Source: Brachyspira hampsonii
Lineage (GTDB): Bacteria; Spirochaetota; Brachyspiria; Brachyspirales; Brachyspiraceae
Direction: 5' to 3'
NCBI RefSeq assembly: GCF_002214805.1
Contig: NZ_CP019914.1
Coordinates: 558,001 to 622,000, forward strand
Length of the DNA: 64,000 nt
Positions 1 through 64,000 of the stretch are shown here, piece by piece. Below the pieces are notes generated by a model. The model worked only from the letters and a program-made list of their open reading frames with translations, made no database searches and was not told where the DNA came from. Each line of letters opens with the position of its first letter. The stretch's first letter is position 1. The position numbers and the translations under genes were made by a program.

Positions 1-221
1 CAATAGATGATAATGATCTTATTTTATTTGGGGATATTGTATTTTATACTATAGATAATAATAACGAAATATTCTCATATAAAAATATAATAGATCCTAA
101 AACATTATATATAAGATATGTGAAGTATATTATGTTCAATATAGATAATTACATAAAAAAGAATGTTAAAAAAACACAAAAAACAGTAAAAAGAAACAGG
201 AGAAAGTCAGATATAAAATGA
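1..221 (+). CDS. C-terminal end of an unknown protein (truncated by window edge)
   Basis: An open frame runs from the window edge (first complete codon at position 3) to a TGA at 219-221, giving about 72 residues that end in a very basic tail (KKNVKKTQKTVKRNRRKSDIK). The stop overlaps the ATG of the next gene in an ATGA arrangement, so the two are probably translationally coupled and one operon. The visible part has no motif I recognise. Since the next gene is a polyprenol-phosphate sugar transferase, a membrane or envelope role is possible but is only inference. Confidence 0.6.
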   Translation, partial: IDDNDLILFGDIVFYTIDNNNEIFSYKNIIDPKTLYIRYVKYIMFNIDNYIKKNVKKTQKTVKRNRRKSDIK

Positions 222-949
222 AAGCTATTATAGTATTACCAACATATAATGAAAAAGACAATATAGAAAAAATGCTTAATAAAGTATTATCATTACCTGA
301 ATATATAGAAATTTTAGTAGTAGATGATAATAGTCCTGATGGTACTGCAAATATCGTAGAAAAATATTTATCTAATAATAGAGTACATTTATTAAAAAGG
401 GAAAAAAAAGAAGGATTAGGACCTGCATATATCGCCGGATTTAAACATTCATTTCAATACAATCCTGATTATGTAATAGAGATGGATGCCGATTTCTCTC
501 ATGATCCTGATTTTGTAATTAAATTTATAGAAAGAATGGAAAATGAAAAATTAGATCTAGTAATAGGATCAAGATATTGCAATGGAATAAGCGTTGTAAA
601 TTGGCCTTTAAGAAGGCTTTTCCTTTCATACTATGGAAATAGATATGCATCATTTGTATTGGGTTCTAAAATTATGGATATTACAGGCGGATTTAAATGT
701 TTCAGGGTATCTGTATTAAAGAATATGAACTTTGATAATATACTTTCAGCAGGATATTCTTTCCAAATAGAAATGAATTATTCCTTTGAAAGCAATGGCT
801 ACAAAGTAGAGGAAGAACCTATAATATTTTATGAAAGAAGAAGCGGACAATCAAAGATGTCTAAAAATATTATAGCAGAAGCATTATTTAGAGTAGTGAG
901 ATTAAGATTTAGAAATAAGAAAAAATATTTTAATAATCAATCAAAATAA
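218..949 (+). CDS. Polyprenol-phosphate mannosyltransferase-like family 2 glycosyltransferase
   Basis: A 243-residue GT-A fold enzyme of the DPM1/Ppm1 type. It would transfer a sugar, classically mannose from GDP-mannose, to polyprenyl phosphate on the inner face of the membrane. Visible are the nucleotide-sugar segment VLPTYNEKDNIEKML at the N-terminus, VVDDNSPDGTA near residue 35 and the metal-binding EMDADFSHDP near residue 90, followed by a GSRYCNG segment typical of this subfamily. No C-terminal membrane helices are present, so it is the soluble short form. The ATG lies inside the stop of the preceding gene. Sugar specificity cannot be read from the sequence. Confidence 0.85.
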   Translation: MKAIIVLPTYNEKDNIEKMLNKVLSLPEYIEILVVDDNSPDGTANIVEKYLSNNRVHLLKREKKEGLGPAYIAGFKHSFQYNPDYVIEMDADFSHDPDFVIKFIERMENEKLDLVIGSRYCNGISVVNWPLRRLFLSYYGNRYASFVLGSKIMDITGGFKCFRVSVLKNMNFDNILSAGYSFQIEMNYSFESNGYKVEEEPIIFYERRSGQSKMSKNIIAEALFRVVRLRFRNKKKYFNNQSK

Positions 950-994
950 ATATTATTGTATTTTGATTTTTATAATATAATTAGGATATATATT

Positions 995-1987
995 ATGAAT
1001 AAAGTTATTTATATTTTTTTTATTGTAATTATATTAATATCATGCATCAAGCCAAAAGAAGAAGATAAACCTGCAAATACAAAAATAAGAATAGGATATT
1101 TATATGAATTTGCTGGAGCTTCAGCTGTTGCAATAGCAAAAGAAAAAGGTTTTTTTGAAGAAGAAAATTTGGATGCTGAATTATATGAATTTTTTAATGG
1201 ACATGCTGCTATTTTATCTATGATTTCTAAAGAACTTGATTTTACATATATAGGTCATGCCGCACATTCTCTGATTATAAATGGAGATGTACAAATATTA
1301 ATACCAAACGGAATAAGCAAAGGCGAAAAAATAATAACAGGAAAATGGACCGGAATTAAAAGTATTTCTGGTTTGAAAAGAAAAATAGTGGCAACCCACT
1401 TGGGTACTTCAGGTGAAACTATGCTTAATATAGCATTAAAAAATAATAATATAAAATTACAAGATATAAATTTAACCAATATTAATATTACCAATCTTGC
1501 TAATGCTTTAATAAACAAACAAGTTGATGCCGTATCAACATGGGAGCCTTATGCAAGAGAAATTACTGATAAGATTCCAAATGATTATATTCTATTATCA
1601 GATATAATAAATTACATAGATGAAATTGCATTAACAAGCAGTTTTGTATCAACATTAGAATATATAAATAATAATCAAGATACAGTAAAAAAATTTTCAA
1701 GAGCCATATTAAAAGCTATGGATTATAGAAAAAATCATCTATATGAAGCAATAGAATTCACATCAAAACTTACAGGAAATAATATAGAATCTATAGAAAA
1801 AGAAATAGATACAGCAATATTTTTTACATCATCAGATATAAAAAATGCCTGCAGCTCAGGAGAGATTCTAAAATGGTATGAAACACAGCAAAATATCTTT
1901 TTAGATTCTAAAGTTATAAAAGCAACTGTACCTGTAACAAATTATATACAACTATCAATTCTTACTAATGTACTGTATAGTTTATAA
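995..1987 (+). CDS. ABC transporter substrate-binding lipoprotein, NMT1/SsuA-like
   Basis: A lipoprotein of about 330 residues. The start at 995 (MNKVIYIFFIVIILISC) is preferred over an in-frame ATG at 956 because it puts a lipobox LISC directly after the hydrophobic stretch and has an AGGA-type ribosome site just upstream. The mature part reads IRIGYLYEFAGASAVAIAKEKGFFEEENL and later VDAVSTWEPYA, typical of periplasmic binding proteins for nitrate, sulfonate, taurine or thiamine-precursor importers. No permease or ATPase is adjacent. A matching SsuC/SsuB-like pair without a binding protein lies at 52609-54013. The last 6 bases overlap the 3' end of aroA on the other strand. Confidence 0.82.
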   Translation: MNKVIYIFFIVIILISCIKPKEEDKPANTKIRIGYLYEFAGASAVAIAKEKGFFEEENLDAELYEFFNGHAAILSMISKELDFTYIGHAAHSLIINGDVQILIPNGISKGEKIITGKWTGIKSISGLKRKIVATHLGTSGETMLNIALKNNNIKLQDINLTNINITNLANALINKQVDAVSTWEPYAREITDKIPNDYILLSDIINYIDEIALTSSFVSTLEYINNNQDTVKKFSRAILKAMDYRKNHLYEAIEFTSKLTGNNIESIEKEIDTAIFFTSSDIKNACSSGEILKWYETQQNIFLDSKVIKATVPVTNYIQLSILTNVLYSL

Positions 1988-3244
1988 TTCAATTTTACCG
2001 CCTATGCTTCTAAATTGCTCTATAAAATTGAAAGATGATTTATTTATAGATTCAGCATCATCTATAATTATATTACCATCTGAAACAGAAGATGCCACAG
2101 CAAGTGCCATAGCTATTCTATGATCATTATGAGAAGTAGTATTTCCTCCTCTAAGTTTTTCAACTCCTTCTATTAATATTTCATCTTCAGTTACCTCTAT
2201 CTTAGCCCCTATCTTTAAGAAACTATCCATCAAATCACCCATTCTATCACTTTCTTTATATCTTAATCTTCCCGCATTATACAATCTTGTTTTACCTTTT
2301 GCTGTAGCAGCAAGCGTAGTAATTATAGGACCTAAATCCGGAATATTAGCCATATCTATATCAAGTGCATTTAATCTGTTTGTTTTTTTTATCGTAATAG
2401 AATCATCATCATTGTATAAAACAGAAGCTCCCATAAATTTTAATATATTGAGTATTTCTTTATCACCTTGAATAGAATACTTATTAAGACCGTATAATGT
2501 AGTTTCTCCTCCCAAAGCACCCGCAGCGGCAAAAAAAGCAGCATGCGACCAATCTGATTCTACTTCATAATCAATACCTGAATATTCCTGATTGCCGTAT
2601 ACTTCTATTATATTATTATCATGTCTTAGAGTTTCTATATTTGCTGCTTTAAGTGTTTTCAAAGTCATCATAACATAAGGTTCTGACTCTAATTCTCCAT
2701 CTATAATAATATTAGAATTACCGTCAAGCAAAGGCAAGGCAAATAAAAGTCCGCTTAAAAACTGACTGCTTAAATTCCCAAGCACTTTAAAATTTGAAGC
2801 TTTCAATTGTCCTGATATCTTAATGGAATCTTCTAAATGAATAAATTCTAATCCCTCTTCCTTCCATATTTTTTTATAAACTTCAATAGGTCTGGAAAAT
2901 AATTTTTTAGACCCTGTGAAAGTACAAGTTATTCCCAATGCTGACATTATTGGAATTAAGAATCTTAAACTGCTTCCAGACTCTTTAACATCTATAGTTA
3001 ATTCTTTTTTATATTCTTTTTTAGGAAAAACTTTAAGATCATCGTCAATAACTTCTAAATCAGCAAAATTTGATACAGCATTTTTTGTAACCTCTACATC
3101 AACACTCACATTGTCAATCCAATGCTTTATGATACTTGGGGTTTTAGCTAATGATGATGCTATTAAAGCTCTATGAGCATCACTCTTACTCATTTGAATA
3201 TAAATAGATCCGAAAATTTCTGAAGGTTTAACAGTTAATAACAT
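1982..3244 (-). CDS. aroA: 3-phosphoshikimate 1-carboxyvinyltransferase (EPSP synthase)
   Basis: This cytoplasmic enzyme joins shikimate-3-phosphate and phosphoenolpyruvate in the sixth step of the shikimate pathway. At 420 residues it has the normal length. Recognisable motifs are QMSKSDAHRALIASSLA at the N-terminus, ESGSSLRFLIPI where the usual GNAGTAMR-type loop lies, SDWSHAAFFAAAGAL, YKESDRMGDLMDSF and DHRIAMALAVASS. The ESGSSLRF form of the loop resembles clostridial-type enzymes rather than the E. coli class. It lies 23 bp downstream of ftsY on the same strand, so the two are probably cotranscribed. Its 3' end overlaps the convergent binding-protein gene by 6 bp. Confidence 0.95.
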   Translation of the reverse strand: MLLTVKPSEIFGSIYIQMSKSDAHRALIASSLAKTPSIIKHWIDNVSVDVEVTKNAVSNFADLEVIDDDLKVFPKKEYKKELTIDVKESGSSLRFLIPIMSALGITCTFTGSKKLFSRPIEVYKKIWKEEGLEFIHLEDSIKISGQLKASNFKVLGNLSSQFLSGLLFALPLLDGNSNIIIDGELESEPYVMMTLKTLKAANIETLRHDNNIIEVYGNQEYSGIDYEVESDWSHAAFFAAAGALGGETTLYGLNKYSIQGDKEILNILKFMGASVLYNDDDSITIKKTNRLNALDIDMANIPDLGPIITTLAATAKGKTRLYNAGRLRYKESDRMGDLMDSFLKIGAKIEVTEDEILIEGVEKLRGGNTTSHNDHRIAMALAVASSVSDGNIIIDDAESINKSSFNFIEQFRSIGGKIEL

Positions 3245-3267
3245 AATATAACTCCAATAATTATAAA

Positions 3268-4227
3268 TTACTGCAATATAGAATCAACAAAACTTTCAGC
3301 ATCAAATTCTCTGAAATCATCAACTTTCTCTCCAAACCCTCCATAGTATATAGGAAGCGATAAATAATGAGCTATACTTATTGCCACCCCTCCTTTAGCA
3401 GTACTATCCAACTTGGAAACTATAGCCCCCTGTATATCCAAAGCATTAGTAAATACTTTAGCCTGCTCTATTCCATTATGTCCCACATTAGCATCTAATA
3501 CTAATATTGGTACAAATTTAAATTCTGTAAATCTCTCTGTAGCTATTTTCTTCATCTTCTCAAGCTGTCTTACCAAATTTTCCTGATTATGAAATCTTCC
3601 TGCAGTATCAACTATAACTATATCAGCATCAGTAGCCTTTGCTTTATCCAATGCTGAAAATAATACGCTTGCAGGATCCCCAGCCTGCTGACCTTTAACT
3701 ATAGTAACAGAAAGTCTATTAGCCCATTCTTCTAATTGTTCTATGGCAGCGGCTCTGAATGTATCTGCTGCAGCTAATATTACTTTATGATCTTTCTTTA
3801 ATATATTAGCTAATTTTGCTATTGAAGTTGTTTTACCTACTCCATTAACACCAACTATAAAAAGTATTGTTTTATCTTTCAGTTCTATTTTCTTTGAAAT
3901 AAATTTAGATATTAAAATTTCTCTTAAATATTTTTTAGCTTCTGAAGGCTCTTTTATATTCTCTTTCTCTATAACATCTCTAAGTTTTGAAATAATATCT
4001 TTTGTAGTTTCAACACCTGCATCAGCTGTTATTAATGTATTTTCTAAACTTGCAAAAAACTCATCATTGATTGATGAAGTATTAAATAATGATGATAATG
4101 AAAATTTACTTTTAGAACTTGTTAATGAAACTTTAGGCTTACTTTTAGATTTTTTTATCAAAATAAAAAGTATAATTAAAATAATCACAATAGCACAAGC
4201 TATTATTATAATATTCATAGAATTCAT
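3268..4227 (-). CDS. ftsY: Signal recognition particle receptor FtsY
   Basis: SRP receptor GTPase that docks SRP-bound ribosomes at the membrane. The NG domain is complete: GVNGVGKTTSIAKLA (P-loop), AADTFRAAAIEQL, DTAGRFHNQENL, and SKLDSTAKGG. Instead of a long acidic A domain the protein starts with a hydrophobic helix (MNIIIIACAIVIILIILFILI) followed by KKSKSKPK, so it is probably anchored directly in the membrane. The ORF opens at 4236, but the GGAG site ends only 2 bases before that ATG and about 11 before the ATG at 4227, so 4227 is preferred. aroA follows 23 bp downstream. Confidence 0.95.
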   Translation of the reverse strand: MNSMNIIIIACAIVIILIILFILIKKSKSKPKVSLTSSKSKFSLSSLFNTSSINDEFFASLENTLITADAGVETTKDIISKLRDVIEKENIKEPSEAKKYLREILISKFISKKIELKDKTILFIVGVNGVGKTTSIAKLANILKKDHKVILAAADTFRAAAIEQLEEWANRLSVTIVKGQQAGDPASVLFSALDKAKATDADIVIVDTAGRFHNQENLVRQLEKMKKIATERFTEFKFVPILVLDANVGHNGIEQAKVFTNALDIQGAIVSKLDSTAKGGVAISIAHYLSLPIYYGGFGEKVDDFREFDAESFVDSILQ

Positions 4228-4313
4228 TTTATCCATTTCTCCGATTAAAAAAAATTATTTAAAATATTATATAAGCTATTAATATTTTTTCAAGTTATTA
4301 TTATGATAAAATA

Positions 4314-4352
4314 AAAAGCATTGATAATATATATATTATTATCAATGCTTTT
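4314..4352 (-). terminator. Rho-independent terminator of the rubrerythrin gene
   Basis: Perfect inverted repeat with 16-bp arms (AAAAGCATTGATAATA at 4314-4329 and its complement at 4337-4352) around a 7-base loop. Read on the minus strand it is followed by TTTTTATTTTAT. It lies between the rubrerythrin stop (4391) and the ftsY start, so it should separate the two transcripts. Confidence 0.8.
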
Positions 4353-4390
4353 GCCTCTATAAAAAATAATAATTAATCAATTATTTTTAA

Positions 4391-4999
4391 TTAATTAAAT
4401 GCTTGGAAAGAACTAGCTGTAGCATTACATAAAGGGCATTTAGCTGGAGCTGAACCTGCTTCAACATATCCGCAAACAGGGCATAAATAATAAACTGTAG
4501 GTAAAGTTTTGTTAGCATTTAAATCCTGCATAGTTTTATTATATAATGCAGCATGAGTTTTTTCAACAGCAGCTGTTCTGTTCATTAAATCAGAAACATT
4601 TTTATTATTTTCTTGTAAAGCAACTTTGCTGAAAGCCGGATACATTTTTGTATACTCATAAGTTTCGCCTGCTATACCGCTTTTTAAATTATCAGCATCA
4701 GTACCAACTTTAACAGTATTGATTGTAGCTGTTAATGCTTTAGTAGATAATTTAGAAGATACAGCCATATCATTTAGAAGTTTAGCATGTAAAGCCTCTG
4801 CTGCAGAAGCTGCTTTAAACATAGCAGCAACACTTTTATTTTGAGTTTTTTTAGCATACTCAGCATAAGTAGCAGATGCATTCATTTCTCCGTTATAAGC
4901 CTGCATCATACCATCTAAAGTAGATTTAGCTGTTTGTCCATATACAAGACTAGCAAAAATAAATAAAAATAGAATAAATAAAGTAAATTTTTTTATCAT
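4391..4999 (-). CDS. Exported rubrerythrin
   Basis: A 202-residue rubrerythrin: a di-iron ferritin-like domain that reduces hydrogen peroxide, followed by a rubredoxin-like Fe(Cys)4 domain. The iron ligand motifs are visible: GEMNASATYAEYA, AEALHAKLL, GETYEYTKMYPAF and VEKTHAALY, then CPVCGY and CPLC at the C-terminus. The unusual part is the N-terminus, MIKKFTLFILFLFIFASLVYGQTAKST, which looks like a cleavable signal peptide ending near YGQ. Most rubrerythrins are cytoplasmic, so this copy probably acts in the periplasm. It stands alone with its own terminator. The electron donor is not encoded nearby. Confidence 0.9.
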   Translation of the reverse strand: MIKKFTLFILFLFIFASLVYGQTAKSTLDGMMQAYNGEMNASATYAEYAKKTQNKSVAAMFKAASAAEALHAKLLNDMAVSSKLSTKALTATINTVKVGTDADNLKSGIAGETYEYTKMYPAFSKVALQENNKNVSDLMNRTAAVEKTHAALYNKTMQDLNANKTLPTVYYLCPVCGYVEAGSAPAKCPLCNATASSFQAFN

Positions 5000-5180
5000 G
5001 TTTTTTCCTTTTTTAATATAGTGTTTTTTATATGTAGAGGCAACATATAGAGTATAAAACCTTTAATACAACAAAAAAGTAAAATAAACAAACATTTTTT
5101 TTACAAAAAAAGAACAATATAGTAAAATAATGTTAACATATACTAACTTTAATACAAAAAATAATCATATAAAAATAAAA

Positions 5181-5209
5181 AAGGCAGTAAATTTTACATT
5201 TACCGCCTT
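5181..5209 (-). terminator. Terminator of the aminotransferase gene
   Basis: Inverted repeat with arms AAGGCAGTAAA and TTTACCGCCTT. On the minus-strand transcript all 11 pairs form, one as G-U, and the hairpin is followed by TTTTTTATTTTTAT. It lies just after the aminotransferase stop at 5236. Confidence 0.8.
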
Positions 5210-5235
5210 CTATTAAAATATTATTTAAATTATTT

Positions 5236-6423
5236 TTACTTTCTCATTTTTTCAATAGCTTTTGCCAATATAGATATACCTTTATCAATATCTTCAGGTT
5301 TAGAATTAGTATAATTTAATCTCAAAGTACCTAAACCTCTCTTAGCTTCATAGAAAGGTTCTCCTGCCACTACAGCAACACCATCATCAGAAGCTTTTCT
5401 TGAAAGCTCTACAGCATCTATTCCTTTAGGAAGTGTAGCCCATATAAACATACCGCCCTCAGGGTGAGTCCAATGCATATCTTTAGGTAAATATTTATTC
5501 ATAGCCTCAAGCATATAATTGCATTGTCTGCCGTATAAATCTATTATTTTTTTAATATGAGCATCATAATCATTGTCTTCAAGATACTGACTTACAACTA
5601 CCTGAGCAAATGTTCCTGTATGCAAATCTATAAGCTGTTTATAATCTTTCATTTTGGCATACAATTCTTTTTGTCTGCATGCAATCCATCCCAATCTCAT
5701 ACCTGGAGCCACTGTCTTTGAAAAAGTACCCATTAATATAGCCTGCTCTCCTAAATATGCCCCAAAAGATTTCTGATGTTCTCCTTTAAATCTTAATTCG
5801 CCGTAAGGATTATCTTCAACAAAAAATGTATCTTTACCTTTCATAATATCAGCTATTTTTTCTCTTACCGCATTTGTATATGTTATTCCTGTAGGATTTT
5901 GGAAATTAGGCACAGAATAAAAAAACTTATGATTGTATTTATTCATAGCATCTTTAAACTCATTTATATCCGCTCCATCTTCATTCAAATTGACAGTATG
6001 AATATTAGGATTATATAAATGAAATGATTGTAAAGCTGCCAAATAAGACGGATCTTCAACTAAAACATCATCATCAGGATCTATTAAACATGAAGAAATA
6101 ATATCTAAAGCCTGCTGAGAACCATTGGTTATAAGTATGTCTGAAGCTTCTACATCAATACCTTGTTTTTTGTATCTATTGGCAATGAACTCTCTTAAAG
6201 GTCCGTATCCTTCAGTGCTGTTGTATTGCAAAGAATAAGCACCTTTAGTTTCTAATACTTTATTTGCTGCAGCTTTAATATCTTCTACAGGAAAGGATTC
6301 AGGATTAGGCAAACCGCCGGCAAATGATATTAAATCGCCTTTGGCAGCTACTTCAAGCATAATTTTTACAAAACTGCTTTGAAAATCTTCTTTTAATGCT
6401 CTTTTTGATAATCTTAATTTCAT
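5236..6423 (-). CDS. PLP-dependent aminotransferase, class I/II (2-aminoadipate/aromatic type)
   Basis: A fold-type I aminotransferase of about 395 residues, near full length for the LysN/MocR-catalytic-domain group. Motifs: ISFAGGLPNPESFP at the N-terminus, ITNGSQQALDIIS, PSYLAALQSFHLYN, VPNFQNPTGITY, the PLP-lysine segment MGTFSKTVAPGMRLGW, and the C-terminal arginine segment GTLRLNYT. No DNA-binding domain is fused to it. The ORF opens at 6435, but the ATG at 6423 is preferred because a TGGAT site precedes it at normal spacing and nothing resembling a ribosome site precedes the first ATG. It is monocistronic with its own terminator. The amino donor and acceptor are unknown. Confidence 0.88.
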   Translation of the reverse strand: MKLRLSKRALKEDFQSSFVKIMLEVAAKGDLISFAGGLPNPESFPVEDIKAAANKVLETKGAYSLQYNSTEGYGPLREFIANRYKKQGIDVEASDILITNGSQQALDIISSCLIDPDDDVLVEDPSYLAALQSFHLYNPNIHTVNLNEDGADINEFKDAMNKYNHKFFYSVPNFQNPTGITYTNAVREKIADIMKGKDTFFVEDNPYGELRFKGEHQKSFGAYLGEQAILMGTFSKTVAPGMRLGWIACRQKELYAKMKDYKQLIDLHTGTFAQVVVSQYLEDNDYDAHIKKIIDLYGRQCNYMLEAMNKYLPKDMHWTHPEGGMFIWATLPKGIDAVELSRKASDDGVAVVAGEPFYEAKRGLGTLRLNYTNSKPEDIDKGISILAKAIEKMRK

Positions 6424-6538
6424 AATAATATCCATTTAAAAAATTTGTTATATATTATACACTACTATTAATAACAATGCTATATTATTTTTTGATTTTT
6501 TATCAATATATTATTTTCTTAAAACAACTATATAAAAA

Positions 6539-6561
6539 AGGGAGATTTTTGTAATCTCCCT
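6539..6561 (-). terminator. Terminator of the TPR operon
   Basis: Perfect 9-bp arms AGGGAGATT and AATCTCCCT around a 5-base loop, followed on the minus strand by TTTTTTATA. It is placed just downstream of the stop at 6587. Confidence 0.85.
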
Positions 6562-6586
6562 AATTTTTATTAAACTAAAATAATTA

Positions 6587-8794
6587 TTATATCTTCCAAT
6601 CAGGGAAACGTTTTATAACCGCAGAAATAATATCAGTTTTATAATGCTGTTCTAAATTCACTAATTTTTGGAATTCGCCAAATATTATTTTAACATCTTC
6701 TTCAGACTCATTCTCTATAAATTTAAGCAGATAAGCCTTGTCAAATACCAAATCATACACAACTTTCAAAAGTTTCCTAGCCTGTGCAGAAGTTTCTTTT
6801 TTATCAAGCATTTTTGAAAGATGCGGTATTATACTAAGCAAACCTATCATAAGAGAATTTTTATTTATATTTATATCTCCAGCACTCTCATCATAATACT
6901 CCCCGTCAAGTATCTTCTGAGCAAAATAAACAAATGATTCAGGACATTCCCTATAATGAAGAAATATATCATCTATAGTTTTAGCAAGCATATCAGTTTT
7001 TCCGTCTTCAAATAATTTATTGACTATAAGATAATTATTTTTAACCTGAGGAGAATAAAGCATTTTAAGTATTATATTATAATAATCATCTCTTCTGCCG
7101 TCCCAAATAGCTTTTATAAATTTCTCCCTATAATTTGAAGAAGGAAGTACCTCATAAATATGTGTATAATCATCAATATCTTTAACAATATCTGAAAGCA
7201 AAGGTATGCTGCTGTCAATATTAGACTGACTTCTCAAATATATTGTACTTATTATTCTCTCATCATTAGGAGCTTTTTTATCTTTAGAAATACGGACAAA
7301 ATAATCATTCATCTCTTTAGCTTCTTCAGAGTTTAAATTTGGAGTATAAGTTAAATACTCCATATATATTTGATATCGCTCAAAGAAATTATCAGTCTTA
7401 TTGAATTTAGATAAACTTTCAGCATCATAAGTTTCAGCTTCCTCATTATAAAGAAAAGTATTCTTATCAAATTTAACAGTAGTAGAAGCTCTCACAGATT
7501 TTTTTGCACTTTCAAGCCATTTAGCATAAGCTGATTCAGCAACTACAACATCAGGCTTTGAAGTCAATTCCTGCTTTAAATCTTTTGTAGTTATTGTCTT
7601 TTTATATTTTAAAATAATAGTTAAAAGCTCTGTAGGATTTTCTTCTGCTATTTTTTTAACTTCATTAAGTCTATAAGCCTTATAAACATTAATATCATCA
7701 TCAGGCAATGTTGTAAGAGACTGTATAGCCATATCAAATGTCATTTTCCTTATATCTTCCTGAGATACAAATTTTATATTAACATTATTGATATCTATAG
7801 ATTTAATCTTACCTACTCCGAAATTTCTATGTATAACATATTTATCAACATCATATTGTATATACTTTTCAAATATTTCTATACAATCTTTAGGTTTTTT
7901 ATTGACATTTGTAATAGAGGATATTTTTTCTATCTCTTCAAAAAGTGTATGATTAGGATATAAAGCCTTATAAACATCTACAAGTCTATGCCTGAAAAAT
8001 TTTGCTTTTTTATTATTCTGTGCTACTATATCCTGCTCATAATTAAGCAAATTTTTAATAGTTTTTAAAGCATCATTATATCTGTTATTCTCAAAATAAT
8101 AGAAAAATATTATTTTCCATACATCTATCATTATATTAGAATCTACAAGAGCCCTCAAAGAATTTTCATATTTAAGCAGATAGTTATAATTATCAGGTTC
8201 ATATTCCAATACTTTTTTAATATCGCTTTCAGCATTATTTCTTTCTCTCATAAGATTTCTTTCAAAAGCAATCTTATAATAATGCACAGCACTCTTTATA
8301 TCCCCCGCCATTTCTTTGGTATGAGCTATTTTTTCAGGAAGTTCCGGATTTGAAACATCAAATCGTATGAGTCTTTCCCAAATTTCTAATGCTTCGGAAT
8401 CCCTATTAGTACTTTGATAATAACTTGCTAAATACCTTAAAGCATAATCACTCTCATAATATTCATCTAAAATCTTTTGCGATATAAACTCAACTATATT
8501 CCATTTTTTAGCATTTTTAAAAATACCTAAAAGTTTTTCCAGACTCATATCTGAATAATTTTCAATTTTTAAATTTAAAAATCCATTTGCATATAAAGCG
8601 GATATATGATTTGGATTTTTATCTAATTGCATTTTAGCTGTTTCTATAGCAGAATTTATATCATTATTATCATTTATGTCATTGAGAATACCTGATAAAT
8701 CAACAAAATACTTAGTAGTATAATTAAGAAGAGGTTTTCTCGTAAATGTTTCTTCTGAAAATACATTTTCTAATTTTTGTAGAGCTTCTGACAT
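6587..8794 (-). CDS. TPR-like protein resembling the N-terminal part of long spirochaete GreA proteins
   Basis: A 735-residue helical repeat protein. Residues ~1-300 contain TPR-like pairs (for example ISALYANGFLNLKIENY, DYALRYLASYYQSTNRDSEALEIWERLI). Near residue 320 comes a compact segment YVIHRNFGVGKIKSIDINNVNIKFVSQEDIRKMTFDMAIQSL, resembling a small SH3-like, CarD/Tudor-type beta domain. This arrangement resembles the N-terminal region of the ~900-residue GreA proteins of other spirochaetes, but the protein stops at FPDWKI and I see no GreA C-terminal domain. A strong AAGGAG site sits 7 bases before the start, within 4 bp of the upstream gene. A role in transcription is inference only. 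Confidence 0.6.
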   Translation of the reverse strand: MSEALQKLENVFSEETFTRKPLLNYTTKYFVDLSGILNDINDNNDINSAIETAKMQLDKNPNHISALYANGFLNLKIENYSDMSLEKLLGIFKNAKKWNIVEFISQKILDEYYESDYALRYLASYYQSTNRDSEALEIWERLIRFDVSNPELPEKIAHTKEMAGDIKSAVHYYKIAFERNLMRERNNAESDIKKVLEYEPDNYNYLLKYENSLRALVDSNIMIDVWKIIFFYYFENNRYNDALKTIKNLLNYEQDIVAQNNKKAKFFRHRLVDVYKALYPNHTLFEEIEKISSITNVNKKPKDCIEIFEKYIQYDVDKYVIHRNFGVGKIKSIDINNVNIKFVSQEDIRKMTFDMAIQSLTTLPDDDINVYKAYRLNEVKKIAEENPTELLTIILKYKKTITTKDLKQELTSKPDVVVAESAYAKWLESAKKSVRASTTVKFDKNTFLYNEEAETYDAESLSKFNKTDNFFERYQIYMEYLTYTPNLNSEEAKEMNDYFVRISKDKKAPNDERIISTIYLRSQSNIDSSIPLLSDIVKDIDDYTHIYEVLPSSNYREKFIKAIWDGRRDDYYNIILKMLYSPQVKNNYLIVNKLFEDGKTDMLAKTIDDIFLHYRECPESFVYFAQKILDGEYYDESAGDININKNSLMIGLLSIIPHLSKMLDKKETSAQARKLLKVVYDLVFDKAYLLKFIENESEEDVKIIFGEFQKLVNLEQHYKTDIISAVIKRFPDWKI

Positions 8795-8798
8795 ATTA

Positions 8799-9779
8799 TC
8801 ACTCCTTATCTAATATTTTTATGTAGTATTGCAGCAAATCTTTATCTATTACAGCCATCTTTCTGCCCCATACCTTAACTTCTTCAATATCTGAATCATT
8901 CTGTCTCATGATGAGATATGTAGTTAAAAATGCATACGAAGATAAAAGTTTAGGTGCGGTAATTTCTCTAAGTTTTACCTTTCTGTAATCTGCCTCCAAT
9001 CTGGATATATTTCTTCTAAGATCAAATTCCTCCTGTTCATTTAATGGTCTTTTGACATCCAATATGTTCATAAGTTCCCCATAAGCACTCATCCATAATA
9101 TTATCTCTTCTTGGCTATTATTATGAACACCTCTTTTTATTATTATATCTCTGATTTCTCTCACTATTTCTATGCTTATATTCTCAAATTCTATACTTAA
9201 AGGATCATAAAACAAAGCTTCTCTTATATACATTTTACACTTTTTTTCATTGCCTAATTTATCATAAATCATAGCAATATAACTTAGTGTTCTTGAATTA
9301 TATGGTTCTATAGTATTCAAATATTCATACGATTTTAATGCTCTAGAATAATCCTTTAACTCTATAAAAGCATTAGAAAGTAAATGTAATTCCTCCGTGC
9401 CTTCAATATCATTGGTGCTTCGCTGCATTATCAACTCTATAATCTTATTATAAACATAATAATGAATAGCGTTAATTGATATTAAATTTTCATCATAAGA
9501 CTTTCCATGTATAAATACATTGAATTTCTTATAAGTAGAATCTAAAAGCCTGCAGTATTCTATGCAGTTTCTCTGTGCAGTTTTAAGTTTATCAAGCCTG
9601 TTAATCCAAAATTTGACACAGGATATATTTTCATATAGATTTTCACATTCAAAATCTTTTGACATAATTCTATCAAAGTCTTCCATAGACTCTATAAATA
9701 AACCCTGCTTTAATTTAGTTTCTATAATGCTGAAAATATCTTTAACAGACTCTTTTCTAGAAAATAATTCCTCTTCCAT
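8799..9779 (-). CDS. TPR-containing protein of unknown function
   Basis: A 326-residue soluble protein with no signal peptide. Residues ~130-200 form two recognisable TPR units (LLSNAFIELKDYSRALKSYEYLNTIEPYN, TLSYIAMIYDKLGNEKKCKMYIREALFYDP). The rest is helical, with a charged C-terminal segment. I do not recognise a family. It ends 4 bp before the next TPR gene, so the two are almost certainly one operon and may form one complex. No clear ribosome site lies at normal spacing before the ATG; a GGGAG lies about 22 bases upstream, which is too far, so the true start is slightly uncertain. Confidence 0.6.
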   Translation of the reverse strand: MEEELFSRKESVKDIFSIIETKLKQGLFIESMEDFDRIMSKDFECENLYENISCVKFWINRLDKLKTAQRNCIEYCRLLDSTYKKFNVFIHGKSYDENLISINAIHYYVYNKIIELIMQRSTNDIEGTEELHLLSNAFIELKDYSRALKSYEYLNTIEPYNSRTLSYIAMIYDKLGNEKKCKMYIREALFYDPLSIEFENISIEIVREIRDIIIKRGVHNNSQEEIILWMSAYGELMNILDVKRPLNEQEEFDLRRNISRLEADYRKVKLREITAPKLLSSYAFLTTYLIMRQNDSDIEEVKVWGRKMAVIDKDLLQYYIKILDKE

Positions 9780-9919
9780 TATATTTAAAATAAACTACTC
9801 CCTTAAAGCTAAAAAACGTACAGAGATATATACGCATATTACTATAATATAATCAAATAAACCCAAATTGTCAAGAGAAAATAATACTATTAAAAGTAAA
9901 AAATTTATAAAAAATAATA

Positions 9920-11152
9920 TTAATTATGATATACAAGTTCTCCAGACTTAAAAACCATACTGCATAAATTATTATCCATACTATAAAGTAAAAAATTAAG
10001 GTTATCGCAATTCCATACTATAATATCAGCCTTTTTACCTGCCTCTATACTTCCTATTTCTTTACCCCTATTGATAGCACATGCTGCATTTATTGTAACT
10101 GCATTCAGTATTTCTTCTGGTTTAAGCCTGTATATAATATATGCAAGCTTCATTATAAACTGCATATTAAAAGAAGGACTAGAACCCGGATTATAATCTG
10201 TAGCTAATGCTATAGGAACTCCTTTATCTATCATATATCTAGCTCTTGCATAAGGCATATTCAAATAAAAAGAAGCATTTGGCAAAAGAACAGCTATTAC
10301 ATCCTGATTTTTTATAACATCTATGGATCTGTCATCAGACATAATCAAATGTTCGGCACTTACAGCATTAAATCTAGCTGCTAAATATGAACCTCCGCTT
10401 GTTTCTAATTGATCCGAATGAACTTTAATACCTAGATTATATGACTGAGCAGCATTAAGAACCTTATCTGTTTCCTCCATATCAAGTCCGCAGTTTTCAC
10501 AAAACACATCGCAAAATTCTGCTATTCCTAACTTTGATATTTTAGGAATCATCTCATTACATATTAAATTTATATAAGAACCTCTGTCATCTTTATATTC
10601 ATCTGGTATTACATGCCCTCCCATAAATGTACTTACTATATCTATTTTATGATTATCATTAAGTTTTTTCATAACTTTTAATATCTTTATTTCATCTTTA
10701 ACCGTTAACCCATAGCCGCTTTTCCCCTCTACTGTGGTAGTTCCATATTGAAGCATCTTATCTAATATTGGTATTGATTTCTTATAAAGTGCATTTTCTG
10801 TTTGATTTCTAGTATCTCTAACTGTAGATAATATTCCGTAACCTGATTTTATTATATCAGAATAGCTCATATGACCTATGATTATATTATATCTCTCATC
10901 TTCTCTTGAACCGCCGTATACAAAATGGGTATGACAATCAATCAGACCAGAAGTAACTAATGCTCCGTTAGCATTAAATGTTTTTTTAGCTTTTTCTTTA
11001 ATAGAATCGCCAACATACTCTATTATCCCATTCTTTATGCCTATAGAAACATTATTATATACTTTTATCTCCCCTTGTTTCTTACCGTATAAGGGGGTAT
11101 CTCCTTGTGCTGTTACAATAGAGCCTATATTTTTGATAATGATGTCTAACAT
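9920..11152 (-). CDS. hutI: Imidazolonepropionase
   Basis: Third enzyme of histidine degradation: hydrolyses 4-imidazolone-5-propionate to N-formimino-L-glutamate in the cytoplasm. At 410 residues it has the usual length. Metal-dependent amidohydrolase motifs are visible: LIDCHTHFVYGGSREDE near residue 75, EGKSGYGLT, STFMGGHVIPDEY, IKVHSDQLE, SAEHLI and ALATDYNPGSSPS near the C-terminus. It is the last gene of a four-gene minus-strand operon, 24 bp after the TSUP permease. hutH, hutU and the downstream enzymes are not in the window, so the pathway must be completed elsewhere. Confidence 0.95.
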   Translation of the reverse strand: MLDIIIKNIGSIVTAQGDTPLYGKKQGEIKVYNNVSIGIKNGIIEYVGDSIKEKAKKTFNANGALVTSGLIDCHTHFVYGGSREDERYNIIIGHMSYSDIIKSGYGILSTVRDTRNQTENALYKKSIPILDKMLQYGTTTVEGKSGYGLTVKDEIKILKVMKKLNDNHKIDIVSTFMGGHVIPDEYKDDRGSYINLICNEMIPKISKLGIAEFCDVFCENCGLDMEETDKVLNAAQSYNLGIKVHSDQLETSGGSYLAARFNAVSAEHLIMSDDRSIDVIKNQDVIAVLLPNASFYLNMPYARARYMIDKGVPIALATDYNPGSSPSFNMQFIMKLAYIIYRLKPEEILNAVTINAACAINRGKEIGSIEAGKKADIIVWNCDNLNFLLYSMDNNLCSMVFKSGELVYHN

Positions 11153-11176
11153 AATGCACTCACATTTTAATCTATA

Positions 11177-11977
11177 CTATATATTAACAGAGAAGTTATA
11201 TAGATTGTAAGATGTTATTAATATAATAATTAATAATAAAATAAGAAATAACTTATCAACTATTTTAGAATTAATTTTTTTATTTACAAATCTTCCCAAT
11301 ATACCGCCGCATATTCCGCCTATAATCATTACTAATAAATAATTAAGATTAACCTTTGAAGCATCTCCGTCAGCAACACTTATAAATACATTTGAAATTT
11401 GAGAAAATAATATAATATATAAAGAATTTTGAGCAGCAATTTTAGAATCCATACTAAAGAAAAAATATAGAAAAGCTATATTAAAAGGACCTCCGCCTAT
11501 ACCTAAAAATGATGATAAAAGCCCAAGAACTAAGCCTATTATTACGCATAAAAATATATTTTGTATATGCATAGATTTTATTTTTTTATCACCCATATTT
11601 TTTACTGTAAATACTAAAGTAAAAAATGTTAATAGTATCAAAATAGATGATTGAAAAATACCTGCTATATTTTCACTATTAAAAAATGCTATAAGATATG
11701 AAAAAAGCATCTTTCCAAATATACCGCCTATAATTCCTCCCAAAGCCAAAGGAGTTGCTACCTTAGAATCAACAAGACTATCATGTTTTATCTTAGATAC
11801 AACAAATGTATATAAACTCATAGATAAAACAGTACAAGATGATAAAAAACTTATTTTACTTACTTCAAGCACATTCAAAGAATCAAGAACAGGCTTTATT
11901 ATAATTCCTCCGCCTATTCCGCATATAGCACCTATTACAGATGCTGATAAACTTACAATCAAAAAAAACACTATCAT
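11177..11977 (-). CDS. TSUP (TauE/SafE) family membrane permease
   Basis: A 266-residue polytopic membrane protein with about eight hydrophobic segments and the two internally repeated glycine motifs of the family, GAICGIGGGIIIKP near the N-terminus and FLGIGGGPFNIAFLYF in the second half. TSUP proteins export sulfite, sulfoacetate or similar organosulfur anions, or move other small acids; the substrate cannot be deduced here. Its ATG overlaps the stop of the PHP gene by 4 bp, indicating translational coupling, and hutI follows 24 bp downstream. The family is clear, the role in this operon is unknown. Confidence 0.85.
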   Translation of the reverse strand: MIVFFLIVSLSASVIGAICGIGGGIIIKPVLDSLNVLEVSKISFLSSCTVLSMSLYTFVVSKIKHDSLVDSKVATPLALGGIIGGIFGKMLFSYLIAFFNSENIAGIFQSSILILLTFFTLVFTVKNMGDKKIKSMHIQNIFLCVIIGLVLGLLSSFLGIGGGPFNIAFLYFFFSMDSKIAAQNSLYIILFSQISNVFISVADGDASKVNLNYLLVMIIGGICGGILGRFVNKKINSKIVDKLFLILLLIIILITSYNLYNFSVNI

Positions 11978-12681
11978 TTTTCTATACCAAGATATTCTGT
12001 CAATTTATCATAATCTGTATTAAGTATAAGATGCTTTGGAAAATCTATTGATATCAATAATTCAATTGAATCTTTAAAATCTCCTACTTTGTACTTTGAA
12101 TGAGCATCAGAAGTTACTACAATATTAGTTTCATATTTTTTACAAGTTAAAGCAACTTCACGGCATATAGGACTGCTTCCTTTCCTGACAGTAAAAGATG
12201 ATGAATTAATTTCTATTAATTTATTATATTCTTTGCATAATTTCACTATATATTCAATATCAAATTCAAATTTAGGATTTCCAATATGACCTAAACAATC
12301 AATATGAGGATTTTTTATAATTTCAGCATATCCATTTGTATGTTCTTTTTTATTCAAAGGCTGTATAGAATCCTCATGATAAGAAGCTATAACAAAATCT
12401 AAATATGCTAATACATTTTCACTTAGATCTACTTTTCCGCTGTAATCTACTATATTAGCCTCGCAGCCCCTAAGAAGTCTTACACCATTAATATAATTAG
12501 GCAAACTATGCATAGCTTTAAAATGAACTAATTTGGCTCCGTCACTGGAAGCAGGACCATGATCTGTAATAGCTAAAGCTAAAAATCCTTTATCTTTAGC
12601 TGAGTTTAACATTTCATCAACTGTGCTATAAGCATGCTCGCTTACTAAAGTATGAGTATGTAAATCAGCTATTATATTCAT
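11974..12681 (-). CDS. PHP-domain phosphoesterase, YcdX-like
   Basis: A 235-residue polymerase-and-histidinol-phosphatase (PHP) domain protein, a trinuclear-metal phosphoesterase. Metal ligands are visible in ADLHTHTLVSEHAYST at the N-terminus, ITDHGPAS, RGCEANI, ASYHED, LGHIGNPK and VTSDAHSKYKVGD. The length matches the YcdX group rather than histidinol phosphatase, for which no other his genes are present. An AAGGT ribosome site lies just upstream. It follows the cytidylate-kinase-like gene by 13 bp and overlaps the TSUP gene by 4 bp. The natural substrate is unknown. Confidence 0.85.
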   Translation of the reverse strand: MNIIADLHTHTLVSEHAYSTVDEMLNSAKDKGFLALAITDHGPASSDGAKLVHFKAMHSLPNYINGVRLLRGCEANIVDYSGKVDLSENVLAYLDFVIASYHEDSIQPLNKKEHTNGYAEIIKNPHIDCLGHIGNPKFEFDIEYIVKLCKEYNKLIEINSSSFTVRKGSSPICREVALTCKKYETNIVVTSDAHSKYKVGDFKDSIELLISIDFPKHLILNTDYDKLTEYLGIEK

Positions 12682-12694
12682 AATAAATACCTTA

Positions 12695-13312
12695 TTATAA
12701 TTTTGACTTAGCTATTTTTTCTATTAATTCTATAGTATTATCAATTCCTATAAAATCGCTATTTAAACATACATGATAATTTCTAGAATCTCCCCAATTT
12801 TTTCCTGTATAGTAATTATAATGTTTCGCCCTTAATTTGTCTCTTTCCTTTAAGATCTTTTCTATATTTGTACTGTCTAATTTATATTCATTAACTGCTC
12901 TTTTAATTTTACTCTCCATATCAGAATAAATAAAGACATTAATACAATTATCCATACCTTCCAATATATGATTTGCACATCTTCCTACTATAACGCATGA
13001 ATGTTTAGAGGCTACTTCTTTTATAACATTACTCTGTGCAAAAAACATAGTGTCTTGCAAAGACTCGCCATTACCAAATACCATATTACCGGCATAAGAT
13101 CCCGCTATAGCAAAATTAAAAAGAGAAGCCCCTGTTAATTTCTGTTCATTTTCTTTAATATATTCCGGAGAAAATCCTGTTTTATCTGATGCCATTTCTA
13201 TTATAGCTTTATCATAAAAAGGTATATTTAAATCCTTAGCAACCATTTCTCCAATATATCTTCCGCCGCTTCCGAATTCTCTGCTTATAGTTATAACAAT
13301 ATTTTTACTCAT
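12695..13312 (-). CDS. Cytidylate kinase-like family protein
   Basis: About 205 residues of the AAK6/cytidylate-kinase-like family. It opens with ITISREFGSGGRYIGEMVAKDLNIPFYDKAIIEMA, a P-loop of the form GSGGRYIG, and later has CVIVGRCANHIL and NVFIYSDMESKIKRA. These proteins bind nucleotides, but their substrate is generally not established. The ORF opens at 13330, but that ATG is part of the ribosome site itself (ATGGAGG); the ATG at 13312, 11 bases after GGAGG, is therefore the likely start. First gene of the operon leading to the PHP phosphatase, TSUP permease and hutI. Confidence 0.8.
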   Translation of the reverse strand: MSKNIVITISREFGSGGRYIGEMVAKDLNIPFYDKAIIEMASDKTGFSPEYIKENEQKLTGASLFNFAIAGSYAGNMVFGNGESLQDTMFFAQSNVIKEVASKHSCVIVGRCANHILEGMDNCINVFIYSDMESKIKRAVNEYKLDSTNIEKILKERDKLRAKHYNYYTGKNWGDSRNYHVCLNSDFIGIDNTIELIEKIAKSKL

Positions 13313-13462
13313 ATAACCATATACCTCCATTATATTCTGTTAATAGTTTACCAATATTATCTGTATTTGTCAAATTTAAACTACTTCTTTTCTTATATTA
13401 ATGTATAAATGTTTTAGAATATTTATTATTAATTTTTTGTAAGCAAAACATACAGAACTTTA

Positions 13463-13490
13463 CTGCTAATAAAAAAATTCTTATTAGCAG
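13463..13490. repeat. Perfect hairpin without U-tract
   Basis: Arms CTGCTAATAA and TTATTAGCAG (10 bp, perfect) around an 8-base loop, between the FlhG-like gene stop (13569) and the start of the cytidylate-kinase-like operon. No T-run follows on either strand, so it may be a weak terminator, an RNA stability element or an operator upstream of the operon. Confidence 0.4.
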
Positions 13491-13568
13491 ATAAAACCCC
13501 ATTCCAAAATAAGAATATGCTATAAAAATAAAAACTCTTTGGTTTTTTTCAATATTTTATATAATAAA

Positions 13569-14369
13569 TCAGAAGAAATCAGAGAAAGTTTTTTCTCTTG
13601 CATTTGCATCTTTCATTACGCCTATATCGTATAAATATCTAGTAACTGCCAATGAAAAACCGCCTTTTATAGGAGTTTTAGGATATAATATTATTATAGG
13701 TACTCTTTTTTGAACAGATATCATAACCTTTTCTTCATCAAATAGTACAGGTCCTAAAAGAACCAAATTAATATCAAGAGAAAATTTTGCCGTTACCTTC
13801 TTAACTTCTCTGTATAAATTAATAGCCCAATCTATATTTTTTACTTTATTTACTATCAAATACATCTTATCTGTCATATTATTGACATAAATCATTTTCA
13901 TAAGCCTGTAAAGATCTGTCAATGCTGTAATTTCCGGATTGGCAACAAGTATTATATCATCTGACATTTCATAGAAACGCATCATAGGCTGAGTAATACC
14001 GGCTGCATAATCTATTATAACATAATCATAATCTTCAGCTAAAACTTTTAAATCTTTAGCAAGGTTTGACAAATTAAAATCATTCTCAAACTGAACAAAT
14101 CTCTGTATATTAACTCCAGCACTAATAACATCTATACCATATTCACTTTTTATAACGCAATCTTTTAATGTGAGACTGCCTTCAAAATATTCCTGCAGTT
14201 TAGACTGCGGTTTTACATGGAGTAAAATAAATACATTTGAACAGTTAATATCTATATCAAAAACTAAAACTTTATATCCTCTTGAAGCTAATTCTGCTGA
14301 GAAATTAACTGAACATAAAGTTTTGCCTGCACCGCCTTTTCCGCTAGAAAAAGATATTATTCTTCCCAT
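13569..14369 (-). CDS. FlhG/YlxH-like MinD-family ATPase
   Basis: A 266-residue ParA/MinD-type P-loop ATPase with the deviant Walker A motif FSSGKGGAGKT at the N-terminus, the dimerisation aspartate segment VLVFDIDINCSNVF, and Walker B VIIDYAAGIT. The stretch MMRFYEMSDDIILVANPEITALTDLYRLMKMI closely follows the TPEPTAITDAYALIK pattern of FlhG, the ATPase controlling flagellar number and placement, more than that of MinD. The usual C-terminal amphipathic MinD helix is not evident. It follows a 64-residue HEAT protein by 2 bp. No flhF or flagellar operon adjoins it, so a flagellar role is inference; ParA-like partitioning is the alternative. Confidence 0.75.
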   Translation of the reverse strand: MGRIISFSSGKGGAGKTLCSVNFSAELASRGYKVLVFDIDINCSNVFILLHVKPQSKLQEYFEGSLTLKDCVIKSEYGIDVISAGVNIQRFVQFENDFNLSNLAKDLKVLAEDYDYVIIDYAAGITQPMMRFYEMSDDIILVANPEITALTDLYRLMKMIYVNNMTDKMYLIVNKVKNIDWAINLYREVKKVTAKFSLDINLVLLGPVLFDEEKVMISVQKRVPIIILYPKTPIKGGFSLAVTRYLYDIGVMKDANAREKTFSDFF

Positions 14370-14371
14370 AA

Positions 14372-14566
14372 TTATTGTCCCGTATACAATTTTAATACTT
14401 GAGCCACTTTTAGACGAACATTCTCATCCCAATCTAATATATGAGGCTTTAAAGCTTTAATTACAGTAGTTTTATCGGAATTTTCTACATTTTTTGCCAA
14501 CTCTTCAAGAGCTTCTAGTCTTTTTTCAACTTCTTCGCTTTCTAAAAGTGAAAAAATTTTATTCAT
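14372..14566 (-). CDS. Small HEAT-repeat protein
   Basis: Only 64 residues: MNKIFSLLESEEVEKRLEAL, then ELAKNVENSDKTTVIKALKP, then HILDWDENVRLKVAQVLKLY. The pattern of two helical pairs with D-x-x-x-x-V-R-x-x-A fits about one and a half HEAT repeats. An AGGAA ribosome site precedes the ATG. It ends 2 bp before the FlhG-like ATPase, so coexpression and probably direct interaction are expected. Its small size argues for an adaptor or regulator of that ATPase, which is inference. No function is known to me. Confidence 0.7.
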   Translation of the reverse strand: MNKIFSLLESEEVEKRLEALEELAKNVENSDKTTVIKALKPHILDWDENVRLKVAQVLKLYTGQ

Positions 14567-14686
14567 AGTTTCTTCCTTAAAAATCTAATAAATAACACTA
14601 TACTCATCATATATTATACATTATATAATATTTTTGTCAAAATAAAACCATTTAATTAAATTTAAAATATGAATATATTAAATATA

Positions 14687-15667
14687 TCACTGCATCTGAA
14701 AAGGTTTTTCTTTAGTAAAATCAGGATTATAATTATCAGAGCTTTCCATTTCCTGAATAAATAAATTTTCAAATCCTAAATCCAAAGCATAATCAACTAA
14801 ATCATCATACTCTTTTTTATACAGCTTTCTATTTATATTTTCAAAATTACAAGCCTTAAATTTTGGATTATACTGCGACATCAAAGATATAGCCGTATTT
14901 AAAAAACCTCTCTCCTTAAGTTCTATTAATACATCATAAGAATCAGACTCATTATTCGGAAGTATTAAATGCCTTATTATTATCCCGCTTTCAGCAATGC
15001 CTTTTTCATTAACAACTAAATCGCCGCTTTGCTTTTTCATTATTTCTATTGCATTTATTGCAATGCTAAAATAATTTTCAGCTTTAGAATATTTAAAAGC
15101 CTTATCATCGAATACATATTTTAAATCAGGTAAATATATATCTACAATACCGTCTAAACAATCCAATAACTCCTTAGTATCATAACCATTGGTATTATAA
15201 ACTATAGGAAGATTAAGCCCTTTTTCTAAAGCTATTTTTAAACCTTTTAATACAGGATAAATAACATGCGTCGCACTCACCAGATTAATATTTTCAGCAC
15301 CTTGTCTTTCTAAATCCAAAAAATAATCTGACAAAGTTTCAGCATCAATTATATCCCCTACTCCCTCAGAACTTATTTGATAATTCTGACAGAATACGCA
15401 GCCTAAATTACAGCTAGAAAAAAATACTGTACCGCTTCCGCCTTTGCCTACAAGCATAGGCTCTTCTCCGAAATGCAAAGTATGAGATGCAGTTTTTATA
15501 TGATTGGTATCTTCAAAAATTCTGCATCTGCCTATTTTATTTTTATTGCGATTAACATTGCATATATGTCCGCAGCAAATACATTTATCATAAAGAAGTT
15601 CTGCTTTTTCTAGGGCTTCATCTATTTTTTTTAAATGTTTTTCATTATAGTTCACAGTATATTCCAA
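14687..15667 (-). CDS. Radical SAM protein, PflA-like
   Basis: A 326-residue radical SAM enzyme. The cluster motif is FFSSCNLGCVFCQNYQIS (CxxxCxxC) near residue 85. It is preceded by a second cysteine group (CICCGHICNVN...GRC) that may bind a further metal or cluster. NTNGYDT and VDIYLPDLKY segments match the PflA-like group COG1313. The start is a TTG at 15667 with no strong ribosome site, and no internal ATG precedes the first cysteine group, so the start is provisional. No glycyl-radical enzyme lies next to it. The substrate is unknown. Confidence 0.82.
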   Translation of the reverse strand: MEYTVNYNEKHLKKIDEALEKAELLYDKCICCGHICNVNRNKNKIGRCRIFEDTNHIKTASHTLHFGEEPMLVGKGGSGTVFFSSCNLGCVFCQNYQISSEGVGDIIDAETLSDYFLDLERQGAENINLVSATHVIYPVLKGLKIALEKGLNLPIVYNTNGYDTKELLDCLDGIVDIYLPDLKYVFDDKAFKYSKAENYFSIAINAIEIMKKQSGDLVVNEKGIAESGIIIRHLILPNNESDSYDVLIELKERGFLNTAISLMSQYNPKFKACNFENINRKLYKKEYDDLVDYALDLGFENLFIQEMESSDNYNPDFTKEKPFQMQ

Positions 15668-15715
15668 TAATTTTTAACTTATAATTTAATTTTAAAAACT
15701 AATCAAAATTTATAA

Positions 15716-16864
15716 TCATTTATTATTTTCTAAATATTTAATAGCCCATTCACTCATCAAAACAGGAGGCTGATATAATTTTGACTCATCTACTTCAAAT
15801 TTACTATTATGATGAGCTATATTCTTTTCTGTCATAGTAGAAAATAATATAAAAGCTCCGTCAATCTTCTCCAAATAATCAGCAAAATCTTCACCAGCCA
15901 TAGATAAACTATAATGAGATGCCTTTTTAAATCCAAGTTCATTACAAACTTCATTTAACTGCTCGTATATTTTAGCATTATTAACAACAGGTGCTCCCCT
16001 TCTTTTTATCACAACTTCAGCTTTAGCTCTGTTGGCTGCTGCAATAGATTCTGCAACCTCTTTTATTCTTTCTGTTATGAATGCTCTATTTTCTTCGCTG
16101 AAAGTTCTGAAAGTGCCTTCAATATTTACTTCAGTAGGTATTACATTATATTGTGTTCCGCCATGCATCATACATATAGATATTATTACAGGCTCTGTTG
16201 CAAGTATTTCTCTGCTTTTTATATTATAAATACCCTGCACTATCTGACTTGCTGTAAGAATGGGATCAATAGAAAGATGAGGATATGCTCCATGTGCACC
16301 TTTTCCTATAACTTTAATAAATATCCTGTCATTAGAAGCCATTAAAGGACCTTCTTTCAATATAAACTCTCCGCTTGGAGTATCTGCAGACAAAGTACCT
16401 ATATGAGTACCAACTATAGCTTTAACTCCATTCAGTAAACCTGAATTAAGCATATTATGTGCACCTACTGCCAATTCTTCTGCAGCCTGAAATACTAATC
16501 TTACAGTACCTTTCAATCTTGATTCATTTTCTTTTAAATAATGTGCAGCACCTAAAAGACAAGCAGTATGTACATCATGTCCGCATGCATGCATGTTCCC
16601 ATTTTTAGAAGCATATTCAAATCCTGTTTCTTCCTGTATGGGTAAAGCATCCATATCTGCTCTTATAGCTGCAATATTATCACCGCTTCCTATATCGCAT
16701 ACTAATCCGCTGTCAAGTGAAGATTCTTTATAGGAAAGTCCTAATTCTTTTAATTTATTTGTAACATAATTTTTTGTTTGAGGAAGATCTGTTCCAACTT
16801 CAGGAATTTGATGCAGATCTCTTCTCATAGAAACTATAATATCATTTAATTTTTTGTAATCCAT
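15716..16864 (-). CDS. M20D family amidohydrolase (N-acyl-amino-acid deacylase type)
   Basis: A 382-residue metallo-amidohydrolase of the hippurate hydrolase / N-acetyl-diaminopimelate deacetylase group. The di-metal site is visible: MHACGHDVHTACLLGAAHYL near residue 95, FQAAEELAVGAHNML with the catalytic glutamates, VGTHIG, GAHGAYPH, and AGEDFADYLE near the C-terminus. It has an AAGGCAG ribosome site. It could release an amino acid from acyl-amino acids or act in lysine synthesis; no dap gene is near to decide. A 22-bp palindrome lies about 100 bp upstream. Confidence 0.88.
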   Translation of the reverse strand: MDYKKLNDIIVSMRRDLHQIPEVGTDLPQTKNYVTNKLKELGLSYKESSLDSGLVCDIGSGDNIAAIRADMDALPIQEETGFEYASKNGNMHACGHDVHTACLLGAAHYLKENESRLKGTVRLVFQAAEELAVGAHNMLNSGLLNGVKAIVGTHIGTLSADTPSGEFILKEGPLMASNDRIFIKVIGKGAHGAYPHLSIDPILTASQIVQGIYNIKSREILATEPVIISICMMHGGTQYNVIPTEVNIEGTFRTFSEENRAFITERIKEVAESIAAANRAKAEVVIKRRGAPVVNNAKIYEQLNEVCNELGFKKASHYSLSMAGEDFADYLEKIDGAFILFSTMTEKNIAHHNSKFEVDESKLYQPPVLMSEWAIKYLENNK

Positions 16865-17162
16865 TTTATCTGCCTTAATAATTATTTTGTATTAGTATAT
16901 AAATAAAAATTATTAAGTCAATAATTAAAAATATAACATATAAAAAATAAATTTATATACATAACTCATTATAAGTTTATAATGAGAACAATATAAAATT
17001 GCAATATATATAGCACATTCTAAATACACATTTTAAATAACTTAATTTTTACAGATTAAATATGTAATTTATATAGCATTTTATTTTTATGATAAAGCAT
17101 AAAAAACAAAATTATAAAAATTACATAATAATAGATTTTAAAACAACTATTTATATAAATTA
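16865..17162. other. Intergenic region with palindrome
   Basis: About 300 bp of very AT-rich DNA between the amidohydrolase start and the stop of the small lipoprotein gene. Apart from the perfect palindrome at 16965-16986 I see no gene, RNA or canonical terminator. Confidence 0.6.
16965..16986. promoter_or_regulatory. Perfect 22-bp palindrome, operator candidate
   Basis: Arms CTCATTATAA and TTATAATGAG with a 2-base spacer GT. The dyad is too tight for a stable hairpin terminator and has no T-tract, which favours a binding site for a dimeric regulator. It sits about 100 bp upstream of the amidohydrolase gene. Confidence 0.4.
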
Positions 17163-17480
17163 CTATTTTACTGAATCTGATATATCTTCTTTTGCTTTTT
17201 CTAATCCCTCAGCTGCCTTTTTTAATCCTGATTCTATAGATTTAGAAGCATCGTCCATAGCTTTGGAAGGATTAATATTTTCTATAGCTTTTGAAAAATT
17301 ATCAAGTCCTTTTTCAGCAGTATCACCTGCTTTTTCTACGCTGTCTTGCAATTTTTTTGAAGCATTATCTATTTTTTTATTTATAGTATCTGTTGCTTTA
17401 TCTATTGCACTTTTATCTTTCTCGCATGAAAAACTAAATATTGATAAAATAATAACCAAAGAAAATATAATACTTTTCAT
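17163..17480 (-). CDS. Small lipoprotein with amphipathic helical repeats
   Basis: About 105 residues. The start at 17480 (MKSIIFSLVIILSIFSFSCEKDKSAIDK) is chosen because GGAG lies 9 bases upstream and it yields a signal peptide ending in the lipobox FSFSC; in-frame upstream ATGs would extend it without a signal. The mature part is a run of helical 11-residue-like units rich in Lys, Asp, Ala and Ser (IDKATDTINKKIDNASKKLQD, VEKAGDTAEKGLDNFSKAI and so on), resembling LEA- or apolipoprotein-type amphipathic helices. Probably anchored in a membrane facing the periplasm. No family is recognised. It follows the TPR-DUF2971-like gene by about 50 bp. Confidence 0.65.
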   Translation of the reverse strand: MKSIIFSLVIILSIFSFSCEKDKSAIDKATDTINKKIDNASKKLQDSVEKAGDTAEKGLDNFSKAIENINPSKAMDDASKSIESGLKKAAEGLEKAKEDISDSVK

Positions 17481-17532
17481 AAGATAATACTCCATATTTT
17501 TTTGTATAATTATAATAATTAATATATATTTG

Positions 17533-19581
17533 TCAAGATATAGGAGAATTAGATATATAAACATTAACTTTATATTTATTTTTCATATTCTTTGAATTAT
17601 ATATGCTTGTAGCTTTTGCAAGTCTGTCATTAAATTTTTCTACTAGAAAATCAGCATCTTCCACTTTAGGTGCTAATATCACTTCTTTTAATGACTTGTT
17701 ATCAAATATATAAAGATAATTTTTGTAAGAGCGTTTCATCTTATCATCTATATGCAAAGGGTTACTTCCATATTCTACAAGCTGTATTATACGCATCTCC
17801 TGCTCTTCTATAAAAGATGAATCCTTTATTAAATACTGAATATTCATAAGAAGCTGATATGATAATGACAATTCTTCTGAATTAAAATCTTTTATAATTT
17901 TAAATATAGAATTGAATATATAACCTATATTGTTTTTTAATTTCTCATAAACTTTTTTATCACAGCTCCAAACATTATACTCGTTATTTAAATCAATGAT
18001 AATATTATCATAATCAGATTCGCAAGGATTAAATATTATTTCATTATTTTTAGAATTGTAATATAAAACAAAATATAAAGGCAAAGTCTGTTCATTATAG
18101 AATTCTATATTAGAATAATTATTTTTATCATAAGAAAATGAAAATACTATGCTGCTATTTAAATTATTAAAAGAAGTATCAAAAAATGATTTATCAAATA
18201 CCAAGCAGCAGCCTGTACCTTCTTTATTATCAGATTTTCCATATAGTCTGTACATAGTTAAAGAATCTTTGCATCTGCTGAATGATGTTTGTAATGCAAT
18301 AAAATTATTAATGCTTCCGTATTTAGAATTTAGCTTATTATTTCTAAGAAGCTGCATCAATATCTTTCCTTCTTTAGGATCATTTGCATTTTTTATGCTT
18401 GTCATTCTAAGTTTATTTTTCTTTAAGTATGTATTGTATTTTGAATTATCTGATTTATCGTATCTCTTATCAAAAGCCATGTCATCGAAAACTTCTATGC
18501 TTGTATAATGGGATATCTCATTAATTTTATCATCATCTTTTACAGAAACTAAATATAAAAATATATACTGCAGTATCCAAAGCCTTTTTAACTTTGGTGT
18601 ATCTTTAATATTCCTTACTATAAAATTAAAATACTCTTCTTTTTCTTCAGTCCAAAAACTATTTTCATGCAATACTATATCAATAATTTTTTCTATGCCT
18701 ATATATTCTATAAACCTTGATATAATACCGAATATATTAATACTTTTAGAATCTTTGATATTTAATATAATAGTTAAAGCATAATCATACTGCTCTAAAC
18801 CTATAAGGGCCTCAGATTTCAAAAAATATATTCTGTCATATATAGTATCATTTCCCATAATGCCTATTTCTATATACTCTATATAATCTTTATTTTTTAT
18901 AATAGTATCGCCTTTTGAATTATTTTCATCTAAAATAGAAAGTGCCTTATCAAGACATTCTATAGCTTCTTTATATCTTCCTGTATTTATAAGCAAAGCT
19001 GCTTTATTTAAATATAACACTTCCAAAGATTTATTTATTTCAAAAGCTATATCATAAATATTGAATGCCTCATCTATTCTTCCAAGTTTTTCTAAAACCA
19101 TAGCAACATTTAAATAAGCATAATCATATCCAAGCTCTAAAGCCTTATTAAAATAAAATAATGCATCTTCATACCGCTCTAACTTTGAATATATGATTCC
19201 TATATTAAAATAAGATATCTCAGATTTATCATCTATTTCTAATGCCATATTAAATGAGTATAAAGCCTCATCAAATGCCATTAACTTTGCAAGTATTATA
19301 CCTTTATTGATAAAAGCCTTCTCGTATAAGGGATTAATTTCTATAGCTTTAGTGTAATAGTCTATTGCTTCCTCATATCTATTTAAATAATATAATGTTA
19401 ATGCAGTTTTATAACAGCTTCTTGCAAAATATCTGTCTGTATAATTTTTATCAAGCTCTTCATTATTATTTTCAAAATAACTTATAATTTTTAAATATAT
19501 TCTAAGTGCTGAAGAATATTTCTCTAAATTAAAATAAAATCTAGCCTGAATAAACATATTCTCTATTCTATCTTTCAGCAT
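17533..19581 (-). CDS. TPR protein with DUF2971-like C-terminal domain
   Basis: About 682 residues. Residues ~10-260 contain six or more TPR units (for example YEEAIDYYTKAIEINPLYEKAFINKGIILAKL, YEDALFYFNKALELGYDYAYLNVAMVLEKL). The C-terminal half has KNKLRMTSIKNANDPKEGKIL, LQTSFSRCKDSLTMYRLYG and EGTGCCLVFDKSFFD, which follow the pattern of DUF2971 proteins (N-D-P-x-E, a CFS-like strand, W/Y-R-x-Y-G, G-x-C-L-x-F). The ORF opens with a TTG at 19587, but GGAG lies 8 bases before the ATG at 19581, so that start is used. DUF2971 proteins are often found in accessory or defence-linked settings; no such context is visible here. Confidence 0.65.
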   Translation of the reverse strand: MLKDRIENMFIQARFYFNLEKYSSALRIYLKIISYFENNNEELDKNYTDRYFARSCYKTALTLYYLNRYEEAIDYYTKAIEINPLYEKAFINKGIILAKLMAFDEALYSFNMALEIDDKSEISYFNIGIIYSKLERYEDALFYFNKALELGYDYAYLNVAMVLEKLGRIDEAFNIYDIAFEINKSLEVLYLNKAALLINTGRYKEAIECLDKALSILDENNSKGDTIIKNKDYIEYIEIGIMGNDTIYDRIYFLKSEALIGLEQYDYALTIILNIKDSKSINIFGIISRFIEYIGIEKIIDIVLHENSFWTEEKEEYFNFIVRNIKDTPKLKRLWILQYIFLYLVSVKDDDKINEISHYTSIEVFDDMAFDKRYDKSDNSKYNTYLKKNKLRMTSIKNANDPKEGKILMQLLRNNKLNSKYGSINNFIALQTSFSRCKDSLTMYRLYGKSDNKEGTGCCLVFDKSFFDTSFNNLNSSIVFSFSYDKNNYSNIEFYNEQTLPLYFVLYYNSKNNEIIFNPCESDYDNIIIDLNNEYNVWSCDKKVYEKLKNNIGYIFNSIFKIIKDFNSEELSLSYQLLMNIQYLIKDSSFIEEQEMRIIQLVEYGSNPLHIDDKMKRSYKNYLYIFDNKSLKEVILAPKVEDADFLVEKFNDRLAKATSIYNSKNMKNKYKVNVYISNSPIS

Positions 19582-19664
19582 AAACAATTCTCCGATGATT
19601 AGTATTATTTTATTATAAACTATTTTTTAATTATATAAAATTCTTTAATTATATAAAAATACTA

Positions 19665-19693
19665 TTGACAAATTTTTTATAAATGTTAATATT
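19665..19693 (+). promoter_or_regulatory. Promoter candidate for trpB
   Basis: TTGACA at 19665-19670 and AATATT at 19688-19693, spacer 17 bp. The -35 is a perfect consensus; the -10 matches 4 of 6. It is about 55 bp upstream of the trpB start. Confidence 0.55.
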
Positions 19694-19712
19694 ACTATAT
19701 AAAGTAATATTA
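19687..19712. promoter_or_regulatory. Inverted repeat over the trpB -10 region, operator candidate
   Basis: Perfect 10-bp arms TAATATTACT and AGTAATATTA with a 6-base spacer. The second arm continues into a nested 12-bp palindrome AGTAATATTACT (19703-19714). It overlaps the predicted -10 and start point, a typical repressor position. Confidence 0.45.
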
Positions 19713-19747
19713 CTAATAAAAATATTTTAATTTAAGGATTTATGTCT

Positions 19748-21001
19748 ATGAAAAATAGTAATAAGGGGTTCTTCGGTAAATTCGGAGGGAGATTCGTACC
19801 AGAACCATTAGAAAAATTATTAATTGAATTGGAAGAGGCATTTGCACATTATATTAATGACAAAGAGTTTTTAAGCGAGCTTGAAGAATTAAGAGCAGAT
19901 TTTATAGGAAGACCTACTCCTTTAATGTATGCTAAAAACTTGTCAGAAAAAATAGGCGGTGCTAAAATCTATGTTAAACTTGAAGGCTTAGCAAATACAG
20001 GTGCACATAAGATTAACAATTCAATAGGACAGGCACTTTTAGCCAAGAAGATGGGAAAGAAGAAGATTATAGCAGAAACGGGGGCGGGTCAGCATGGACT
20101 TGCCACAGCTGCAGCATGTGCTAAATTAGGACTTGAATGTTCTATATATATGGGCGAAATTGATGTAAAAAGACAGCAGCCCAATGTTGCCTCTATGGAA
20201 TTATACGGAGCTAATGTAGTGTCGGTAACAAGAGGAGGAAGAGGACTTAAAGATGCTGTTGATGCGGCATTAGAAGATTGGGTTAAAGATTTAAAAGATA
20301 CTCACTATTTGCTTGGAAGTGCAGTTGGACCTAGCCCTTACCCGGATATTGTCAGGACTTTCCAATCGGTAATAGGAAGGGAATTAGATAAACAAATACA
20401 GGAAAAGAATTTGAATGTTAAAGCTATGATAGCATGCGTTGGCGGCGGTTCTAATGCTATAGGATTTTTTGAGCCTTTTATAGAAAGAGAAAATCCAAAA
20501 TTAATAGCTGTTGAAGCAGGCGGTATAAGCATGAATCTTGGAGAAAATGCCATTAGAATGAAAAACCCTTATGCAAAAGATGTAGCAGCTCAAGGGTATA
20601 TGAGCAAATTTATATTAAAAGAAAACGGAGAAATATCAGAAACTATGTCTATATCTGCTGGTTTGGACTATCCCGGTGTAGGTCCTCAGCTTGCATATTT
20701 GGGAGAATCTGGAAGAATAGAGTTTACTTATGCTACTGATAAAGAAGCAATTAATGCTGTTAAAGAGTTTGCTAGAAATGAAGGAGTAATATTTGCATTA
20801 GAAAGTGCCCATGCAGGTGCTAAAGCTATAGAATATGCTAAACAATACACAAAAGATGATGTAATTATAGTTAATATGTCCGGAAGAGGAGATAAAGATA
20901 TATTCATAACTTCTCCTATATTCAGAGCAGAAAAATGGAAAGAATTCTTAAGAAATGAATTAGAGAGATTAGAAAAAAACATAGATATTCACAAATTTTA
21001 A
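19748..21001 (+). CDS. trpB: Tryptophan synthase beta chain
   Basis: PLP enzyme that condenses indole and serine into tryptophan. At about 417 residues it is full length. Motifs: GKFGGRFVPEPL at the N-terminus, EGLANTGAHKINNSIGQALLAKKMGKK with the PLP lysine, AETGAGQHGLATAAACAKLGL, GSAVGPSPYPDIVRTFQSVIG, VGGGSNAIGFF, and LDYPGVGPQLAYL. The ATG at 19748 is preferred over 19742 because AAGGA lies 9 bases before it and only 3 before the other. No trpA or other trp gene adjoins it; it has its own promoter, an operator-like repeat and a terminator. It may act mainly by salvaging indole, which is inference. Confidence 0.93.
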   Translation: MKNSNKGFFGKFGGRFVPEPLEKLLIELEEAFAHYINDKEFLSELEELRADFIGRPTPLMYAKNLSEKIGGAKIYVKLEGLANTGAHKINNSIGQALLAKKMGKKKIIAETGAGQHGLATAAACAKLGLECSIYMGEIDVKRQQPNVASMELYGANVVSVTRGGRGLKDAVDAALEDWVKDLKDTHYLLGSAVGPSPYPDIVRTFQSVIGRELDKQIQEKNLNVKAMIACVGGGSNAIGFFEPFIERENPKLIAVEAGGISMNLGENAIRMKNPYAKDVAAQGYMSKFILKENGEISETMSISAGLDYPGVGPQLAYLGESGRIEFTYATDKEAINAVKEFARNEGVIFALESAHAGAKAIEYAKQYTKDDVIIVNMSGRGDKDIFITSPIFRAEKWKEFLRNELERLEKNIDIHKF

Positions 21002-21367
21002 CCTCACAATTATGTATTTTTTTGCTTATAGGTTTTTGTTTATTATTTATTAATATTCAAAAACCTATTTTTTATTTTTACTCGTATATTTATATAAATT
21101 ATGCTTATTTTAAAACTAATTTTATTTATAGTTACTGTACTAACCAAATGAAGAAACAACCGCTTATTTTTTTATAGCTATACAAAACTGCATATTTATA
21201 TAAAAATGATAATTATTCTTACTCTATAATGCGTATTTTATTAATAATAACTTTTAAATTAATTGTATTCTTGAAAAATATATATTTTATTATAGAATAA
21301 AGCTAGATTTTAATTAAATTCTATTGTTTTTATAAAATCATAGTATTTAGTTTGAGGATTTTTTATA
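21002..21367. other. Intergenic region after trpB
   Basis: About 365 bp of AT-rich DNA. It holds the trpB terminator at 21028-21068 and, at its end, the GAGG ribosome site (21354-21357) of the next gene. I see no other gene or structured RNA. Confidence 0.6.
21028..21068 (+). terminator. trpB terminator
   Basis: Perfect 11-bp arms ATAGGTTTTTG and CAAAAACCTAT with a 19-base loop, followed by TTTTTATTTTTA on the plus strand. Confidence 0.7.
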
Positions 21368-23125
21368 TTGAAAAATAAAGTTTATTTCATTATATCTTTG
21401 CTTTTTATAGTTTTAATAATTTCATGCAAAAAAATAAATTTATTGAGTCCCTCTATTATACCGCCTCCTACGAAGTTTCCTGTTTCAGGAGAAATGCCTG
21501 ATTATATAGTACCTTCGCCTATACCTCCAGAAAATATAGAGGAAAGCTATATAGAAATAAACCCTGAAATAGTTGCAAATGGTACTGTTTTTGGGGGTTA
21601 CGGAAGAAGATTCAAATTTCAAAACGAATGGTATGTTTTAGCTACTAATGAATATCAATATAACCCTAACACTAAAAAACTTACTCCTTCAGCAAAAGGG
21701 GCATTACTAAAAATTAATAATGACGGAAGTACAATAATTAAAATTCATAGTTTATCATTAGCTGATAATTTAGAAAATACTGAATATTGGAGAAATTTAA
21801 ACTCAAAAAAATTAGTTATAGAATCAGATAAAGTAACAATACCTTCATCAAAGGCAAGACAAAAAACTTTTAATTTTCCTAAATATCCATACAGATTAGA
21901 TAGAGCAAATTTTTATAATACTAATCCGCCTCCTTATTATAACTTTGCATGCTATGGAAACTTAATTATTTATGCAGTATATAGAGAATCTCAAAGTCTT
22001 ATAAATTGGTCTGATTCTGCTAATGAAATAGAAAAAGCAGATTATTATATTCCAGGTCCAGATAATTATGAGCTAGGTGTACAGGGTGTACATGGCATGG
22101 AAACTTTAGACTTTTCTGCTTTATTTTATATTAAAGGCAAATTATTTATTACAGGTCAAAAGTCATTTGCTGATGATAATCTTCGCGGATATAGAGACCC
22201 TCAAGCCTCTCAATATACATGTGATTCAAAAAACTACTATACTGTTGATATTACAAAAGACACTCTAAATAATAATAATTGGGATAAACATGAATTCCCT
22301 TTTCCAGAAAAAAGACAGCAGTTTCTTATAAAATATGATAGAAATAAATTAGACAAAGTATATATATATGGAGGAATATCTTCGCATTATGAGTATAAAG
22401 GCGGATATTGGAAAGAAGTAAAAGATAAAAATTTTAGCGAGAAAGACGGAGTATGGTCAACAGAAGACGGTATAAATTGGAAAGAAGAAAAAACAATAGA
22501 TGTAAGTAAACTTGATAATTATTATTATGATGCTAATCGTGATAAAATTGATATAGTAGGAGGATATGAATCAGAAGAATACGGAACTCCTTTAGAACCT
22601 TCATATACAGAATTAAACGGCAAATACTATAGGACTTTTAACAGCACTTATCCTATACCTCCAATAAAAGAGATTATGGAAACCGTTGATAGATTTGAAA
22701 CTAACTTCACTGTTACAGAAGAACATATTAAAAAATCTGGTTATTATCAATTACAAGTCTCTTCAGTGCCTCCGGATAAAGCCAAAGAATCCGACTGGGC
22801 TAATATTGTTCCTAATAATGAGATAACTTCTGCTATAGGATGGGAAAGTGGAGGAACTGATTTATTTACTTTCAATAATAAAATAGTTCGTTTGATTGAT
22901 TATGACAAACAATTTAAATTAAACAATCAATATGAAACGGCTTTAAATCTTGCAGAGAAATATTATAATCTGCTTTTAAACTCTTCTATTTCTGATTTTA
23001 AAAAATATGATTATTATTTTCTATATTATAAAGCTATGGCTGACATGATAAAAATTATTAAAGATAAAGGCAATGATTATTTTCTACCCGATGAGGCAGT
23101 TACGCATTATACATTTAATATATGA
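21368..23125 (+). CDS. Large lipoprotein of unknown function
   Basis: A 585-residue protein starting at a TTG (21368) with GAGG 10 bases upstream. The N-terminus KNKVYFIISLLFIVLIISCKKINLLSP is a lipoprotein signal with lipobox IISC. The mature part begins with a proline-rich stretch (PPPTKFPVSGEMPDYIVPSPIPPEN) and continues with many aromatic, beta-rich segments and repeated gly-gly or kelch-like phrases such as VYIYGGISSHYEYKGGYWKEV and IDIVGGYESEEYGTP, which could be blades of a propeller. A WSTEDGINWKEE phrase is typical of sialidase/BNR-like repeats. I do not recognise a family; a surface-exposed beta-propeller is a guess. It is convergent with lepB. Confidence 0.6.
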   Translation: MKNKVYFIISLLFIVLIISCKKINLLSPSIIPPPTKFPVSGEMPDYIVPSPIPPENIEESYIEINPEIVANGTVFGGYGRRFKFQNEWYVLATNEYQYNPNTKKLTPSAKGALLKINNDGSTIIKIHSLSLADNLENTEYWRNLNSKKLVIESDKVTIPSSKARQKTFNFPKYPYRLDRANFYNTNPPPYYNFACYGNLIIYAVYRESQSLINWSDSANEIEKADYYIPGPDNYELGVQGVHGMETLDFSALFYIKGKLFITGQKSFADDNLRGYRDPQASQYTCDSKNYYTVDITKDTLNNNNWDKHEFPFPEKRQQFLIKYDRNKLDKVYIYGGISSHYEYKGGYWKEVKDKNFSEKDGVWSTEDGINWKEEKTIDVSKLDNYYYDANRDKIDIVGGYESEEYGTPLEPSYTELNGKYYRTFNSTYPIPPIKEIMETVDRFETNFTVTEEHIKKSGYYQLQVSSVPPDKAKESDWANIVPNNEITSAIGWESGGTDLFTFNNKIVRLIDYDKQFKLNNQYETALNLAEKYYNLLLNSSISDFKKYDYYFLYYKAMADMIKIIKDKGNDYFLPDEAVTHYTFNI

Positions 23126-23173
23126 TTACAATTAATAAAATTCTAAGTAAATATATTAATTTAGAAATATTTT

Positions 23174-23905
23174 TTATTTAGATATAACTTTTCCGTCTAT
23201 ATTAGAAAAATGAACATTCCCAAAATCTCTGCTGTCATAACCATAATCTCTATTATCAGAAAGCACAAAATATTCATTATAGCCTATAATATAAGGTCCA
23301 AAATTATCTCTTGAGGATACTTCAGCATCTAATATTCTACCGTCAAACTCTGCATTAGCCCAAGGTTCATTCAAAACTTCTCCGTTTATATAAACAACCT
23401 TATCTCTTATTTCTATTGTTTCATTTGGAAGTCCTACAACTCTTTTTATTAAATATCTAGTGTTTGATATATTTACATTTCCAAATGTTACAAAATATAC
23501 AAAATATGAAGCAAATCTTTTTAGAAAAAATTCCTTTTCCGTTCTAGGATCTATCATAAACACTATGTCTCCCCTTTTAGGTCTTGAGAAAACAATAGTT
23601 TTTCCTGTAAGAGATGATACAAAAGGATTTAATGCAATACCATATCTTAATTTAGAAGTAATTATAATTTCATTAGGTTCTATAGTATTCATCATAGTAG
23701 AACTTTTCATTCTATCTATTCTTATAAATAAAGTAAAAATACCGAATAAAACAAAAGCAATAATAAATCCTAATATCAATCTTGCAGCTACCCTATAAAG
23801 CAGGCTATTGCTTCTGCAATATATAAAAATGAAAGGTTTTAATACAGACTTGAGTGCATTAATTTTTTCTTTTTTTAATTCTTCTCTGTCATAAGAATAA
23901 TTCAT
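23174..23905 (-). CDS. lepB: Signal peptidase I homologue with altered nucleophile position
   Basis: A 243-residue S26 family membrane protease homologue: one N-terminal membrane helix (LILGFIIAFVLFGIFTLFI) and conserved boxes RMKSSTMMNTIEPNE, PKRGDIVFM, YLIKRVVGLPNETIEI with the general-base lysine, and LSDNRDYGYDSRDFG. In the first box the canonical pattern is S-x-S-M-x-P-T; here it reads S-S-T-M-M-N-T, so the nucleophilic serine aligns with Thr70 and the proline with Asn73. The other boxes are intact. It may be a slow, specialised or inactive paralogue, with another signal peptidase elsewhere. It follows gatC by 36 bp, probably as one operon. Confidence 0.82.
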   Translation of the reverse strand: MNYSYDREELKKEKINALKSVLKPFIFIYCRSNSLLYRVAARLILGFIIAFVLFGIFTLFIRIDRMKSSTMMNTIEPNEIIITSKLRYGIALNPFVSSLTGKTIVFSRPKRGDIVFMIDPRTEKEFFLKRFASYFVYFVTFGNVNISNTRYLIKRVVGLPNETIEIRDKVVYINGEVLNEPWANAEFDGRILDAEVSSRDNFGPYIIGYNEYFVLSDNRDYGYDSRDFGNVHFSNIDGKVISK

Positions 23906-23941
23906 CTATAATTGATGACCTCTGTAAATAAAAATAACTTT

Positions 23942-24265
23942 TTATGATTTTTTAGCTTGATGTTCGCTATTTTCTAAAGCAGCAGGAACAGCAGGAACTA
24001 CAATATATCCGTATTCACCGCTTCTGCATAAGTCCATTATTACTTCATTATCTAATGTATTACCTTGAACATCTTCTCTTAAATATTCAGGCAAATCTAT
24101 AACATGGTATAAAGGATCAATGCCGTCAACATTAACCTCAAATAATCCTTCTATGAATTCCAAATCTTTATTTAATCTATCTAACATTTCATCTTTTTGA
24201 TTTTCTTCTATTCTTAATCTTGTTTGATATAAAAGAGCTTCTAATTCTTCTCTGTCTGTAGTCAT
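23942..24265 (-). CDS. gatC: Glutamyl/aspartyl-tRNA amidotransferase subunit C-like
   Basis: About 107 residues resembling GatC, the small clamp subunit of the GatCAB amidotransferase that converts Glu-tRNA(Gln) to Gln-tRNA(Gln). Family-like features are the helical start, LNKDLEFIEGLFEVNVDGIDPLYHV, LPEYLREDVQGNTLDNEVIM and the C-terminal GYIVVPAVPA. The start at 24265 (MTTDREELEALLYQTRLRIEENQKD) is chosen because AAGGA lies 7 bases upstream, while the ORF opens 16 codons earlier without a ribosome site. gatA and gatB are not in the window. lepB follows 36 bp downstream. Confidence 0.75.
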   Translation of the reverse strand: MTTDREELEALLYQTRLRIEENQKDEMLDRLNKDLEFIEGLFEVNVDGIDPLYHVIDLPEYLREDVQGNTLDNEVIMDLCRSGEYGYIVVPAVPAALENSEHQAKKS

Positions 24266-24595
24266 TATTATATCCTTAAAATTATAATTACAAAAATAAT
24301 ATACTATAATCAATATTTTTTCAATAGTTTATATATTTTTTTAATTTATTGATATATAGAGAATTCTATTCATTAAAATACTAAAATATACAATAAAAAC
24401 ATAATTTTTATATTTTAGCTATTTAAATTTTATATAAAACAATGTATCATTTTTTTAAAATTAATTAACATAATATTAAATTAAGAAGTAAAAAATATAC
24501 TAAAAAATACCGTTATTTATACTATTGATAAAATTTTTTTGTTAATATAATATTGCAGTATTAATAATAATTCTTAAGAGGTAAAAGGTTTATTT
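24266..24595. other. Divergent intergenic region between gatC and mrdA
   Basis: About 330 bp of AT-rich DNA that should hold two divergent promoters. A TTGATA at 24525-24530 with TATAAT at 24546-24551 (15-bp spacer) or TAATAT at 24548 (17-bp spacer) points toward mrdA. Nothing else is recognised. Confidence 0.5.
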
Positions 24596-26593
24596 ATGAA
24601 TTTTTTGGAAATAGAATTAAATAAAGATAAAAAAATAATAAGTGAAGATTTTAAATATAGAAAAAGGCTAATAGTTGTATTTATAATATCAATATTAGTT
24701 GCTGCATTATTATTAATAAGGCTGTTCTATTTACAAATAATACAAAATGAACATTATGACAGCTTAGCTAGAAACAATAAAGAGCAAATAATACCTATAG
24801 ATGCTTATAGAGGCGAAATTTATGATAGAAATGGCGTTATAGTAGCAGAAAATATCAAAACATACACAATGTATATGATCCCTGTTTATTTGCCTAAAAA
24901 TTATTTTGAAAGAGAAGAATTATTATACAGAGTATCTAAAGTATTTAATATAGATTTAGGACATATAAAATCAAGTTTAGAAAAAGTTTCAAAAAACAGC
25001 TATGAATCAGTAGAAATATCAGAAAATATATCAATGTCTCAAATGAGTTATTTGGCTGAAAGATCTGAAGAATATCCGGGAGTATATTATGGAAGTAAAT
25101 CTATAAGACACTATCCTCTTGGAGAAACTATGACGCATGTACTAGGATATATCGGCAACATATCTCAGGAAGAATTTGAAAGCAAGCAGGCAGATGGATA
25201 CAGAAGAAACAGTGTTATAGGTAAAGAAGGTGTTGAACAGTTCTATGATAAAGAGCTTAGAGGTATAGATGGTTATGAACAGTGGATAGTAGACTCAAGA
25301 AACAGAGTAAAAGAGACTATAACACCTGCCATAGGAAAACCAATACCGGGAAAAAAACTCATATTAAGTATAGATTCTAAAATTCAGAAAGATGCAGAAG
25401 ATTTAATAAGAGGACAAGTAGGAACTATAATAGTATCAAAACCTACAACAGGTGAAATATTGGCTATGGTAAGCTCTCCTTGGTATGATCCAAACATCTT
25501 TATAGGTAAAATAGACAGGCAGAAATATGCTGAACTTATAAATAACCCTGCTAATCCATTCTGGAATAAAGCCATAAGAGGAAGATATCCTCCGGGTTCT
25601 ACATTCAAATTGGTAACTGCTGTAGGGGCATTAAATGAAAAAAGAATAGGCGTTAATACAACAAGATTCTGCGGCGGCGGTATGCTTCTTGAAAACAGAT
25701 TCTACAGATGCACAGGTCAGCATGGCTATGTAAATATGTATAAAGCCATACAATATTCATGCAATACATATTTCTATAACTTAGCTTATGAATTAGGACC
25801 TAATTTCATTAAAAGATATGCTGAAATGCTAGGATTTGGCGATATTACAGGCATAGATTTACCGGGAGAAAAAGTCGGAGTTGTACCTAGTGCCGATTGG
25901 AAAAGAAGAAAAATCGGAGAGTATTGGTGGGATGGAGACACTATTCAGTATGTTATGGGTCAAGGTTATATGTCTGCTACACCTATAGCAGTTCATATGT
26001 CTACTTCCGCTATAATTAATGACGGAGTAATGTACAGACCTCATGTTGTTAAGGAAATAAGAAGTTCTCAGACAGACGAAGTTATATACAATAATGATAA
26101 AGTAATAATCAAAAAATTAGATATAGATAAGAATATATTTACAGTAGTAAAAGAAGGTATGAGAATGGCTGTAACAGGCGGTACTGCTAGAAATGGTGCT
26201 TGGTCGCCTAATATTAAATTAGCAGCTAAAACAGGTACTGCTCAAAATGCTCAGGGTAAAGACCATACTTGGGTTACAATATTTGGTCCTTATAATCCTA
26301 GACCTACTGATGATATGATAGCAGTTACAGTTATGCTTGAACATAGCGGCGGCGGCGGCGGTACTACTGCAGGTCCTATAGCTACAGCAATGCTTCGTTC
26401 TATATTAGGAGGCGAAAACGCATTAGAGGCTAAAAATGTTATATATGCTAGAATGCAGTATATATATCAGCAAATCAGACTTGCAAGAGAACAAATGAAA
26501 GCTCAGGAAAATGGAGAAACTTTAGAAAATATTGACGGAGAACAGCAAAAAGAAGAAAAAACTCAAGAAGATGAGAGGATAAAATATGAGTGA
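24596..26593 (+). CDS. mrdA: Penicillin-binding protein 2, elongation transpeptidase
   Basis: A 665-residue class B PBP that cross-links peptidoglycan during cylindrical growth. An N-terminal membrane helix (LIVVFIISILVAALLLIRLFYLQII) is followed by the PBP dimerisation region (IIPIDAYRGEIYDRNGVIVAEN) and the transpeptidase domain with GRYPPGSTFKLVTAV (SxxK), YSCNTYFYN (SxN) and LAAKTGTAQNAQGKDHTW (KTGT). An AAAGG site lies 7 bases upstream of the ATG. The C-terminus overlaps rodA by 8 bp, and together they form the standard elongasome synthase pair. A charged tail (NIDGEQQKEEKTQEDERIKYE) follows the catalytic domain. Confidence 0.93.
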   Translation: MNFLEIELNKDKKIISEDFKYRKRLIVVFIISILVAALLLIRLFYLQIIQNEHYDSLARNNKEQIIPIDAYRGEIYDRNGVIVAENIKTYTMYMIPVYLPKNYFEREELLYRVSKVFNIDLGHIKSSLEKVSKNSYESVEISENISMSQMSYLAERSEEYPGVYYGSKSIRHYPLGETMTHVLGYIGNISQEEFESKQADGYRRNSVIGKEGVEQFYDKELRGIDGYEQWIVDSRNRVKETITPAIGKPIPGKKLILSIDSKIQKDAEDLIRGQVGTIIVSKPTTGEILAMVSSPWYDPNIFIGKIDRQKYAELINNPANPFWNKAIRGRYPPGSTFKLVTAVGALNEKRIGVNTTRFCGGGMLLENRFYRCTGQHGYVNMYKAIQYSCNTYFYNLAYELGPNFIKRYAEMLGFGDITGIDLPGEKVGVVPSADWKRRKIGEYWWDGDTIQYVMGQGYMSATPIAVHMSTSAIINDGVMYRPHVVKEIRSSQTDEVIYNNDKVIIKKLDIDKNIFTVVKEGMRMAVTGGTARNGAWSPNIKLAAKTGTAQNAQGKDHTWVTIFGPYNPRPTDDMIAVTVMLEHSGGGGGTTAGPIATAMLRSILGGENALEAKNVIYARMQYIYQQIRLAREQMKAQENGETLENIDGEQQKEEKTQEDERIKYE

Positions 26594-27902
26594 TAAAAAA
26601 GAGTTAAAAAAACTATTTGTCTTCGATTGGAAAATATTAGCAGCTGTAATATTTTTAATGACTGCAGGGGCTATTGCAGTATATTCATCAACCTACTCTC
26701 CTGAATCAGGAAAAACAAGTTGGATGTTTTTAAAGTTTATATTCTTCTGTGCAACAGGTATAGTACTAATATTCATCAGTATGTTTATAAACTATACTAA
26801 ATTAGCAGAACATAGAATGTCATTATATATACCAATGCTTGGAATTTTAATATTAGTTTTAATACCGGGTGTAGGAACTACTGTAAACGGCAGCAGCAGC
26901 TGGTTATTCGGTATGCAGCCTTCAGAGTTCGGAAAAATAGTTGTTATCATATTCTTAGCCGGTTATTTAGATCAAATAGGAGATAAAATAAAAGAAATAA
27001 AATATTTTGCTTTAGCAGGACTATTTATTTCTATACCTATAGGTTTAGTATTGCTTCAGCCGGATTTAGGTACTGTGCTTGTATATTGTTTTATAGTATT
27101 TATAATGCTTTTTGTGGGAGGGGTTCCTACAAGATATATTATAGCTTTGATAAGTATAGGAGTTATAGGGCTTTCTATACCTATGTTTCTTGAATATAAA
27201 AGAATGTCAGATGATATAGATAATATGCTTTTTAATTTCTTTTCACAAAGAATATATATAGGATATTTAGCCGGAATATTTTTATTCGTATCAATACTTC
27301 TTATCACATTAAATTTTTATATGAATAGTAAATATGTAAGTTTATTATCATTTACTTTCTTTGTATTATTTTTATGTATGGGAGCAGCTCTTATATTTGA
27401 TATAGGATTAAAAGAATATCAAAAACAAAGATTATTGGTATTTATGAATCCGCAATTAACTAGATTAAGTTCCGGTTATAATATTATTCAATCCCTTATA
27501 GCCGTAGGAAGCGGAGGATTATTAGGAGAGGGTTTTTTAAATGGAAGTCAGTCCCAATTAAATTTCATTCCTCAGCAAGTAAATGACTTTATATTTTCTA
27601 ATATATGCGAAGAATGGGGATTTATAGGAAGTTCTTTGGTGGTTTTGGCTTATGCTGTCATATTTATAAGAGGAACAATGGCTGCATATTATGCTAAAGA
27701 CAGACTTGGTGCCTTGATAGTATCAGGAGTAATAGCTATGTTCTTATGCCATGTTATCATTAATATAGGAATGGTTGTGGGAATGATGCCGATTACAGGT
27801 CTAACTTTGCCTTTTATAAGCAGCGGAGGTTCATCTATATGGACTTTCTGTATATCAATAGGGTTAATATTTAATGTAGAAGCAAGAAGGTATGTTCATT
27901 AG
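26586..27902 (+). CDS. rodA: RodA, SEDS peptidoglycan polymerase
   Basis: A 438-residue polytopic membrane protein of the SEDS family, the glycan polymerase partner of PBP2. Family signatures include PGVGTTVNGSSSWLFGMQPSEFGKIVVIIFLAGYL, LQPDLGTVLVYC, GSGGLLGEGFLNGSQSQLNFIPQQVNDFIFSNICEEWGF and the C-terminal GLTLPFISSGGSS. It is longer than the usual ~370-residue RodA because of an additional segment between residues ~195 and 285 (KRMSDDIDNMLFNFFSQRIYIG and two further hydrophobic stretches). It overlaps mrdA by 8 bp, and a receiver-phosphatase gene follows 11 bp downstream. Confidence 0.92.
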   Translation: MSDKKELKKLFVFDWKILAAVIFLMTAGAIAVYSSTYSPESGKTSWMFLKFIFFCATGIVLIFISMFINYTKLAEHRMSLYIPMLGILILVLIPGVGTTVNGSSSWLFGMQPSEFGKIVVIIFLAGYLDQIGDKIKEIKYFALAGLFISIPIGLVLLQPDLGTVLVYCFIVFIMLFVGGVPTRYIIALISIGVIGLSIPMFLEYKRMSDDIDNMLFNFFSQRIYIGYLAGIFLFVSILLITLNFYMNSKYVSLLSFTFFVLFLCMGAALIFDIGLKEYQKQRLLVFMNPQLTRLSSGYNIIQSLIAVGSGGLLGEGFLNGSQSQLNFIPQQVNDFIFSNICEEWGFIGSSLVVLAYAVIFIRGTMAAYYAKDRLGALIVSGVIAMFLCHVIINIGMVVGMMPITGLTLPFISSGGSSIWTFCISIGLIFNVEARRYVH

Positions 27903-27913
27903 AAGTTGTTAGT

Positions 27914-29065
27914 ATGAAAAATAATATTTTAACAGAAAAAATTTTAATAGCAGATTCTAATATAGATTATGCTAAATTTATTCAGAATTTTTTGAAAGAA
28001 TCAGGATATTTATCATATATAGCTTTGTCTTATAAAGAAGCCGTTAATATGTCATACGATAAAATACCTGATTGTATACTAGTGGATTATATGCTTCCTA
28101 ATGCGGGAGCTTTCCGTCTCTCTCAGCATATAAAAAATGATAATATACTTAAAAATACAACTATACTTTTTCTAACAGCAACTAATAGTAAATCGGAGTT
28201 TCTTAAAGCTTATGAATGCGGTGCTGATGGTTTTTTTCCAAAATCAATAGATACGGATATATTATTGTCAAAAATAAAATCGTATATAAGATTAAAAAAA
28301 GCTATAGAATCTAATATAATGTATATGAATATGTTAAAACAGGACATAGAATATGCATCAAAATTGCAGAAATCTATACTTTCTTATGGAAATACCTCAA
28401 TACCTAAAAATGATATATCTATTTATCATTATGCTCCTAATGAAGTTTCAGGAGATTACAGCGGAATAAAAAGTATTAATGACGGTTGGTATGCTATACT
28501 TCTGGCAGATGTATCAGGACATGGTGTAGCAGCTAGTATGCTTACAATACTAATAAAATCTTTTTTTGATTCACATATAATAACTAATTCAAAAAATACA
28601 TCTCCGGCTAATTTCTTAAAGGAACTTAACAATTTTTTTATAGAAGAAAATTTCGATAAAAGCCTATTTGCTTCTGTATTTTATGCTATATACAATAATA
28701 CTACAGGAGATTTTATATGCTCATCCGGCGGATCGCCTAAACCTATATATCATTCTAAAGATTCAGCTATAAATATTGATATAGAAGGTCCATTGGTTGG
28801 AATGTCTGAAGACAGCGATTATAAAGAAGCACATATAAAAATGAATCATAATGATATATTATTTATATTTACAGATGGTGCTTATGAACTATTTGATACT
28901 GAAGGAAAAATGCTTGGAGATGAAGAATTAAAGAATATATTTATAAAAAATTCACATAAAGATGTTAATGTAATAAAAGACAATATAATAAAAGAATTAA
29001 AGTCATTTTCAAATAATGTATTATCAGATGATATAAGCATGATAATTCTAAGAAGAACTAACTGA
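27914..29065 (+). CDS. Response regulator with PP2C-type (RsbU/SpoIIE) phosphatase domain
   Basis: A 383-residue two-domain protein. Residues ~8-122 form a receiver domain with the phosphoacceptor in CILVDYMLPN (Asp58), a threonine in LFLTATNS and the lysine in GFFPKSID. After a linker helix, residues ~165-383 form a PPM/SpoIIE serine phosphatase with GDYSGI, LLADVSGHGVAASML, IFTDGAYELFD and SDDISMIIL, whose aspartates bind the metals. Such proteins usually dephosphorylate anti-anti-sigma factors. It starts 11 bp after rodA, so it should be cotranscribed with the elongation genes. Its cognate kinase and target are not in the window. Confidence 0.85.
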   Translation: MKNNILTEKILIADSNIDYAKFIQNFLKESGYLSYIALSYKEAVNMSYDKIPDCILVDYMLPNAGAFRLSQHIKNDNILKNTTILFLTATNSKSEFLKAYECGADGFFPKSIDTDILLSKIKSYIRLKKAIESNIMYMNMLKQDIEYASKLQKSILSYGNTSIPKNDISIYHYAPNEVSGDYSGIKSINDGWYAILLADVSGHGVAASMLTILIKSFFDSHIITNSKNTSPANFLKELNNFFIEENFDKSLFASVFYAIYNNTTGDFICSSGGSPKPIYHSKDSAINIDIEGPLVGMSEDSDYKEAHIKMNHNDILFIFTDGAYELFDTEGKMLGDEELKNIFIKNSHKDVNVIKDNIIKELKSFSNNVLSDDISMIILRRTN

Positions 29066-29164
29066 TAAAAAAACAAATCAAACATTATTTGTTAATATAA
29101 TACAGAAAAATTCACAATAAGTATATTTTTTTTGTAAAAAAAACAAAATTATTTACATATTTAT

Positions 29165-29192
29165 TTGACATGTAAAAATATTTTTCTATACT
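29165..29192 (+). promoter_or_regulatory. Promoter of the acetate/succinate transporter gene
   Basis: TTGACA at 29165-29170 and TATACT at 29187-29192 with a 16-bp spacer, 11 of 12 consensus bases, about 31 bp before the start codon, followed by an AGGAG ribosome site. Confidence 0.75.
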
Positions 29193-29223
29193 AAGTTAAT
29201 AAATAGAGTATAGGAGTATTTAT

Positions 29224-29841
29224 ATGAACAATGAAGTAAAAGTAACACAAACACTTGCAGATCCGGCACCTTTTGGTTTATTCGGACTTGCAGTAATAAC
29301 ATTTGTAGCTTCCACGCAAAAATTGGGGCTTACATCAGGATTTCCAGGACTTATCCCTTGGGCTATATTTCTTGGCTGTATAACACAATTTGTTGCTGCT
29401 ATTATTGATTTCAAAAAAGACAATGTTTTCGGAGCTACTGTTTTTGGTTCTTTCGGATTATTCTGGATAGCTGTAGCATTCATTTGGCTTACTACTTTGG
29501 GAGTATTCGGAGAAGCAATGAAAAACTCTATTGACATGAAACAATTCGGTGTTGTATGTATAGCTTATTTATTCCTTGTAGGACCTTTAACTTTCGGTGC
29601 TGCTGAAGCTCATAAAGTTTTATTCTTTATATTTGTTGCTGTAGATGTTTTATTAGTAGCTATGGCATTAAATTATTTAGGAATAGCTGTAAAAGAAACT
29701 CAGATTGTAGCTGGTATATCTGAACTTGTGGCAGGATTATTGGGTTTCTATGGTGCTGCTGCCGGAGTATTAAATAAAAATTTAGGAAGAGTTGTACTTC
29801 CTGTAGGAAAACCTTTAGGAATATTTAAAAAACAAGCTTAA
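29224..29841 (+). CDS. Acetate/succinate transporter family protein (GPR1/FUN34/YaaH, SatP-like)
   Basis: A 205-residue membrane protein with six hydrophobic segments. The N-terminal ADPAPFGLFGLAVITFVAS matches the NPAPLGL signature of the YaaH/SatP family, and LTSGFPGLIPWAIFLGCITQFVAAIIDFKKDNVFGATVFGSFGLFWIAVAF follows the family pattern closely. It probably moves acetate or succinate across the inner membrane, plausible for a fermenting anaerobe. It has its own consensus promoter, ribosome site AGGAG and terminator, so it is monocistronic. Direction of transport cannot be judged. Confidence 0.9.
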   Translation: MNNEVKVTQTLADPAPFGLFGLAVITFVASTQKLGLTSGFPGLIPWAIFLGCITQFVAAIIDFKKDNVFGATVFGSFGLFWIAVAFIWLTTLGVFGEAMKNSIDMKQFGVVCIAYLFLVGPLTFGAAEAHKVLFFIFVAVDVLLVAMALNYLGIAVKETQIVAGISELVAGLLGFYGAAAGVLNKNLGRVVLPVGKPLGIFKKQA

Positions 29842-29863
29842 AATTATTGATGATTAAATATAG

Positions 29864-29889
29864 GGGGCTATATTAAAATATAGTCCCTT
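29864..29889 (+). terminator. Terminator of the SatP-like gene
   Basis: Arms GGGGCTATAT (29865-29874) and ATATAGTCCC (29879-29888), nine Watson-Crick pairs and one G-U, loop TAAA, followed by TTTTTTATT on the plus strand. Confidence 0.85.
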
Positions 29890-29997
29890 TTTTATTAAAA
29901 AGAATAAATAAAAAATAATTTTTAATAGTTAAAATAAAAAAATATGATAACTAAATATTTTATTATTACGATAATAATTATGATAACAAAATATTAG

Positions 29998-30026
29998 TTG
30001 ACATATTATTGTTTTTTCTATATTAT
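29998..30026 (+). promoter_or_regulatory. Promoter of the FlbB-like gene
   Basis: TTGACA at 29998-30003 and TATTAT at 30021-30026 with a 17-bp spacer, about 42 bp before the start codon. This is a housekeeping sigma-70 type site. Confidence 0.75.
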
Positions 30027-30068
30027 GTTATTATATATTTATCTATTGCAATAAGGTGATTAAAGGTT

Positions 30069-30794
30069 ATGAAATTAAAAATAGGAATTTTAACTATAGT
30101 AAACTTAATAGCATTTATAGCACTATTATATATGTTTGATATATTCGGTGTAGTTAATTATTATACTTTAATGCGTAATAAGATAGCACCAAATGTACCA
30201 GGATTCTTAACAAGATTCACTCAAAAACCAAGAGTAGAAGACATGGCTCTTTTGGCAAGAGAAGACTTAAATAAAATGAGAGAATCATTCAATTTAAGAG
30301 AAAAAGATTTGCAGGCTCAGGAATCTTTAATAGCAAGCAGAGCAATAGAATTGAATACTCAATCTGAATTGATAGAACAGGACAGACAAAATCTTTTAAA
30401 TGCTTGGTCTAATTATCAGGCTACTATGGACGAATCTTCTCAGTATCAATTAGTATTAACAGATTTGGCAAATAAAATCAATAGTATGCCGCCTCAAAAC
30501 TCTGTGGCATTACTTAATCAGTTGGCTGCAAATGGTTCTGATGATTTAATTATAGATGTATTATTAGAAATGGATTCCATAGCTGCTGCTGAAGGAAGAA
30601 ACAGTACAACTTCTTATCTTTTAAGTTTAATGGATCCAAATGTAGCTGCTAGAATATTAGAAAAATATGAAGCAAGATCTAATCCGGGAAATAATACAGT
30701 GCCTTCTTCACCTAATGACTTCCCTAATTATTTACCTGATGAGATGAATAATGATGCTATGCTTAATGAAGGCATAATGGATATGGGAGCATAA
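30069..30794 (+). CDS. FlbB/MotE-like flagellar collar protein
   Basis: A 241-residue protein with an N-terminal membrane anchor (IGILTIVNLIAFIALLYMFDIFGVV), a coiled-coil region at about residues 60-135 (ALLAREDLNKMRESFNLREKDLQAQESLI...), and a C-terminal helical segment IIDVLLEMDSIAAAEGRNSTTSYLLSLMDPNVAARILEKYE that matches the MgtE-N/MotE type module. This order is that of spirochaete FlbB, a base protein of the periplasmic flagellar collar. The tail is acidic and Met/Asn/Pro rich. The gene stands alone with its own promoter and terminator rather than in a flagellar operon, so the FlbB assignment rests on architecture only. Confidence 0.6.
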   Translation: MKLKIGILTIVNLIAFIALLYMFDIFGVVNYYTLMRNKIAPNVPGFLTRFTQKPRVEDMALLAREDLNKMRESFNLREKDLQAQESLIASRAIELNTQSELIEQDRQNLLNAWSNYQATMDESSQYQLVLTDLANKINSMPPQNSVALLNQLAANGSDDLIIDVLLEMDSIAAAEGRNSTTSYLLSLMDPNVAARILEKYEARSNPGNNTVPSSPNDFPNYLPDEMNNDAMLNEGIMDMGA

Positions 30795-31124
30795 AAGTTT
30801 CATAATCAAAAAATAATAAGCTATTCTTAAATATTTTTAGGAATAGCTTTTTTAATATAATTGTAATTAGAAAGCATTATAAATATTGCAAAAGATTAAC
30901 TTATAATAATAATTTTCTTATAAAACCATATTTAAATCTTTCTTAAACGGCAAAGAAAGATTTATTAATTTTTTATATATGATGCTTAGAATTATTTATA
31001 TAATTTAGATTATAAGTATATAAATGATAATTTTCTACTTTATTATATTTACATTTTATGTTATTATTAAGTTTTAATAAAAAAACATTCTACATGATAT
31101 TAGATTTTAAGGAGTTTATTACTA
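30795..31124. other. Intergenic region before secA
   Basis: 330 bp, AT-rich. It holds the terminator at 30818-30849 and the AAGGAG ribosome site (31109-31114) of secA. No further gene or conserved RNA is visible. Confidence 0.6.
30818..30849 (+). terminator. Terminator of the FlbB-like gene
   Basis: Arms AAGCTATTC (30818-30826) and GAATAGCTT (30841-30849), perfect, followed by TTTTTAATAT on the plus strand. Confidence 0.85.
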
Positions 31125-34067
31125 ATGGGAGCAATGGACTTAGTATTTAAATTAATATTCGGCTCTAAAGAACAAAATGACGCTAAAATATTAAAACCTA
31201 TAGCAGAAAAAACATTAACATTTGAAGAAGAAATAAAGAAATTAAGTAATGAAGAACTTACAAATAAAACAAAAGAATTCAGAGAAAGAGTAGAAAAGCA
31301 TATAGGCTGCAAAACAGAAGAATTAGATTTAAGCAAAGAAGAAAACAAGAAAAAACTTCAAGATATATTAGATGCAATATTACCAGAGGCATTTGCTGTT
31401 GTAAGGGAAGCTAGTATAAGAACTACAGGAATGAGACACTTTGATGTTCAAGTGATGGGAGGAGCTGTACTTCATCAAGGAAGAATTGCTGAAATGAAAA
31501 CAGGAGAAGGTAAAACACTTGTTGCCACTCTTGCGGTGTACCTTAATGCTTTAACAGGGCTTGGAGTACATGTAGTTACAGTAAACGATTATCTTGCTAA
31601 AAGGGATGCTGAATGGATGACTCCTATATACTCTATGTTAGGAATATCGGTAGGCATACTTGATAATACTAGACCTCATTCCCCAGAAAGAAGAGCTGTT
31701 TATAACTGCGATGTTGTTTACGGTACTAATAATGAGTTCGGATTCGATTATTTAAGAGACAATATGGTTACAAGAAAAGAGGATAAAGTTCAAAGGAAAT
31801 TCTATTTTGCCATAGTGGATGAGGTAGACAGTATTTTAATAGACGAAGCTAGAACTCCCCTTATAATATCAGGACCAGCTGAGAAAAATATAAAAATGTA
31901 TTATGAGATTGACAGAATAATACCTATGCTTAAGCAGGCTGAAGTAGATGAGAGAATGCGTGAGGTGGCAGGCACTGGTGATTATGTGCTTGATGAAAAA
32001 GATAAAAATGTATACCTCACAGAAGAAGGCGTACATAAAGTAGAAAAACTCCTTAATGTAGAAAATTTATATGGGGCTCAAAGCAGCACTATAGTTCACC
32101 ATGTTAATCAGGCTTTAAAAGCTCATAAAGTATTCAAAAAAGATGTTGACTATATGGTTACAGACGGAGAAGTTTTGATTGTAGATGAGTTTACAGGACG
32201 CGTACTTGAAGGCAGAAGATACAGTGACGGACTTCACCAAGCAATAGAAGCTAAAGAAAAAGTTGCTATACAAAATGAATCCCAAACTTATGCTACAATA
32301 ACATTCCAAAACTATTTTAGAATGTATCCTAAACTTTCCGGTATGACAGGTACGGCAGAAACAGAAGCTGAAGAGTTTTATAAAATATATAAATTGGATG
32401 TGGCTGTTATTCCTACTAATAAACCTATAGCAAGGCAGGATTTATCAGATAAAATATACAGAACTAAAAAGGCTAAATTTGAAGCATTAGCAAAATATAT
32501 AAAAGAACTTCAAGATGCTGGAAAACCTGCACTTGTAGGTACGGTATCAGTAGAAATGAACGAAGAGCTTTCTAAAGTATTCAAAAGGCATAAAATTAAT
32601 CATGAAGTATTAAATGCTAAAAACCACTCAAGAGAGGCTCAAATAATAGCACAGGCTGGAGAACCGGGAGCAGTTACTCTTGCTACAAACATGGCAGGAC
32701 GCGGTACGGATATTGTACTTGGAGGAAATCCTGTTGCTAAAGGTGTAGCTGAAATAGAGCAGATACTTGTACTTATGAGAGATAAAGCATTCAAAGATAG
32801 AGATCCTTACAAAAAAGAAGAATTAACAAAAAAAGTTAAAGCAATAGACCTTTATAAAGAGGCATTTGTAAGAAGTGTTATTGCCGGAAAAATAGATGAA
32901 GCTAAAGAATTGGCTCAAAAAAATAATGCTGATGAAATGATAGAAAAAATTGACAGAATTATTCAGATAAATGAAAAATCTAAAATAGACAAAGAAAAAG
33001 TTCTTGCAGCCGGCGGTTTGCATGTTATAGGAAGCGAGAGACATGAGGCAAGGAGAATTGACAATCAGCTTAGAGGAAGAAGCGGAAGACAGGGGGATCC
33101 GGGACTTAGCGTATTTTTCTTATCGCTTGAAGATGATTTAATGCGTTTATTCGGCGGTGAGAGAGTGTCAAGAATGATGCTTGCTATGGGAATGGGTGAA
33201 GAAGAAGAACTTGGTCATAAATGGCTTAATAAATCCATAGAAAATGCTCAGAGAAAAGTTGAAGGCAGAAACTTTGATATAAGAAAGCATTTACTTGAGT
33301 ATGATGATGTTATGAATCAGCAGCGTATGGCAGTTTACGGAGAAAGAGATTATATACTTTACTCTGATGATATATCTCCTAGAGTAGAAGAAATCATATC
33401 CGAAGTAACTGAAGAAACTATTAAAGATATAAGCGATAATAAAAAACATGTTGATCCTTTGGAAGTAACTAAATGGCTTAATAGTTATTTAATAGCGATA
33501 GATGAAGATGCTGCCAATAAAGCAGTAGAAGGCGGTGTTGATAATGCTGTAAAAAATCTTACTAATCTGCTTTTAGAAGCATACAGAAAAAAATCTTTGG
33601 AAGTAAATGAAAAAATATTCAGAGAAGTAGAAAAAAATATATTCCTATCAATAATAGATAATAGGTGGAAAGATCATCTATTTGCTATGGATAGTTTAAG
33701 GGAAGGTATAGGACTTAGAGGATATGCTGAAAAAAACCCTCTTACTGAATATAAACTTGAAGGCTATAAAATGTTTGTTGCTACTATGAATGCAATACAT
33801 ACTGAGCTTGTAAACTTAATTATGAGAGTTCGTATTATACCTAATTCATTTGATGCTATGGAGAGAGAAAGTGCTTTTGACGGAGGAGTTGAAGAGAAAA
33901 GCAGTGCTAGTGCTATGAATGGTAATAATAATCAAAACATCCAAAGCAAAATAAAAAACGCACAGGCTAATGTGAAAATGACTCAAAAAATAGGAAGAAA
34001 TGATCCTTGCCCTTGCGGAAGCGGTAAAAAATATAAACATTGTCATGGAAAAGACAATCCGCAATGA
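31125..34067 (+). CDS. secA: Preprotein translocase ATPase SecA
   Basis: The motor ATPase of the Sec pathway, 980 residues. Nucleotide-binding motifs include GRIAEMKTGEGKTLVATLAVYL (Walker A), VDEVDSILIDEARTPLIISG (Walker B, DEAD-like), TNMAGRGTDIVLGGNP and QLRGRSGRQGDPG. The C-terminus is the zinc-binding RNDPCPCGSGKKYKHCHG tail that contacts SecB or ribosomes. A lysine-rich helical insertion (about residues 545-625, FKDRDPYKKEELTKKVKAIDLYKEAFVRSVI...) lies between TDIVLGGNP and the GGLHVIGSERHE segment. AAGGAG lies 10 bases before the ATG at 31125; an ATG at 31134 is possible but less well spaced. Confidence 0.97.
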   Translation: MGAMDLVFKLIFGSKEQNDAKILKPIAEKTLTFEEEIKKLSNEELTNKTKEFRERVEKHIGCKTEELDLSKEENKKKLQDILDAILPEAFAVVREASIRTTGMRHFDVQVMGGAVLHQGRIAEMKTGEGKTLVATLAVYLNALTGLGVHVVTVNDYLAKRDAEWMTPIYSMLGISVGILDNTRPHSPERRAVYNCDVVYGTNNEFGFDYLRDNMVTRKEDKVQRKFYFAIVDEVDSILIDEARTPLIISGPAEKNIKMYYEIDRIIPMLKQAEVDERMREVAGTGDYVLDEKDKNVYLTEEGVHKVEKLLNVENLYGAQSSTIVHHVNQALKAHKVFKKDVDYMVTDGEVLIVDEFTGRVLEGRRYSDGLHQAIEAKEKVAIQNESQTYATITFQNYFRMYPKLSGMTGTAETEAEEFYKIYKLDVAVIPTNKPIARQDLSDKIYRTKKAKFEALAKYIKELQDAGKPALVGTVSVEMNEELSKVFKRHKINHEVLNAKNHSREAQIIAQAGEPGAVTLATNMAGRGTDIVLGGNPVAKGVAEIEQILVLMRDKAFKDRDPYKKEELTKKVKAIDLYKEAFVRSVIAGKIDEAKELAQKNNADEMIEKIDRIIQINEKSKIDKEKVLAAGGLHVIGSERHEARRIDNQLRGRSGRQGDPGLSVFFLSLEDDLMRLFGGERVSRMMLAMGMGEEEELGHKWLNKSIENAQRKVEGRNFDIRKHLLEYDDVMNQQRMAVYGERDYILYSDDISPRVEEIISEVTEETIKDISDNKKHVDPLEVTKWLNSYLIAIDEDAANKAVEGGVDNAVKNLTNLLLEAYRKKSLEVNEKIFREVEKNIFLSIIDNRWKDHLFAMDSLREGIGLRGYAEKNPLTEYKLEGYKMFVATMNAIHTELVNLIMRVRIIPNSFDAMERESAFDGGVEEKSSASAMNGNNNQNIQSKIKNAQANVKMTQKIGRNDPCPCGSGKKYKHCHGKDNPQ

Positions 34068-34100
34068 GTAAAAGAAACAAATAATTAATGCAAAAAATAA

Positions 34101-34133
34101 AAGGTATATATAATCGATTTTTATATATACCTT
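34101..34133. terminator. Bidirectional terminator between secA and a convergent lipoprotein gene
   Basis: Perfect 13-bp arms AAGGTATATATAA and TTATATATACCTT with a 7-base spacer. T-rich tracts follow on both strands (ATTTTTTATTT plus, TTATTTTTTG minus). Confidence 0.8.
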
Positions 34134-34138
34134 ATTTT

Positions 34139-34516
34139 TTATTTACTATTATTTTTTAATTCCTGATTATTTATAAGATATTTTGGACCTTTTCTAACAC
34201 TAAAAACTACACTAGTATTTCCATAAAAATTAATTATATAAGTGTAATCTTTATTATTTTTTGATGTAAGAGTAAAATTTCCTGTAGTTACTGCGGATGT
34301 AATATCATAAGTATCATTAAGAGAGGTACCATCTACACTTAAAACACTAACAGTTAAATTTTGATTATCTGCTTCTGTTACAGTTACTGTAATATTTTTA
34401 GAAGTATCCTGATAAGTACCATTTCTGTCTTTAAACTTAATTCCAGTACTTCCTAAAGAAGAAGTACATGAAAATATAAACAAAGATATAAGTAATAAAG
34501 TAATTTTTTTAATCAT
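34139..34516 (-). CDS. Small lipoprotein of unknown function
   Basis: A 125-residue protein. MIKKITLLLISLFIFSCTSSLGSTG is a lipoprotein signal with lipobox FIFSC. The mature ~108 residues are rich in Thr, Ser, Asn and Val with alternating hydrophobic pattern (KNITVTVTEADNQNLTVSVLSVDG, GNFTLTSKNNKDYTYIINFYGNTSVVFSVRKG), consistent with a small all-beta domain. No family is recognised. It is separated from the paralogous lipoprotein trio upstream by a terminator at 34588-34618. Confidence 0.65.
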   Translation of the reverse strand: MIKKITLLLISLFIFSCTSSLGSTGIKFKDRNGTYQDTSKNITVTVTEADNQNLTVSVLSVDGTSLNDTYDITSAVTTGNFTLTSKNNKDYTYIINFYGNTSVVFSVRKGPKYLINNQELKNNSK

Positions 34517-34587
34517 TTTTATTTATCCTAACATTATATAGTATATATTATATAAGAAATATAATTTTTGTAAACAGTAATTTAAAA

Positions 34588-34618
34588 AGCGGAGAGAGTT
34601 TTTCATCTTCTCCCCGCT
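34588..34618 (-). terminator. Terminator at the end of the lipoprotein trio
   Basis: Arms AGCGGAGAGA and TCTCCCCGCT; on the minus-strand transcript ten pairs form, one as G-U, followed by TTTTTAAATTA. It is placed directly after the stop at 34642. Confidence 0.8.
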
Positions 34619-34641
34619 ATTTATTATAAATTAATTATCAA

Positions 34642-36324
34642 TTATGGCTGCCTATTAGCCTCATATCCGTATGAAGAGCCTGAACCAGGTGTTAATATTG
34701 TTCCATAACTTTTACTTACTTTTATAATATTATCATTATCATTTTCAAAAACTACCCATCCATGCCTAATATCACCTACAGTTCCAGAAGTACCGCTAGG
34801 AACACCATAAGCAGCTCTATAATTATTTTCTTGAGTATTATCGAATCTGCTTAATGTATATGTAAATGATCTAGTCCTCCATTTATATTCAAACCATTCC
34901 CAATATTCCTCTTCATAAGTCAAGGTAAACTCAGTTCCATCATTATTAAATTTATATACAAGATTTCTCATAGAATCTGTATCTACACCTTTAAATGTTG
35001 CTCCAATAACTCTGTCTGTAAATATAGGACCATAATCTTTAAAGTCTGGGTCTAATGAAGTGCCATCAAAAGATATTGTATCTTTGTTATTTACTTTAAC
35101 TAATGAAACTATAACAGTGTCTCCAGGATTAGAAATATTTTCATATATAGCCTTATATTTAGAAGTTATAGTTTTAACTTGATATGTTTTTTCTTCTCTA
35201 GCAGAAGCATCATTATATGTTTCTTCTACAAATTTTATTTTTGGAGCTTCTGCACCATTGTCTATAAAAGTATAAGAATATGATTTAAGACTAAGACCGC
35301 TGTAATTACCGCTTTTCCATAAATTTAAATCTATTGCTGATGTTCCATCAACCATATATCCTGAATAATCACGATATTCAAATTGCTGATAACTAGATTT
35401 TATTTTATTTATATTAACCTTAAAAGTTGATTGATCTTCTGGTGAAGCAGGATCTGTAGATGATGCATTTAAAGGTCTATAAGGAGAATAACCCTGTCCT
35501 GTAGGAGTAGGCTGTGCCATTTTGTCAAAGTTATGATCTTTAGGCATATAAGAAGTAGGCGCAGATGTAAACTCGGTTTTGTAATGCTCATATAAAATAA
35601 CAGAACCGCTTTCTGTAACATAACCTATAGGGTCATATTCATAAAAGGCTTTTTTATCCCCATATCTTTCTACAGCTTCAAAAGCAGTAGGTACTTTATC
35701 ACCCATAATAGAAGTTGTGGAAGTAATGGCTCCAAAAGCAAATATAAACTTAGAATAAGTATCAACCGCTATCAAATATTGTTTTAATGCAGCTACAGAA
35801 GCATTACCATTTATAGAATAAAAATTAAATCTATCCATTCTTCCAGGCAAATATCCTAAACTGCTGTAAAGAGGATTTTCTCCTGCATATCTATATACTT
35901 TTAACTCAGTAATATTTACAGTTAAAGGTCCGCTTTCAGCATAAGTTTCTCCATCTTTACCGTCATAGTATTCTGCTGATATACCATTCCAATCTGAGCC
36001 TCCGGGTATCCAATTTCTAGTATTATCATTAAAGAAATTATATATAGGAAGTTTATCTCCCTGAAAACTCGCTTTAAATAGCCAATCTTTAAATTTATCT
36101 GCAGAAAACTGATAATTAGGGCTATTATATTCTTCAGGAAGTTTAAACGGATCTTCATCAGCTGCAACTTGCTCCGGAAGTTTTTCTGGACCAGTGTCAA
36201 GAGACTGCGATAAAGAACTAGAACTTGATTTGTTATAATAATACCTAGGGTTAAAGAAATGACCTCCGCAAGACATCATAAACATAGATATTATTACTAA
36301 AAATAATAAATAAGTTTTTTTCAT
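34642..36324 (-). CDS. Paralogous lipoprotein C of a three-gene family
   Basis: About 560 residues. The start at 36324 has AAGGAG 7 bases upstream and gives MKKTYLLFLVIISMFMMSCGGHFFNPRYYYNKSSSSS, a lipoprotein signal; the ORF itself opens 12 codons earlier without a ribosome site. The mature N-terminal CGGHFFNPRYYYN is identical in the two upstream paralogues. The middle shares with them the segments RMDRFNFYSINGNASVAALKQYLIAVDTYSKFIFAFGAIT, FEAVERYGDKKAFYEYDPIGYVTESGSVILYEHYKTE and GYSPYRPLN. The C-terminal half is unique and beta-rich. Function unknown; a membrane-attached surface or periplasmic protein is likely. Confidence 0.7.
   Translation of the reverse strand: MKKTYLLFLVIISMFMMSCGGHFFNPRYYYNKSSSSSLSQSLDTGPEKLPEQVAADEDPFKLPEEYNSPNYQFSADKFKDWLFKASFQGDKLPIYNFFNDNTRNWIPGGSDWNGISAEYYDGKDGETYAESGPLTVNITELKVYRYAGENPLYSSLGYLPGRMDRFNFYSINGNASVAALKQYLIAVDTYSKFIFAFGAITSTTSIMGDKVPTAFEAVERYGDKKAFYEYDPIGYVTESGSVILYEHYKTEFTSAPTSYMPKDHNFDKMAQPTPTGQGYSPYRPLNASSTDPASPEDQSTFKVNINKIKSSYQQFEYRDYSGYMVDGTSAIDLNLWKSGNYSGLSLKSYSYTFIDNGAEAPKIKFVEETYNDASAREEKTYQVKTITSKYKAIYENISNPGDTVIVSLVKVNNKDTISFDGTSLDPDFKDYGPIFTDRVIGATFKGVDTDSMRNLVYKFNNDGTEFTLTYEEEYWEWFEYKWRTRSFTYTLSRFDNTQENNYRAAYGVPSGTSGTVGDIRHGWVVFENDNDNIIKVSKSYGTILTPGSGSSYGYEANRQP
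36233..36324 (-). repeat. Conserved 5' coding block, copy C
   Basis: First ~92 bases of lipoprotein gene C, encoding the signal peptide and CGGHFFNPRYYYN. Nearly identical in DNA to 37864-37955 and 39519-39607, including silent positions, whereas downstream sequence diverges strongly. Confidence 0.8.
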
Positions 36325-36407
36325 AATATATCTCCTTATATAGCAAAATACCACTTTCAAGCATATTGACTATAATTAAATAACTATACCTACGCAAAAT
36401 TTAAATT

Positions 36408-36449
36408 AATAAACTGTAAAACCATATTATTATAGCTTTACAGTTTATT
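36408..36449 (-). terminator. Hairpin between lipoprotein genes B and C
   Basis: Perfect 13-bp arms AATAAACTGTAAA (36408-36420) and TTTACAGTTTATT (36437-36449) with a 16-base loop. The downstream T-run on the minus strand is poor, so it may be a partial terminator or an RNA processing or stability hairpin within the operon. Confidence 0.5.
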
Positions 36450-36464
36450 ATAATTTGTCTATAC

Positions 36465-37955
36465 TTATTCTATTTTTATAGAATAAGTAACAGACCATTC
36501 TTCTGTTCTATTATCATTATAATCTTGATATTTGACAACTATATCTTTAGTTTCTCCTTTATTCAAAGTAAATGTGTCAGGAGTACAAGACACAACTTTA
36601 TCTTGCTTGCTGTCTACTTTAACAGTTTTAGTTGCTCCATTATATGATAAAGTTAATAAAGAATTATCATATTCAGATATATGAGTAACTGTTCCTGAAT
36701 AATCAGGGAAACCAGATAGCCAATTATATTTAATAAATTTAGTATCAATATCAATATAACATTTAGCTTTATCAATATCTGACACAGCATATTTAATGCT
36801 TCCATCAGATTGAATACTGCTATTATTTTCTATTGTTATAATGCTATTTGGCATTGCTCCAAATCCCAATTCTTTACCTTCACCATAATTACCAAGCATC
36901 TCAAATACTTTTGATGTTGAATCTTCATATATAGAAGCTCTTGTAGCATATACAAAATAGCCTTCTGGTTTTAATTCCCAACTATGAAAAAATGTTTTTT
37001 TATAGTAACTTTTTACGCTTATATTTTCAACAGATTTTGAAGACACTACAATAGAAACCCTATTACCTTCTTCATTCATATTTAAATATGGAGAACGGCC
37101 AGGATTATTTCTTGTAGCCAATTCTCTAACTTTTCCATCTGATGTTTTATGCACAGAAGGAACATAATCTGTGGCACCTGACGCCATTTCACTTTTATAT
37201 TCATCAAATAAAGTAACCGAACCATCTTCATGAACAAAACCTATAGGATCATATTCATAAAATTTTCTTTTCTCTGCATATTTTTCTATAGCATCAAACG
37301 CAGTAGGATATTTTTGTCCAAATGTAGAGCCTGTGTTAGTTATCTTAGCATAAGCAAAAATAAATTTAGAATACTTATCCACTGCTATAAGATAGTTATT
37401 CATAGGAACGCCTGCTGCTTCACCATCAATTTTCATAAATATAAATCTTTCTAGCCTAGAAGAAGAATTATAACTTCCATTAGCATCAAGCAAAGGATTT
37501 TTACTTACATATTTGTATACCACCATATCCGATATAGATACTGTTACTGGAGAAGTTACCTTATTTCCATCAGGAGAAGCATCAAATGAGAATTCATTTT
37601 TTAGTGCATCTCCTTGTACCCATACTCTGCCGTCTGTTGGAATAAAGAATCTGTATTCAGGTACATTTCCGCTTCCAAAATTAACTTTCATAAACCATTG
37701 ATCTATAACACTGCCGTCAAAAATATAATTTTTATCATTCCAGCCATAATATCCATCACCTTGATAGCTAGGGTTAAAAGGATCTTGTTCAGGTGATAAA
37801 TTTTCATCTCCTAAATCTATATCCCCTCCGCCTTGTTCTGATGAAGCTATAGAACTGCTTTTGTTATAATAATACCTAGGGTTAAAGAAATGCCCTCCGC
37901 AAGACATCATAAATATAGATATTATTACTAAAAATAATAAATAAATCTTTTTCAT
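36465..37955 (-). CDS. Paralogous lipoprotein B of a three-gene family
   Basis: A 496-residue lipoprotein: MKKIYLLFLVIISIFMMSCGGHFFNPRYYYNKSSSIASS, lipobox MMSC. The shared central region is clear (RLERFIFMKIDGEAAGVPMNNYLIAVDKYSKFIFAYAKIT, FDAIEKYAEKRKFYEYDPIGFVHEDGSVTLFDEYKSEM, NNPGRSPYLNMN). The C-terminal ~200 residues differ from those of the paralogues and end with TLNKGETKDIVVKYQDYNDNRTEEWSVTYSIKIE, which resembles an immunoglobulin-like strand pattern. It lies 71 bp after gene A and 140 bp before gene C, probably in one operon starting at the barrel protein. Function unknown. Confidence 0.7.
   Translation of the reverse strand: MKKIYLLFLVIISIFMMSCGGHFFNPRYYYNKSSSIASSEQGGGDIDLGDENLSPEQDPFNPSYQGDGYYGWNDKNYIFDGSVIDQWFMKVNFGSGNVPEYRFFIPTDGRVWVQGDALKNEFSFDASPDGNKVTSPVTVSISDMVVYKYVSKNPLLDANGSYNSSSRLERFIFMKIDGEAAGVPMNNYLIAVDKYSKFIFAYAKITNTGSTFGQKYPTAFDAIEKYAEKRKFYEYDPIGFVHEDGSVTLFDEYKSEMASGATDYVPSVHKTSDGKVRELATRNNPGRSPYLNMNEEGNRVSIVVSSKSVENISVKSYYKKTFFHSWELKPEGYFVYATRASIYEDSTSKVFEMLGNYGEGKELGFGAMPNSIITIENNSSIQSDGSIKYAVSDIDKAKCYIDIDTKFIKYNWLSGFPDYSGTVTHISEYDNSLLTLSYNGATKTVKVDSKQDKVVSCTPDTFTLNKGETKDIVVKYQDYNDNRTEEWSVTYSIKIE
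37864..37955 (-). repeat. Conserved 5' coding block, copy B
   Basis: Second copy of the near-identical block that encodes the signal peptide and the post-lipidation segment of the lipoprotein trio. Confidence 0.8.
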
Positions 37956-38026
37956 AAAAATTTCTCGTTTATTATAAAATTAAGCGGAGAGAATTTTTTA
38001 TTTCCTACGCTAATTTTATTATTTAA

Positions 38027-39607
38027 TTATTTTTCAATATCCTCTACTTTTATTTTACATCTGAACTGTACTTTATCATTATATCCTGTAACACCTTCTC
38101 CGCAAGCTCCTACACCATACCAAGCTCCCCATGTATTCTCTTTGTCCTCTATTACAATATGATCTCCATCCTGTCCATCAATAACAATAGTAACTTCTAT
38201 TTCTCCCTGTGCATTATATTTAACTTCTTTAGACACAATTCTATTGCTATCAGCAGAACCTATCAATTCTACATTTTTAGTTTCTTTATTAAACTTAATA
38301 GTCAAATATAAATTATCATTTTCTGAATATTTATAAGGCCAATAAAGATCATTATAATCTCCATAACCTTCATCATATTTAGTAAGATTAAATGACAAAT
38401 CAATATTAATATCTTTAGATTCAGTTTCTACTGTTTGATCTTTATCAGTATTAAACTCTAGTGCAACTTCAGAACCTACTCCAACTTCATATCTTCTTAA
38501 ATAAGCACCAATTCCTGTACCAGAGTCCTTACTAGCAACAGATTTATATTCTGACACTATTATATCTTCAGCTGAAACTTTCATTTTTACATCATAACCG
38601 AAAAATCCATAATCCATTACTTCCCTAGCATCACCTTTATCCCATACTCCTCCTAAGAAATCGCTAATATTACCTACAGTATATCTCTTCACTGTTTTAC
38701 TATCAATATTTTTGAAATAAAGCTCTGTCATAGAAATTTTTATTTCCGGTTTAGTAACTATTACTTTATCCTTATTGAAATATGGAGAAACTCCTGGTGA
38801 ATTTCTGCTAGCCATTGATCTATCAGGATCATGAATTTTAGGAAAGAAATTATTAGCATCTTGAGCCATTTCTTTTTTATATTCTTCATATAGCTCTAAT
38901 TTTAATTCCCCATTCTCATAAACCATTATACCTATAGGGTCATATTCCCAGAAATTTCTTTTTTCACCATATAACTCTACAGCTTGAAACTCAACAGGAT
39001 AAGGAGTTCCAACAATAGGAGCTTTTTCAGTTTTAGTTATTTTACCATAAGCAAAAACAAATTTAGAATATGTATCAACTGCTATTAAATAATTATTAAG
39101 CGGAACTATAACAGCCTCTCCCTGTAATCTATAGAAAGAAAACCTTTCCATTATTTCAAATGAATTATATTTAGAAGTAGGAGATACTAAAGGATTTTTT
39201 CCATCGTATCTGTAGAAATTAGCAGGATCTATATCATAAGATTGTGCCTTATTACCATCATTTACACCATTATAGTAATATCCATTTTTTAAACTATCTT
39301 GTAAGGCCCATGCTGTGGAACTTTTAAAAAACTTATAAGCAGGTACATTATTAACATCAAAACTAACACCAAATGCATAATCTCTTATTATTGAACCATC
39401 AAATACATAATCTTGATTATTCCAAGGACCTTCAGGTATTTCTGCTTCTTCACTTCCTCCAATATCAACCACTCCTGATGAATCTTCATCTCCTAAAGAA
39501 GCACTAGATTCGCTCCTATTATAATAATACCTAGGGTTAAAGAAATGCCCTCCGCAAGACATCATAAACATAGATATTATTAAAAACAATAAGTAACTTT
39601 TTTTCAT
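38027..39607 (-). CDS. Paralogous lipoprotein A of a three-gene family
   Basis: A 526-residue lipoprotein: MKKSYLLFLIISMFMMSCGGHFFNPRYYYNRSESSAS, lipobox MMSC. Shared middle region: MERFSFYRLQGEAVIVPLNNYLIAVDTYSKFVFAYGKIT, FQAVELYGEKRNFWEYDPIGIMVYENGELKLELYEEYKKEM and RNSPGVSPYFNKD. The C-terminal part is unique and includes alternating-pattern strands (NINIDLSFNLTKYDEGYGD, IEVTIVIDGQDGDHIVIEDKENTWG). It starts 20 bp after the predicted outer-membrane barrel gene, so the two should be cotranscribed. Function unknown; lineage-specific surface family is my inference. Confidence 0.7.
   Translation of the reverse strand: MKKSYLLFLIISMFMMSCGGHFFNPRYYYNRSESSASLGDEDSSGVVDIGGSEEAEIPEGPWNNQDYVFDGSIIRDYAFGVSFDVNNVPAYKFFKSSTAWALQDSLKNGYYYNGVNDGNKAQSYDIDPANFYRYDGKNPLVSPTSKYNSFEIMERFSFYRLQGEAVIVPLNNYLIAVDTYSKFVFAYGKITKTEKAPIVGTPYPVEFQAVELYGEKRNFWEYDPIGIMVYENGELKLELYEEYKKEMAQDANNFFPKIHDPDRSMASRNSPGVSPYFNKDKVIVTKPEIKISMTELYFKNIDSKTVKRYTVGNISDFLGGVWDKGDAREVMDYGFFGYDVKMKVSAEDIIVSEYKSVASKDSGTGIGAYLRRYEVGVGSEVALEFNTDKDQTVETESKDINIDLSFNLTKYDEGYGDYNDLYWPYKYSENDNLYLTIKFNKETKNVELIGSADSNRIVSKEVKYNAQGEIEVTIVIDGQDGDHIVIEDKENTWGAWYGVGACGEGVTGYNDKVQFRCKIKVEDIEK
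39519..39607 (-). repeat. Conserved 5' coding block, copy A
   Basis: Third copy of the block. It is slightly shorter because of one missing codon in the signal peptide, with a few substitutions near the start codon, but the CGGHFFNPRYYYN-coding part is almost unchanged. Confidence 0.8.
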
Positions 39608-39627
39608 ATAGTGCCTCTAATTGCTAA

Positions 39628-40437
39628 TTATCCTTTAAAAGCTAATCCTAAAGTAAGACCAAAATCTAATGAGTTTATATAATAAGATTTTAATGGTGTC
39701 TCCATAGTAAAGTTAGGAGCAGCTGTCTGCATAAGTTTAAATAAAGAATCAGGCATTGTTATATATTTTGGAGAATATACATTGAATCTTGTATATGCAC
39801 CTAATATAACTTCAACTCTGTCATTTACAGGCTGATTATATTCTATCATAAACTTAATGCTAAACATTACTGGATTCATATTTTTTATCATAAAGTCAGT
39901 TACTATTATCTCTCCTATTTCAGGAAAACCCGGCATCTCTTGGTCAAAATAAGCTAAATATTCAGGAGATGTATCTGCTATCAATTTTCCTCCTATATGA
40001 AGTCCTAAAGCTAATCTGCTGTTTAAAAAATATGCTTTAGTACCAACTCCAAAACTTATTACAGGGGCATAACTTACATTGATATAAGCATTTGCTGTTA
40101 CTCCGCCTACAGTATTACCAGCAATCTGACCGGCAAATCCGCTTCCTACACCTAAAGAACCAAATACGCTCATACCGCTGAATTTAGCAGGATCCAATCC
40201 GCCAAACCATCTTTCAGATCCGAATAGATAACCAAGCTCAGCCTCTCCGTCCATAGTGTAGCCTACAGAACCTTTCATATAAGCAGCACCTATTTTGTCC
40301 AAATCGTCCTGACTAATAGAAGGCATTGTAGCTGTACCATTAAAATTTGCCTTTAATGCCCAGATAAAACCTTCATCAAAACCGTAAGCCGCCGAAAATC
40401 CTGCTAATAATAAAATGTTAATAAATATCTTTTTCAT
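39628..40437 (-). CDS. Predicted outer-membrane beta-barrel protein
   Basis: A 269-residue protein with a type I signal peptide MKKIFINILLLAGFSAAYG followed by FDEGFIWALKANFNGT. The rest shows alternating hydrophobic, glycine-rich strands (SVFGSLGVGSGFAGQIAG, YINVSYAPVISFGVGTKAYFLNSRLALGLHIGGKL, RVEVILGAYTRFNVYSPKYI) and ends with SLDFGLTLGLAFKG, typical of an outer-membrane barrel. No cysteine follows the signal peptide. First gene of the probable operon with the three paralogous lipoproteins, which might associate with it at the outer membrane. I do not recognise a named family. Confidence 0.65.
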   Translation of the reverse strand: MKKIFINILLLAGFSAAYGFDEGFIWALKANFNGTATMPSISQDDLDKIGAAYMKGSVGYTMDGEAELGYLFGSERWFGGLDPAKFSGMSVFGSLGVGSGFAGQIAGNTVGGVTANAYINVSYAPVISFGVGTKAYFLNSRLALGLHIGGKLIADTSPEYLAYFDQEMPGFPEIGEIIVTDFMIKNMNPVMFSIKFMIEYNQPVNDRVEVILGAYTRFNVYSPKYITMPDSLFKLMQTAAPNFTMETPLKSYYINSLDFGLTLGLAFKG

Positions 40438-40688
40438 AATAAAAATTTTCTCCCACTAATAAAATCGACATAATAATAAAAATGTTTATATGCAAATTGT
40501 ACTACCTTTTAATTTTAAGTAAATAGTATTTTTTATAAATTTACTATAATTTTACTATTATGTTTATAAACTACATACAACATACTACATATAATACATA
40601 ATATTTAGACATTTAATAATTTTTGTATTATTTTTTATAGACATTTTTTATATTATGTTGATTTTTACATAGTTAATTCATACTATAT

Positions 40689-41657
40689 CTAATTTTTAAG
40701 AGTGTCTTTATAATATTTAATAGTTTTATAAGGCTGATTTAATTTAAAGTTTATTATATTGCTGTACCAATTAACATAATCAAATCTATTAACTTCAGCC
40801 ATTATTGAATGTTTTTCATCTGAATGTATATCATATTTGGCAAACATAACAGCAATAGATTGAATGATATAATAAGAAAATATATTTTTTAATGTTTCAT
40901 TATCCAAGCCGGAATTAAAAAATTGATAGGTGCTAATTATAGAAATTGATTTGCATGGCTTTATATTATTATTTTCACAAATTATTCTATCTACAAATCC
41001 TCCGTCTGCAATAGATTTAGCACTCATTCCTCTGTAATTTGAAGTTAATGGAATATTTACTATTACTATAGAGCTGTCTGTAAACTCATTGGCAGCTATT
41101 CTCCAATACAAAGATGTATAAATAAATAATCTTTTGGAATCTAAAAGCTCATTTCTTCCATTTACATGGCTATTCCAAATATTAAGTATACTTTGCTGAT
41201 AAGATGGAGCTATATTCTTTGCTATTAATCTTAAGGGAGTTCCGTATTCATATCCGAATAAATTTCTTATATTTACGCTAGTTTCATTTGAAAGGGAATA
41301 TAGTATATCTTTTTCTAATTGAGCAGAATCTATATTTTTTACATCTATAAAATATCTTTTAAATATATCAGAATTTTCTATCATTATTTTTCTGTTGTCT
41401 CTGTAAAATTTATCATAACTTATACCATTTATCAGATTATATTTTATTTTATAGCCCAATATTTTATAAGTAAGATCTGATAAATCATCATCAAAAATAT
41501 CAAGAAAATCTCCAGGAGCGAAACCTAGAATACTATTATCTTCTATATAAGTTATGTTAACATCATATACTTTATTTTTATTAAGAGGTTCATTACTTTT
41601 TTGACATGATAAAAAGAATAGCAAAAATAAAAATACTGTATTACTCAGGTATTTCAC
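40689..41657 (-). CDS. Lipoprotein overlapping the lptA-like gene
   Basis: A 322-residue lipoprotein with a GTG start at 41657, lying 17 bp inside the lptA-like gene. MKYLSNTVFLFLLFFLSCQKSNEPLNKN shows lipobox FLSC. The mature part is mostly helical and basic with no motif I know (FAPGDFLDIFDDDLSDLTYKILGYKIKYN; YGTPLRLIAKNIAPSYQQSILNIWNSHVNGRNELL). The overlap implies translational coupling with the LOS export genes, so a role at the LOS transport machinery is a reasonable inference. It is the last gene of that operon. Confidence 0.65.
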   Translation of the reverse strand: MKYLSNTVFLFLLFFLSCQKSNEPLNKNKVYDVNITYIEDNSILGFAPGDFLDIFDDDLSDLTYKILGYKIKYNLINGISYDKFYRDNRKIMIENSDIFKRYFIDVKNIDSAQLEKDILYSLSNETSVNIRNLFGYEYGTPLRLIAKNIAPSYQQSILNIWNSHVNGRNELLDSKRLFIYTSLYWRIAANEFTDSSIVIVNIPLTSNYRGMSAKSIADGGFVDRIICENNNIKPCKSISIISTYQFFNSGLDNETLKNIFSYYIIQSIAVMFAKYDIHSDEKHSIMAEVNRFDYVNWYSNIINFKLNQPYKTIKYYKDTLKN

Positions 41658-42981
41658 CGCTTACACCCATAGCTTCAACTTTTTCAGTATCTATATAATA
41701 TTTTATTTCCCTAGCTCTTACAACACTTTCTTTCTGTTTCAAATATGGACTTTCACCCCAAAGCCTCAAATATTTTTCATTATCAAAATAAGTAGCCCAA
41801 GCACTTTGAGAATTCATATCCTTACCTTCTACATGTACATTTCCATTAGCCCTAAGTTTTTCTTCATCATTAAACATCTGCATAGTTACAGATGTAATTT
41901 TAATACTTCTGTCCTCTACATAAGCTTTAGGACTTCCGCTTACTGTGGCAACTTTAGTATCCGGGTCAAGATGCAGTAAATCACCTTCTAATGATATACT
42001 CTCATCATAATCTATCATAACAACATCATTATGAAATATAACATCTTTAAATTTTTCATCTTTTTTATATTCTATCCATTCTCCAAAAGCGATAATTCCT
42101 CTGTCTGGTATTCTAACAGAAGGATCCTGATACATATAAATATGTTCATTATCTATCTCATATTCTATATATCCGCCTTTAAGTATCATATTTTCTTCAT
42201 AAAAATAGGCTGTAACATTTCCATAAGCATACAAAGTTCTTGTATTATTGTCTTTTCCACCGTATTCATTCAAAAACAATCTGTCTGCCACTACAATATT
42301 ATAATTACTTACATTGCTGTTTTTTTTGTTTGTTTCAGAAGAATTTACATAATTATTAGTCTGAAGTACATATATCTTACCTCTTCCCATAACATTAGCA
42401 GTAGCATTTTTAGCATTATACTCTAATATTTCACCTTCTAATCTGTCAGCACCTTGATAAAGTCTAGGATTTCCTGTGAGAACTGCTATTTCAGAATCCA
42501 TATCATATACTAAATTATCCGCATAACCATCTGTTTTTCTTTTACTTTCTTTATCAATATGAGTTAAATGAACATTACTAATTGCCTTGGCTAAAGGCGT
42601 ATTAAAATCTCGTTCCATAAATGAACTTTTTATAGTCATATTATTTGTAGGAGATCTTAAAACAGGTTTATTTTTAACATAGGCATATCTAGTTTTTCCA
42701 TTATAACTAGCATAGCCGCCTGATATAGTAGAACCATTAGTTTTACTTAGAAGTCGTACGCCTCCGCTGAATGTAGCAAGCTCTGTTTCCTGATAAAATG
42801 TCATAACATAGCTTGTAATTACAGCAGATGAATCTTCCATTTTGGAATTACCTGTATATTGAAAAACTTTTGTTTTATTATTATATGTAAATTTATCAGC
42901 ACTTCTTCTAGATTGAGCAAGCAAAGACAATGCTAATATAAACAATATAATTAATACAAAAAATTTATTGATCTTCAGCAA
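41641..42981 (-). CDS. LptA/OstA-like lipooligosaccharide transport protein
   Basis: A 446-residue periplasmic protein with signal peptide LKINKFFVLIILFILALSLLAQSRRSA. The TTG start at 42981 lies inside the lptC-like gene and is supported by AGGAG 6 bases upstream. OstA/LptA-type beta-jellyroll repeats are evident (YNNKTKVFQYTGNSKMED, ETELATFSGGVRLLSKTNGSTISGGYASYNG, IAVLTGNPRLYQGADRLEGEILEYNAKNATANVMGRGKIYV, VATVSGSPKAYVEDRSIKITSVTMQMFNDEEKLRANGNVHVEG). It is about twice the size of LptA and so may span more of the periplasm. Coupled to lptC upstream (17-bp overlap) and a lipoprotein downstream (17-bp overlap). Confidence 0.8.
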   Translation of the reverse strand: MLKINKFFVLIILFILALSLLAQSRRSADKFTYNNKTKVFQYTGNSKMEDSSAVITSYVMTFYQETELATFSGGVRLLSKTNGSTISGGYASYNGKTRYAYVKNKPVLRSPTNNMTIKSSFMERDFNTPLAKAISNVHLTHIDKESKRKTDGYADNLVYDMDSEIAVLTGNPRLYQGADRLEGEILEYNAKNATANVMGRGKIYVLQTNNYVNSSETNKKNSNVSNYNIVVADRLFLNEYGGKDNNTRTLYAYGNVTAYFYEENMILKGGYIEYEIDNEHIYMYQDPSVRIPDRGIIAFGEWIEYKKDEKFKDVIFHNDVVMIDYDESISLEGDLLHLDPDTKVATVSGSPKAYVEDRSIKITSVTMQMFNDEEKLRANGNVHVEGKDMNSQSAWATYFDNEKYLRLWGESPYLKQKESVVRAREIKYYIDTEKVEAMGVSGEIPE

Positions 42982-43525
42982 GCGGAACTCCTATAGCATC
43001 GCCTTCATCAGTTTCATTATATACTGTAATATGTTCTAGTCCCATATCACCTTCCATACTGCTTCCTGTAAGCCAGCTGCCGTCTTCCTGCTCTACACGA
43101 ATTGGAACTGGGCTTTTAAATTGCTGTTTTTCATTATCCCATTGAAGATATTCTGTGTAAAGTATAGTATTGTTTGATGATTTAACGATAACATTTGTAT
43201 ATATTTGAGTAAATAATGTCTCCTGATTTACAGTTATAAACTCTCCGGAAACACTGGCTGCTATTGTATTATTAGAATCATAAGTATATGTTCTGCTGTC
43301 ATAAAGTTCAACCAATTTCTTTTTATTATAGAATTTGGCATTAGTTGCAAAGGAATCCAACTGTTTAAAATTCGTATCATAACTTTCTCGTCTAAAACCA
43401 TAAAATTCCATATCAGGAGGCGGTACAAAATTCTCAGTTTGAGTAAATTCCTTTCCAAGATCATTAAAATTAGTGCAGGAAACACATAATAGAAGTATTA
43501 TACTAAATTTTACTAATAATTTCAT
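42965..43525 (-). CDS. LptC-like lipoprotein
   Basis: A 186-residue protein with a lipoprotein signal MKLLVKFSIILLLCVSCTNFNDLG. The mature part resembles LptC (MEFYGFRRESYDTNFKQLDSFATNAKFYNKKKLVELYDSRTYTYDSNNTIAASVSGEFITVNQE..., then a GSSMEGDMGLEHITVYN strand). LptC takes lipopolysaccharide from the LptBFG transporter and passes it to LptA. It overlaps kdsC by 23 bp and the lptA-like gene by 17 bp, the standard order kdsC-lptC-lptA. A lipid anchor instead of the usual membrane helix is a variation. lptB is not adjacent. Confidence 0.75.
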   Translation of the reverse strand: MKLLVKFSIILLLCVSCTNFNDLGKEFTQTENFVPPPDMEFYGFRRESYDTNFKQLDSFATNAKFYNKKKLVELYDSRTYTYDSNNTIAASVSGEFITVNQETLFTQIYTNVIVKSSNNTILYTEYLQWDNEKQQFKSPVPIRVEQEDGSWLTGSSMEGDMGLEHITVYNETDEGDAIGVPLAEDQ

Positions 43526-44054
43526 CGTAAATACCTTTGGATTTAAGCAGCATATCTATTACTACCCTAACCGCACCATATCCTCCCATTTTATGAATTA
43601 CAATATCAGCAGCTTTTAAAGCCTCATGATGTGCATCTTTAGGAGAAAAAGAGATTCCTACATATTTCATAACACTTAAATCTATTAAATCATCTCCGAT
43701 ATAAGCTATCTCTTCTTTTTTTAAACCATATTTTTCTATTAAAGTTAAAACAATAGGCATTTTATTTTCTTCGCCAAGAATTAAATCCTCAAAACCATGC
43801 CTTCTAAATTTATCAAATCTTGTTTTTATAGCCTTAGAATTACTGCCTGATATAACAGCAATTTTTATTCCTGCCTTTAATGCTAAAACTACTCCCATAC
43901 CATCTTGAGTATTAAAAAATTTACTTTCAACCCCATTATCATCGAATATTAATCTTCCGTCAGTCATAACTCCGTCTATATCGGATATTAATAGCTTAAC
44001 TTTTTTTAACTTACTCTTATTAAGCAGGTATGAAATATAATCTCTGATATTCAT
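43503..44054 (-). CDS. kdsC: 3-deoxy-D-manno-octulosonate 8-phosphate phosphatase
   Basis: A HAD-family phosphatase of about 183 residues that makes free Kdo for the lipooligosaccharide core. Motifs are VKLLISDIDGVMTDGRLIFDDNG, IAVISGSNSKAIKTR, and IAYIGDDLIDLSVMKYVGISFSPKDAHHEAL, with no cap domain, as for KdsC. The ORF opens at 44090, only 2 bp from the end of the tRNA-Arg gene; the ATG at 44054 gives a typical length, though neither has a good ribosome site. It overlaps lptC by 23 bp. The presence of a Kdo enzyme argues that this spirochaete makes Kdo-containing LOS. Confidence 0.85.
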   Translation of the reverse strand: MNIRDYISYLLNKSKLKKVKLLISDIDGVMTDGRLIFDDNGVESKFFNTQDGMGVVLALKAGIKIAVISGSNSKAIKTRFDKFRRHGFEDLILGEENKMPIVLTLIEKYGLKKEEIAYIGDDLIDLSVMKYVGISFSPKDAHHEALKAADIVIHKMGGYGAVRVVIDMLLKSKGIYDEIISKI

Positions 44055-44092
44055 TTTAGAAACTTTTATTAAGATATTAGGATAAAACATTT

Positions 44093-44165
44093 TGGGGCTT
44101 ACAGGACTCGAACCTGCCCACCCGGTTTAGGAAACCAGTGCTCTATCCTGATGAGCTAAAGCCCC
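44093..44165 (-). tRNA. tRNA-Arg (anticodon CCU)
   Basis: A 73-nt cloverleaf: acceptor GGGGCTT pairing with AAGCCCC, D arm with GCTCATCAGGATAGAGC, anticodon stem CTGGT/ACCGG with loop TTCCTAA giving anticodon CCU (reads AGG), and T arm with GGTTCGAGTCC. Discriminator A; the CCA end is not encoded. It is 27 bp after tRNA-Ser and ends just before the kdsC ORF, suggesting processing from a shared transcript. Confidence 0.95.
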
Positions 44166-44191
44166 TTATATTTAAGAAGCTATTAAGTAAT

Positions 44192-44274
44192 CGGAGAGTG
44201 TGGGACTCGAACCCACATGGGTGTTAGCCCGGCGGTTTTCAAGACCGCTGCTCTACCAATTGAACGAACTCTCC
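44192..44274 (-). tRNA. tRNA-Ser (anticodon UGA)
   Basis: An 83-nt type II tRNA: acceptor GGAGAGT/ACTCTCC, D arm with GTTCAATTGGTAGAGC, anticodon stem GCGGT/ACCGC with loop CTTGAAA giving anticodon UGA, a long variable arm built from GGGCTAACACCC, and T arm GTGGGTTCGAGTCCCAC. Discriminator G, which is usual for serine tRNAs. CCA not encoded. Confidence 0.93.
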
Positions 44275-44357
44275 AAACAAATATGAATGCCATTATAACA
44301 TATATAAAATTTATTTCAAGTTTTTTTTGTTTTTATTATTTAGTTTTTTTATTAAAA

Positions 44358-45107
44358 TTATTCGCCTTTAAAAAATGCTCTTCTAAAATAAAGTCCATGT
44401 GCCGGAGCTGTTACAAAAGCAGATGCTCTGTCCTCTCTTTTTAATATATCTTCTATGAAATTAACAGGTTTTTTCTTCTTCTGACCCTCTACCAAAGTAC
44501 CAACTATAATTCTTACCATATTATGTAAGAAAGCATTGCCCCTAATAATAAAATATATAGTATCCCCTTTCCTTATGGCTTTAACTCTCTCTAAATACCT
44601 AAATTTAGAATCATTTTCATCTTCTGTAGAACAAAATGATGTAAAATTATGCTCTCCTATTAAATATTTTGCATATTCATTGATTAATTTTTCATCTATA
44701 ATATTTTTTCTGTAAAACCAAGCATATCTCTCATAAAATGGAAAAGAAGTGCTGCTGTTATGAACTATATATAAATATTCTCTAAATATAGCTGAAGCCC
44801 TTGCATTAAAATTATCAGGCATTTCTTCAGCTTTTATTATTCTTAAATCTCTATCTAAATATGAATTCAAAGCTATATGCACCTTATTAATAGGAACAAG
44901 CATTTTAGGAACTCTAAAATTAGCTACCTGACCTAAAGCATGCACTCCTGCATCTGTTCTGCCGCAGCCGTATATAGTAATCTTCTCGCCGTATACTTTC
45001 TGTACCGCTTTATATATTTCTCCCTGTACCGTTCTCAAATTAGGCTGTATCTGCCAGCCGTAAAAGTCTGTGCCGTCATATTGTATCGTTATCTTTATAT
45101 TATTCAT
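44358..45107 (-). CDS. truA: tRNA pseudouridine(38-40) synthase TruA
   Basis: Modifies uridines 38-40 in the anticodon arm of tRNAs. A 249-residue protein of normal length with IQYDGTDFYGWQIQPNLRTVQGEI at the N-terminus, the catalytic aspartate in GCGRTDAGVHALGQVANF, YLYIVHNSS, NFTSFCSTED and FLHNMVRIIVGTLVEGQ. It is directly upstream of the two tRNA genes on the same strand, a fitting but possibly chance placement. Confidence 0.95.
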   Translation of the reverse strand: MNNIKITIQYDGTDFYGWQIQPNLRTVQGEIYKAVQKVYGEKITIYGCGRTDAGVHALGQVANFRVPKMLVPINKVHIALNSYLDRDLRIIKAEEMPDNFNARASAIFREYLYIVHNSSTSFPFYERYAWFYRKNIIDEKLINEYAKYLIGEHNFTSFCSTEDENDSKFRYLERVKAIRKGDTIYFIIRGNAFLHNMVRIIVGTLVEGQKKKKPVNFIEDILKREDRASAFVTAPAHGLYFRRAFFKGE

Positions 45108-45120
45108 AAAACAAAAAAAT

Positions 45121-45151
45121 AAAAGCCTATATAATATTTATACAGGCTTTT
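45121..45151 (-). terminator. Terminator of the ABC binding-protein gene
   Basis: Arms AAAAGCCT (45121-45128) and AGGCTTTT (45144-45151), followed on the minus strand by a TTTTATTTTTTTG tract; placed between the binding-protein stop (45174) and the truA start. Confidence 0.75.
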
Positions 45152-45173
45152 GTATAGTCATAAATTATATTTA

Positions 45174-46133
45174 TTATAAATCTGCAGGTATTGTAACACC
45201 CAATTTCTGAGCTGCATTAGTATTAACTTCTAATACAGGGTTTTGTATATATTCTATAGGCATATTAGCAGGTTGAGATTCTCCTTTTAATATTTTTACT
45301 GCCTGATTAGCTGTCAATTTTCCTAATTCATAATAATCTATACCATAAGTAGCAAGTCCGCCCGCATTGAGCATTCCAGCCTCTCCGCATATAACAGGTA
45401 TTTTGGCAGGTTCTGTGATAGAAACAACATTAGCCATTCCTGCAGAAACCATATTATCTGTAGGTACATATATAGCATCTACTTTGCCAACCAAACTTTG
45501 AACTACCTGCTGTATATCATTAGGATTTGTGATTGTAGCATCTACATAGGATAAGCCTAATTCATCTGCTTTTTCTTTTGCAATATCAACTTGAAATTTA
45601 GAGTTTTGTTCGCTTGAATTATATAAAAATGCTATTTTTTGTGCTGAAGGTACTAATTTTTTTAATAAATCCATTTGTTCTTTTACAGGTGTTAAATCTG
45701 AAGTACCTGTAACATTTCCGCCCGGAGCATTATTATCAGCAACTAATTTTGAATCGGCTGGGTCTGTTACTGCTGTAATTAATATAGGTATATCTTTAGT
45801 TAAATTAGCAACTGCCTGTGCTGCCGGTGTTGCTATTGCCAATATTAAATCTACCCTATCATTAATAAATTTCTGCGATATTGTAATGCAGTTTGCCTGC
45901 TCTCCCTGAGCGTTTTGATAATCTATTATAATATTCTTTCCATCCTCATAACCAGCTTCTTTTAAGCCGTCTACAAAACCTTTATTAGCCTGATCTAATG
46001 CTGTATGTTCTACAAGCTGAAGTATTCCTATTTTTTTAGATTCATTATTTGATGAGGTGTTTGCATCATTTGTTTTGGAACATGATGCAATTAATAATAT
46101 TGAAATTGATAAAGCAATAAATAACTTTTTCAT
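45174..46133 (-). CDS. ABC transporter substrate-binding lipoprotein (ABC_sub_bind/TrpX-like)
   Basis: A 319-residue lipoprotein: MKKLFIALSISILLIASCSKTND with lipobox IASC. The mature part KIGILQLVEHTALDQANKGFVDGLKEAGYEDGKNIIIDYQNAQGE, then LILAIATPAAQAVANLTKDIPILITAVTDPADSKLV, NVTGTSDLTPVKEQMDLLKKLVP and LGKLTANQAVKILKGE is characteristic of the ABC_sub_bind family, which includes TrpX for tryptophan or other aromatic amino acids. Permease and ATPase genes usually follow; here a terminator and truA follow instead, so it is an orphan binding protein. The substrate is not established. Confidence 0.88.
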   Translation of the reverse strand: MKKLFIALSISILLIASCSKTNDANTSSNNESKKIGILQLVEHTALDQANKGFVDGLKEAGYEDGKNIIIDYQNAQGEQANCITISQKFINDRVDLILAIATPAAQAVANLTKDIPILITAVTDPADSKLVADNNAPGGNVTGTSDLTPVKEQMDLLKKLVPSAQKIAFLYNSSEQNSKFQVDIAKEKADELGLSYVDATITNPNDIQQVVQSLVGKVDAIYVPTDNMVSAGMANVVSITEPAKIPVICGEAGMLNAGGLATYGIDYYELGKLTANQAVKILKGESQPANMPIEYIQNPVLEVNTNAAQKLGVTIPADL

Positions 46134-46211
46134 TATTATATCTCCTTAAAATTTAAATAATTACTATTATTAGTAGTATATAATACCGATGTAATAAAGT
46201 CAATAAAATTA

Positions 46212-47555
46212 CTATTTATTATTTTCTAAAAATTCTATTATAGTATTATTATTACGATACGATGACATTTTTTCAAATTTTACTACATATCTTTCAATAC
46301 TTCCAAACATGGCTATTGCATTTAATACTAAAAAAACATATAAACCCAAAAATATTTTTTTATTATTTAGAATAAAATTTTCTTTTTGAAATAAAAATAA
46401 AATAATAGGTGCATAAGATACCGAAAAAAGCCCATATAAATAATGGAAATATCCCTCCCCAAATCTGAAAATCAAAAAACATAAAAGAGTAATAAATACT
46501 GATAAAATAAAAAATTTTGATAATTCTAAAAGAGACATTTCTATTGTATCATGAGATTTGTACTTAAAATTAAATACAAAATAAAACATATTTATTAAAC
46601 AGCAAATAGAAAATGAAAGACTAAAAACTAAAAATATTAATCCGTATATGTAAGAAGGTGATAAAGTCCAAAACTCAATAATATTTCTAAAACCTCGTAA
46701 ATAATGAGATGACATTTCATTTGTAGGAAAGAAAAATAATGCTTGTATTTTAGCAATCGTAATTCCGTCAGCATTAGAACCTTTTGAAAGCATTAATTTT
46801 ATATTATGAAAACCATTATTAAACTCTGAAATCAAGTAAGGCAGATATTCCAAAAACGATAAAAAAACTCCTAAAATCCAATATTTTAAATATTTAATAG
46901 TATTTTTGTAAGTTAATATCAAATAAAATATCATAGTAGGAATTACAGAAAAAAATGAAGCAAAATGTCCTTGAGCAACAATGGCCAATGTAGGGAAAAT
47001 AAATATAGATGAGATAATAGCTTTTTTATTAGAATTTTCACATGAATAAATATATTCATAAAGAAGAATAAAAAATATAAAGCTGAATATTAATGATATA
47101 TTGGGATTCCAAAAATTAGTCATAGCTTTTACTAAATAACCATTAAGCAGAATAAGCGGAGACATTAATGAACAAACAAAAAGTCCTAATCTTTTATAAA
47201 TCCAAAATATAAACAATGATATTATTAAAAGACTAAAAAAATAATTGATAATTTTGGCAGTATATAAGTTTTCATTTGAAAGTCTATAGAATAAAGTATA
47301 GAATATATAATAAGCTCCTCCGGGTACCCTTGGAGTTGTAAATTCCTCTTTATAAGTATCAGATAATTCAAATCTAGTACTTGTTACAGGAAATTCACCT
47401 TTTTCATACCATCTATACATATCATAAAAATGCTGAAAATCATCATAAGTACTTCTTATTGGAATTATGCGAAAAGATAATATTATGTTAAGTATAAATG
47501 AAAAAATAATTAAAAATAAAAATATAATTTTTATATTATTTTTTAAATTATTCAT
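46212..47555 (-). CDS. Polytopic membrane protein, possible glycosyltransferase (GT39-like)
   Basis: A 447-residue protein with about ten to twelve hydrophobic segments. The first loop after the first helix carries acidic residues (STYDDFQHFYDMYRWYEKGEFPVTSTRFELSDTYKEEFTTPRVPGGAYYIFYTLFYRLS), as in lipid-linked-sugar dependent membrane glycosyltransferases of the PMT/ArnT type, where such a loop holds the catalytic aspartate. No exact family signature is visible. The polyprenol-phosphate mannosyltransferase at 218-949 could make the type of donor such an enzyme uses. It is divergent from the DegT-family gene. Moderate certainty only. Confidence 0.5.
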   Translation of the reverse strand: MNNLKNNIKIIFLFLIIFSFILNIILSFRIIPIRSTYDDFQHFYDMYRWYEKGEFPVTSTRFELSDTYKEEFTTPRVPGGAYYIFYTLFYRLSNENLYTAKIINYFFSLLIISLFIFWIYKRLGLFVCSLMSPLILLNGYLVKAMTNFWNPNISLIFSFIFFILLYEYIYSCENSNKKAIISSIFIFPTLAIVAQGHFASFFSVIPTMIFYLILTYKNTIKYLKYWILGVFLSFLEYLPYLISEFNNGFHNIKLMLSKGSNADGITIAKIQALFFFPTNEMSSHYLRGFRNIIEFWTLSPSYIYGLIFLVFSLSFSICCLINMFYFVFNFKYKSHDTIEMSLLELSKFFILSVFITLLCFLIFRFGEGYFHYLYGLFSVSYAPIILFLFQKENFILNNKKIFLGLYVFLVLNAIAMFGSIERYVVKFEKMSSYRNNNTIIEFLENNK

Positions 47556-47716
47556 ATTTTTTATAATCCTTATAATTCACTCTAAAGAATTATACTAAAA
47601 ATAAAATAAAAATACAATAAAAAATCAAACATTCAGCATTTATCATAATATTGAAAATAATATATTTTATGATATCATCATCTATAATATTTTAACTTTA
47701 TATAAGGAACAGAAAA

Positions 47717-48769
47717 TTGATTAGACATTCCAGACCTACTATAAGAAAAAAAGATTTAGAATCTGCTTTAAAAGTAATGATTAGCGATAATCTTGCTACA
47801 GGTGATGTTATACAAGAATTTGAAAGATCTTTTGCAAATTATTTCGGAAAAGGTTTTACAGCCATATTTGTTAATAGCGGAACTGCTGCCTTAGAGCTTA
47901 TATTAAGGCATCTTAATATAGGAGAAGGAGATGAGGTTATAATGTCTTCTTTCCTTAACGCATCACCCCTTCAAGTCGTTACAAATTTAAAAGCTACGCC
48001 CGTACTTATAGATATAGATGAAGACAGCTTTCAAATATCTATGGACAATGTTATAGAGGCTATCAATGAAAAAACTAAAGCAATTATAGTTTCTCATATG
48101 TTTGGAAATTGTGCTTTAATAGATGAGCTTGCTGATATTAAAGTTCCTGTTATAGAGGATGCATCTCATAGTTTGGGAGGCAGATACAGAGATACTTTAC
48201 TTGGAAGTTTCGGAGATTTTGCTTACTTCTCTCTTTCTGCTACTAGAATGATTACTTCTGGAGGTGCCGGAGGTATGATACTCACAAAGAAAAAAGGAAT
48301 GGATGCTATAAGGGATATAATTCATTATGATAAAAAAGAAAAATTTATTAAAAGATTCAATTACTGTGCAACTGACCTTCAAGCATCAATAGGTATAGAA
48401 GAGCTTAAACATCTTGAAAGAATGGTTGAAGTAAGAGCTGATATAGCTTCATTTTATGATAATGCTATACTTGAAAGCAATTTGATGAAATTATCTACTC
48501 ATGACAGTGAAAGTCCTTCATACTACAGATATGTTTGCATGCTCAATGGCAGTATGAATATATATGATGCTATAAAGATGTTTGAAAGGCATAATGTAGA
48601 AGCGGCAAGACCTATATTTAAACCTTTGCATCAGTATCTTAATTTGCCTAATGAAAATTACCCTAATACTGAAAATGCATATTTAAAAAGTATATCATTG
48701 CCTATATACCCTACTTTGCAGAAAAATGAAGCAGAACTAATTTGCAAACTTATAAAGCAAATAAGATAA
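47717..48769 (+). CDS. DegT/DnrJ/EryC1/StrS family protein lacking the PLP lysine
   Basis: A 350-residue fold-type I protein starting at TTG (47717) with AAGGA 8-9 bases upstream. Family motifs: FVNSGTAALELILRHLNIGEGDEVIMSSF, PVLIDIDEDSFQI, VIEDASHSLGG and GSFGDFAYFSLSATRMITSGGAGGM. In active sugar aminotransferases the last motif carries the PLP-binding lysine (for example SFHAIKNIT in ArnB); here Arg177 (codon AGA) stands at that place. The rest, including the C-terminal FEATURES RPIFKPLHQYLNLP, is intact. It could be a non-aminotransferase member, a sensor or a dead enzyme. It is followed 33 bp later by znuB. Confidence 0.8.
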   Translation: MIRHSRPTIRKKDLESALKVMISDNLATGDVIQEFERSFANYFGKGFTAIFVNSGTAALELILRHLNIGEGDEVIMSSFLNASPLQVVTNLKATPVLIDIDEDSFQISMDNVIEAINEKTKAIIVSHMFGNCALIDELADIKVPVIEDASHSLGGRYRDTLLGSFGDFAYFSLSATRMITSGGAGGMILTKKKGMDAIRDIIHYDKKEKFIKRFNYCATDLQASIGIEELKHLERMVEVRADIASFYDNAILESNLMKLSTHDSESPSYYRYVCMLNGSMNIYDAIKMFERHNVEAARPIFKPLHQYLNLPNENYPNTENAYLKSISLPIYPTLQKNEAELICKLIKQIR

Positions 48770-48802
48770 TATACTTTTTACTTAATTATATGGGAAAATC
48801 CT

Positions 48803-49618
48803 ATGGAAATATTTGAATATGATTTTATGCGTAAAGCTTTCTTAGTTGGTATTATGCTTGCTGTTATAATACCTTGCATAGGGGTGATTGTTGTATTAAA
48901 AAGACTTTCTATGATAGGAGATGCTATATCACATACTTCACTTGCCGGTGTTACATTCGGTTTAGTTTTTAACATAAACCCAATAGTAGCCTCCATAATA
49001 TTCTGTATACTATCTGCATTATCAATAGAGTTTATAAGAAAAAAAATAGCTAAATATGGAGAAATGTCTATATCAATTATAATGTCTTTGTCTATAGGAG
49101 TTGCCGGGCTTCTTTCCGGATTTGTAGCGAACAATTCAAACTTTAACAGTTTCTTATTCGGAAGTATTGTTGCTATAAGCGACTTTGAATTGAAATTAGT
49201 AATATTAATAAGTTTCATATCAATACTAATTTTCATCTTCCTATACAAAGAAATTTTTTATATAACTTTCAATGAAAGATTAGCAAAACTTTCCGGCGTG
49301 CCTGTAAATAGAATTAATTTCATTTTCACAATATTAACTGCTGTTACTGTATCAATATCAGCAAGAGCAGTGGGTGCTTTAATAGTATCATCAATGATGG
49401 TAGTACCTGTTGCATGTTCTATGCAGGTGGCTAATAGTTACAAAAAAACTATTATTTTTGCTGTACTCTTTAATTTACTATTCACAATATTAGGAATATT
49501 CATTTCGTATTATCAAGGTCTTAAACCCGGTGCAACTATAGTTCTAATAAGCATAACAACTTTTATAATTATAATATTATTAAAATCTGCTTTATCATCA
49601 AAACATAATGAAGCATAA
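48803..49618 (+). CDS. znuB: Zinc/manganese ABC transporter permease
   Basis: A 271-residue ABC-3 family permease with about eight hydrophobic segments. Typical stretches are VLKRLSMIGDAISHTSLAGVTFG near residue 40, SLSIGVAGLLSGFVANNSNFNSFLFGSIVAI, LAKLSGVPVNRINFIFTILTAVTVSISARAVGALIVSSMMVVPVACSMQVA and the C-terminal PGATIVLIS. It should pair with the ATPase and binding protein encoded at 49961-51568, but it lies on the opposite strand, converging on them across a 342-bp spacer with a large palindrome. It is 33 bp downstream of the DegT-family gene. Confidence 0.88.
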   Translation: MEIFEYDFMRKAFLVGIMLAVIIPCIGVIVVLKRLSMIGDAISHTSLAGVTFGLVFNINPIVASIIFCILSALSIEFIRKKIAKYGEMSISIIMSLSIGVAGLLSGFVANNSNFNSFLFGSIVAISDFELKLVILISFISILIFIFLYKEIFYITFNERLAKLSGVPVNRINFIFTILTAVTVSISARAVGALIVSSMMVVPVACSMQVANSYKKTIIFAVLFNLLFTILGIFISYYQGLKPGATIVLISITTFIIIILLKSALSSKHNEA

Positions 49619-49960
49619 AACTAACTTACATATTCCCGCCCTATAAATTTATAATCTAATTTGATAATATAATATCATATTTATTTTTTACTTATTCTGT
49701 TATTATAACACCCACCCTAAATTTATTTAAATTTAAAGTTAATCTCAACGCACGCAAAATAAAATTTCAAATATAATTTAATTAACAATAGAATTTAAAT
49801 CATATAAAAAAGAGAATACACCGTGCGTTGAATAAAATTCTAAATTTAATCAAAACTTGGGCGGGTGCTGAAAATTCTAATTAATCAATAAATATAATGA
49901 GTATTAAAATTGCAAAATAAATCAGAAAAAATAAAGGGCGGGGTATGTAAATAAAATTAA
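49619..49960. other. Spacer between convergent znuB and znuC
   Basis: A 342-bp non-coding stretch, unusual for holding several GC-rich blocks in otherwise very AT-rich DNA. These blocks pair with each other concentrically (see the repeat at 49626-49950). I see no open frame or RNA gene. Confidence 0.6.
49626..49950. repeat. Long concentric imperfect palindrome between znuB and znuC
   Basis: Three pairs of blocks share one centre, position 49788: TTACATATTCCCGCCCT (49626-49642) with AGGGCGGGGTATGTAA (49935-49950), one bulge and one mismatch; CACCCACCC (49709-49717) with GGGCGGGTG (49859-49867), one mismatch; CAACGCACG (49746-49754) with CGTGCGTTG (49822-49830), perfect. Around the inner pair about 20 of 26 bases match, and looser AT-rich matching continues between the blocks. 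It is far larger than a terminator. Confidence 0.75.
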
Positions 49961-50701
49961 TTAACAAGAACAAACATTGTCGCTATTAGGATGTTTATGT
50001 TTATGTGAAAGTTCATCGTATATTTGTTTCTTTTCAAGCTCTACTAAAGAACCTTCTTCAAAACAAAATATTCTGTTGGATATACTAGATATTTTTTCTA
50101 TATCATGTGTAACCATTATTATAGTTACTTTTTTTTCTTTATTTAAAGACTGTAGGATTTTATATATTAAATCAATAGTTTCTCTGTCTACCCCATTTGT
50201 AGGCTCATCAAGTACAAGTAAGTCTGGTTCTGATATCAATGTTCTCGCTAAAAATACTCTTTGAATTTGTCCGCCTGAAAGCTTTGATATCATTCTATTT
50301 TTATATTTTTCCATACCTAAAAGCTCTAATGCCTTTATAACTTTTATACGATGACTTTTATTAGGAAATTTAAATAAACCTATATCAGCAAAATTATTAG
50401 ACATAACTATTTCATAAACAGTGGCTGGGAAATTTACAATTTTTGAATATGCATTCTGCTCTAAATAGCCTATTCTTTTCCAATCTTTGAATTTATTTAT
50501 ATCTTCTTCATATAGTTTTATGCTTCCTCTGAATTGACTAATCTCACCCAAAATAAGTTTTAATATGGTACTCTTTCCTGCTCCATTAGAACCTATTATA
50601 GATACAAAATCTCCGCCATTAACATCAAAACTTATACATTTAAGTATATCATCAGAAGTATATCCAAAATGCACATTTTTAAACTCTACAATCTTACTCA
50701 T
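49961..50701 (-). CDS. znuC: Zinc/manganese ABC transporter ATPase
   Basis: A 246-residue ABC ATPase with SIIGSNGAGKSTILKLILGE (Walker A), LSGGQIQRVFLARTL (signature) and LLVLDEPTNGVD (Walker B), then VTHDIEKISS. The C-terminal tail DELSHKHKHPNSDNVCSC has His and Cys residues that could bind metal, a feature seen in metal-transport ATPases. It starts 9 bp after znuA, so both are cotranscribed; the permease znuB is encoded convergently. Energises import of zinc or manganese. Confidence 0.9.
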   Translation of the reverse strand: MSKIVEFKNVHFGYTSDDILKCISFDVNGGDFVSIIGSNGAGKSTILKLILGEISQFRGSIKLYEEDINKFKDWKRIGYLEQNAYSKIVNFPATVYEIVMSNNFADIGLFKFPNKSHRIKVIKALELLGMEKYKNRMISKLSGGQIQRVFLARTLISEPDLLVLDEPTNGVDRETIDLIYKILQSLNKEKKVTIIMVTHDIEKISSISNRIFCFEEGSLVELEKKQIYDELSHKHKHPNSDNVCSC

Positions 50702-50710
50702 AATATTATT

Positions 50711-51568
50711 CTAATTAAGTCCATTAGTTAAAGATGCAAGATTCTCTTCCATTACAGAAAAATAATCTTTTCCTGCTTTAATATATTCTTCACTTAAAGA
50801 TTCTATAGGATTTAGTGTCAATGTTTTTACTCCTGTTTCTTTTGCTATAGAATCAACTAATTTAGAACTTGAAAACTCTTCATAAAATATAGCTTTTACA
50901 TTATTATTTTTTATAAAATCAATAGTTTCAGACATAGCTTTAGGATCTGCTTCATCTCTAGCAATAGCTACCTGATTTAATAAATATTCTTTGCAGAAAT
51001 GTCCGAAAGCAGGGTGAGTTACTACCAAGTTAGTATTTTTTATATTTGATAAAACTTCTTTGAAATGATTATCTAATTCATCTAATTTATTTGCATAAAA
51101 ATTATAGTTAGAATTATAATAATCTGCATTAACAGAATCTATATCCGCCAATGCATTTTTTATATTCTCCATTTGTTTCTTTGCTTTAATAGGTGAAAGC
51201 CAAAAATGCGGATCCAATCCTTCATTACTAATATTAGATGAAGTTTCTATATATTTTAGTTCTTTTATGCTATCTTTAACTGTATCAGCCCAATGCTCCA
51301 TTCCTCCGCCATTATATATAAATAAATCTGCCTTTGTTAAATCAGCCATATCTTTTGAAGTTATTTCAAAATCATGAGGCTCTGACCCTGCAGAAGTCAT
51401 ATTATATACATCTGCTTTATCTCCACATATTTTTTTAGCAAAATCGTATATAGGATAAATACTTGCATAAACTTTAAGTTTATTTGAAGACACTTTATTA
51501 TCCTTTGATGCATTACTGCATCCTGCTAGCAATGATAATATAAAAATAATTATTAAAATTTTTTTCAT
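50711..51568 (-). CDS. znuA: Zinc/manganese ABC transporter binding lipoprotein
   Basis: A 285-residue cluster A-I metal-binding lipoprotein: MKKILIIIFILSLLAGCSNASKDN with lipobox LAGC. Metal-ligand histidines appear in TSAGSEPHDFEITSKDMADLTKADLFIYNGGGMEHW, LDPHFWLSPIKAK and VVTHPAFGHFCKEY, with an acidic ligand expected in the last lobe (IFYEEFSSSKL). There is no His-rich loop, which is common in manganese or low-capacity zinc proteins. First gene of the znuA-znuC operon. The choice between zinc and manganese cannot be made from sequence alone. Confidence 0.9.
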   Translation of the reverse strand: MKKILIIIFILSLLAGCSNASKDNKVSSNKLKVYASIYPIYDFAKKICGDKADVYNMTSAGSEPHDFEITSKDMADLTKADLFIYNGGGMEHWADTVKDSIKELKYIETSSNISNEGLDPHFWLSPIKAKKQMENIKNALADIDSVNADYYNSNYNFYANKLDELDNHFKEVLSNIKNTNLVVTHPAFGHFCKEYLLNQVAIARDEADPKAMSETIDFIKNNNVKAIFYEEFSSSKLVDSIAKETGVKTLTLNPIESLSEEYIKAGKDYFSVMEENLASLTNGLN

Positions 51569-51688
51569 TAGTTTTCATACCCTTATAGTTAAAAATATTA
51601 ATATTATATGATTATATATTATATATAAAAATAATAAAACTTCAATATGTTTTATAGTACTAACATTATAAAATAATATATAAAATTA

Positions 51689-51705
51689 CATTATCAAATA
51701 TAATG
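51689..51705. promoter_or_regulatory. Small dyad in the znuA/META intergenic region, operator candidate
   Basis: Perfect arms CATTAT and ATAATG with a 5-base spacer CAAAT, between the divergent znuA and META lipoprotein genes. A second AT-only dyad (TTTTATA / TATAAAA, 51650-51673) lies nearby. The spacing resembles Fur-family sites but the AT richness makes chance likely. Confidence 0.25.
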
Positions 51706-51752
51706 ATTTTTTACCGACAATATTAATATTATAAATTAAATTTAGGATAATT

Positions 51753-52157
51753 ATGAAATATATTGTACATATTTTGGCAGCTTTATTGTTTATATTTTCA
51801 TGCTCAACTTCAAAAGTTACTCATATAGAAGAATCAAAAAATGATTCACTTTTTGGAAGAAAATTTAAATTGGTAAGCATATATCCTGATATGGACATAA
51901 CTATAGAGTTTACACAAGATACAATACATGGTTTTTCTGCTGTTAATAATTATTCATCTTCATATACTCTTGACGGAGATATATTTAACATATTATCAAT
52001 TTCAATGACTAAAAAATCTGGTACAAGCGATAGAATTGCTGCTGAAATGGAATATCTCAATATGCTGCAAAATGCTACTTCTTATAAAATTAATGGAAGA
52101 CAGTTAATAATATATACTTTATTATCCAGTGAGAATTTAGTCTTTGAAGAATTTTAA
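51753..52157 (+). CDS. META-domain (HslJ-like) lipoprotein 1
   Basis: A 134-residue lipoprotein: MKYIVHILAALLFIFSCSTSKVTH with lipobox IFSC. The mature part follows the META/HslJ pattern: LFGRKFKLVSIYPDMDITIEFTQDTIHGFSAVNNYSSSYTLDGDIFNILSISMTKKSGTS, then EMEYLNMLQNATSYKINGRQLIIYT and LVFEEF. The usual GCN motif is replaced by SAVNNY. It is divergent from znuA and 31 bp before a second META lipoprotein; the two are clearly paralogues. Function of META lipoproteins is mostly unknown, with links to envelope stress in other bacteria. Confidence 0.75.
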   Translation: MKYIVHILAALLFIFSCSTSKVTHIEESKNDSLFGRKFKLVSIYPDMDITIEFTQDTIHGFSAVNNYSSSYTLDGDIFNILSISMTKKSGTSDRIAAEMEYLNMLQNATSYKINGRQLIIYTLLSSENLVFEEF

Positions 52158-52188
52158 GTAATATTGTATAATGCATATAGGATTTTTA

Positions 52189-52599
52189 ATGATAAGAAAT
52201 TTTATTTTAATATTAAGTTTTACTATAATAATGTTTATAAGCTCCTGTAATACAACATCACAATCAATAAATATATCTACAAGTACTTTAAATGGAAAAA
52301 CTTTTCAGCTTAGCAATATGTTTGAAGGAAGAGGCATTACAATATCATTCTACAATGAAGAATTTTATGGATACAGCGGATTCAATACTTATTTAGGTAA
52401 ATATGAAATGCGCAGAGGTAATATGATAATATTTACTGATATGGTAGTTACCAAAATGGGCGGTACTTCGGAAGCTGTGGAAGAAGAAAAAAAATATATA
52501 GAACTATTAAGCAAAGCATCTTCAATAGAACTTACAAGTAATAATCTCACAATTACTACTTTAGATAATGAAATTCTTATATTCAAAAGAATAAAATAG
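52189..52599 (+). CDS. META-domain (HslJ-like) lipoprotein 2
   Basis: About 136 residues. The start at 52189 (MIRNFILILSFTIIMFISSCNTTSQ) is chosen because AGGA lies 6 bases upstream; an in-frame ATG at 52171 has no site. Lipobox ISSC. The mature part, LNGKTFQLSNMFEGRGITISFYNEEFYGYSGFNTYLGKYEMRRGNMIIFTDMVVTKMGG, then EEKKYIELLSKASSIELTSNNLTITT, matches META and parallels its neighbour throughout. It ends 9 bp before the ABC permease gene, so it may be part of that transporter operon. Confidence 0.75.
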   Translation: MIRNFILILSFTIIMFISSCNTTSQSINISTSTLNGKTFQLSNMFEGRGITISFYNEEFYGYSGFNTYLGKYEMRRGNMIIFTDMVVTKMGGTSEAVEEEKKYIELLSKASSIELTSNNLTITTLDNEILIFKRIK

Positions 52600-52608
52600 T
52601 AAATAAAA

Positions 52609-53337
52609 ATGAAAAATAAAAAACTTATATATTTAATATTAGGTGTTATTATATTCATAAGTTTTTGGTATTTTACTGCTTTAAAAATAAATTCAGAAAT
52701 AGTTTTTCCCAATATACCAAATATATTAAAAAAATTAATAGAAATAATATCTGAAAAATCATTCTACAAAGATTTATTATCAAGTTTATTAAGAGTATTA
52801 ATCACATTTTCATTATCTTTTTTATCAGCATTCATAATAGGAATATCAGCAGGAATATTTATGCCTATTAGATATACATTAATACCAATTATCAATTTCA
52901 TAAGAACAATACCTACTATACCGTTAATCTTAGTCGCTATAATATGGTTTAATAATAATACTGTCCCTATATTTGTTTCTATGCTTATTATTTTTCCAAT
53001 AATGTACGATTCTATAACTAATGGAATAATGAATGTAGATAAAAAATTAATAGAAATGTCAATATCATATAATGTATCTTTAAGAACTCAGATAATAGAC
53101 CTTTATATACCGTATATAAAACCATATATATTTACAGGAATATCTCAGTCTATGGGTATAACTTGGAAAAGCATATTGGCAGCAGAAATACTAGCTTTAC
53201 CTGTTTTTGGAATAGGTACAAAACTTTATGAATCTCATTTATATTTAGACAGTGTAAGTCTATTTGCATACTGTCTTATTGCAATAATATTTAATGCTGT
53301 ATTTGAAATCATTATAAGGATAAATCATGATAAATAA
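52609..53337 (+). CDS. ABC transporter permease, SsuC/TauC-like
   Basis: A 242-residue inner-membrane permease with six hydrophobic segments and the cytoplasmic EAA-type loop, here AAEILALPVFGIGTKLYESHLYLD. ILLSSLLRVLITFSLSFLSAFIIGISAGIFMPIRYTLIPIINFIRTIPTIPLILVAIIWF is characteristic of nitrate/sulfonate/taurine permeases. No clear ribosome site is present, and it starts 9 bp after META lipoprotein 2, suggesting coupling. It overlaps the ATPase gene by 11 bp. No binding protein is encoded beside it; the one at 995-1987 is a candidate partner. Confidence 0.87.
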   Translation: MKNKKLIYLILGVIIFISFWYFTALKINSEIVFPNIPNILKKLIEIISEKSFYKDLLSSLLRVLITFSLSFLSAFIIGISAGIFMPIRYTLIPIINFIRTIPTIPLILVAIIWFNNNTVPIFVSMLIIFPIMYDSITNGIMNVDKKLIEMSISYNVSLRTQIIDLYIPYIKPYIFTGISQSMGITWKSILAAEILALPVFGIGTKLYESHLYLDSVSLFAYCLIAIIFNAVFEIIIRINHDK

Positions 53338-54013
53338 AATAAATGATTATATATTCAGATTAGAAAATATAAATCTCTCCTATAATGACTTGATAATATT
53401 TAAAAATTTTAATATAGATTTTCATTTAGATAAAATAAATATAATATTAGGTTCTTCCGGTTCAGGTAAAACATCATTGCTTAATATAATAGCATCAAAA
53501 ATAAACAAAGATGATAAAGCATTTGTATATCAGGAACCTAGACTGTTAAATTTCTTAACTTCATATAAAAATATAGAATATGTTTTAAAAGATAAAATTA
53601 AAAATAAAAATGAAATGGATAAAAAAATAAAGAATGCATTAGAAATTACAGGACTGATAAATAATATAAATTCAAAACCTAATGAGCTTAGCGGAGGAAT
53701 GAAGCAGCGATTATCTCTAGCAAGAGCTTTAGCTTATGATTCAAACTTTATATTTATGGATGAGCCATTACAAGGACAGGATATAAAAAGAAAAAAAGAA
53801 CTTATTGATATAATAAAAAATATACAATCAAAAACAAATAAAACTTTTTTCTATGTTACCCATGATGTTTATGAAGCAGTTATGCTTGGAGATTATGTAT
53901 ATATATTATCTAATAAAAATAACAGCACCCAATTAATATTTGAAACATATATTAAAAATAACACAATAGAAAATCACCAAGCAAAACTTACTGATATATT
54001 AATAAATAATTAA
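53327..54013 (+). CDS. ABC transporter ATPase, SsuB-like
   Basis: A 228-residue ABC ATPase with IILGSSGSGKTSLLNIIASK (Walker A), a Q-loop in AFVYQEPRLLNFLTSYKNIEYVL, LSGGMKQRLSLARAL (signature), FIFMDEPLQGQD (Walker B) and VTHDVYEAVMLGD. The QEPRL.PW-like segment and the switch pattern VTHDVYEAV match the SsuB/TauB/NrtD group. It overlaps the permease by 11 bp and ends 2 bp before the convergent exchanger gene. Substrate probably an organosulfonate, nitrate-like anion or thiamine precursor, not determined. Confidence 0.9.
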   Translation: MINKINDYIFRLENINLSYNDLIIFKNFNIDFHLDKINIILGSSGSGKTSLLNIIASKINKDDKAFVYQEPRLLNFLTSYKNIEYVLKDKIKNKNEMDKKIKNALEITGLINNINSKPNELSGGMKQRLSLARALAYDSNFIFMDEPLQGQDIKRKKELIDIIKNIQSKTNKTFFYVTHDVYEAVMLGDYVYILSNKNNSTQLIFETYIKNNTIENHQAKLTDILINN

Positions 54014-54015
54014 TT

Positions 54016-55020
54016 TTATACAGATGTAGTTTTAAGAAGATAAGAAACATAAGCAATATATATAATTAAAAATATAACACCTTTTACTTTACCCAAACTC
54101 TTTCCTTTTACAGTAAAAGCTAATAATAATAATCCGGCAAATACCATAATAGAAAAATCCATTAAATAATCTTGAGACTGACTTAAAATTATTCCGCCGT
54201 ATTTGAATGAGGCCATAGAGGATATACCCAAAACTGCTCCTACATTAAATATATTACTTCCTACTATATTACCTATAGATATGTCAGCCTCTTTCTTGAT
54301 AGCAGCTATTACACTTGTAACAAGTTCAGGTATACTTGTACCTACAGCAACAACTATAAAACCTATTATATGCTCGCTTAAGAAATTTCTAAATATTCCT
54401 GTAACGCCTTTAATAAATACATCAGAACCAAATGCCAATGCCAATATAGCAACTATTATTTTAAATATAGCTCTGAATATAGAATGCGTTTTACTAGATG
54501 ATGAAACTTCCTTTTCAAATACTGCTAATTCGTCTTTATCTTTGGATATTACAGTATATAAATAATAAACATATACGCATAATAAAACTATAAGTATAGC
54601 ACCTTCAATTATTGATATTTTATCACCGCTTAATCTCTTAGTTTTAATATTAAAAAGCATAATACCTAAAGCAGCATACATTATAAACATAGATATCATA
54701 GAAACATAATATGACTTTTTACCGGCAGTCATAGTCATAAATAAAGCAGACACTCCAAGTACAAATACAACATTGAATATATTGCTTCCTATAACATTAC
54801 CTACTGCAATAGCACTCTCTCCCCTCAAAGCTCCGAATAGACTCACAAAAAGCTCCGGCATTGATGTCCCCATAGCAACAACTGTAAGCCCTATAACTAT
54901 AGACGGTATTTTAAGCCTATTAGCCACCATAACACTGCCGTCTACAATATATGTTCCGCCCAAATATAAAAGCAATATTCCTGCTGCCGTGAAAACAATA
55001 TTTAATAACATATTTTCCAT
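54016..55020 (-). CDS. CaCA family calcium/sodium antiporter (YrbG-like)
   Basis: A 334-residue membrane protein with ten to eleven helices and the two inverted alpha-repeats of the cation/Ca2+ exchanger family: GTSMPELFVSLFGALRGESAIAVGNVIGSNIFNVVFVLG near residue 50 and GTSIPELVTSVIAAIKKEADISIGNIVGSNIFNVGAVLG near residue 225. The acidic residues and the GNVxGSNxxN motifs are intact, so it should be functional. It follows a small membrane protein gene by 30 bp and converges with the ABC ATPase gene with a 2-bp gap. Confidence 0.92.
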   Translation of the reverse strand: MENMLLNIVFTAAGILLLYLGGTYIVDGSVMVANRLKIPSIVIGLTVVAMGTSMPELFVSLFGALRGESAIAVGNVIGSNIFNVVFVLGVSALFMTMTAGKKSYYVSMISMFIMYAALGIMLFNIKTKRLSGDKISIIEGAILIVLLCVYVYYLYTVISKDKDELAVFEKEVSSSSKTHSIFRAIFKIIVAILALAFGSDVFIKGVTGIFRNFLSEHIIGFIVVAVGTSIPELVTSVIAAIKKEADISIGNIVGSNIFNVGAVLGISSMASFKYGGIILSQSQDYLMDFSIMVFAGLLLLAFTVKGKSLGKVKGVIFLIIYIAYVSYLLKTTSV

Positions 55021-55050
55021 TGAATTATATTCCTTAAATTAATTATTTAA

Positions 55051-55656
55051 CTATTCTGTTTTATTATCTTTATTTTCTGTATTATCCGTCTTTTCCATTT
55101 TATCTGCATCTTCTGAAGACTGCTTAGAATTATTATTATCTTCTGCTTTGGACTTTTTAGTTAATGCAGATACTATAAATACTATAAAACATATTAATAA
55201 TATAAATAATACTAATGCTGTAGAAAGCCATAATGGAGAAAGAACCCATACCCAACTCCAATCAACAGCTTTGAATAGTTTTAATATTACAAATATTATA
55301 CCCAAAAAAGCAAAAAATATTACGGCTATATTCAATACAGAAAATTTATTAGATGCTGCAGCTTCTGATGTATTAGAATTATCTTGTTTGGCATCATCTG
55401 ATGAACTTGAAGTATTATCAGAAGTTTTATTATTTTTAAAAAACATAAAATCAAAGACTAATGCAAATATTATAAGTATAACTTCTATTAATAAAATACT
55501 TAGTATAAAATACCAGCTTAAATCAATTAATACTTTTGACAGTTTTAATAATGATAAAATAACTATAAAAACGGGCAGCAATCTTAAAGAAAAATTTAGT
55601 AAATTTTTAATAAGATGTAAAGTTGCCATAGTAAAAATATTTTTCACTTTTCCCAT
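55051..55656 (-). CDS. Membrane protein of unknown function with acidic C-terminal tail
   Basis: A 201-residue protein with four predicted membrane helices in two pairs (LRLLPVFIVILSLLKL, YFILSILLIEVILIIFALVFDFMFF, FSVLNIAVIFFAFLGIIFVILKLF, PLWLSTALVLFILLICFIVFIVSAL). Between pairs and at the end lie low-complexity Ser/Asp/Asn/Lys linkers. The phrase WSWVWVLSPLWLS resembles the TMEM185/fragile-X-F type transmembrane domain. Upstream of the CaCA exchanger by 30 bp, so probably one operon; a role linked to ion transport is only inference. Confidence 0.6.
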   Translation of the reverse strand: MGKVKNIFTMATLHLIKNLLNFSLRLLPVFIVILSLLKLSKVLIDLSWYFILSILLIEVILIIFALVFDFMFFKNNKTSDNTSSSSDDAKQDNSNTSEAAASNKFSVLNIAVIFFAFLGIIFVILKLFKAVDWSWVWVLSPLWLSTALVLFILLICFIVFIVSALTKKSKAEDNNNSKQSSEDADKMEKTDNTENKDNKTE

Positions 55657-55751
55657 AATATAAATCCTATAAACAATATATAATATTAAATAATATATAT
55701 TATTTTTATTAAATTTTAAATAAGTATTTATAATATTTTTAGTTAAATAAG

Positions 55752-55785
55752 TATGGTATGGAATAAGAATTTATTCCATACCATA
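55752..55785 (-). terminator. Hairpin after the cupin gene
   Basis: Perfect 15-bp arms (TATGGTATGGAATAA at 55752-55766 and its complement at 55771-55785) with a 4-base loop. It lies just downstream of the cupin stop (55805). The following minus-strand sequence is only moderately T-rich (CTTATTTAAC), so termination is likely but not certain. Confidence 0.6.
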
Positions 55786-55804
55786 GTCATGAATTTATTT
55801 AGGG

Positions 55805-56137
55805 TTACTCTGGTTTCACTTGTATGACTAATATTTTGAATGACTCTATAGCTTTTAATGAATGAGATGTATTTGCAGGAATTAAAATAGATTCTCCTGC
55901 TGATGTTTCAAATGAAGTGCCGTCAACCGTTATTTGTGCCTTTCCGTCAATCACTGTAACTAGAACATCTCCTGTACTTGTATGCGTAGGTATTTCTTTA
56001 TCTTTATCTGCTGATATTATTGACATAACTAAACTTTTTCTATCAACTAATGAAAGCATAGATATATCTTTAATTGCTATTAAATCTTTTAAGTTAACTA
56101 TTTTTTTATAATCTATATTCTTAATATAATTTTCCAT
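55805..56137 (-). CDS. Small cupin-domain protein
   Basis: A 110-residue single-cupin protein. The first cupin motif is poor (KDKEIPTHTSTGDVLVTVIDGKAQITVDG), the second reads GESILIPANTSHSLKAIES with a histidine in the usual ligand place. One or two metal histidines (His in PTHTSTGD, TSHSL) remain. It may bind a small ligand or act as a regulator-type cupin; the substrate is unknown. Monocistronic with a strong hairpin downstream. Confidence 0.75.
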   Translation of the reverse strand: MENYIKNIDYKKIVNLKDLIAIKDISMLSLVDRKSLVMSIISADKDKEIPTHTSTGDVLVTVIDGKAQITVDGTSFETSAGESILIPANTSHSLKAIESFKILVIQVKPE

Positions 56138-56250
56138 CTATAAGCCTTACTTAATTTTAATGTTATTATCTAATAGATATATAAAAAAATCGATTGCTGC
56201 AGCAACAAAAAATTTTTTTTATGAAAAATATGCATACTGAATCATAATAA

Positions 56251-57867
56251 TCATACTTTTAATCTTTTAGCAGCCTCTATAAATCCTACAAATAAAGGAT
56301 GCGGATTAGTAATTCTTGATTTTAATTCAGGGTGAAACTGAACTCCTATCATAAAAGGATGATCTTTAACTTCGGCAATCTCGACCAAATCAGCATTTTT
56401 CATACGGCCTGTTACAATAAATCCTGATTTTTCCATTACATCTATATATTCATTGTTAAATTCATATCTATGTCTGTGCCTTTCACTAATAGAAGTTTTA
56501 TTATACAGTTTATGTGCCAAACTTCCATCTTTTACATCGCAGTCAAAAGCACCCAATCTCATAGTACCGCCTTTTAATATGCTTTTTTTCTGTTCTTCCA
56601 TAAGTGTAATTATAGGATTTTTAGTATTTTCATTCACTTCTATTGTATTGGCATCTTCCAATTTTAGTACATTTCTTGCAAATTCAACACTCATAAGCTG
56701 CATACCCAAACATATACCAAAATAAGGAATCTTGTTTTCTCTTGCATACTTTATAGCCTGTATTTTTCCCTCTATTCCTCTCTCTCCAAATCCGCCCGGT
56801 ATTATAAGTCCATGAATGCCTTTAAAATATTCGGATATATCATATTTATTTTCTAATTCTTCAGCTGAAATCCATTCTATATCAACATTAATATCATTAT
56901 ATATGCCGCCATGATTCAAAGCCTCTATTAAAGATATATAAGCATCTTTCATAGATATATATTTTCCAACTATAGCGATTCTTACTCTTTCATTTGTTAT
57001 AGAAATATTTTTCTGCCTTATTATTAAATCTGTCCAATCTGTTAAATCTATTTTTGCAGTCTGCAATTTAAAATGCTTACATACCACATCTGAAAGTCCC
57101 TGCGATTCAAGCATTAAAGGTACATTATAAATATTAGGCTCATCAAAGTTTTCAAATACATTTTCCTTAGGAAGATTGCAGAATAATGCTATTTTTGATT
57201 TATGCGATTCCTGTAAATGCTTACTTGTTCTGCATACTAGAATATCCGGTATTATACCGCTTTGCATAAGCTCTTTTACACTATGCTGAGTAGGTTTTGT
57301 CTTTATTTCTTCAGATGAGCTGATAAAAGGTATCAATGTTACATGTATATATAAAACATTATCCTGCCCTAATTCTGTTTTTACCTGTCTTATAGCTTCA
57401 ATATAAGGCAAAGACTCTATATCGCCTATAGTTCCGCCTATCTCTGTTATTACTATATCAGTCTTTTTTGTATCATTTTCTCTGTATATTCTTCTCTTTA
57501 TTTCATTAGTAATATGAGGTATAACCTGAACAGTTTCACCTAAATATTTACCCTCTCTCTCCATATTTATAACATGCTGATAAATTTTTCCTGTTGTAAC
57601 ATTACTAAATTTATTTAAATTTTCATCTATAAATCTCTCATAATGCCCAATATCCAAATCAGTTTCTGCCCCATCATCAGTAACAAAAACTTCTCCATGC
57701 TGAAATGGACTCATAGTTCCAGGATCCACATTTATATAAGGATCAAATTTCTGTATAGTAACACTTAATCCCCTAGCCTTAAGAAGTCTTCCTAATGAAG
57801 ATGCAGTTATTCCTTTTCCCAAACCAGATACAACTCCGCCTGTTACAAATATGTATTTAGTATTCAT
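56251..57867 (-). CDS. pyrG: CTP synthase
   Basis: Amidates UTP to CTP using ATP and glutamine. 538 residues, normal length. N-terminal synthetase domain with [29 protein letters not shown] and [41 protein letters not shown]-terminal glutaminase with [14 protein letters not shown], the catalytic cysteine in [20 protein letters not shown] and the His-Glu pair in [12 protein letters not shown]. Single gene between the cupin gene and the giant TPR gene. Confidence 0.97.
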
Positions 57868-58192
57868 ATAATCCTCAATTATGTTTTTATTTTATTATTA
57901 AACCTTATTAACATTATCATAAATTATTATTAAATCAAGCAAATTTTGTATTATATAGCAATAATAAAAATATGGCATTATAATATTTAAATTCTTAAAA
58001 ATTAAGTCAATATATAAAATAAAAAATATATATTTTTTTTAACTTAAAGTGTATTTTTATATATAATAATGTGTATCTAATAGTGTATTTAGAAGTGTAT
58101 CTGTATTTAGTTGATAATTCCATAATACTCAATATTGATTTTTAATGTTTTTTTACTAAAATACAATTAGACTATTAAGCAGGAGTATAAAT
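57868..58192. other. Divergent intergenic region between pyrG and the giant TPR gene
   Basis: 325 bp, AT-rich, with four copies of an 8-mer (58049-58102) about 90-145 bp before the TPR start codon and an AGGAG ribosome site (GCAGGAG) close to it. No gene is visible. Confidence 0.6.
58049..58102 (+). repeat. Iterated 8-mer GTGTATYT upstream of the giant TPR gene
   Basis: GTGTATTT at 58049, GTGTATCT at 58071, GTGTATTT at 58083 and GTGTATCT at 58095. The last three are spaced by exactly 12 bp, the first is 22 bp earlier. A partial copy (TGTATTT) follows at 58102. Direct iterated sites of this kind can bind a regulator. Confidence 0.5.
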
Positions 58193-61100
58193 ATGAAAAA
58201 ATATAATATTAATAATAAACCATTTTATTTGCCTGAAAACCTAAATGAGTTTGAAGAAAATTCAAGCAATATTATAATAATATCTTATAAAAAAGGCAGA
58301 TATAAAACATCTGAAACATTATTAAATGATGATAATGAATTAATTGAAACATTAAAAAATAATATATGTTTATTCAAAAATTCTGCTTTTATACATCTAT
58401 GTAAATACAAATATCAAATTATAGAACAAGTATATAATATAAAATTAGAACATTTACAAAAAAGTTTTATAATAAAAAATGATATAAAATCTATAAGAAC
58501 CACATTGCATAAACAATTTTATAAAGATTTATTAAATCATTATAAAAGAGATGAAAAAGAAATATTATATTCATATCATCATTTTATAATACTTGAAGAA
58601 ATATGCAGATTAGAAGAAGAAGTAAAAACTAAAGAAGAAATAAAAAAAATGATATTTGATACTGAAGCATTATCAAAAAAAGAAAAAGAATATTTAAATA
58701 TAGGTATTGAAAGATATAATGCTAAAGATTTCAAAAATGCTTTGAATTATTTTAATAACTGTTTAGAATTAAATAAAGAAAATATTGAAGCATACAAATA
58801 TATTGCTAAATCATATTATGAATTAAAAGAATATAATAAGGCATTAGAAAATTTTTATAAATATATAGAATCAAACACTGATGACTGCGAAATATATAAT
58901 CTAATTGGTATATGTTTTTACCATAAAAATGATTATAATCAATCAATAGAATATTTTAATAAATGTATAGAATTAAATAATGATAATTGTTCATACTACT
59001 ATAACAGAGCTGCAGCAAAATTTGAAAATAAGGAATTTGAAAGCTCTATAGATGATTATTATAAATGTTTAGAACTTAATACTAAAGATTCTAAAAAAAT
59101 ATATTTTTACATAGCAAAATCAAATTATGAATTAAATCAATATGAAGAATTTACTAAAAATCTCAATAAAGCTATAGAATTAAATTTTGATAATGAAGAA
59201 TTAAATTTCTATAAAGGATTTTTAAATTATAAAGAAGGCAATTTTAATGAAGCTAAAGAATATTTTAATAAATCTATAAAAATTAAATATAATACTGAAA
59301 AATGTTATTTATATATAGGTATTATAAATTATAAAGAAAATAATTTTCAAGAAGCTTTAAAATATTTAAATGATTTTATACAGCTAAACAGTAATAATTT
59401 TGAGGCTTATTTTTACAGACTTAAAACAAATTATAAACTAAACAATTATGGAGAGTTTAGAGATGATTTACATATAGTTATTGAAAATTACAATTCAGAT
59501 GAATTAAATTTCTATAAAGGATTTTTAAATTATAAAGAAGGCAATTTCAATGAAGCTAAAGAATATTTTAATAAATCCATAGAATCAAAATATAATAATG
59601 ACGAATGCTATTTATATATAGGCATTATAAATTATAAAGAAAATAATTTTAAAGAAGCTTTAAAATATTTAAATGATTCTATAAAATTAAACAGAGATAA
59701 TGACCAAGCATATTATTTTAGAGGCTCTTACTATTATGAATTATATAAAAAAGATGAAGCAGATAAAAAAGCAGATGATATAAATGCTTTAAACGCTTTG
59801 GAAGATTTTGACGAAGCTTTAAAAATTAATCCTCAATTAGGAAATGCTTATGCTAAAAGGTCTGAAATAAAATTACATATTGGCATTGAAAATAACGATG
59901 AAAAAATGAAAGATGAAGCAAAAGAAGATATATTTAATGCTTTGAGATATAAAACAAATTTAGCTGAAATAATTAGTGTTTTTATAGAGCTTTATTATAA
60001 TGATTTTAAAGAAAATAAAAAAAATAAAGATAGTTTTAATTATTTATATAACTTACTTCAATATTCAATTAAATTCAAACAAATACATAAAACTATAATA
60101 GATATAGTATCATATTGCCTTATTTTTAAAACAGGACATGAAAAAGATTTAATACTACTTATTAAAGATATAGAAGATTTTAATTATGATATTGCTGTAT
60201 ATTATTTTATGATGAAAGATTACGAAAAGTCTTATGAGCGTTTCAAAAAATGCTTAAACTCAGAATATTATAAATTAGATGAAATCTATTATAATATATC
60301 AGTTTGTTTATACTGCTTAAATGAGTACAAAGATTCTATTGAATATTTGGCAAAGGCTTTGGAATTAAATTGTGATAATTATAAATATAAAAATACTATG
60401 ATGATAGTTTTATATAGAAGTATTAACTATTCTCCTTTAGAAAAAGATTATATAATTGAATATGCTGATAAATACTGCAATTTTGATGATAATAATTATT
60501 TATATTATTTTGCCTATATATTAAGATTATATTTTGATTTAAAAGTAGGAAAAATATCATCAATAGAAGAATTAATTAAAATATTTCATCAAAACAAAAA
60601 AATATATTCATTTGTATTAGCATATTTTAACAATACATATGATACATCCAAATTTACTAGTACTATTCATATAATATATAATGAATACATATATATTAAT
60701 GCCTATATTAATGAAGATGATGAACCATCTATTGAAGACTTGTATTTTTATGAAAGAGCTATTGAATTAAGAAAATCAAATAATATATCATATAATGATT
60801 TAAGTTTGAATAGAGCTAAAATACTTTTTGATTTGAGAGAATATGAAAAATCTTTAGAAGAATTAAAAAGATTACAAGACACATATAATTGGGCTTTTGA
60901 TTATTATTCAGCTTTATATAGCTTTATTAATAATGATTATGAAACTTCAGAAGATAATTCAGATATGTATCATTATTACTTGCAAGAAGTATTATCTAAA
61001 AAAGATGAAATAAAATTTTATTTTAATAATTCCTCATTTAGCTATACACTGGAAAAAGATATACATTATATATCTTCTTTCTATAATAAATATGGTATGC

Positions 61101-62425
61101 TTGATAAGACATTAGAATTTTATAAAAATATAATTGAATGTTTTAATCAGAATAAAGATACTTATAATTTTTTATATATTTTTATAGCAGTAATTCAGCT
61201 GTCTTTATATGAGTATACAGATGATTATGAATATATAAAAGAAGCAGCAGCAAATATTGAATATTATCAAAAAAATTCTAACCACGCACAATACAATAAT
61301 TTTTTTAAAAACATTTGTTTATATGATTATAGTATTTATAAATTAATCGGAGAAAACAATTTAAAAAACTCAGACTATGAAAAGGCATTAAATTATTTTA
61401 TTATATCAAGATATATTTGTTTAGAAAATAATCGTTTTGATACTTTTGCTTATAATATAACATTTAATATTGCTGTATGTTTATGCAAACTAGAAAAATT
61501 TGATGAAGGAATTGGATATTTAGAAGAATATATTGATAAGAAAAGAGAATATTATTTTTATGATAATCTTGATATAAATGAGGAATTATGCAAGCTCTAT
61601 ATAATTAAGTATAAATATAAAAAATATTTAAAATATAAAAATGATTATATAAAAAATGATATATTTGATAGTATTAAGAAATATGGAAATAGGTTTGATT
61701 ATTTATTAAAGTATTTTGAATCAAAATTTAAAAAGCATGATAAAGACATATATTATCGTAATTACCTACACTCAATATTTAATTCCGTTATAGAAGAGAG
61801 AGAAAAAATTAATGATGATGTAAATGATTATATTTTATATGATATATATGATGAGATTATGAATGATAATAATGATTTATATAATGCTGAAAAACTCAAT
61901 ATATTATCAGATATGGCATATAGTTTATATAAAATAAATAATGATGAAAATTATAAAGAAGATTCATTAAAATATTTTAAACAAATATTAGATTCAAATA
62001 ATATAAGATCTTTTAAATTAACAGCATCCGATATTCAAATGGAATATTGTTTTAATATCATAAATGAAAAATTTAATTCTAAATTGTATAATGAAGTAAT
62101 TAATTTTATTTCATCTATCAATAATATCTTTTATATAGATGAAGATAAAAAGAATATTCTTAATTCATTTATATTAAAATCCTATTATGAGCTTGGAGAC
62201 TATGATAAAATTATAAAAATGAATAATAATAATGCTTATTTATATTTATCATACATCAAACTTGAAAACCTCACTGAAGCATACAAAATTTCAAGAGATA
62301 TTGATAAAGAAGCATTTAATGATGAATATTTTATAGAAAAATTAAAAGATATTTATAAAAGAGGACCATACGAACAAAAAAGCAGAGTAGAAAAATTCTG
62401 CGGCAAGATAAATATAGAGCTTTAA
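58193..62425 (+). CDS. Giant TPR protein
   Basis: A 1410-residue soluble protein with no signal peptide or membrane helix. Residues 1-150 form an N-terminal domain I do not recognise (NLNEFEENSSNIIIISYKKGRYKTSETLLNDDNEL...). From about residue 160 come many TPR units, for example KDFKNALNYFNNCLELNKENIEAYKYIAKSYYELKEYNKALENFYKYIE, in the classic 34-residue rhythm up to ~residue 560, then more degenerate helical repeats. It contains a recent internal duplication (59198 and 59501). Codon use is extremely AT-rich. Alone in its transcript, with iterated 8-mers upstream and a hairpin downstream. Likely a scaffold; partner unknown. Confidence 0.75.
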   Translation: MKKYNINNKPFYLPENLNEFEENSSNIIIISYKKGRYKTSETLLNDDNELIETLKNNICLFKNSAFIHLCKYKYQIIEQVYNIKLEHLQKSFIIKNDIKSIRTTLHKQFYKDLLNHYKRDEKEILYSYHHFIILEEICRLEEEVKTKEEIKKMIFDTEALSKKEKEYLNIGIERYNAKDFKNALNYFNNCLELNKENIEAYKYIAKSYYELKEYNKALENFYKYIESNTDDCEIYNLIGICFYHKNDYNQSIEYFNKCIELNNDNCSYYYNRAAAKFENKEFESSIDDYYKCLELNTKDSKKIYFYIAKSNYELNQYEEFTKNLNKAIELNFDNEELNFYKGFLNYKEGNFNEAKEYFNKSIKIKYNTEKCYLYIGIINYKENNFQEALKYLNDFIQLNSNNFEAYFYRLKTNYKLNNYGEFRDDLHIVIENYNSDELNFYKGFLNYKEGNFNEAKEYFNKSIESKYNNDECYLYIGIINYKENNFKEALKYLNDSIKLNRDNDQAYYFRGSYYYELYKKDEADKKADDINALNALEDFDEALKINPQLGNAYAKRSEIKLHIGIENNDEKMKDEAKEDIFNALRYKTNLAEIISVFIELYYNDFKENKKNKDSFNYLYNLLQYSIKFKQIHKTIIDIVSYCLIFKTGHEKDLILLIKDIEDFNYDIAVYYFMMKDYEKSYERFKKCLNSEYYKLDEIYYNISVCLYCLNEYKDSIEYLAKALELNCDNYKYKNTMMIVLYRSINYSPLEKDYIIEYADKYCNFDDNNYLYYFAYILRLYFDLKVGKISSIEELIKIFHQNKKIYSFVLAYFNNTYDTSKFTSTIHIIYNEYIYINAYINEDDEPSIEDLYFYERAIELRKSNNISYNDLSLNRAKILFDLREYEKSLEELKRLQDTYNWAFDYYSALYSFINNDYETSEDNSDMYHYYLQEVLSKKDEIKFYFNNSSFSYTLEKDIHYISSFYNKYGMLDKTLEFYKNIIECFNQNKDTYNFLYIFIAVIQLSLYEYTDDYEYIKEAAANIEYYQKNSNHAQYNNFFKNICLYDYSIYKLIGENNLKNSDYEKALNYFIISRYICLENNRFDTFAYNITFNIAVCLCKLEKFDEGIGYLEEYIDKKREYYFYDNLDINEELCKLYIIKYKYKKYLKYKNDYIKNDIFDSIKKYGNRFDYLLKYFESKFKKHDKDIYYRNYLHSIFNSVIEEREKINDDVNDYILYDIYDEIMNDNNDLYNAEKLNILSDMAYSLYKINNDENYKEDSLKYFKQILDSNNIRSFKLTASDIQMEYCFNIINEKFNSKLYNEVINFISSINNIFYIDEDKKNILNSFILKSYYELGDYDKIIKMNNNNAYLYLSYIKLENLTEAYKISRDIDKEAFNDEYFIEKLKDIYKRGPYEQKSRVEKFCGKINIEL
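59198..59680 (+). repeat. Intragenic direct duplication in the TPR gene
   Basis: A unit of about 180 bp beginning at 59198 (encoding ELNFYKGFLNYKEGNFNEAK and onward to EALKYLND) recurs at 59501, offset 303 bp (101 codons). The first ~75 bases differ at only about one position, and the whole unit is highly similar, including silent sites, indicating recent duplication or conversion of about three TPRs. Confidence 0.8.
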
Positions 62426-62434
62426 ATTATTAAA

Positions 62435-62473
62435 AAGCAGTTTATATATTGAAAAATTATATATAAACTGCTT
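62435..62473. terminator. Hairpin between the TPR gene and recR
   Basis: Perfect 15-bp arms (AAGCAGTTTATATAT at 62435-62449 and complement at 62459-62473), 9-base loop. On the minus strand it is followed by TTTTTAATAATTT, so it serves recR; on the plus strand the T-run is weak, but it may end the TPR transcript too. Confidence 0.7.
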
Positions 62474-62493
62474 ATTAACTATAAATATAAAAA

Positions 62494-63099
62494 TTAATTC
62501 ATATCTACTCTGTCTAAAATACTTCTGGCTAAAGATCTGGAATCAGCATTTTCTATATCGCTTGCCAAAGATATTCCATAAGTAATACGAGTTATCCTGC
62601 CGTTAAAATTATTATCTTTTAATGTTTTATAAATATACGATGCAGTTGTATCAGCTTCTAAAGATGCACTGAATGCTATCATTATTTCTTCTACACTATT
62701 TTTATTAACTCTTTCTATAAGTTCTCTTATCCTTATATCGCTTATACCAATGCCTTTAAGCGGAGATATAAGCCCTCCTAATATATGATAAACTCCATTA
62801 TATTCTTCTGTTTTTTCTATAGCAAGCATATCAGGATATGACTCTACAATACATATTTTATTATGCTCTCTTTTATCATTACTGCATATACCGCAAATAT
62901 CATTATCACTCAAACTATAGCATACATTGCATAACTTAATATTTTCATGCAAAGAAGAAAGAACCTCAGAAAATTCTTTTAAATACTCATCATCGCAGTC
63001 AAATAAATATAAAGCAAGTCTCATAGCTGTTCTTGTACCTATTCCAGGAAGTCTTGCTATTATCTGTGTAAGTTTATCTAAGGATTGTATATTATTCAA
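62494..63099 (-). CDS. recR: Recombination protein RecR
   Basis: A 201-residue RecR of normal length, part of the RecFOR pathway that loads RecA on gapped DNA. The N-terminal helix-hairpin-helix (LDKLTQIIARLPGIGTRTAMRLALYLFD), zinc finger CNVCYSLSDNDICGIC, and Toprim domain (ICIVESYPDMLAIEKTEEYNGVYHILGGLISPLKGIGISDIRI) are intact, with the C-terminal RITRITYGISLASDIENADSRSLARSILDR. It follows ybaB by 5 bp, the common ybaB-recR order, but dnaX is absent upstream. Confidence 0.95.
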   Translation of the reverse strand: MNNIQSLDKLTQIIARLPGIGTRTAMRLALYLFDCDDEYLKEFSEVLSSLHENIKLCNVCYSLSDNDICGICSNDKREHNKICIVESYPDMLAIEKTEEYNGVYHILGGLISPLKGIGISDIRIRELIERVNKNSVEEIMIAFSASLEADTTASYIYKTLKDNNFNGRITRITYGISLASDIENADSRSLARSILDRVDMN

Positions 63100-63104
63100 A
63101 ATAA

Positions 63105-63545
63105 TTATTCCTTATTATTATTGTCATCGTCATTATTTTTATTATTAATGTTATTCATCATATCATTCATCTTTGATATCATGTCAGGAGTTATAGAATC
63201 TAAAGAAATATTTATTTTGCCATCCTTATATTCTACAGAAGTCATTTTACTTATATCATTAAACATCTGATTCATATCTTTAAAATTCATATTAAACAAA
63301 TTAGGCTGCTGCTTAACCTGCTCTGAAGTATTATCAGAATCTTCTTCCTCTAATTTTTTTCTTAATTCATTTACTTTTAAAACAGCTTCATTAATGCTTG
63401 AACTTATCATTTCTTCTAATAATTCTTTCTGATCTTTTGCTAAAAGACTTTCATCTATAGTAAAACTAGTTATATTATATGATTTATTCATAGTTAAACA
63501 TACCAAATTTCCTGCAGAACTATATTTTATGCTGTTTTCACTCAT
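63105..63545 (-). CDS. YbaB/EbfC family nucleoid-associated protein
   Basis: A 146-residue protein. Residues ~5-70 match the YbaB core (YSSAGNLVCLTMNKSYNITSFTIDESLLAKDQKELLEEMISSSINEAVLKVNELRKKLEEE), a DNA-binding homodimer. Unlike the usual ~105-residue protein with an N-terminal helix, this one begins at the core and has a long C-terminal part (NFKDMNQMFNDISKMTSVEYKDGKINISLDSITPDMISKMNDMMNNINNKNNDDDNNNKE) ending in Asn/Asp. The assignment is supported by its position 5 bp before recR. Confidence 0.75.
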   Translation of the reverse strand: MSENSIKYSSAGNLVCLTMNKSYNITSFTIDESLLAKDQKELLEEMISSSINEAVLKVNELRKKLEEEDSDNTSEQVKQQPNLFNMNFKDMNQMFNDISKMTSVEYKDGKINISLDSITPDMISKMNDMMNNINNKNNDDDNNNKE

Positions 63546-63696
63546 AATTTTATACTCCTTTTTATTAATACGATATAATATATATTCTTTTTAATAATTT
63601 ATCAATAAGAATAAAACTGTATAAATTTGACTTTTTTATTTTAAGAATATAACATATACTTTATTAGTTTAACAAAAATAAAACTGTATATTTAAG

Positions 63697-64000
63697 ATGT
63701 TTATAAAAAGAATTATATTATTAATACTTATACTTCCATCTATATTGCTATCCCAGCAAACGATAAAAGAAATAGGCGAAACTTATGAAAAAGAGAATAT
63801 AGCTGTATTTGAAATAGAAAGTACATCATCAGGATACGGAAAAAATTTAGGTACTAAAATGACATCTTTAATAGAAAATTCATTGACAAGAATGAATAGA
63901 TTTAACATAGTAGATAGAAAAAATTTAGATAAATATTTAAAAGAAATGGAGCTTCAATTAACAGGAATCACAGAAAAGCAAGTAATTGAAGTTGGTAAAA
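63697..64000 (+). CDS. CsgG-like exported protein (N-terminal part; cut by window edge)
   Basis: The frame opens with ATG at 63697 and stays open to the window edge, about 101 residues. MFIKRIILLILILPSILLSQQ looks like a signal peptide. ENIAVFEIESTSSGYGKNLGTKMTSLIENSLTRMNRFNIVDRKNLDKYLKEMELQLTGIT follows the pattern of CsgG/FlgT-type domains (IAV.F, then a helix, then a strand with IVDR..L...L.E..LQ..G). Such proteins form or assist outer-membrane export or assembly complexes. Divergent from ybaB-recR. The end of the protein is not in the window. Confidence 0.7.
   Translation, partial: MFIKRIILLILILPSILLSQQTIKEIGETYEKENIAVFEIESTSSGYGKNLGTKMTSLIENSLTRMNRFNIVDRKNLDKYLKEMELQLTGITEKQVIEVGK

Follow-up and report, generated by a model that had tools for sequence, protein, structure and literature searches.

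A mosaic palindromic repeat family crowded around the replication origin in Brachyspira

Locus and structure of the palindrome

The window (the whole stretch analysed: 64,000 nucleotides of Brachyspira hampsonii, assembly GCF_002214805.1, contig NZ_CP019914.1, positions 558,001 to 622,000 of the forward strand) contains a split metal ABC-transporter locus, in which a permease gene (+) converges on an ATPase gene and a gene for a ZnuA-type binding protein (−), with a 325-bp imperfect palindrome between them. Genes were called by simple open-frame rules, and neighbours were assigned with Pfam (ABC-3 permease, ABC ATPase, ZnuA-type binding protein); no NCBIfam model passed its cut-off, so zinc was not distinguished from manganese as the substrate. 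The features are as follows (window positions):

48803–49618 (+), metal ABC-transporter permease (ABC-3 family, znuB-like), convergent left neighbour
49626–49950 (−), one full repeat unit (ABC-C'B'A') bounded by TTACATA...TATGTAA, whose 'type-1-left' sense strand is the minus strand
49635–49641 (+), block A, CCCGCCC
49709–49717 (+), block B, CACCCACCC, 76 bp after A
49746–49754 (+), block C, CAACGCACG (type-2 half-unit, followed by CAA), 37 bp after B
49822–49830 (−), block C', CGTGCGTTG (type-1 half-unit on the minus strand), 74 bp after C; listed as chromosome positions 607748–607828
49859–49867 (−), block B', GGGCGGGTG
49936–49943 (−), block A', GGGCGGGG (GGGCGGG(G) facing block A)
49961–50701 (−), ABC-transporter ATPase (znuC-like), convergent right neighbour
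50711–51568 (−), ZnuA-family metal-binding lipoprotein

A sequence-only reading had described three GC-rich block pairs sharing one centre between the two halves of this locus, and this observation was confirmed: all three pairs are present and their common centre lies at 49788 to 49788.5. Excess folding stability over shuffled sequence had been set in advance as a criterion, and was found on both strands. RNA folding of 49600–49970 gave −71.3 kcal/mol on the + strand (shuffles −43.8, s.d. 4.5, z −6.2) and −93.4 kcal/mol on the − strand (shuffles −57.7, s.d. 4.8, z −7.5), and 0 of 100 shuffles reached either value. No intrinsic-terminator-like site (compact GC stem followed by a U-tract) was found in 49560–50020; the palindrome resembles bidirectional intrinsic terminators in being hairpin DNA between convergent genes, but is long and interrupted, has no U-tract after the stem, and has conserved blocks rather than covarying stems. 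An Rfam search of the window gave only two tRNAs above the gathering score, and no family for the palindrome.

Recurrence in the genome and the genus

The palindrome is not a singleton. Recurrence of the blocks in related genomes had likewise been named beforehand as a test; the element matched at least 91 places in its own genome (40 of 388 first-look candidates were scored) and all 18 same-genus genomes searched first, with E-values from 1e-146 down to about 1e-3. Alignment of copies showed a fixed lattice of GC blocks: A–B 77–78 bp, B–C 36–37 bp, C–C' 74–76 bp (mean 74.9, s.d. 0.7), then C'–B'–A', and in longer arrays 41–43 bp from A' to the next A, a period of about 345 bp. An exact C–C' pattern found 109 modules in this genome and 23–138 in 23 of 26 Brachyspira genomes; the remaining three (G006, G010 and G031) hold none, and the backwards-pattern control was 0 in every genome. 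In 1.26 Mb of sampled genome 55 arrays were found, against 0 in five third-order Markov simulations, so the lattice cannot be chance (CCCGCCC reads the same backwards, so that reversed sequence is not a valid control for the lattice, and the simulations and the exact-pattern control were used instead). In the GTDB collection the pattern fell mostly in Brachyspira; hits in other genomes were single, scattered matches, mostly in GC-rich genomes, and were regarded as chance, as was a hit on a viral contig (L324) from a GC-rich phage.

The two arms are not equal copies. The base after CACG and the middle base of CCC[G/A]CCC are anti-matched between the arms, and two related half-unit types were distinguished, A1 CCCCGCCC / B1 CACCCGCCC / C1 AACGCACGGT and A2 CCCACCC / B2 CCCACCC / C2 ACCGCACGCAG. 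Oriented alignment resolved these as H1 (A1 TTTACATACCCCGCCC, B1 CACCCGCCCAAG, C1 AACGCACGGT) and H2 (A2 CCCACCC, B2 CCCACCCAAG, C2 ACCGCACGCAG), placed as H1 followed by inverted H2. Longer arrays run strictly head to tail (0 of 11 multi-unit arrays mix direction). Arrays begin and end at different blocks, the commonest strings being ABCC' (about 197 bp) and ABC-C'B'A' (about 308 bp). On the sense strand the A and B middle bases are inferred to be G.U-compatible, on the other strand A.C; the G.U-compatible bases could reflect RNA pairing.

Placement between genes

Junctions were analysed in 1.26 Mb of evenly spaced samples, on which all junction-level statistics rest. Of 56 arrays, 55 were intergenic, and arrays occupied 22/129 convergent, 21/659 tandem and 6/125 divergent junctions (convergent against the rest, p=7e-8). 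Convergent gene ends next to arrays had a canonical terminator within 100 nt in 12/68 cases, against 128/356 elsewhere (p=0.003); counted by junction, 8/34 against 93/186. At some orthologous convergent junctions without the array a simple hairpin stands in its place (stretch L150, about 10497–10513, where it is terminator-like, and stretch L214, about 5512–5557). These data, with the folding of both strands and the lack of a terminator-like site between the two convergent genes of the window, speak for an RNA-level element, in which a large hairpin at mRNA 3' ends would stop transcription or protect the transcript from both sides in place of ordinary terminators between convergent genes. Against it, array direction was random relative to the flanking gene (9 same, 15 opposite), several arrays have a terminator next to them (L009, L022), and the two arms of an element show no compensatory changes. 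A long hairpin acting on both mRNAs, one of the proposals of the sequence-only reading, is only partly supported; as an explanation of the family this is possible but rather unlikely.

Position relative to the replication origin

Three parS-like sites lie within about 0.9 kb at 1.676 Mb, around which GC skew changes sign and gene strands diverge. A clustering at the terminus, first suggested by the map of copies, was rejected, since parS, GC skew and gene strands put the origin, not the terminus, in the middle of the cluster. dnaA lies at 2.958 Mb (2957824, stretch L110), about 1.28 Mb from the parS/GC-skew origin (1676260), in agreement with the statement in the B. intermedia genome paper that the Brachyspira origin follows GC skew and is not linked to dnaA (PMC3163572); parS gives independent support for the relocated origin proposed there. 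Modules per 0.2-Mb shell from parS numbered 40, 33, 11, 7, 6, 3, 0 and 0, with 9 more on the right arm beyond 0.74 Mb; at least 90 of 109 lie in the origin-proximal half, and the terminus-side 43% of the chromosome holds 9 of 109 (p=6e-16). The gradient held within convergent (p=8e-4) and tandem (p=1e-3) junctions alone, and the RNA-level explanation does not account for it. It recurred in the Brachyspira genomes G009 (p=1e-7), G017 (p=4e-5) and G013 (p=0.007), and was weaker in G007 (p=0.055); in these species it rests on best matches to one copy or on sampled stretches. Array direction agreed with replication arm in 41/62 cases in this genome (p=0.012) and 25/37 in G009 (p=0.049), but in 14/26 in G007, 7/12 in G013 and 8/21 in G017, so that a general relation to replication direction was dropped.

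One C–C' module (1676281–1676362; stretch L112, 1522–1603) sits between the two parS sites that mark the origin, both here and in genome G003 (B. hampsonii; stretch L117). The two parS sites are 198–207 bp apart in this genome, G003 and G009 but only 111–115 bp apart in G007 and G015, which suggests that the module is absent there. The coincidence has a naive chance near 2% and is one event; it is noted rather than relied on. Two modules at 803243 and 2541030 are 90.8% alike, inverted, and almost equally far (0.87 Mb) from parS on opposite arms, possibly the footprint of an origin-symmetric inversion through these repeats.

Evolution and conservation

The znu copy is orthologous in at least eight species (next to znuB) and is closer to its orthologues (81–94%) than to any paralogue (at most about 78% in its own genome for long matches), so it descends vertically. 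In G005 (contig C16, stretch L139, downstream of znuB) it is split near its centre by an unrelated insert of about 325 bp that carries a GGGGCTTTGCCCC hairpin, possibly another repeat family. Comparison of znu gene order across species, a check proposed in advance, showed that genome G012 is an empty site, with znuB, about 26 bp, and convergent znuC but no palindrome. The convergent split thus does not depend on the palindrome, and the proposal that it is a relic of the inversion that split the locus, for which only its place between two convergent halves of one transporter speaks, is contradicted by this site and by recurrence of the repeat at about 100 unrelated loci.

Among 390 orthologous flank pairs, 345 kept array length; the rest differed by about one period (340 bp), about one ABCC' unit (220 bp), other amounts, or full absence. 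Nearest-paralogue identity had a median of 77.5%, with no sign of recent spread; it was higher only for tandem neighbours, one segmental duplication (two array pairs 226 kb apart, 1408765–1409933 and 1634875–1636042, 94–99% identical with matching flanks) and the ori-equidistant pair.

These data bear on a selfish non-autonomous mobile repeat (MITE/BIME type), spread in an old burst by a transposase acting in trans and without host function, its origin bias being an insertion preference or a dosage effect. The hundreds of dispersed copies across the genus, clean presence/absence polymorphism at orthologous sites (G012, L269) and the terminal TTACATA/TATGTAA inverted ends speak for it. Against it stand the absence of near-identical dispersed copies, arrays that start and end at different blocks, strong conservation of block G/C bases, a 5–10-fold gradient steeper than a twofold dosage effect would give, and the absence from the genome of a Y1/RAYT transposase (Pfam PF01797, which was detected in 5 of 14 control genomes). 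No target-site duplication was evident at the G012 site or in the other filled/empty pairs inspected, but the flanks are AT-rich and diverged, which leaves this point undecided; a parent IS with ends matching TTACATAYYCCCGCCC (TTACATA...CCCGCCC) was not sought. The sequence-only reading was thus right in guessing a repeat family, whereas its MITE-like mobility is unproven and a functionless mobile repeat is considered unlikely.

Over 13 orthologous pairs at 8 sites (two species counted twice, so about 11 independent pairs, which is few), block G/C bases were 98.3% identical, spacer G/C bases 62.1% and spacer A/T bases 91.9%. At the znu locus alone, block columns were 93.8% identical against 60.4% for spacer G/C columns (p=3e-9). 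Covariation had also been named in advance as a test, and none was found between the arms: the two arms of an element complement each other no better than arms of different elements (0.477 same element, 0.482 shuffled, z −0.7). The blocks and the C–C' spacing are kept and stem pairing is not, a pattern that fits protein-read DNA sites better than an RNA hairpin.

Discussion

Taken together, the interpretation given by the sequence-only reading was partly supported, and the palindrome is best read as one member of an ancient, genus-wide, BIME-like family of intergenic mosaic repeats in the gut spirochaete Brachyspira that is now mostly static. The analysis demonstrates the lattice, the two half-unit types in inverted orientation, the intergenic and convergent placement, the concentration round the parS/GC-skew origin in several species, conservation at orthologous sites, strong conservation of block G/C bases without compensatory arm changes, and copy-number change by whole periods. 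It is by inference only that the blocks are taken as DNA sites, most likely bound in a phased array by a protein not yet identified, and that the family is taken to be kept round the origin for chromosome organisation or segregation, in the manner of (not as a member of) Noc or SlmA sites. The reading of the spacings as helical phasing (42 bp about 4 turns, 36.5 and 78 bp about half-integer turns) is also inference. At convergent junctions the same array would probably also serve as a two-way barrier or 3'-end signal, perhaps insulating convergent genes, and an early burst followed by inversions symmetric about the origin, which keep the distance to it, would explain why the gradient is old and shared. 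This explanation is held to be about as likely as not: no binding protein is identified and neither occupancy nor expression data were at hand, depletion of canonical terminators at array-bearing convergent junctions suggests an RNA or termination role instead or as well, an origin bias could also come from insertion preference, and three Brachyspira genomes do without the repeat. A further possibility, which is not excluded but held to be rather unlikely, is a genus-specific chromosome-organising code, in which helically phased arrays of three GC-box types, laid in a gradient about the origin, would be read by a Brachyspira protein to mark, condense or segregate origin-proximal DNA, as a nucleoid-occlusion or origin-domain system unrelated in sequence to Noc, SlmA or MatP/matS.

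The nearest described repeats are BIMEs (bacterial interspersed mosaic elements) made of REP sequences, which are likewise extragenic, high-copy, regularly spaced units in alternating orientation with two related unit types, convergent/unidirectional placement and size changes by whole units (PMC2817692, PMC3733652). The family is not assigned to REP/BIME, because its units are about 170-bp half-units carrying three non-palindromic GC blocks instead of 20–40-bp palindromes, no GTAG/CGTC tag is apparent in the consensus and no RAYT-type transposase is present; its copies also crowd at the origin, whereas most REP families are described as spread through the genome (PMC3733652). Noc-binding sites of B. 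subtilis and SlmA-binding sites of E. coli are dispersed chromosomal sites under-represented in the terminus region (PMC4726725), as are the modules here, but those are single short palindromes (about 14 bp for Noc) bound by a known ParB- or TetR-family protein, while the present sites are multi-block arrays with no known protein. Bacterial MITEs (Correia, RUP; R0/R2 of P. fluorescens SBW25) are also small, non-coding, intergenic inverted repeats in many copies, and the SBW25 repeats also leave repeat deserts (PMC2718517); here, no target-site duplication was evident in the AT-rich and diverged flanks, no parent transposase was found, although an IS with matching ends was not sought, there are no recent dispersed copies, ends are modular, and the gradient is tied to the origin rather than to strain-unique regions.

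About 100 copies per genome of a conserved, phased, origin-centred DNA array appear to have gone unremarked, since the genome papers of B. hyodysenteriae, B. pilosicoli (95/1000 and B2904/WesB) and B. intermedia mention no such repeat and no description was found in the open-access full texts searched. Interspersed palindromic repeats are usually treated as selfish or as RNA stabilisers. A family tied to the replication origin, with selection on blocks but not on pairing, offers a concrete case in which a chromosome-scale role can be tested, and it also gives a marker for the origin in Brachyspira, where dnaA is far from it.
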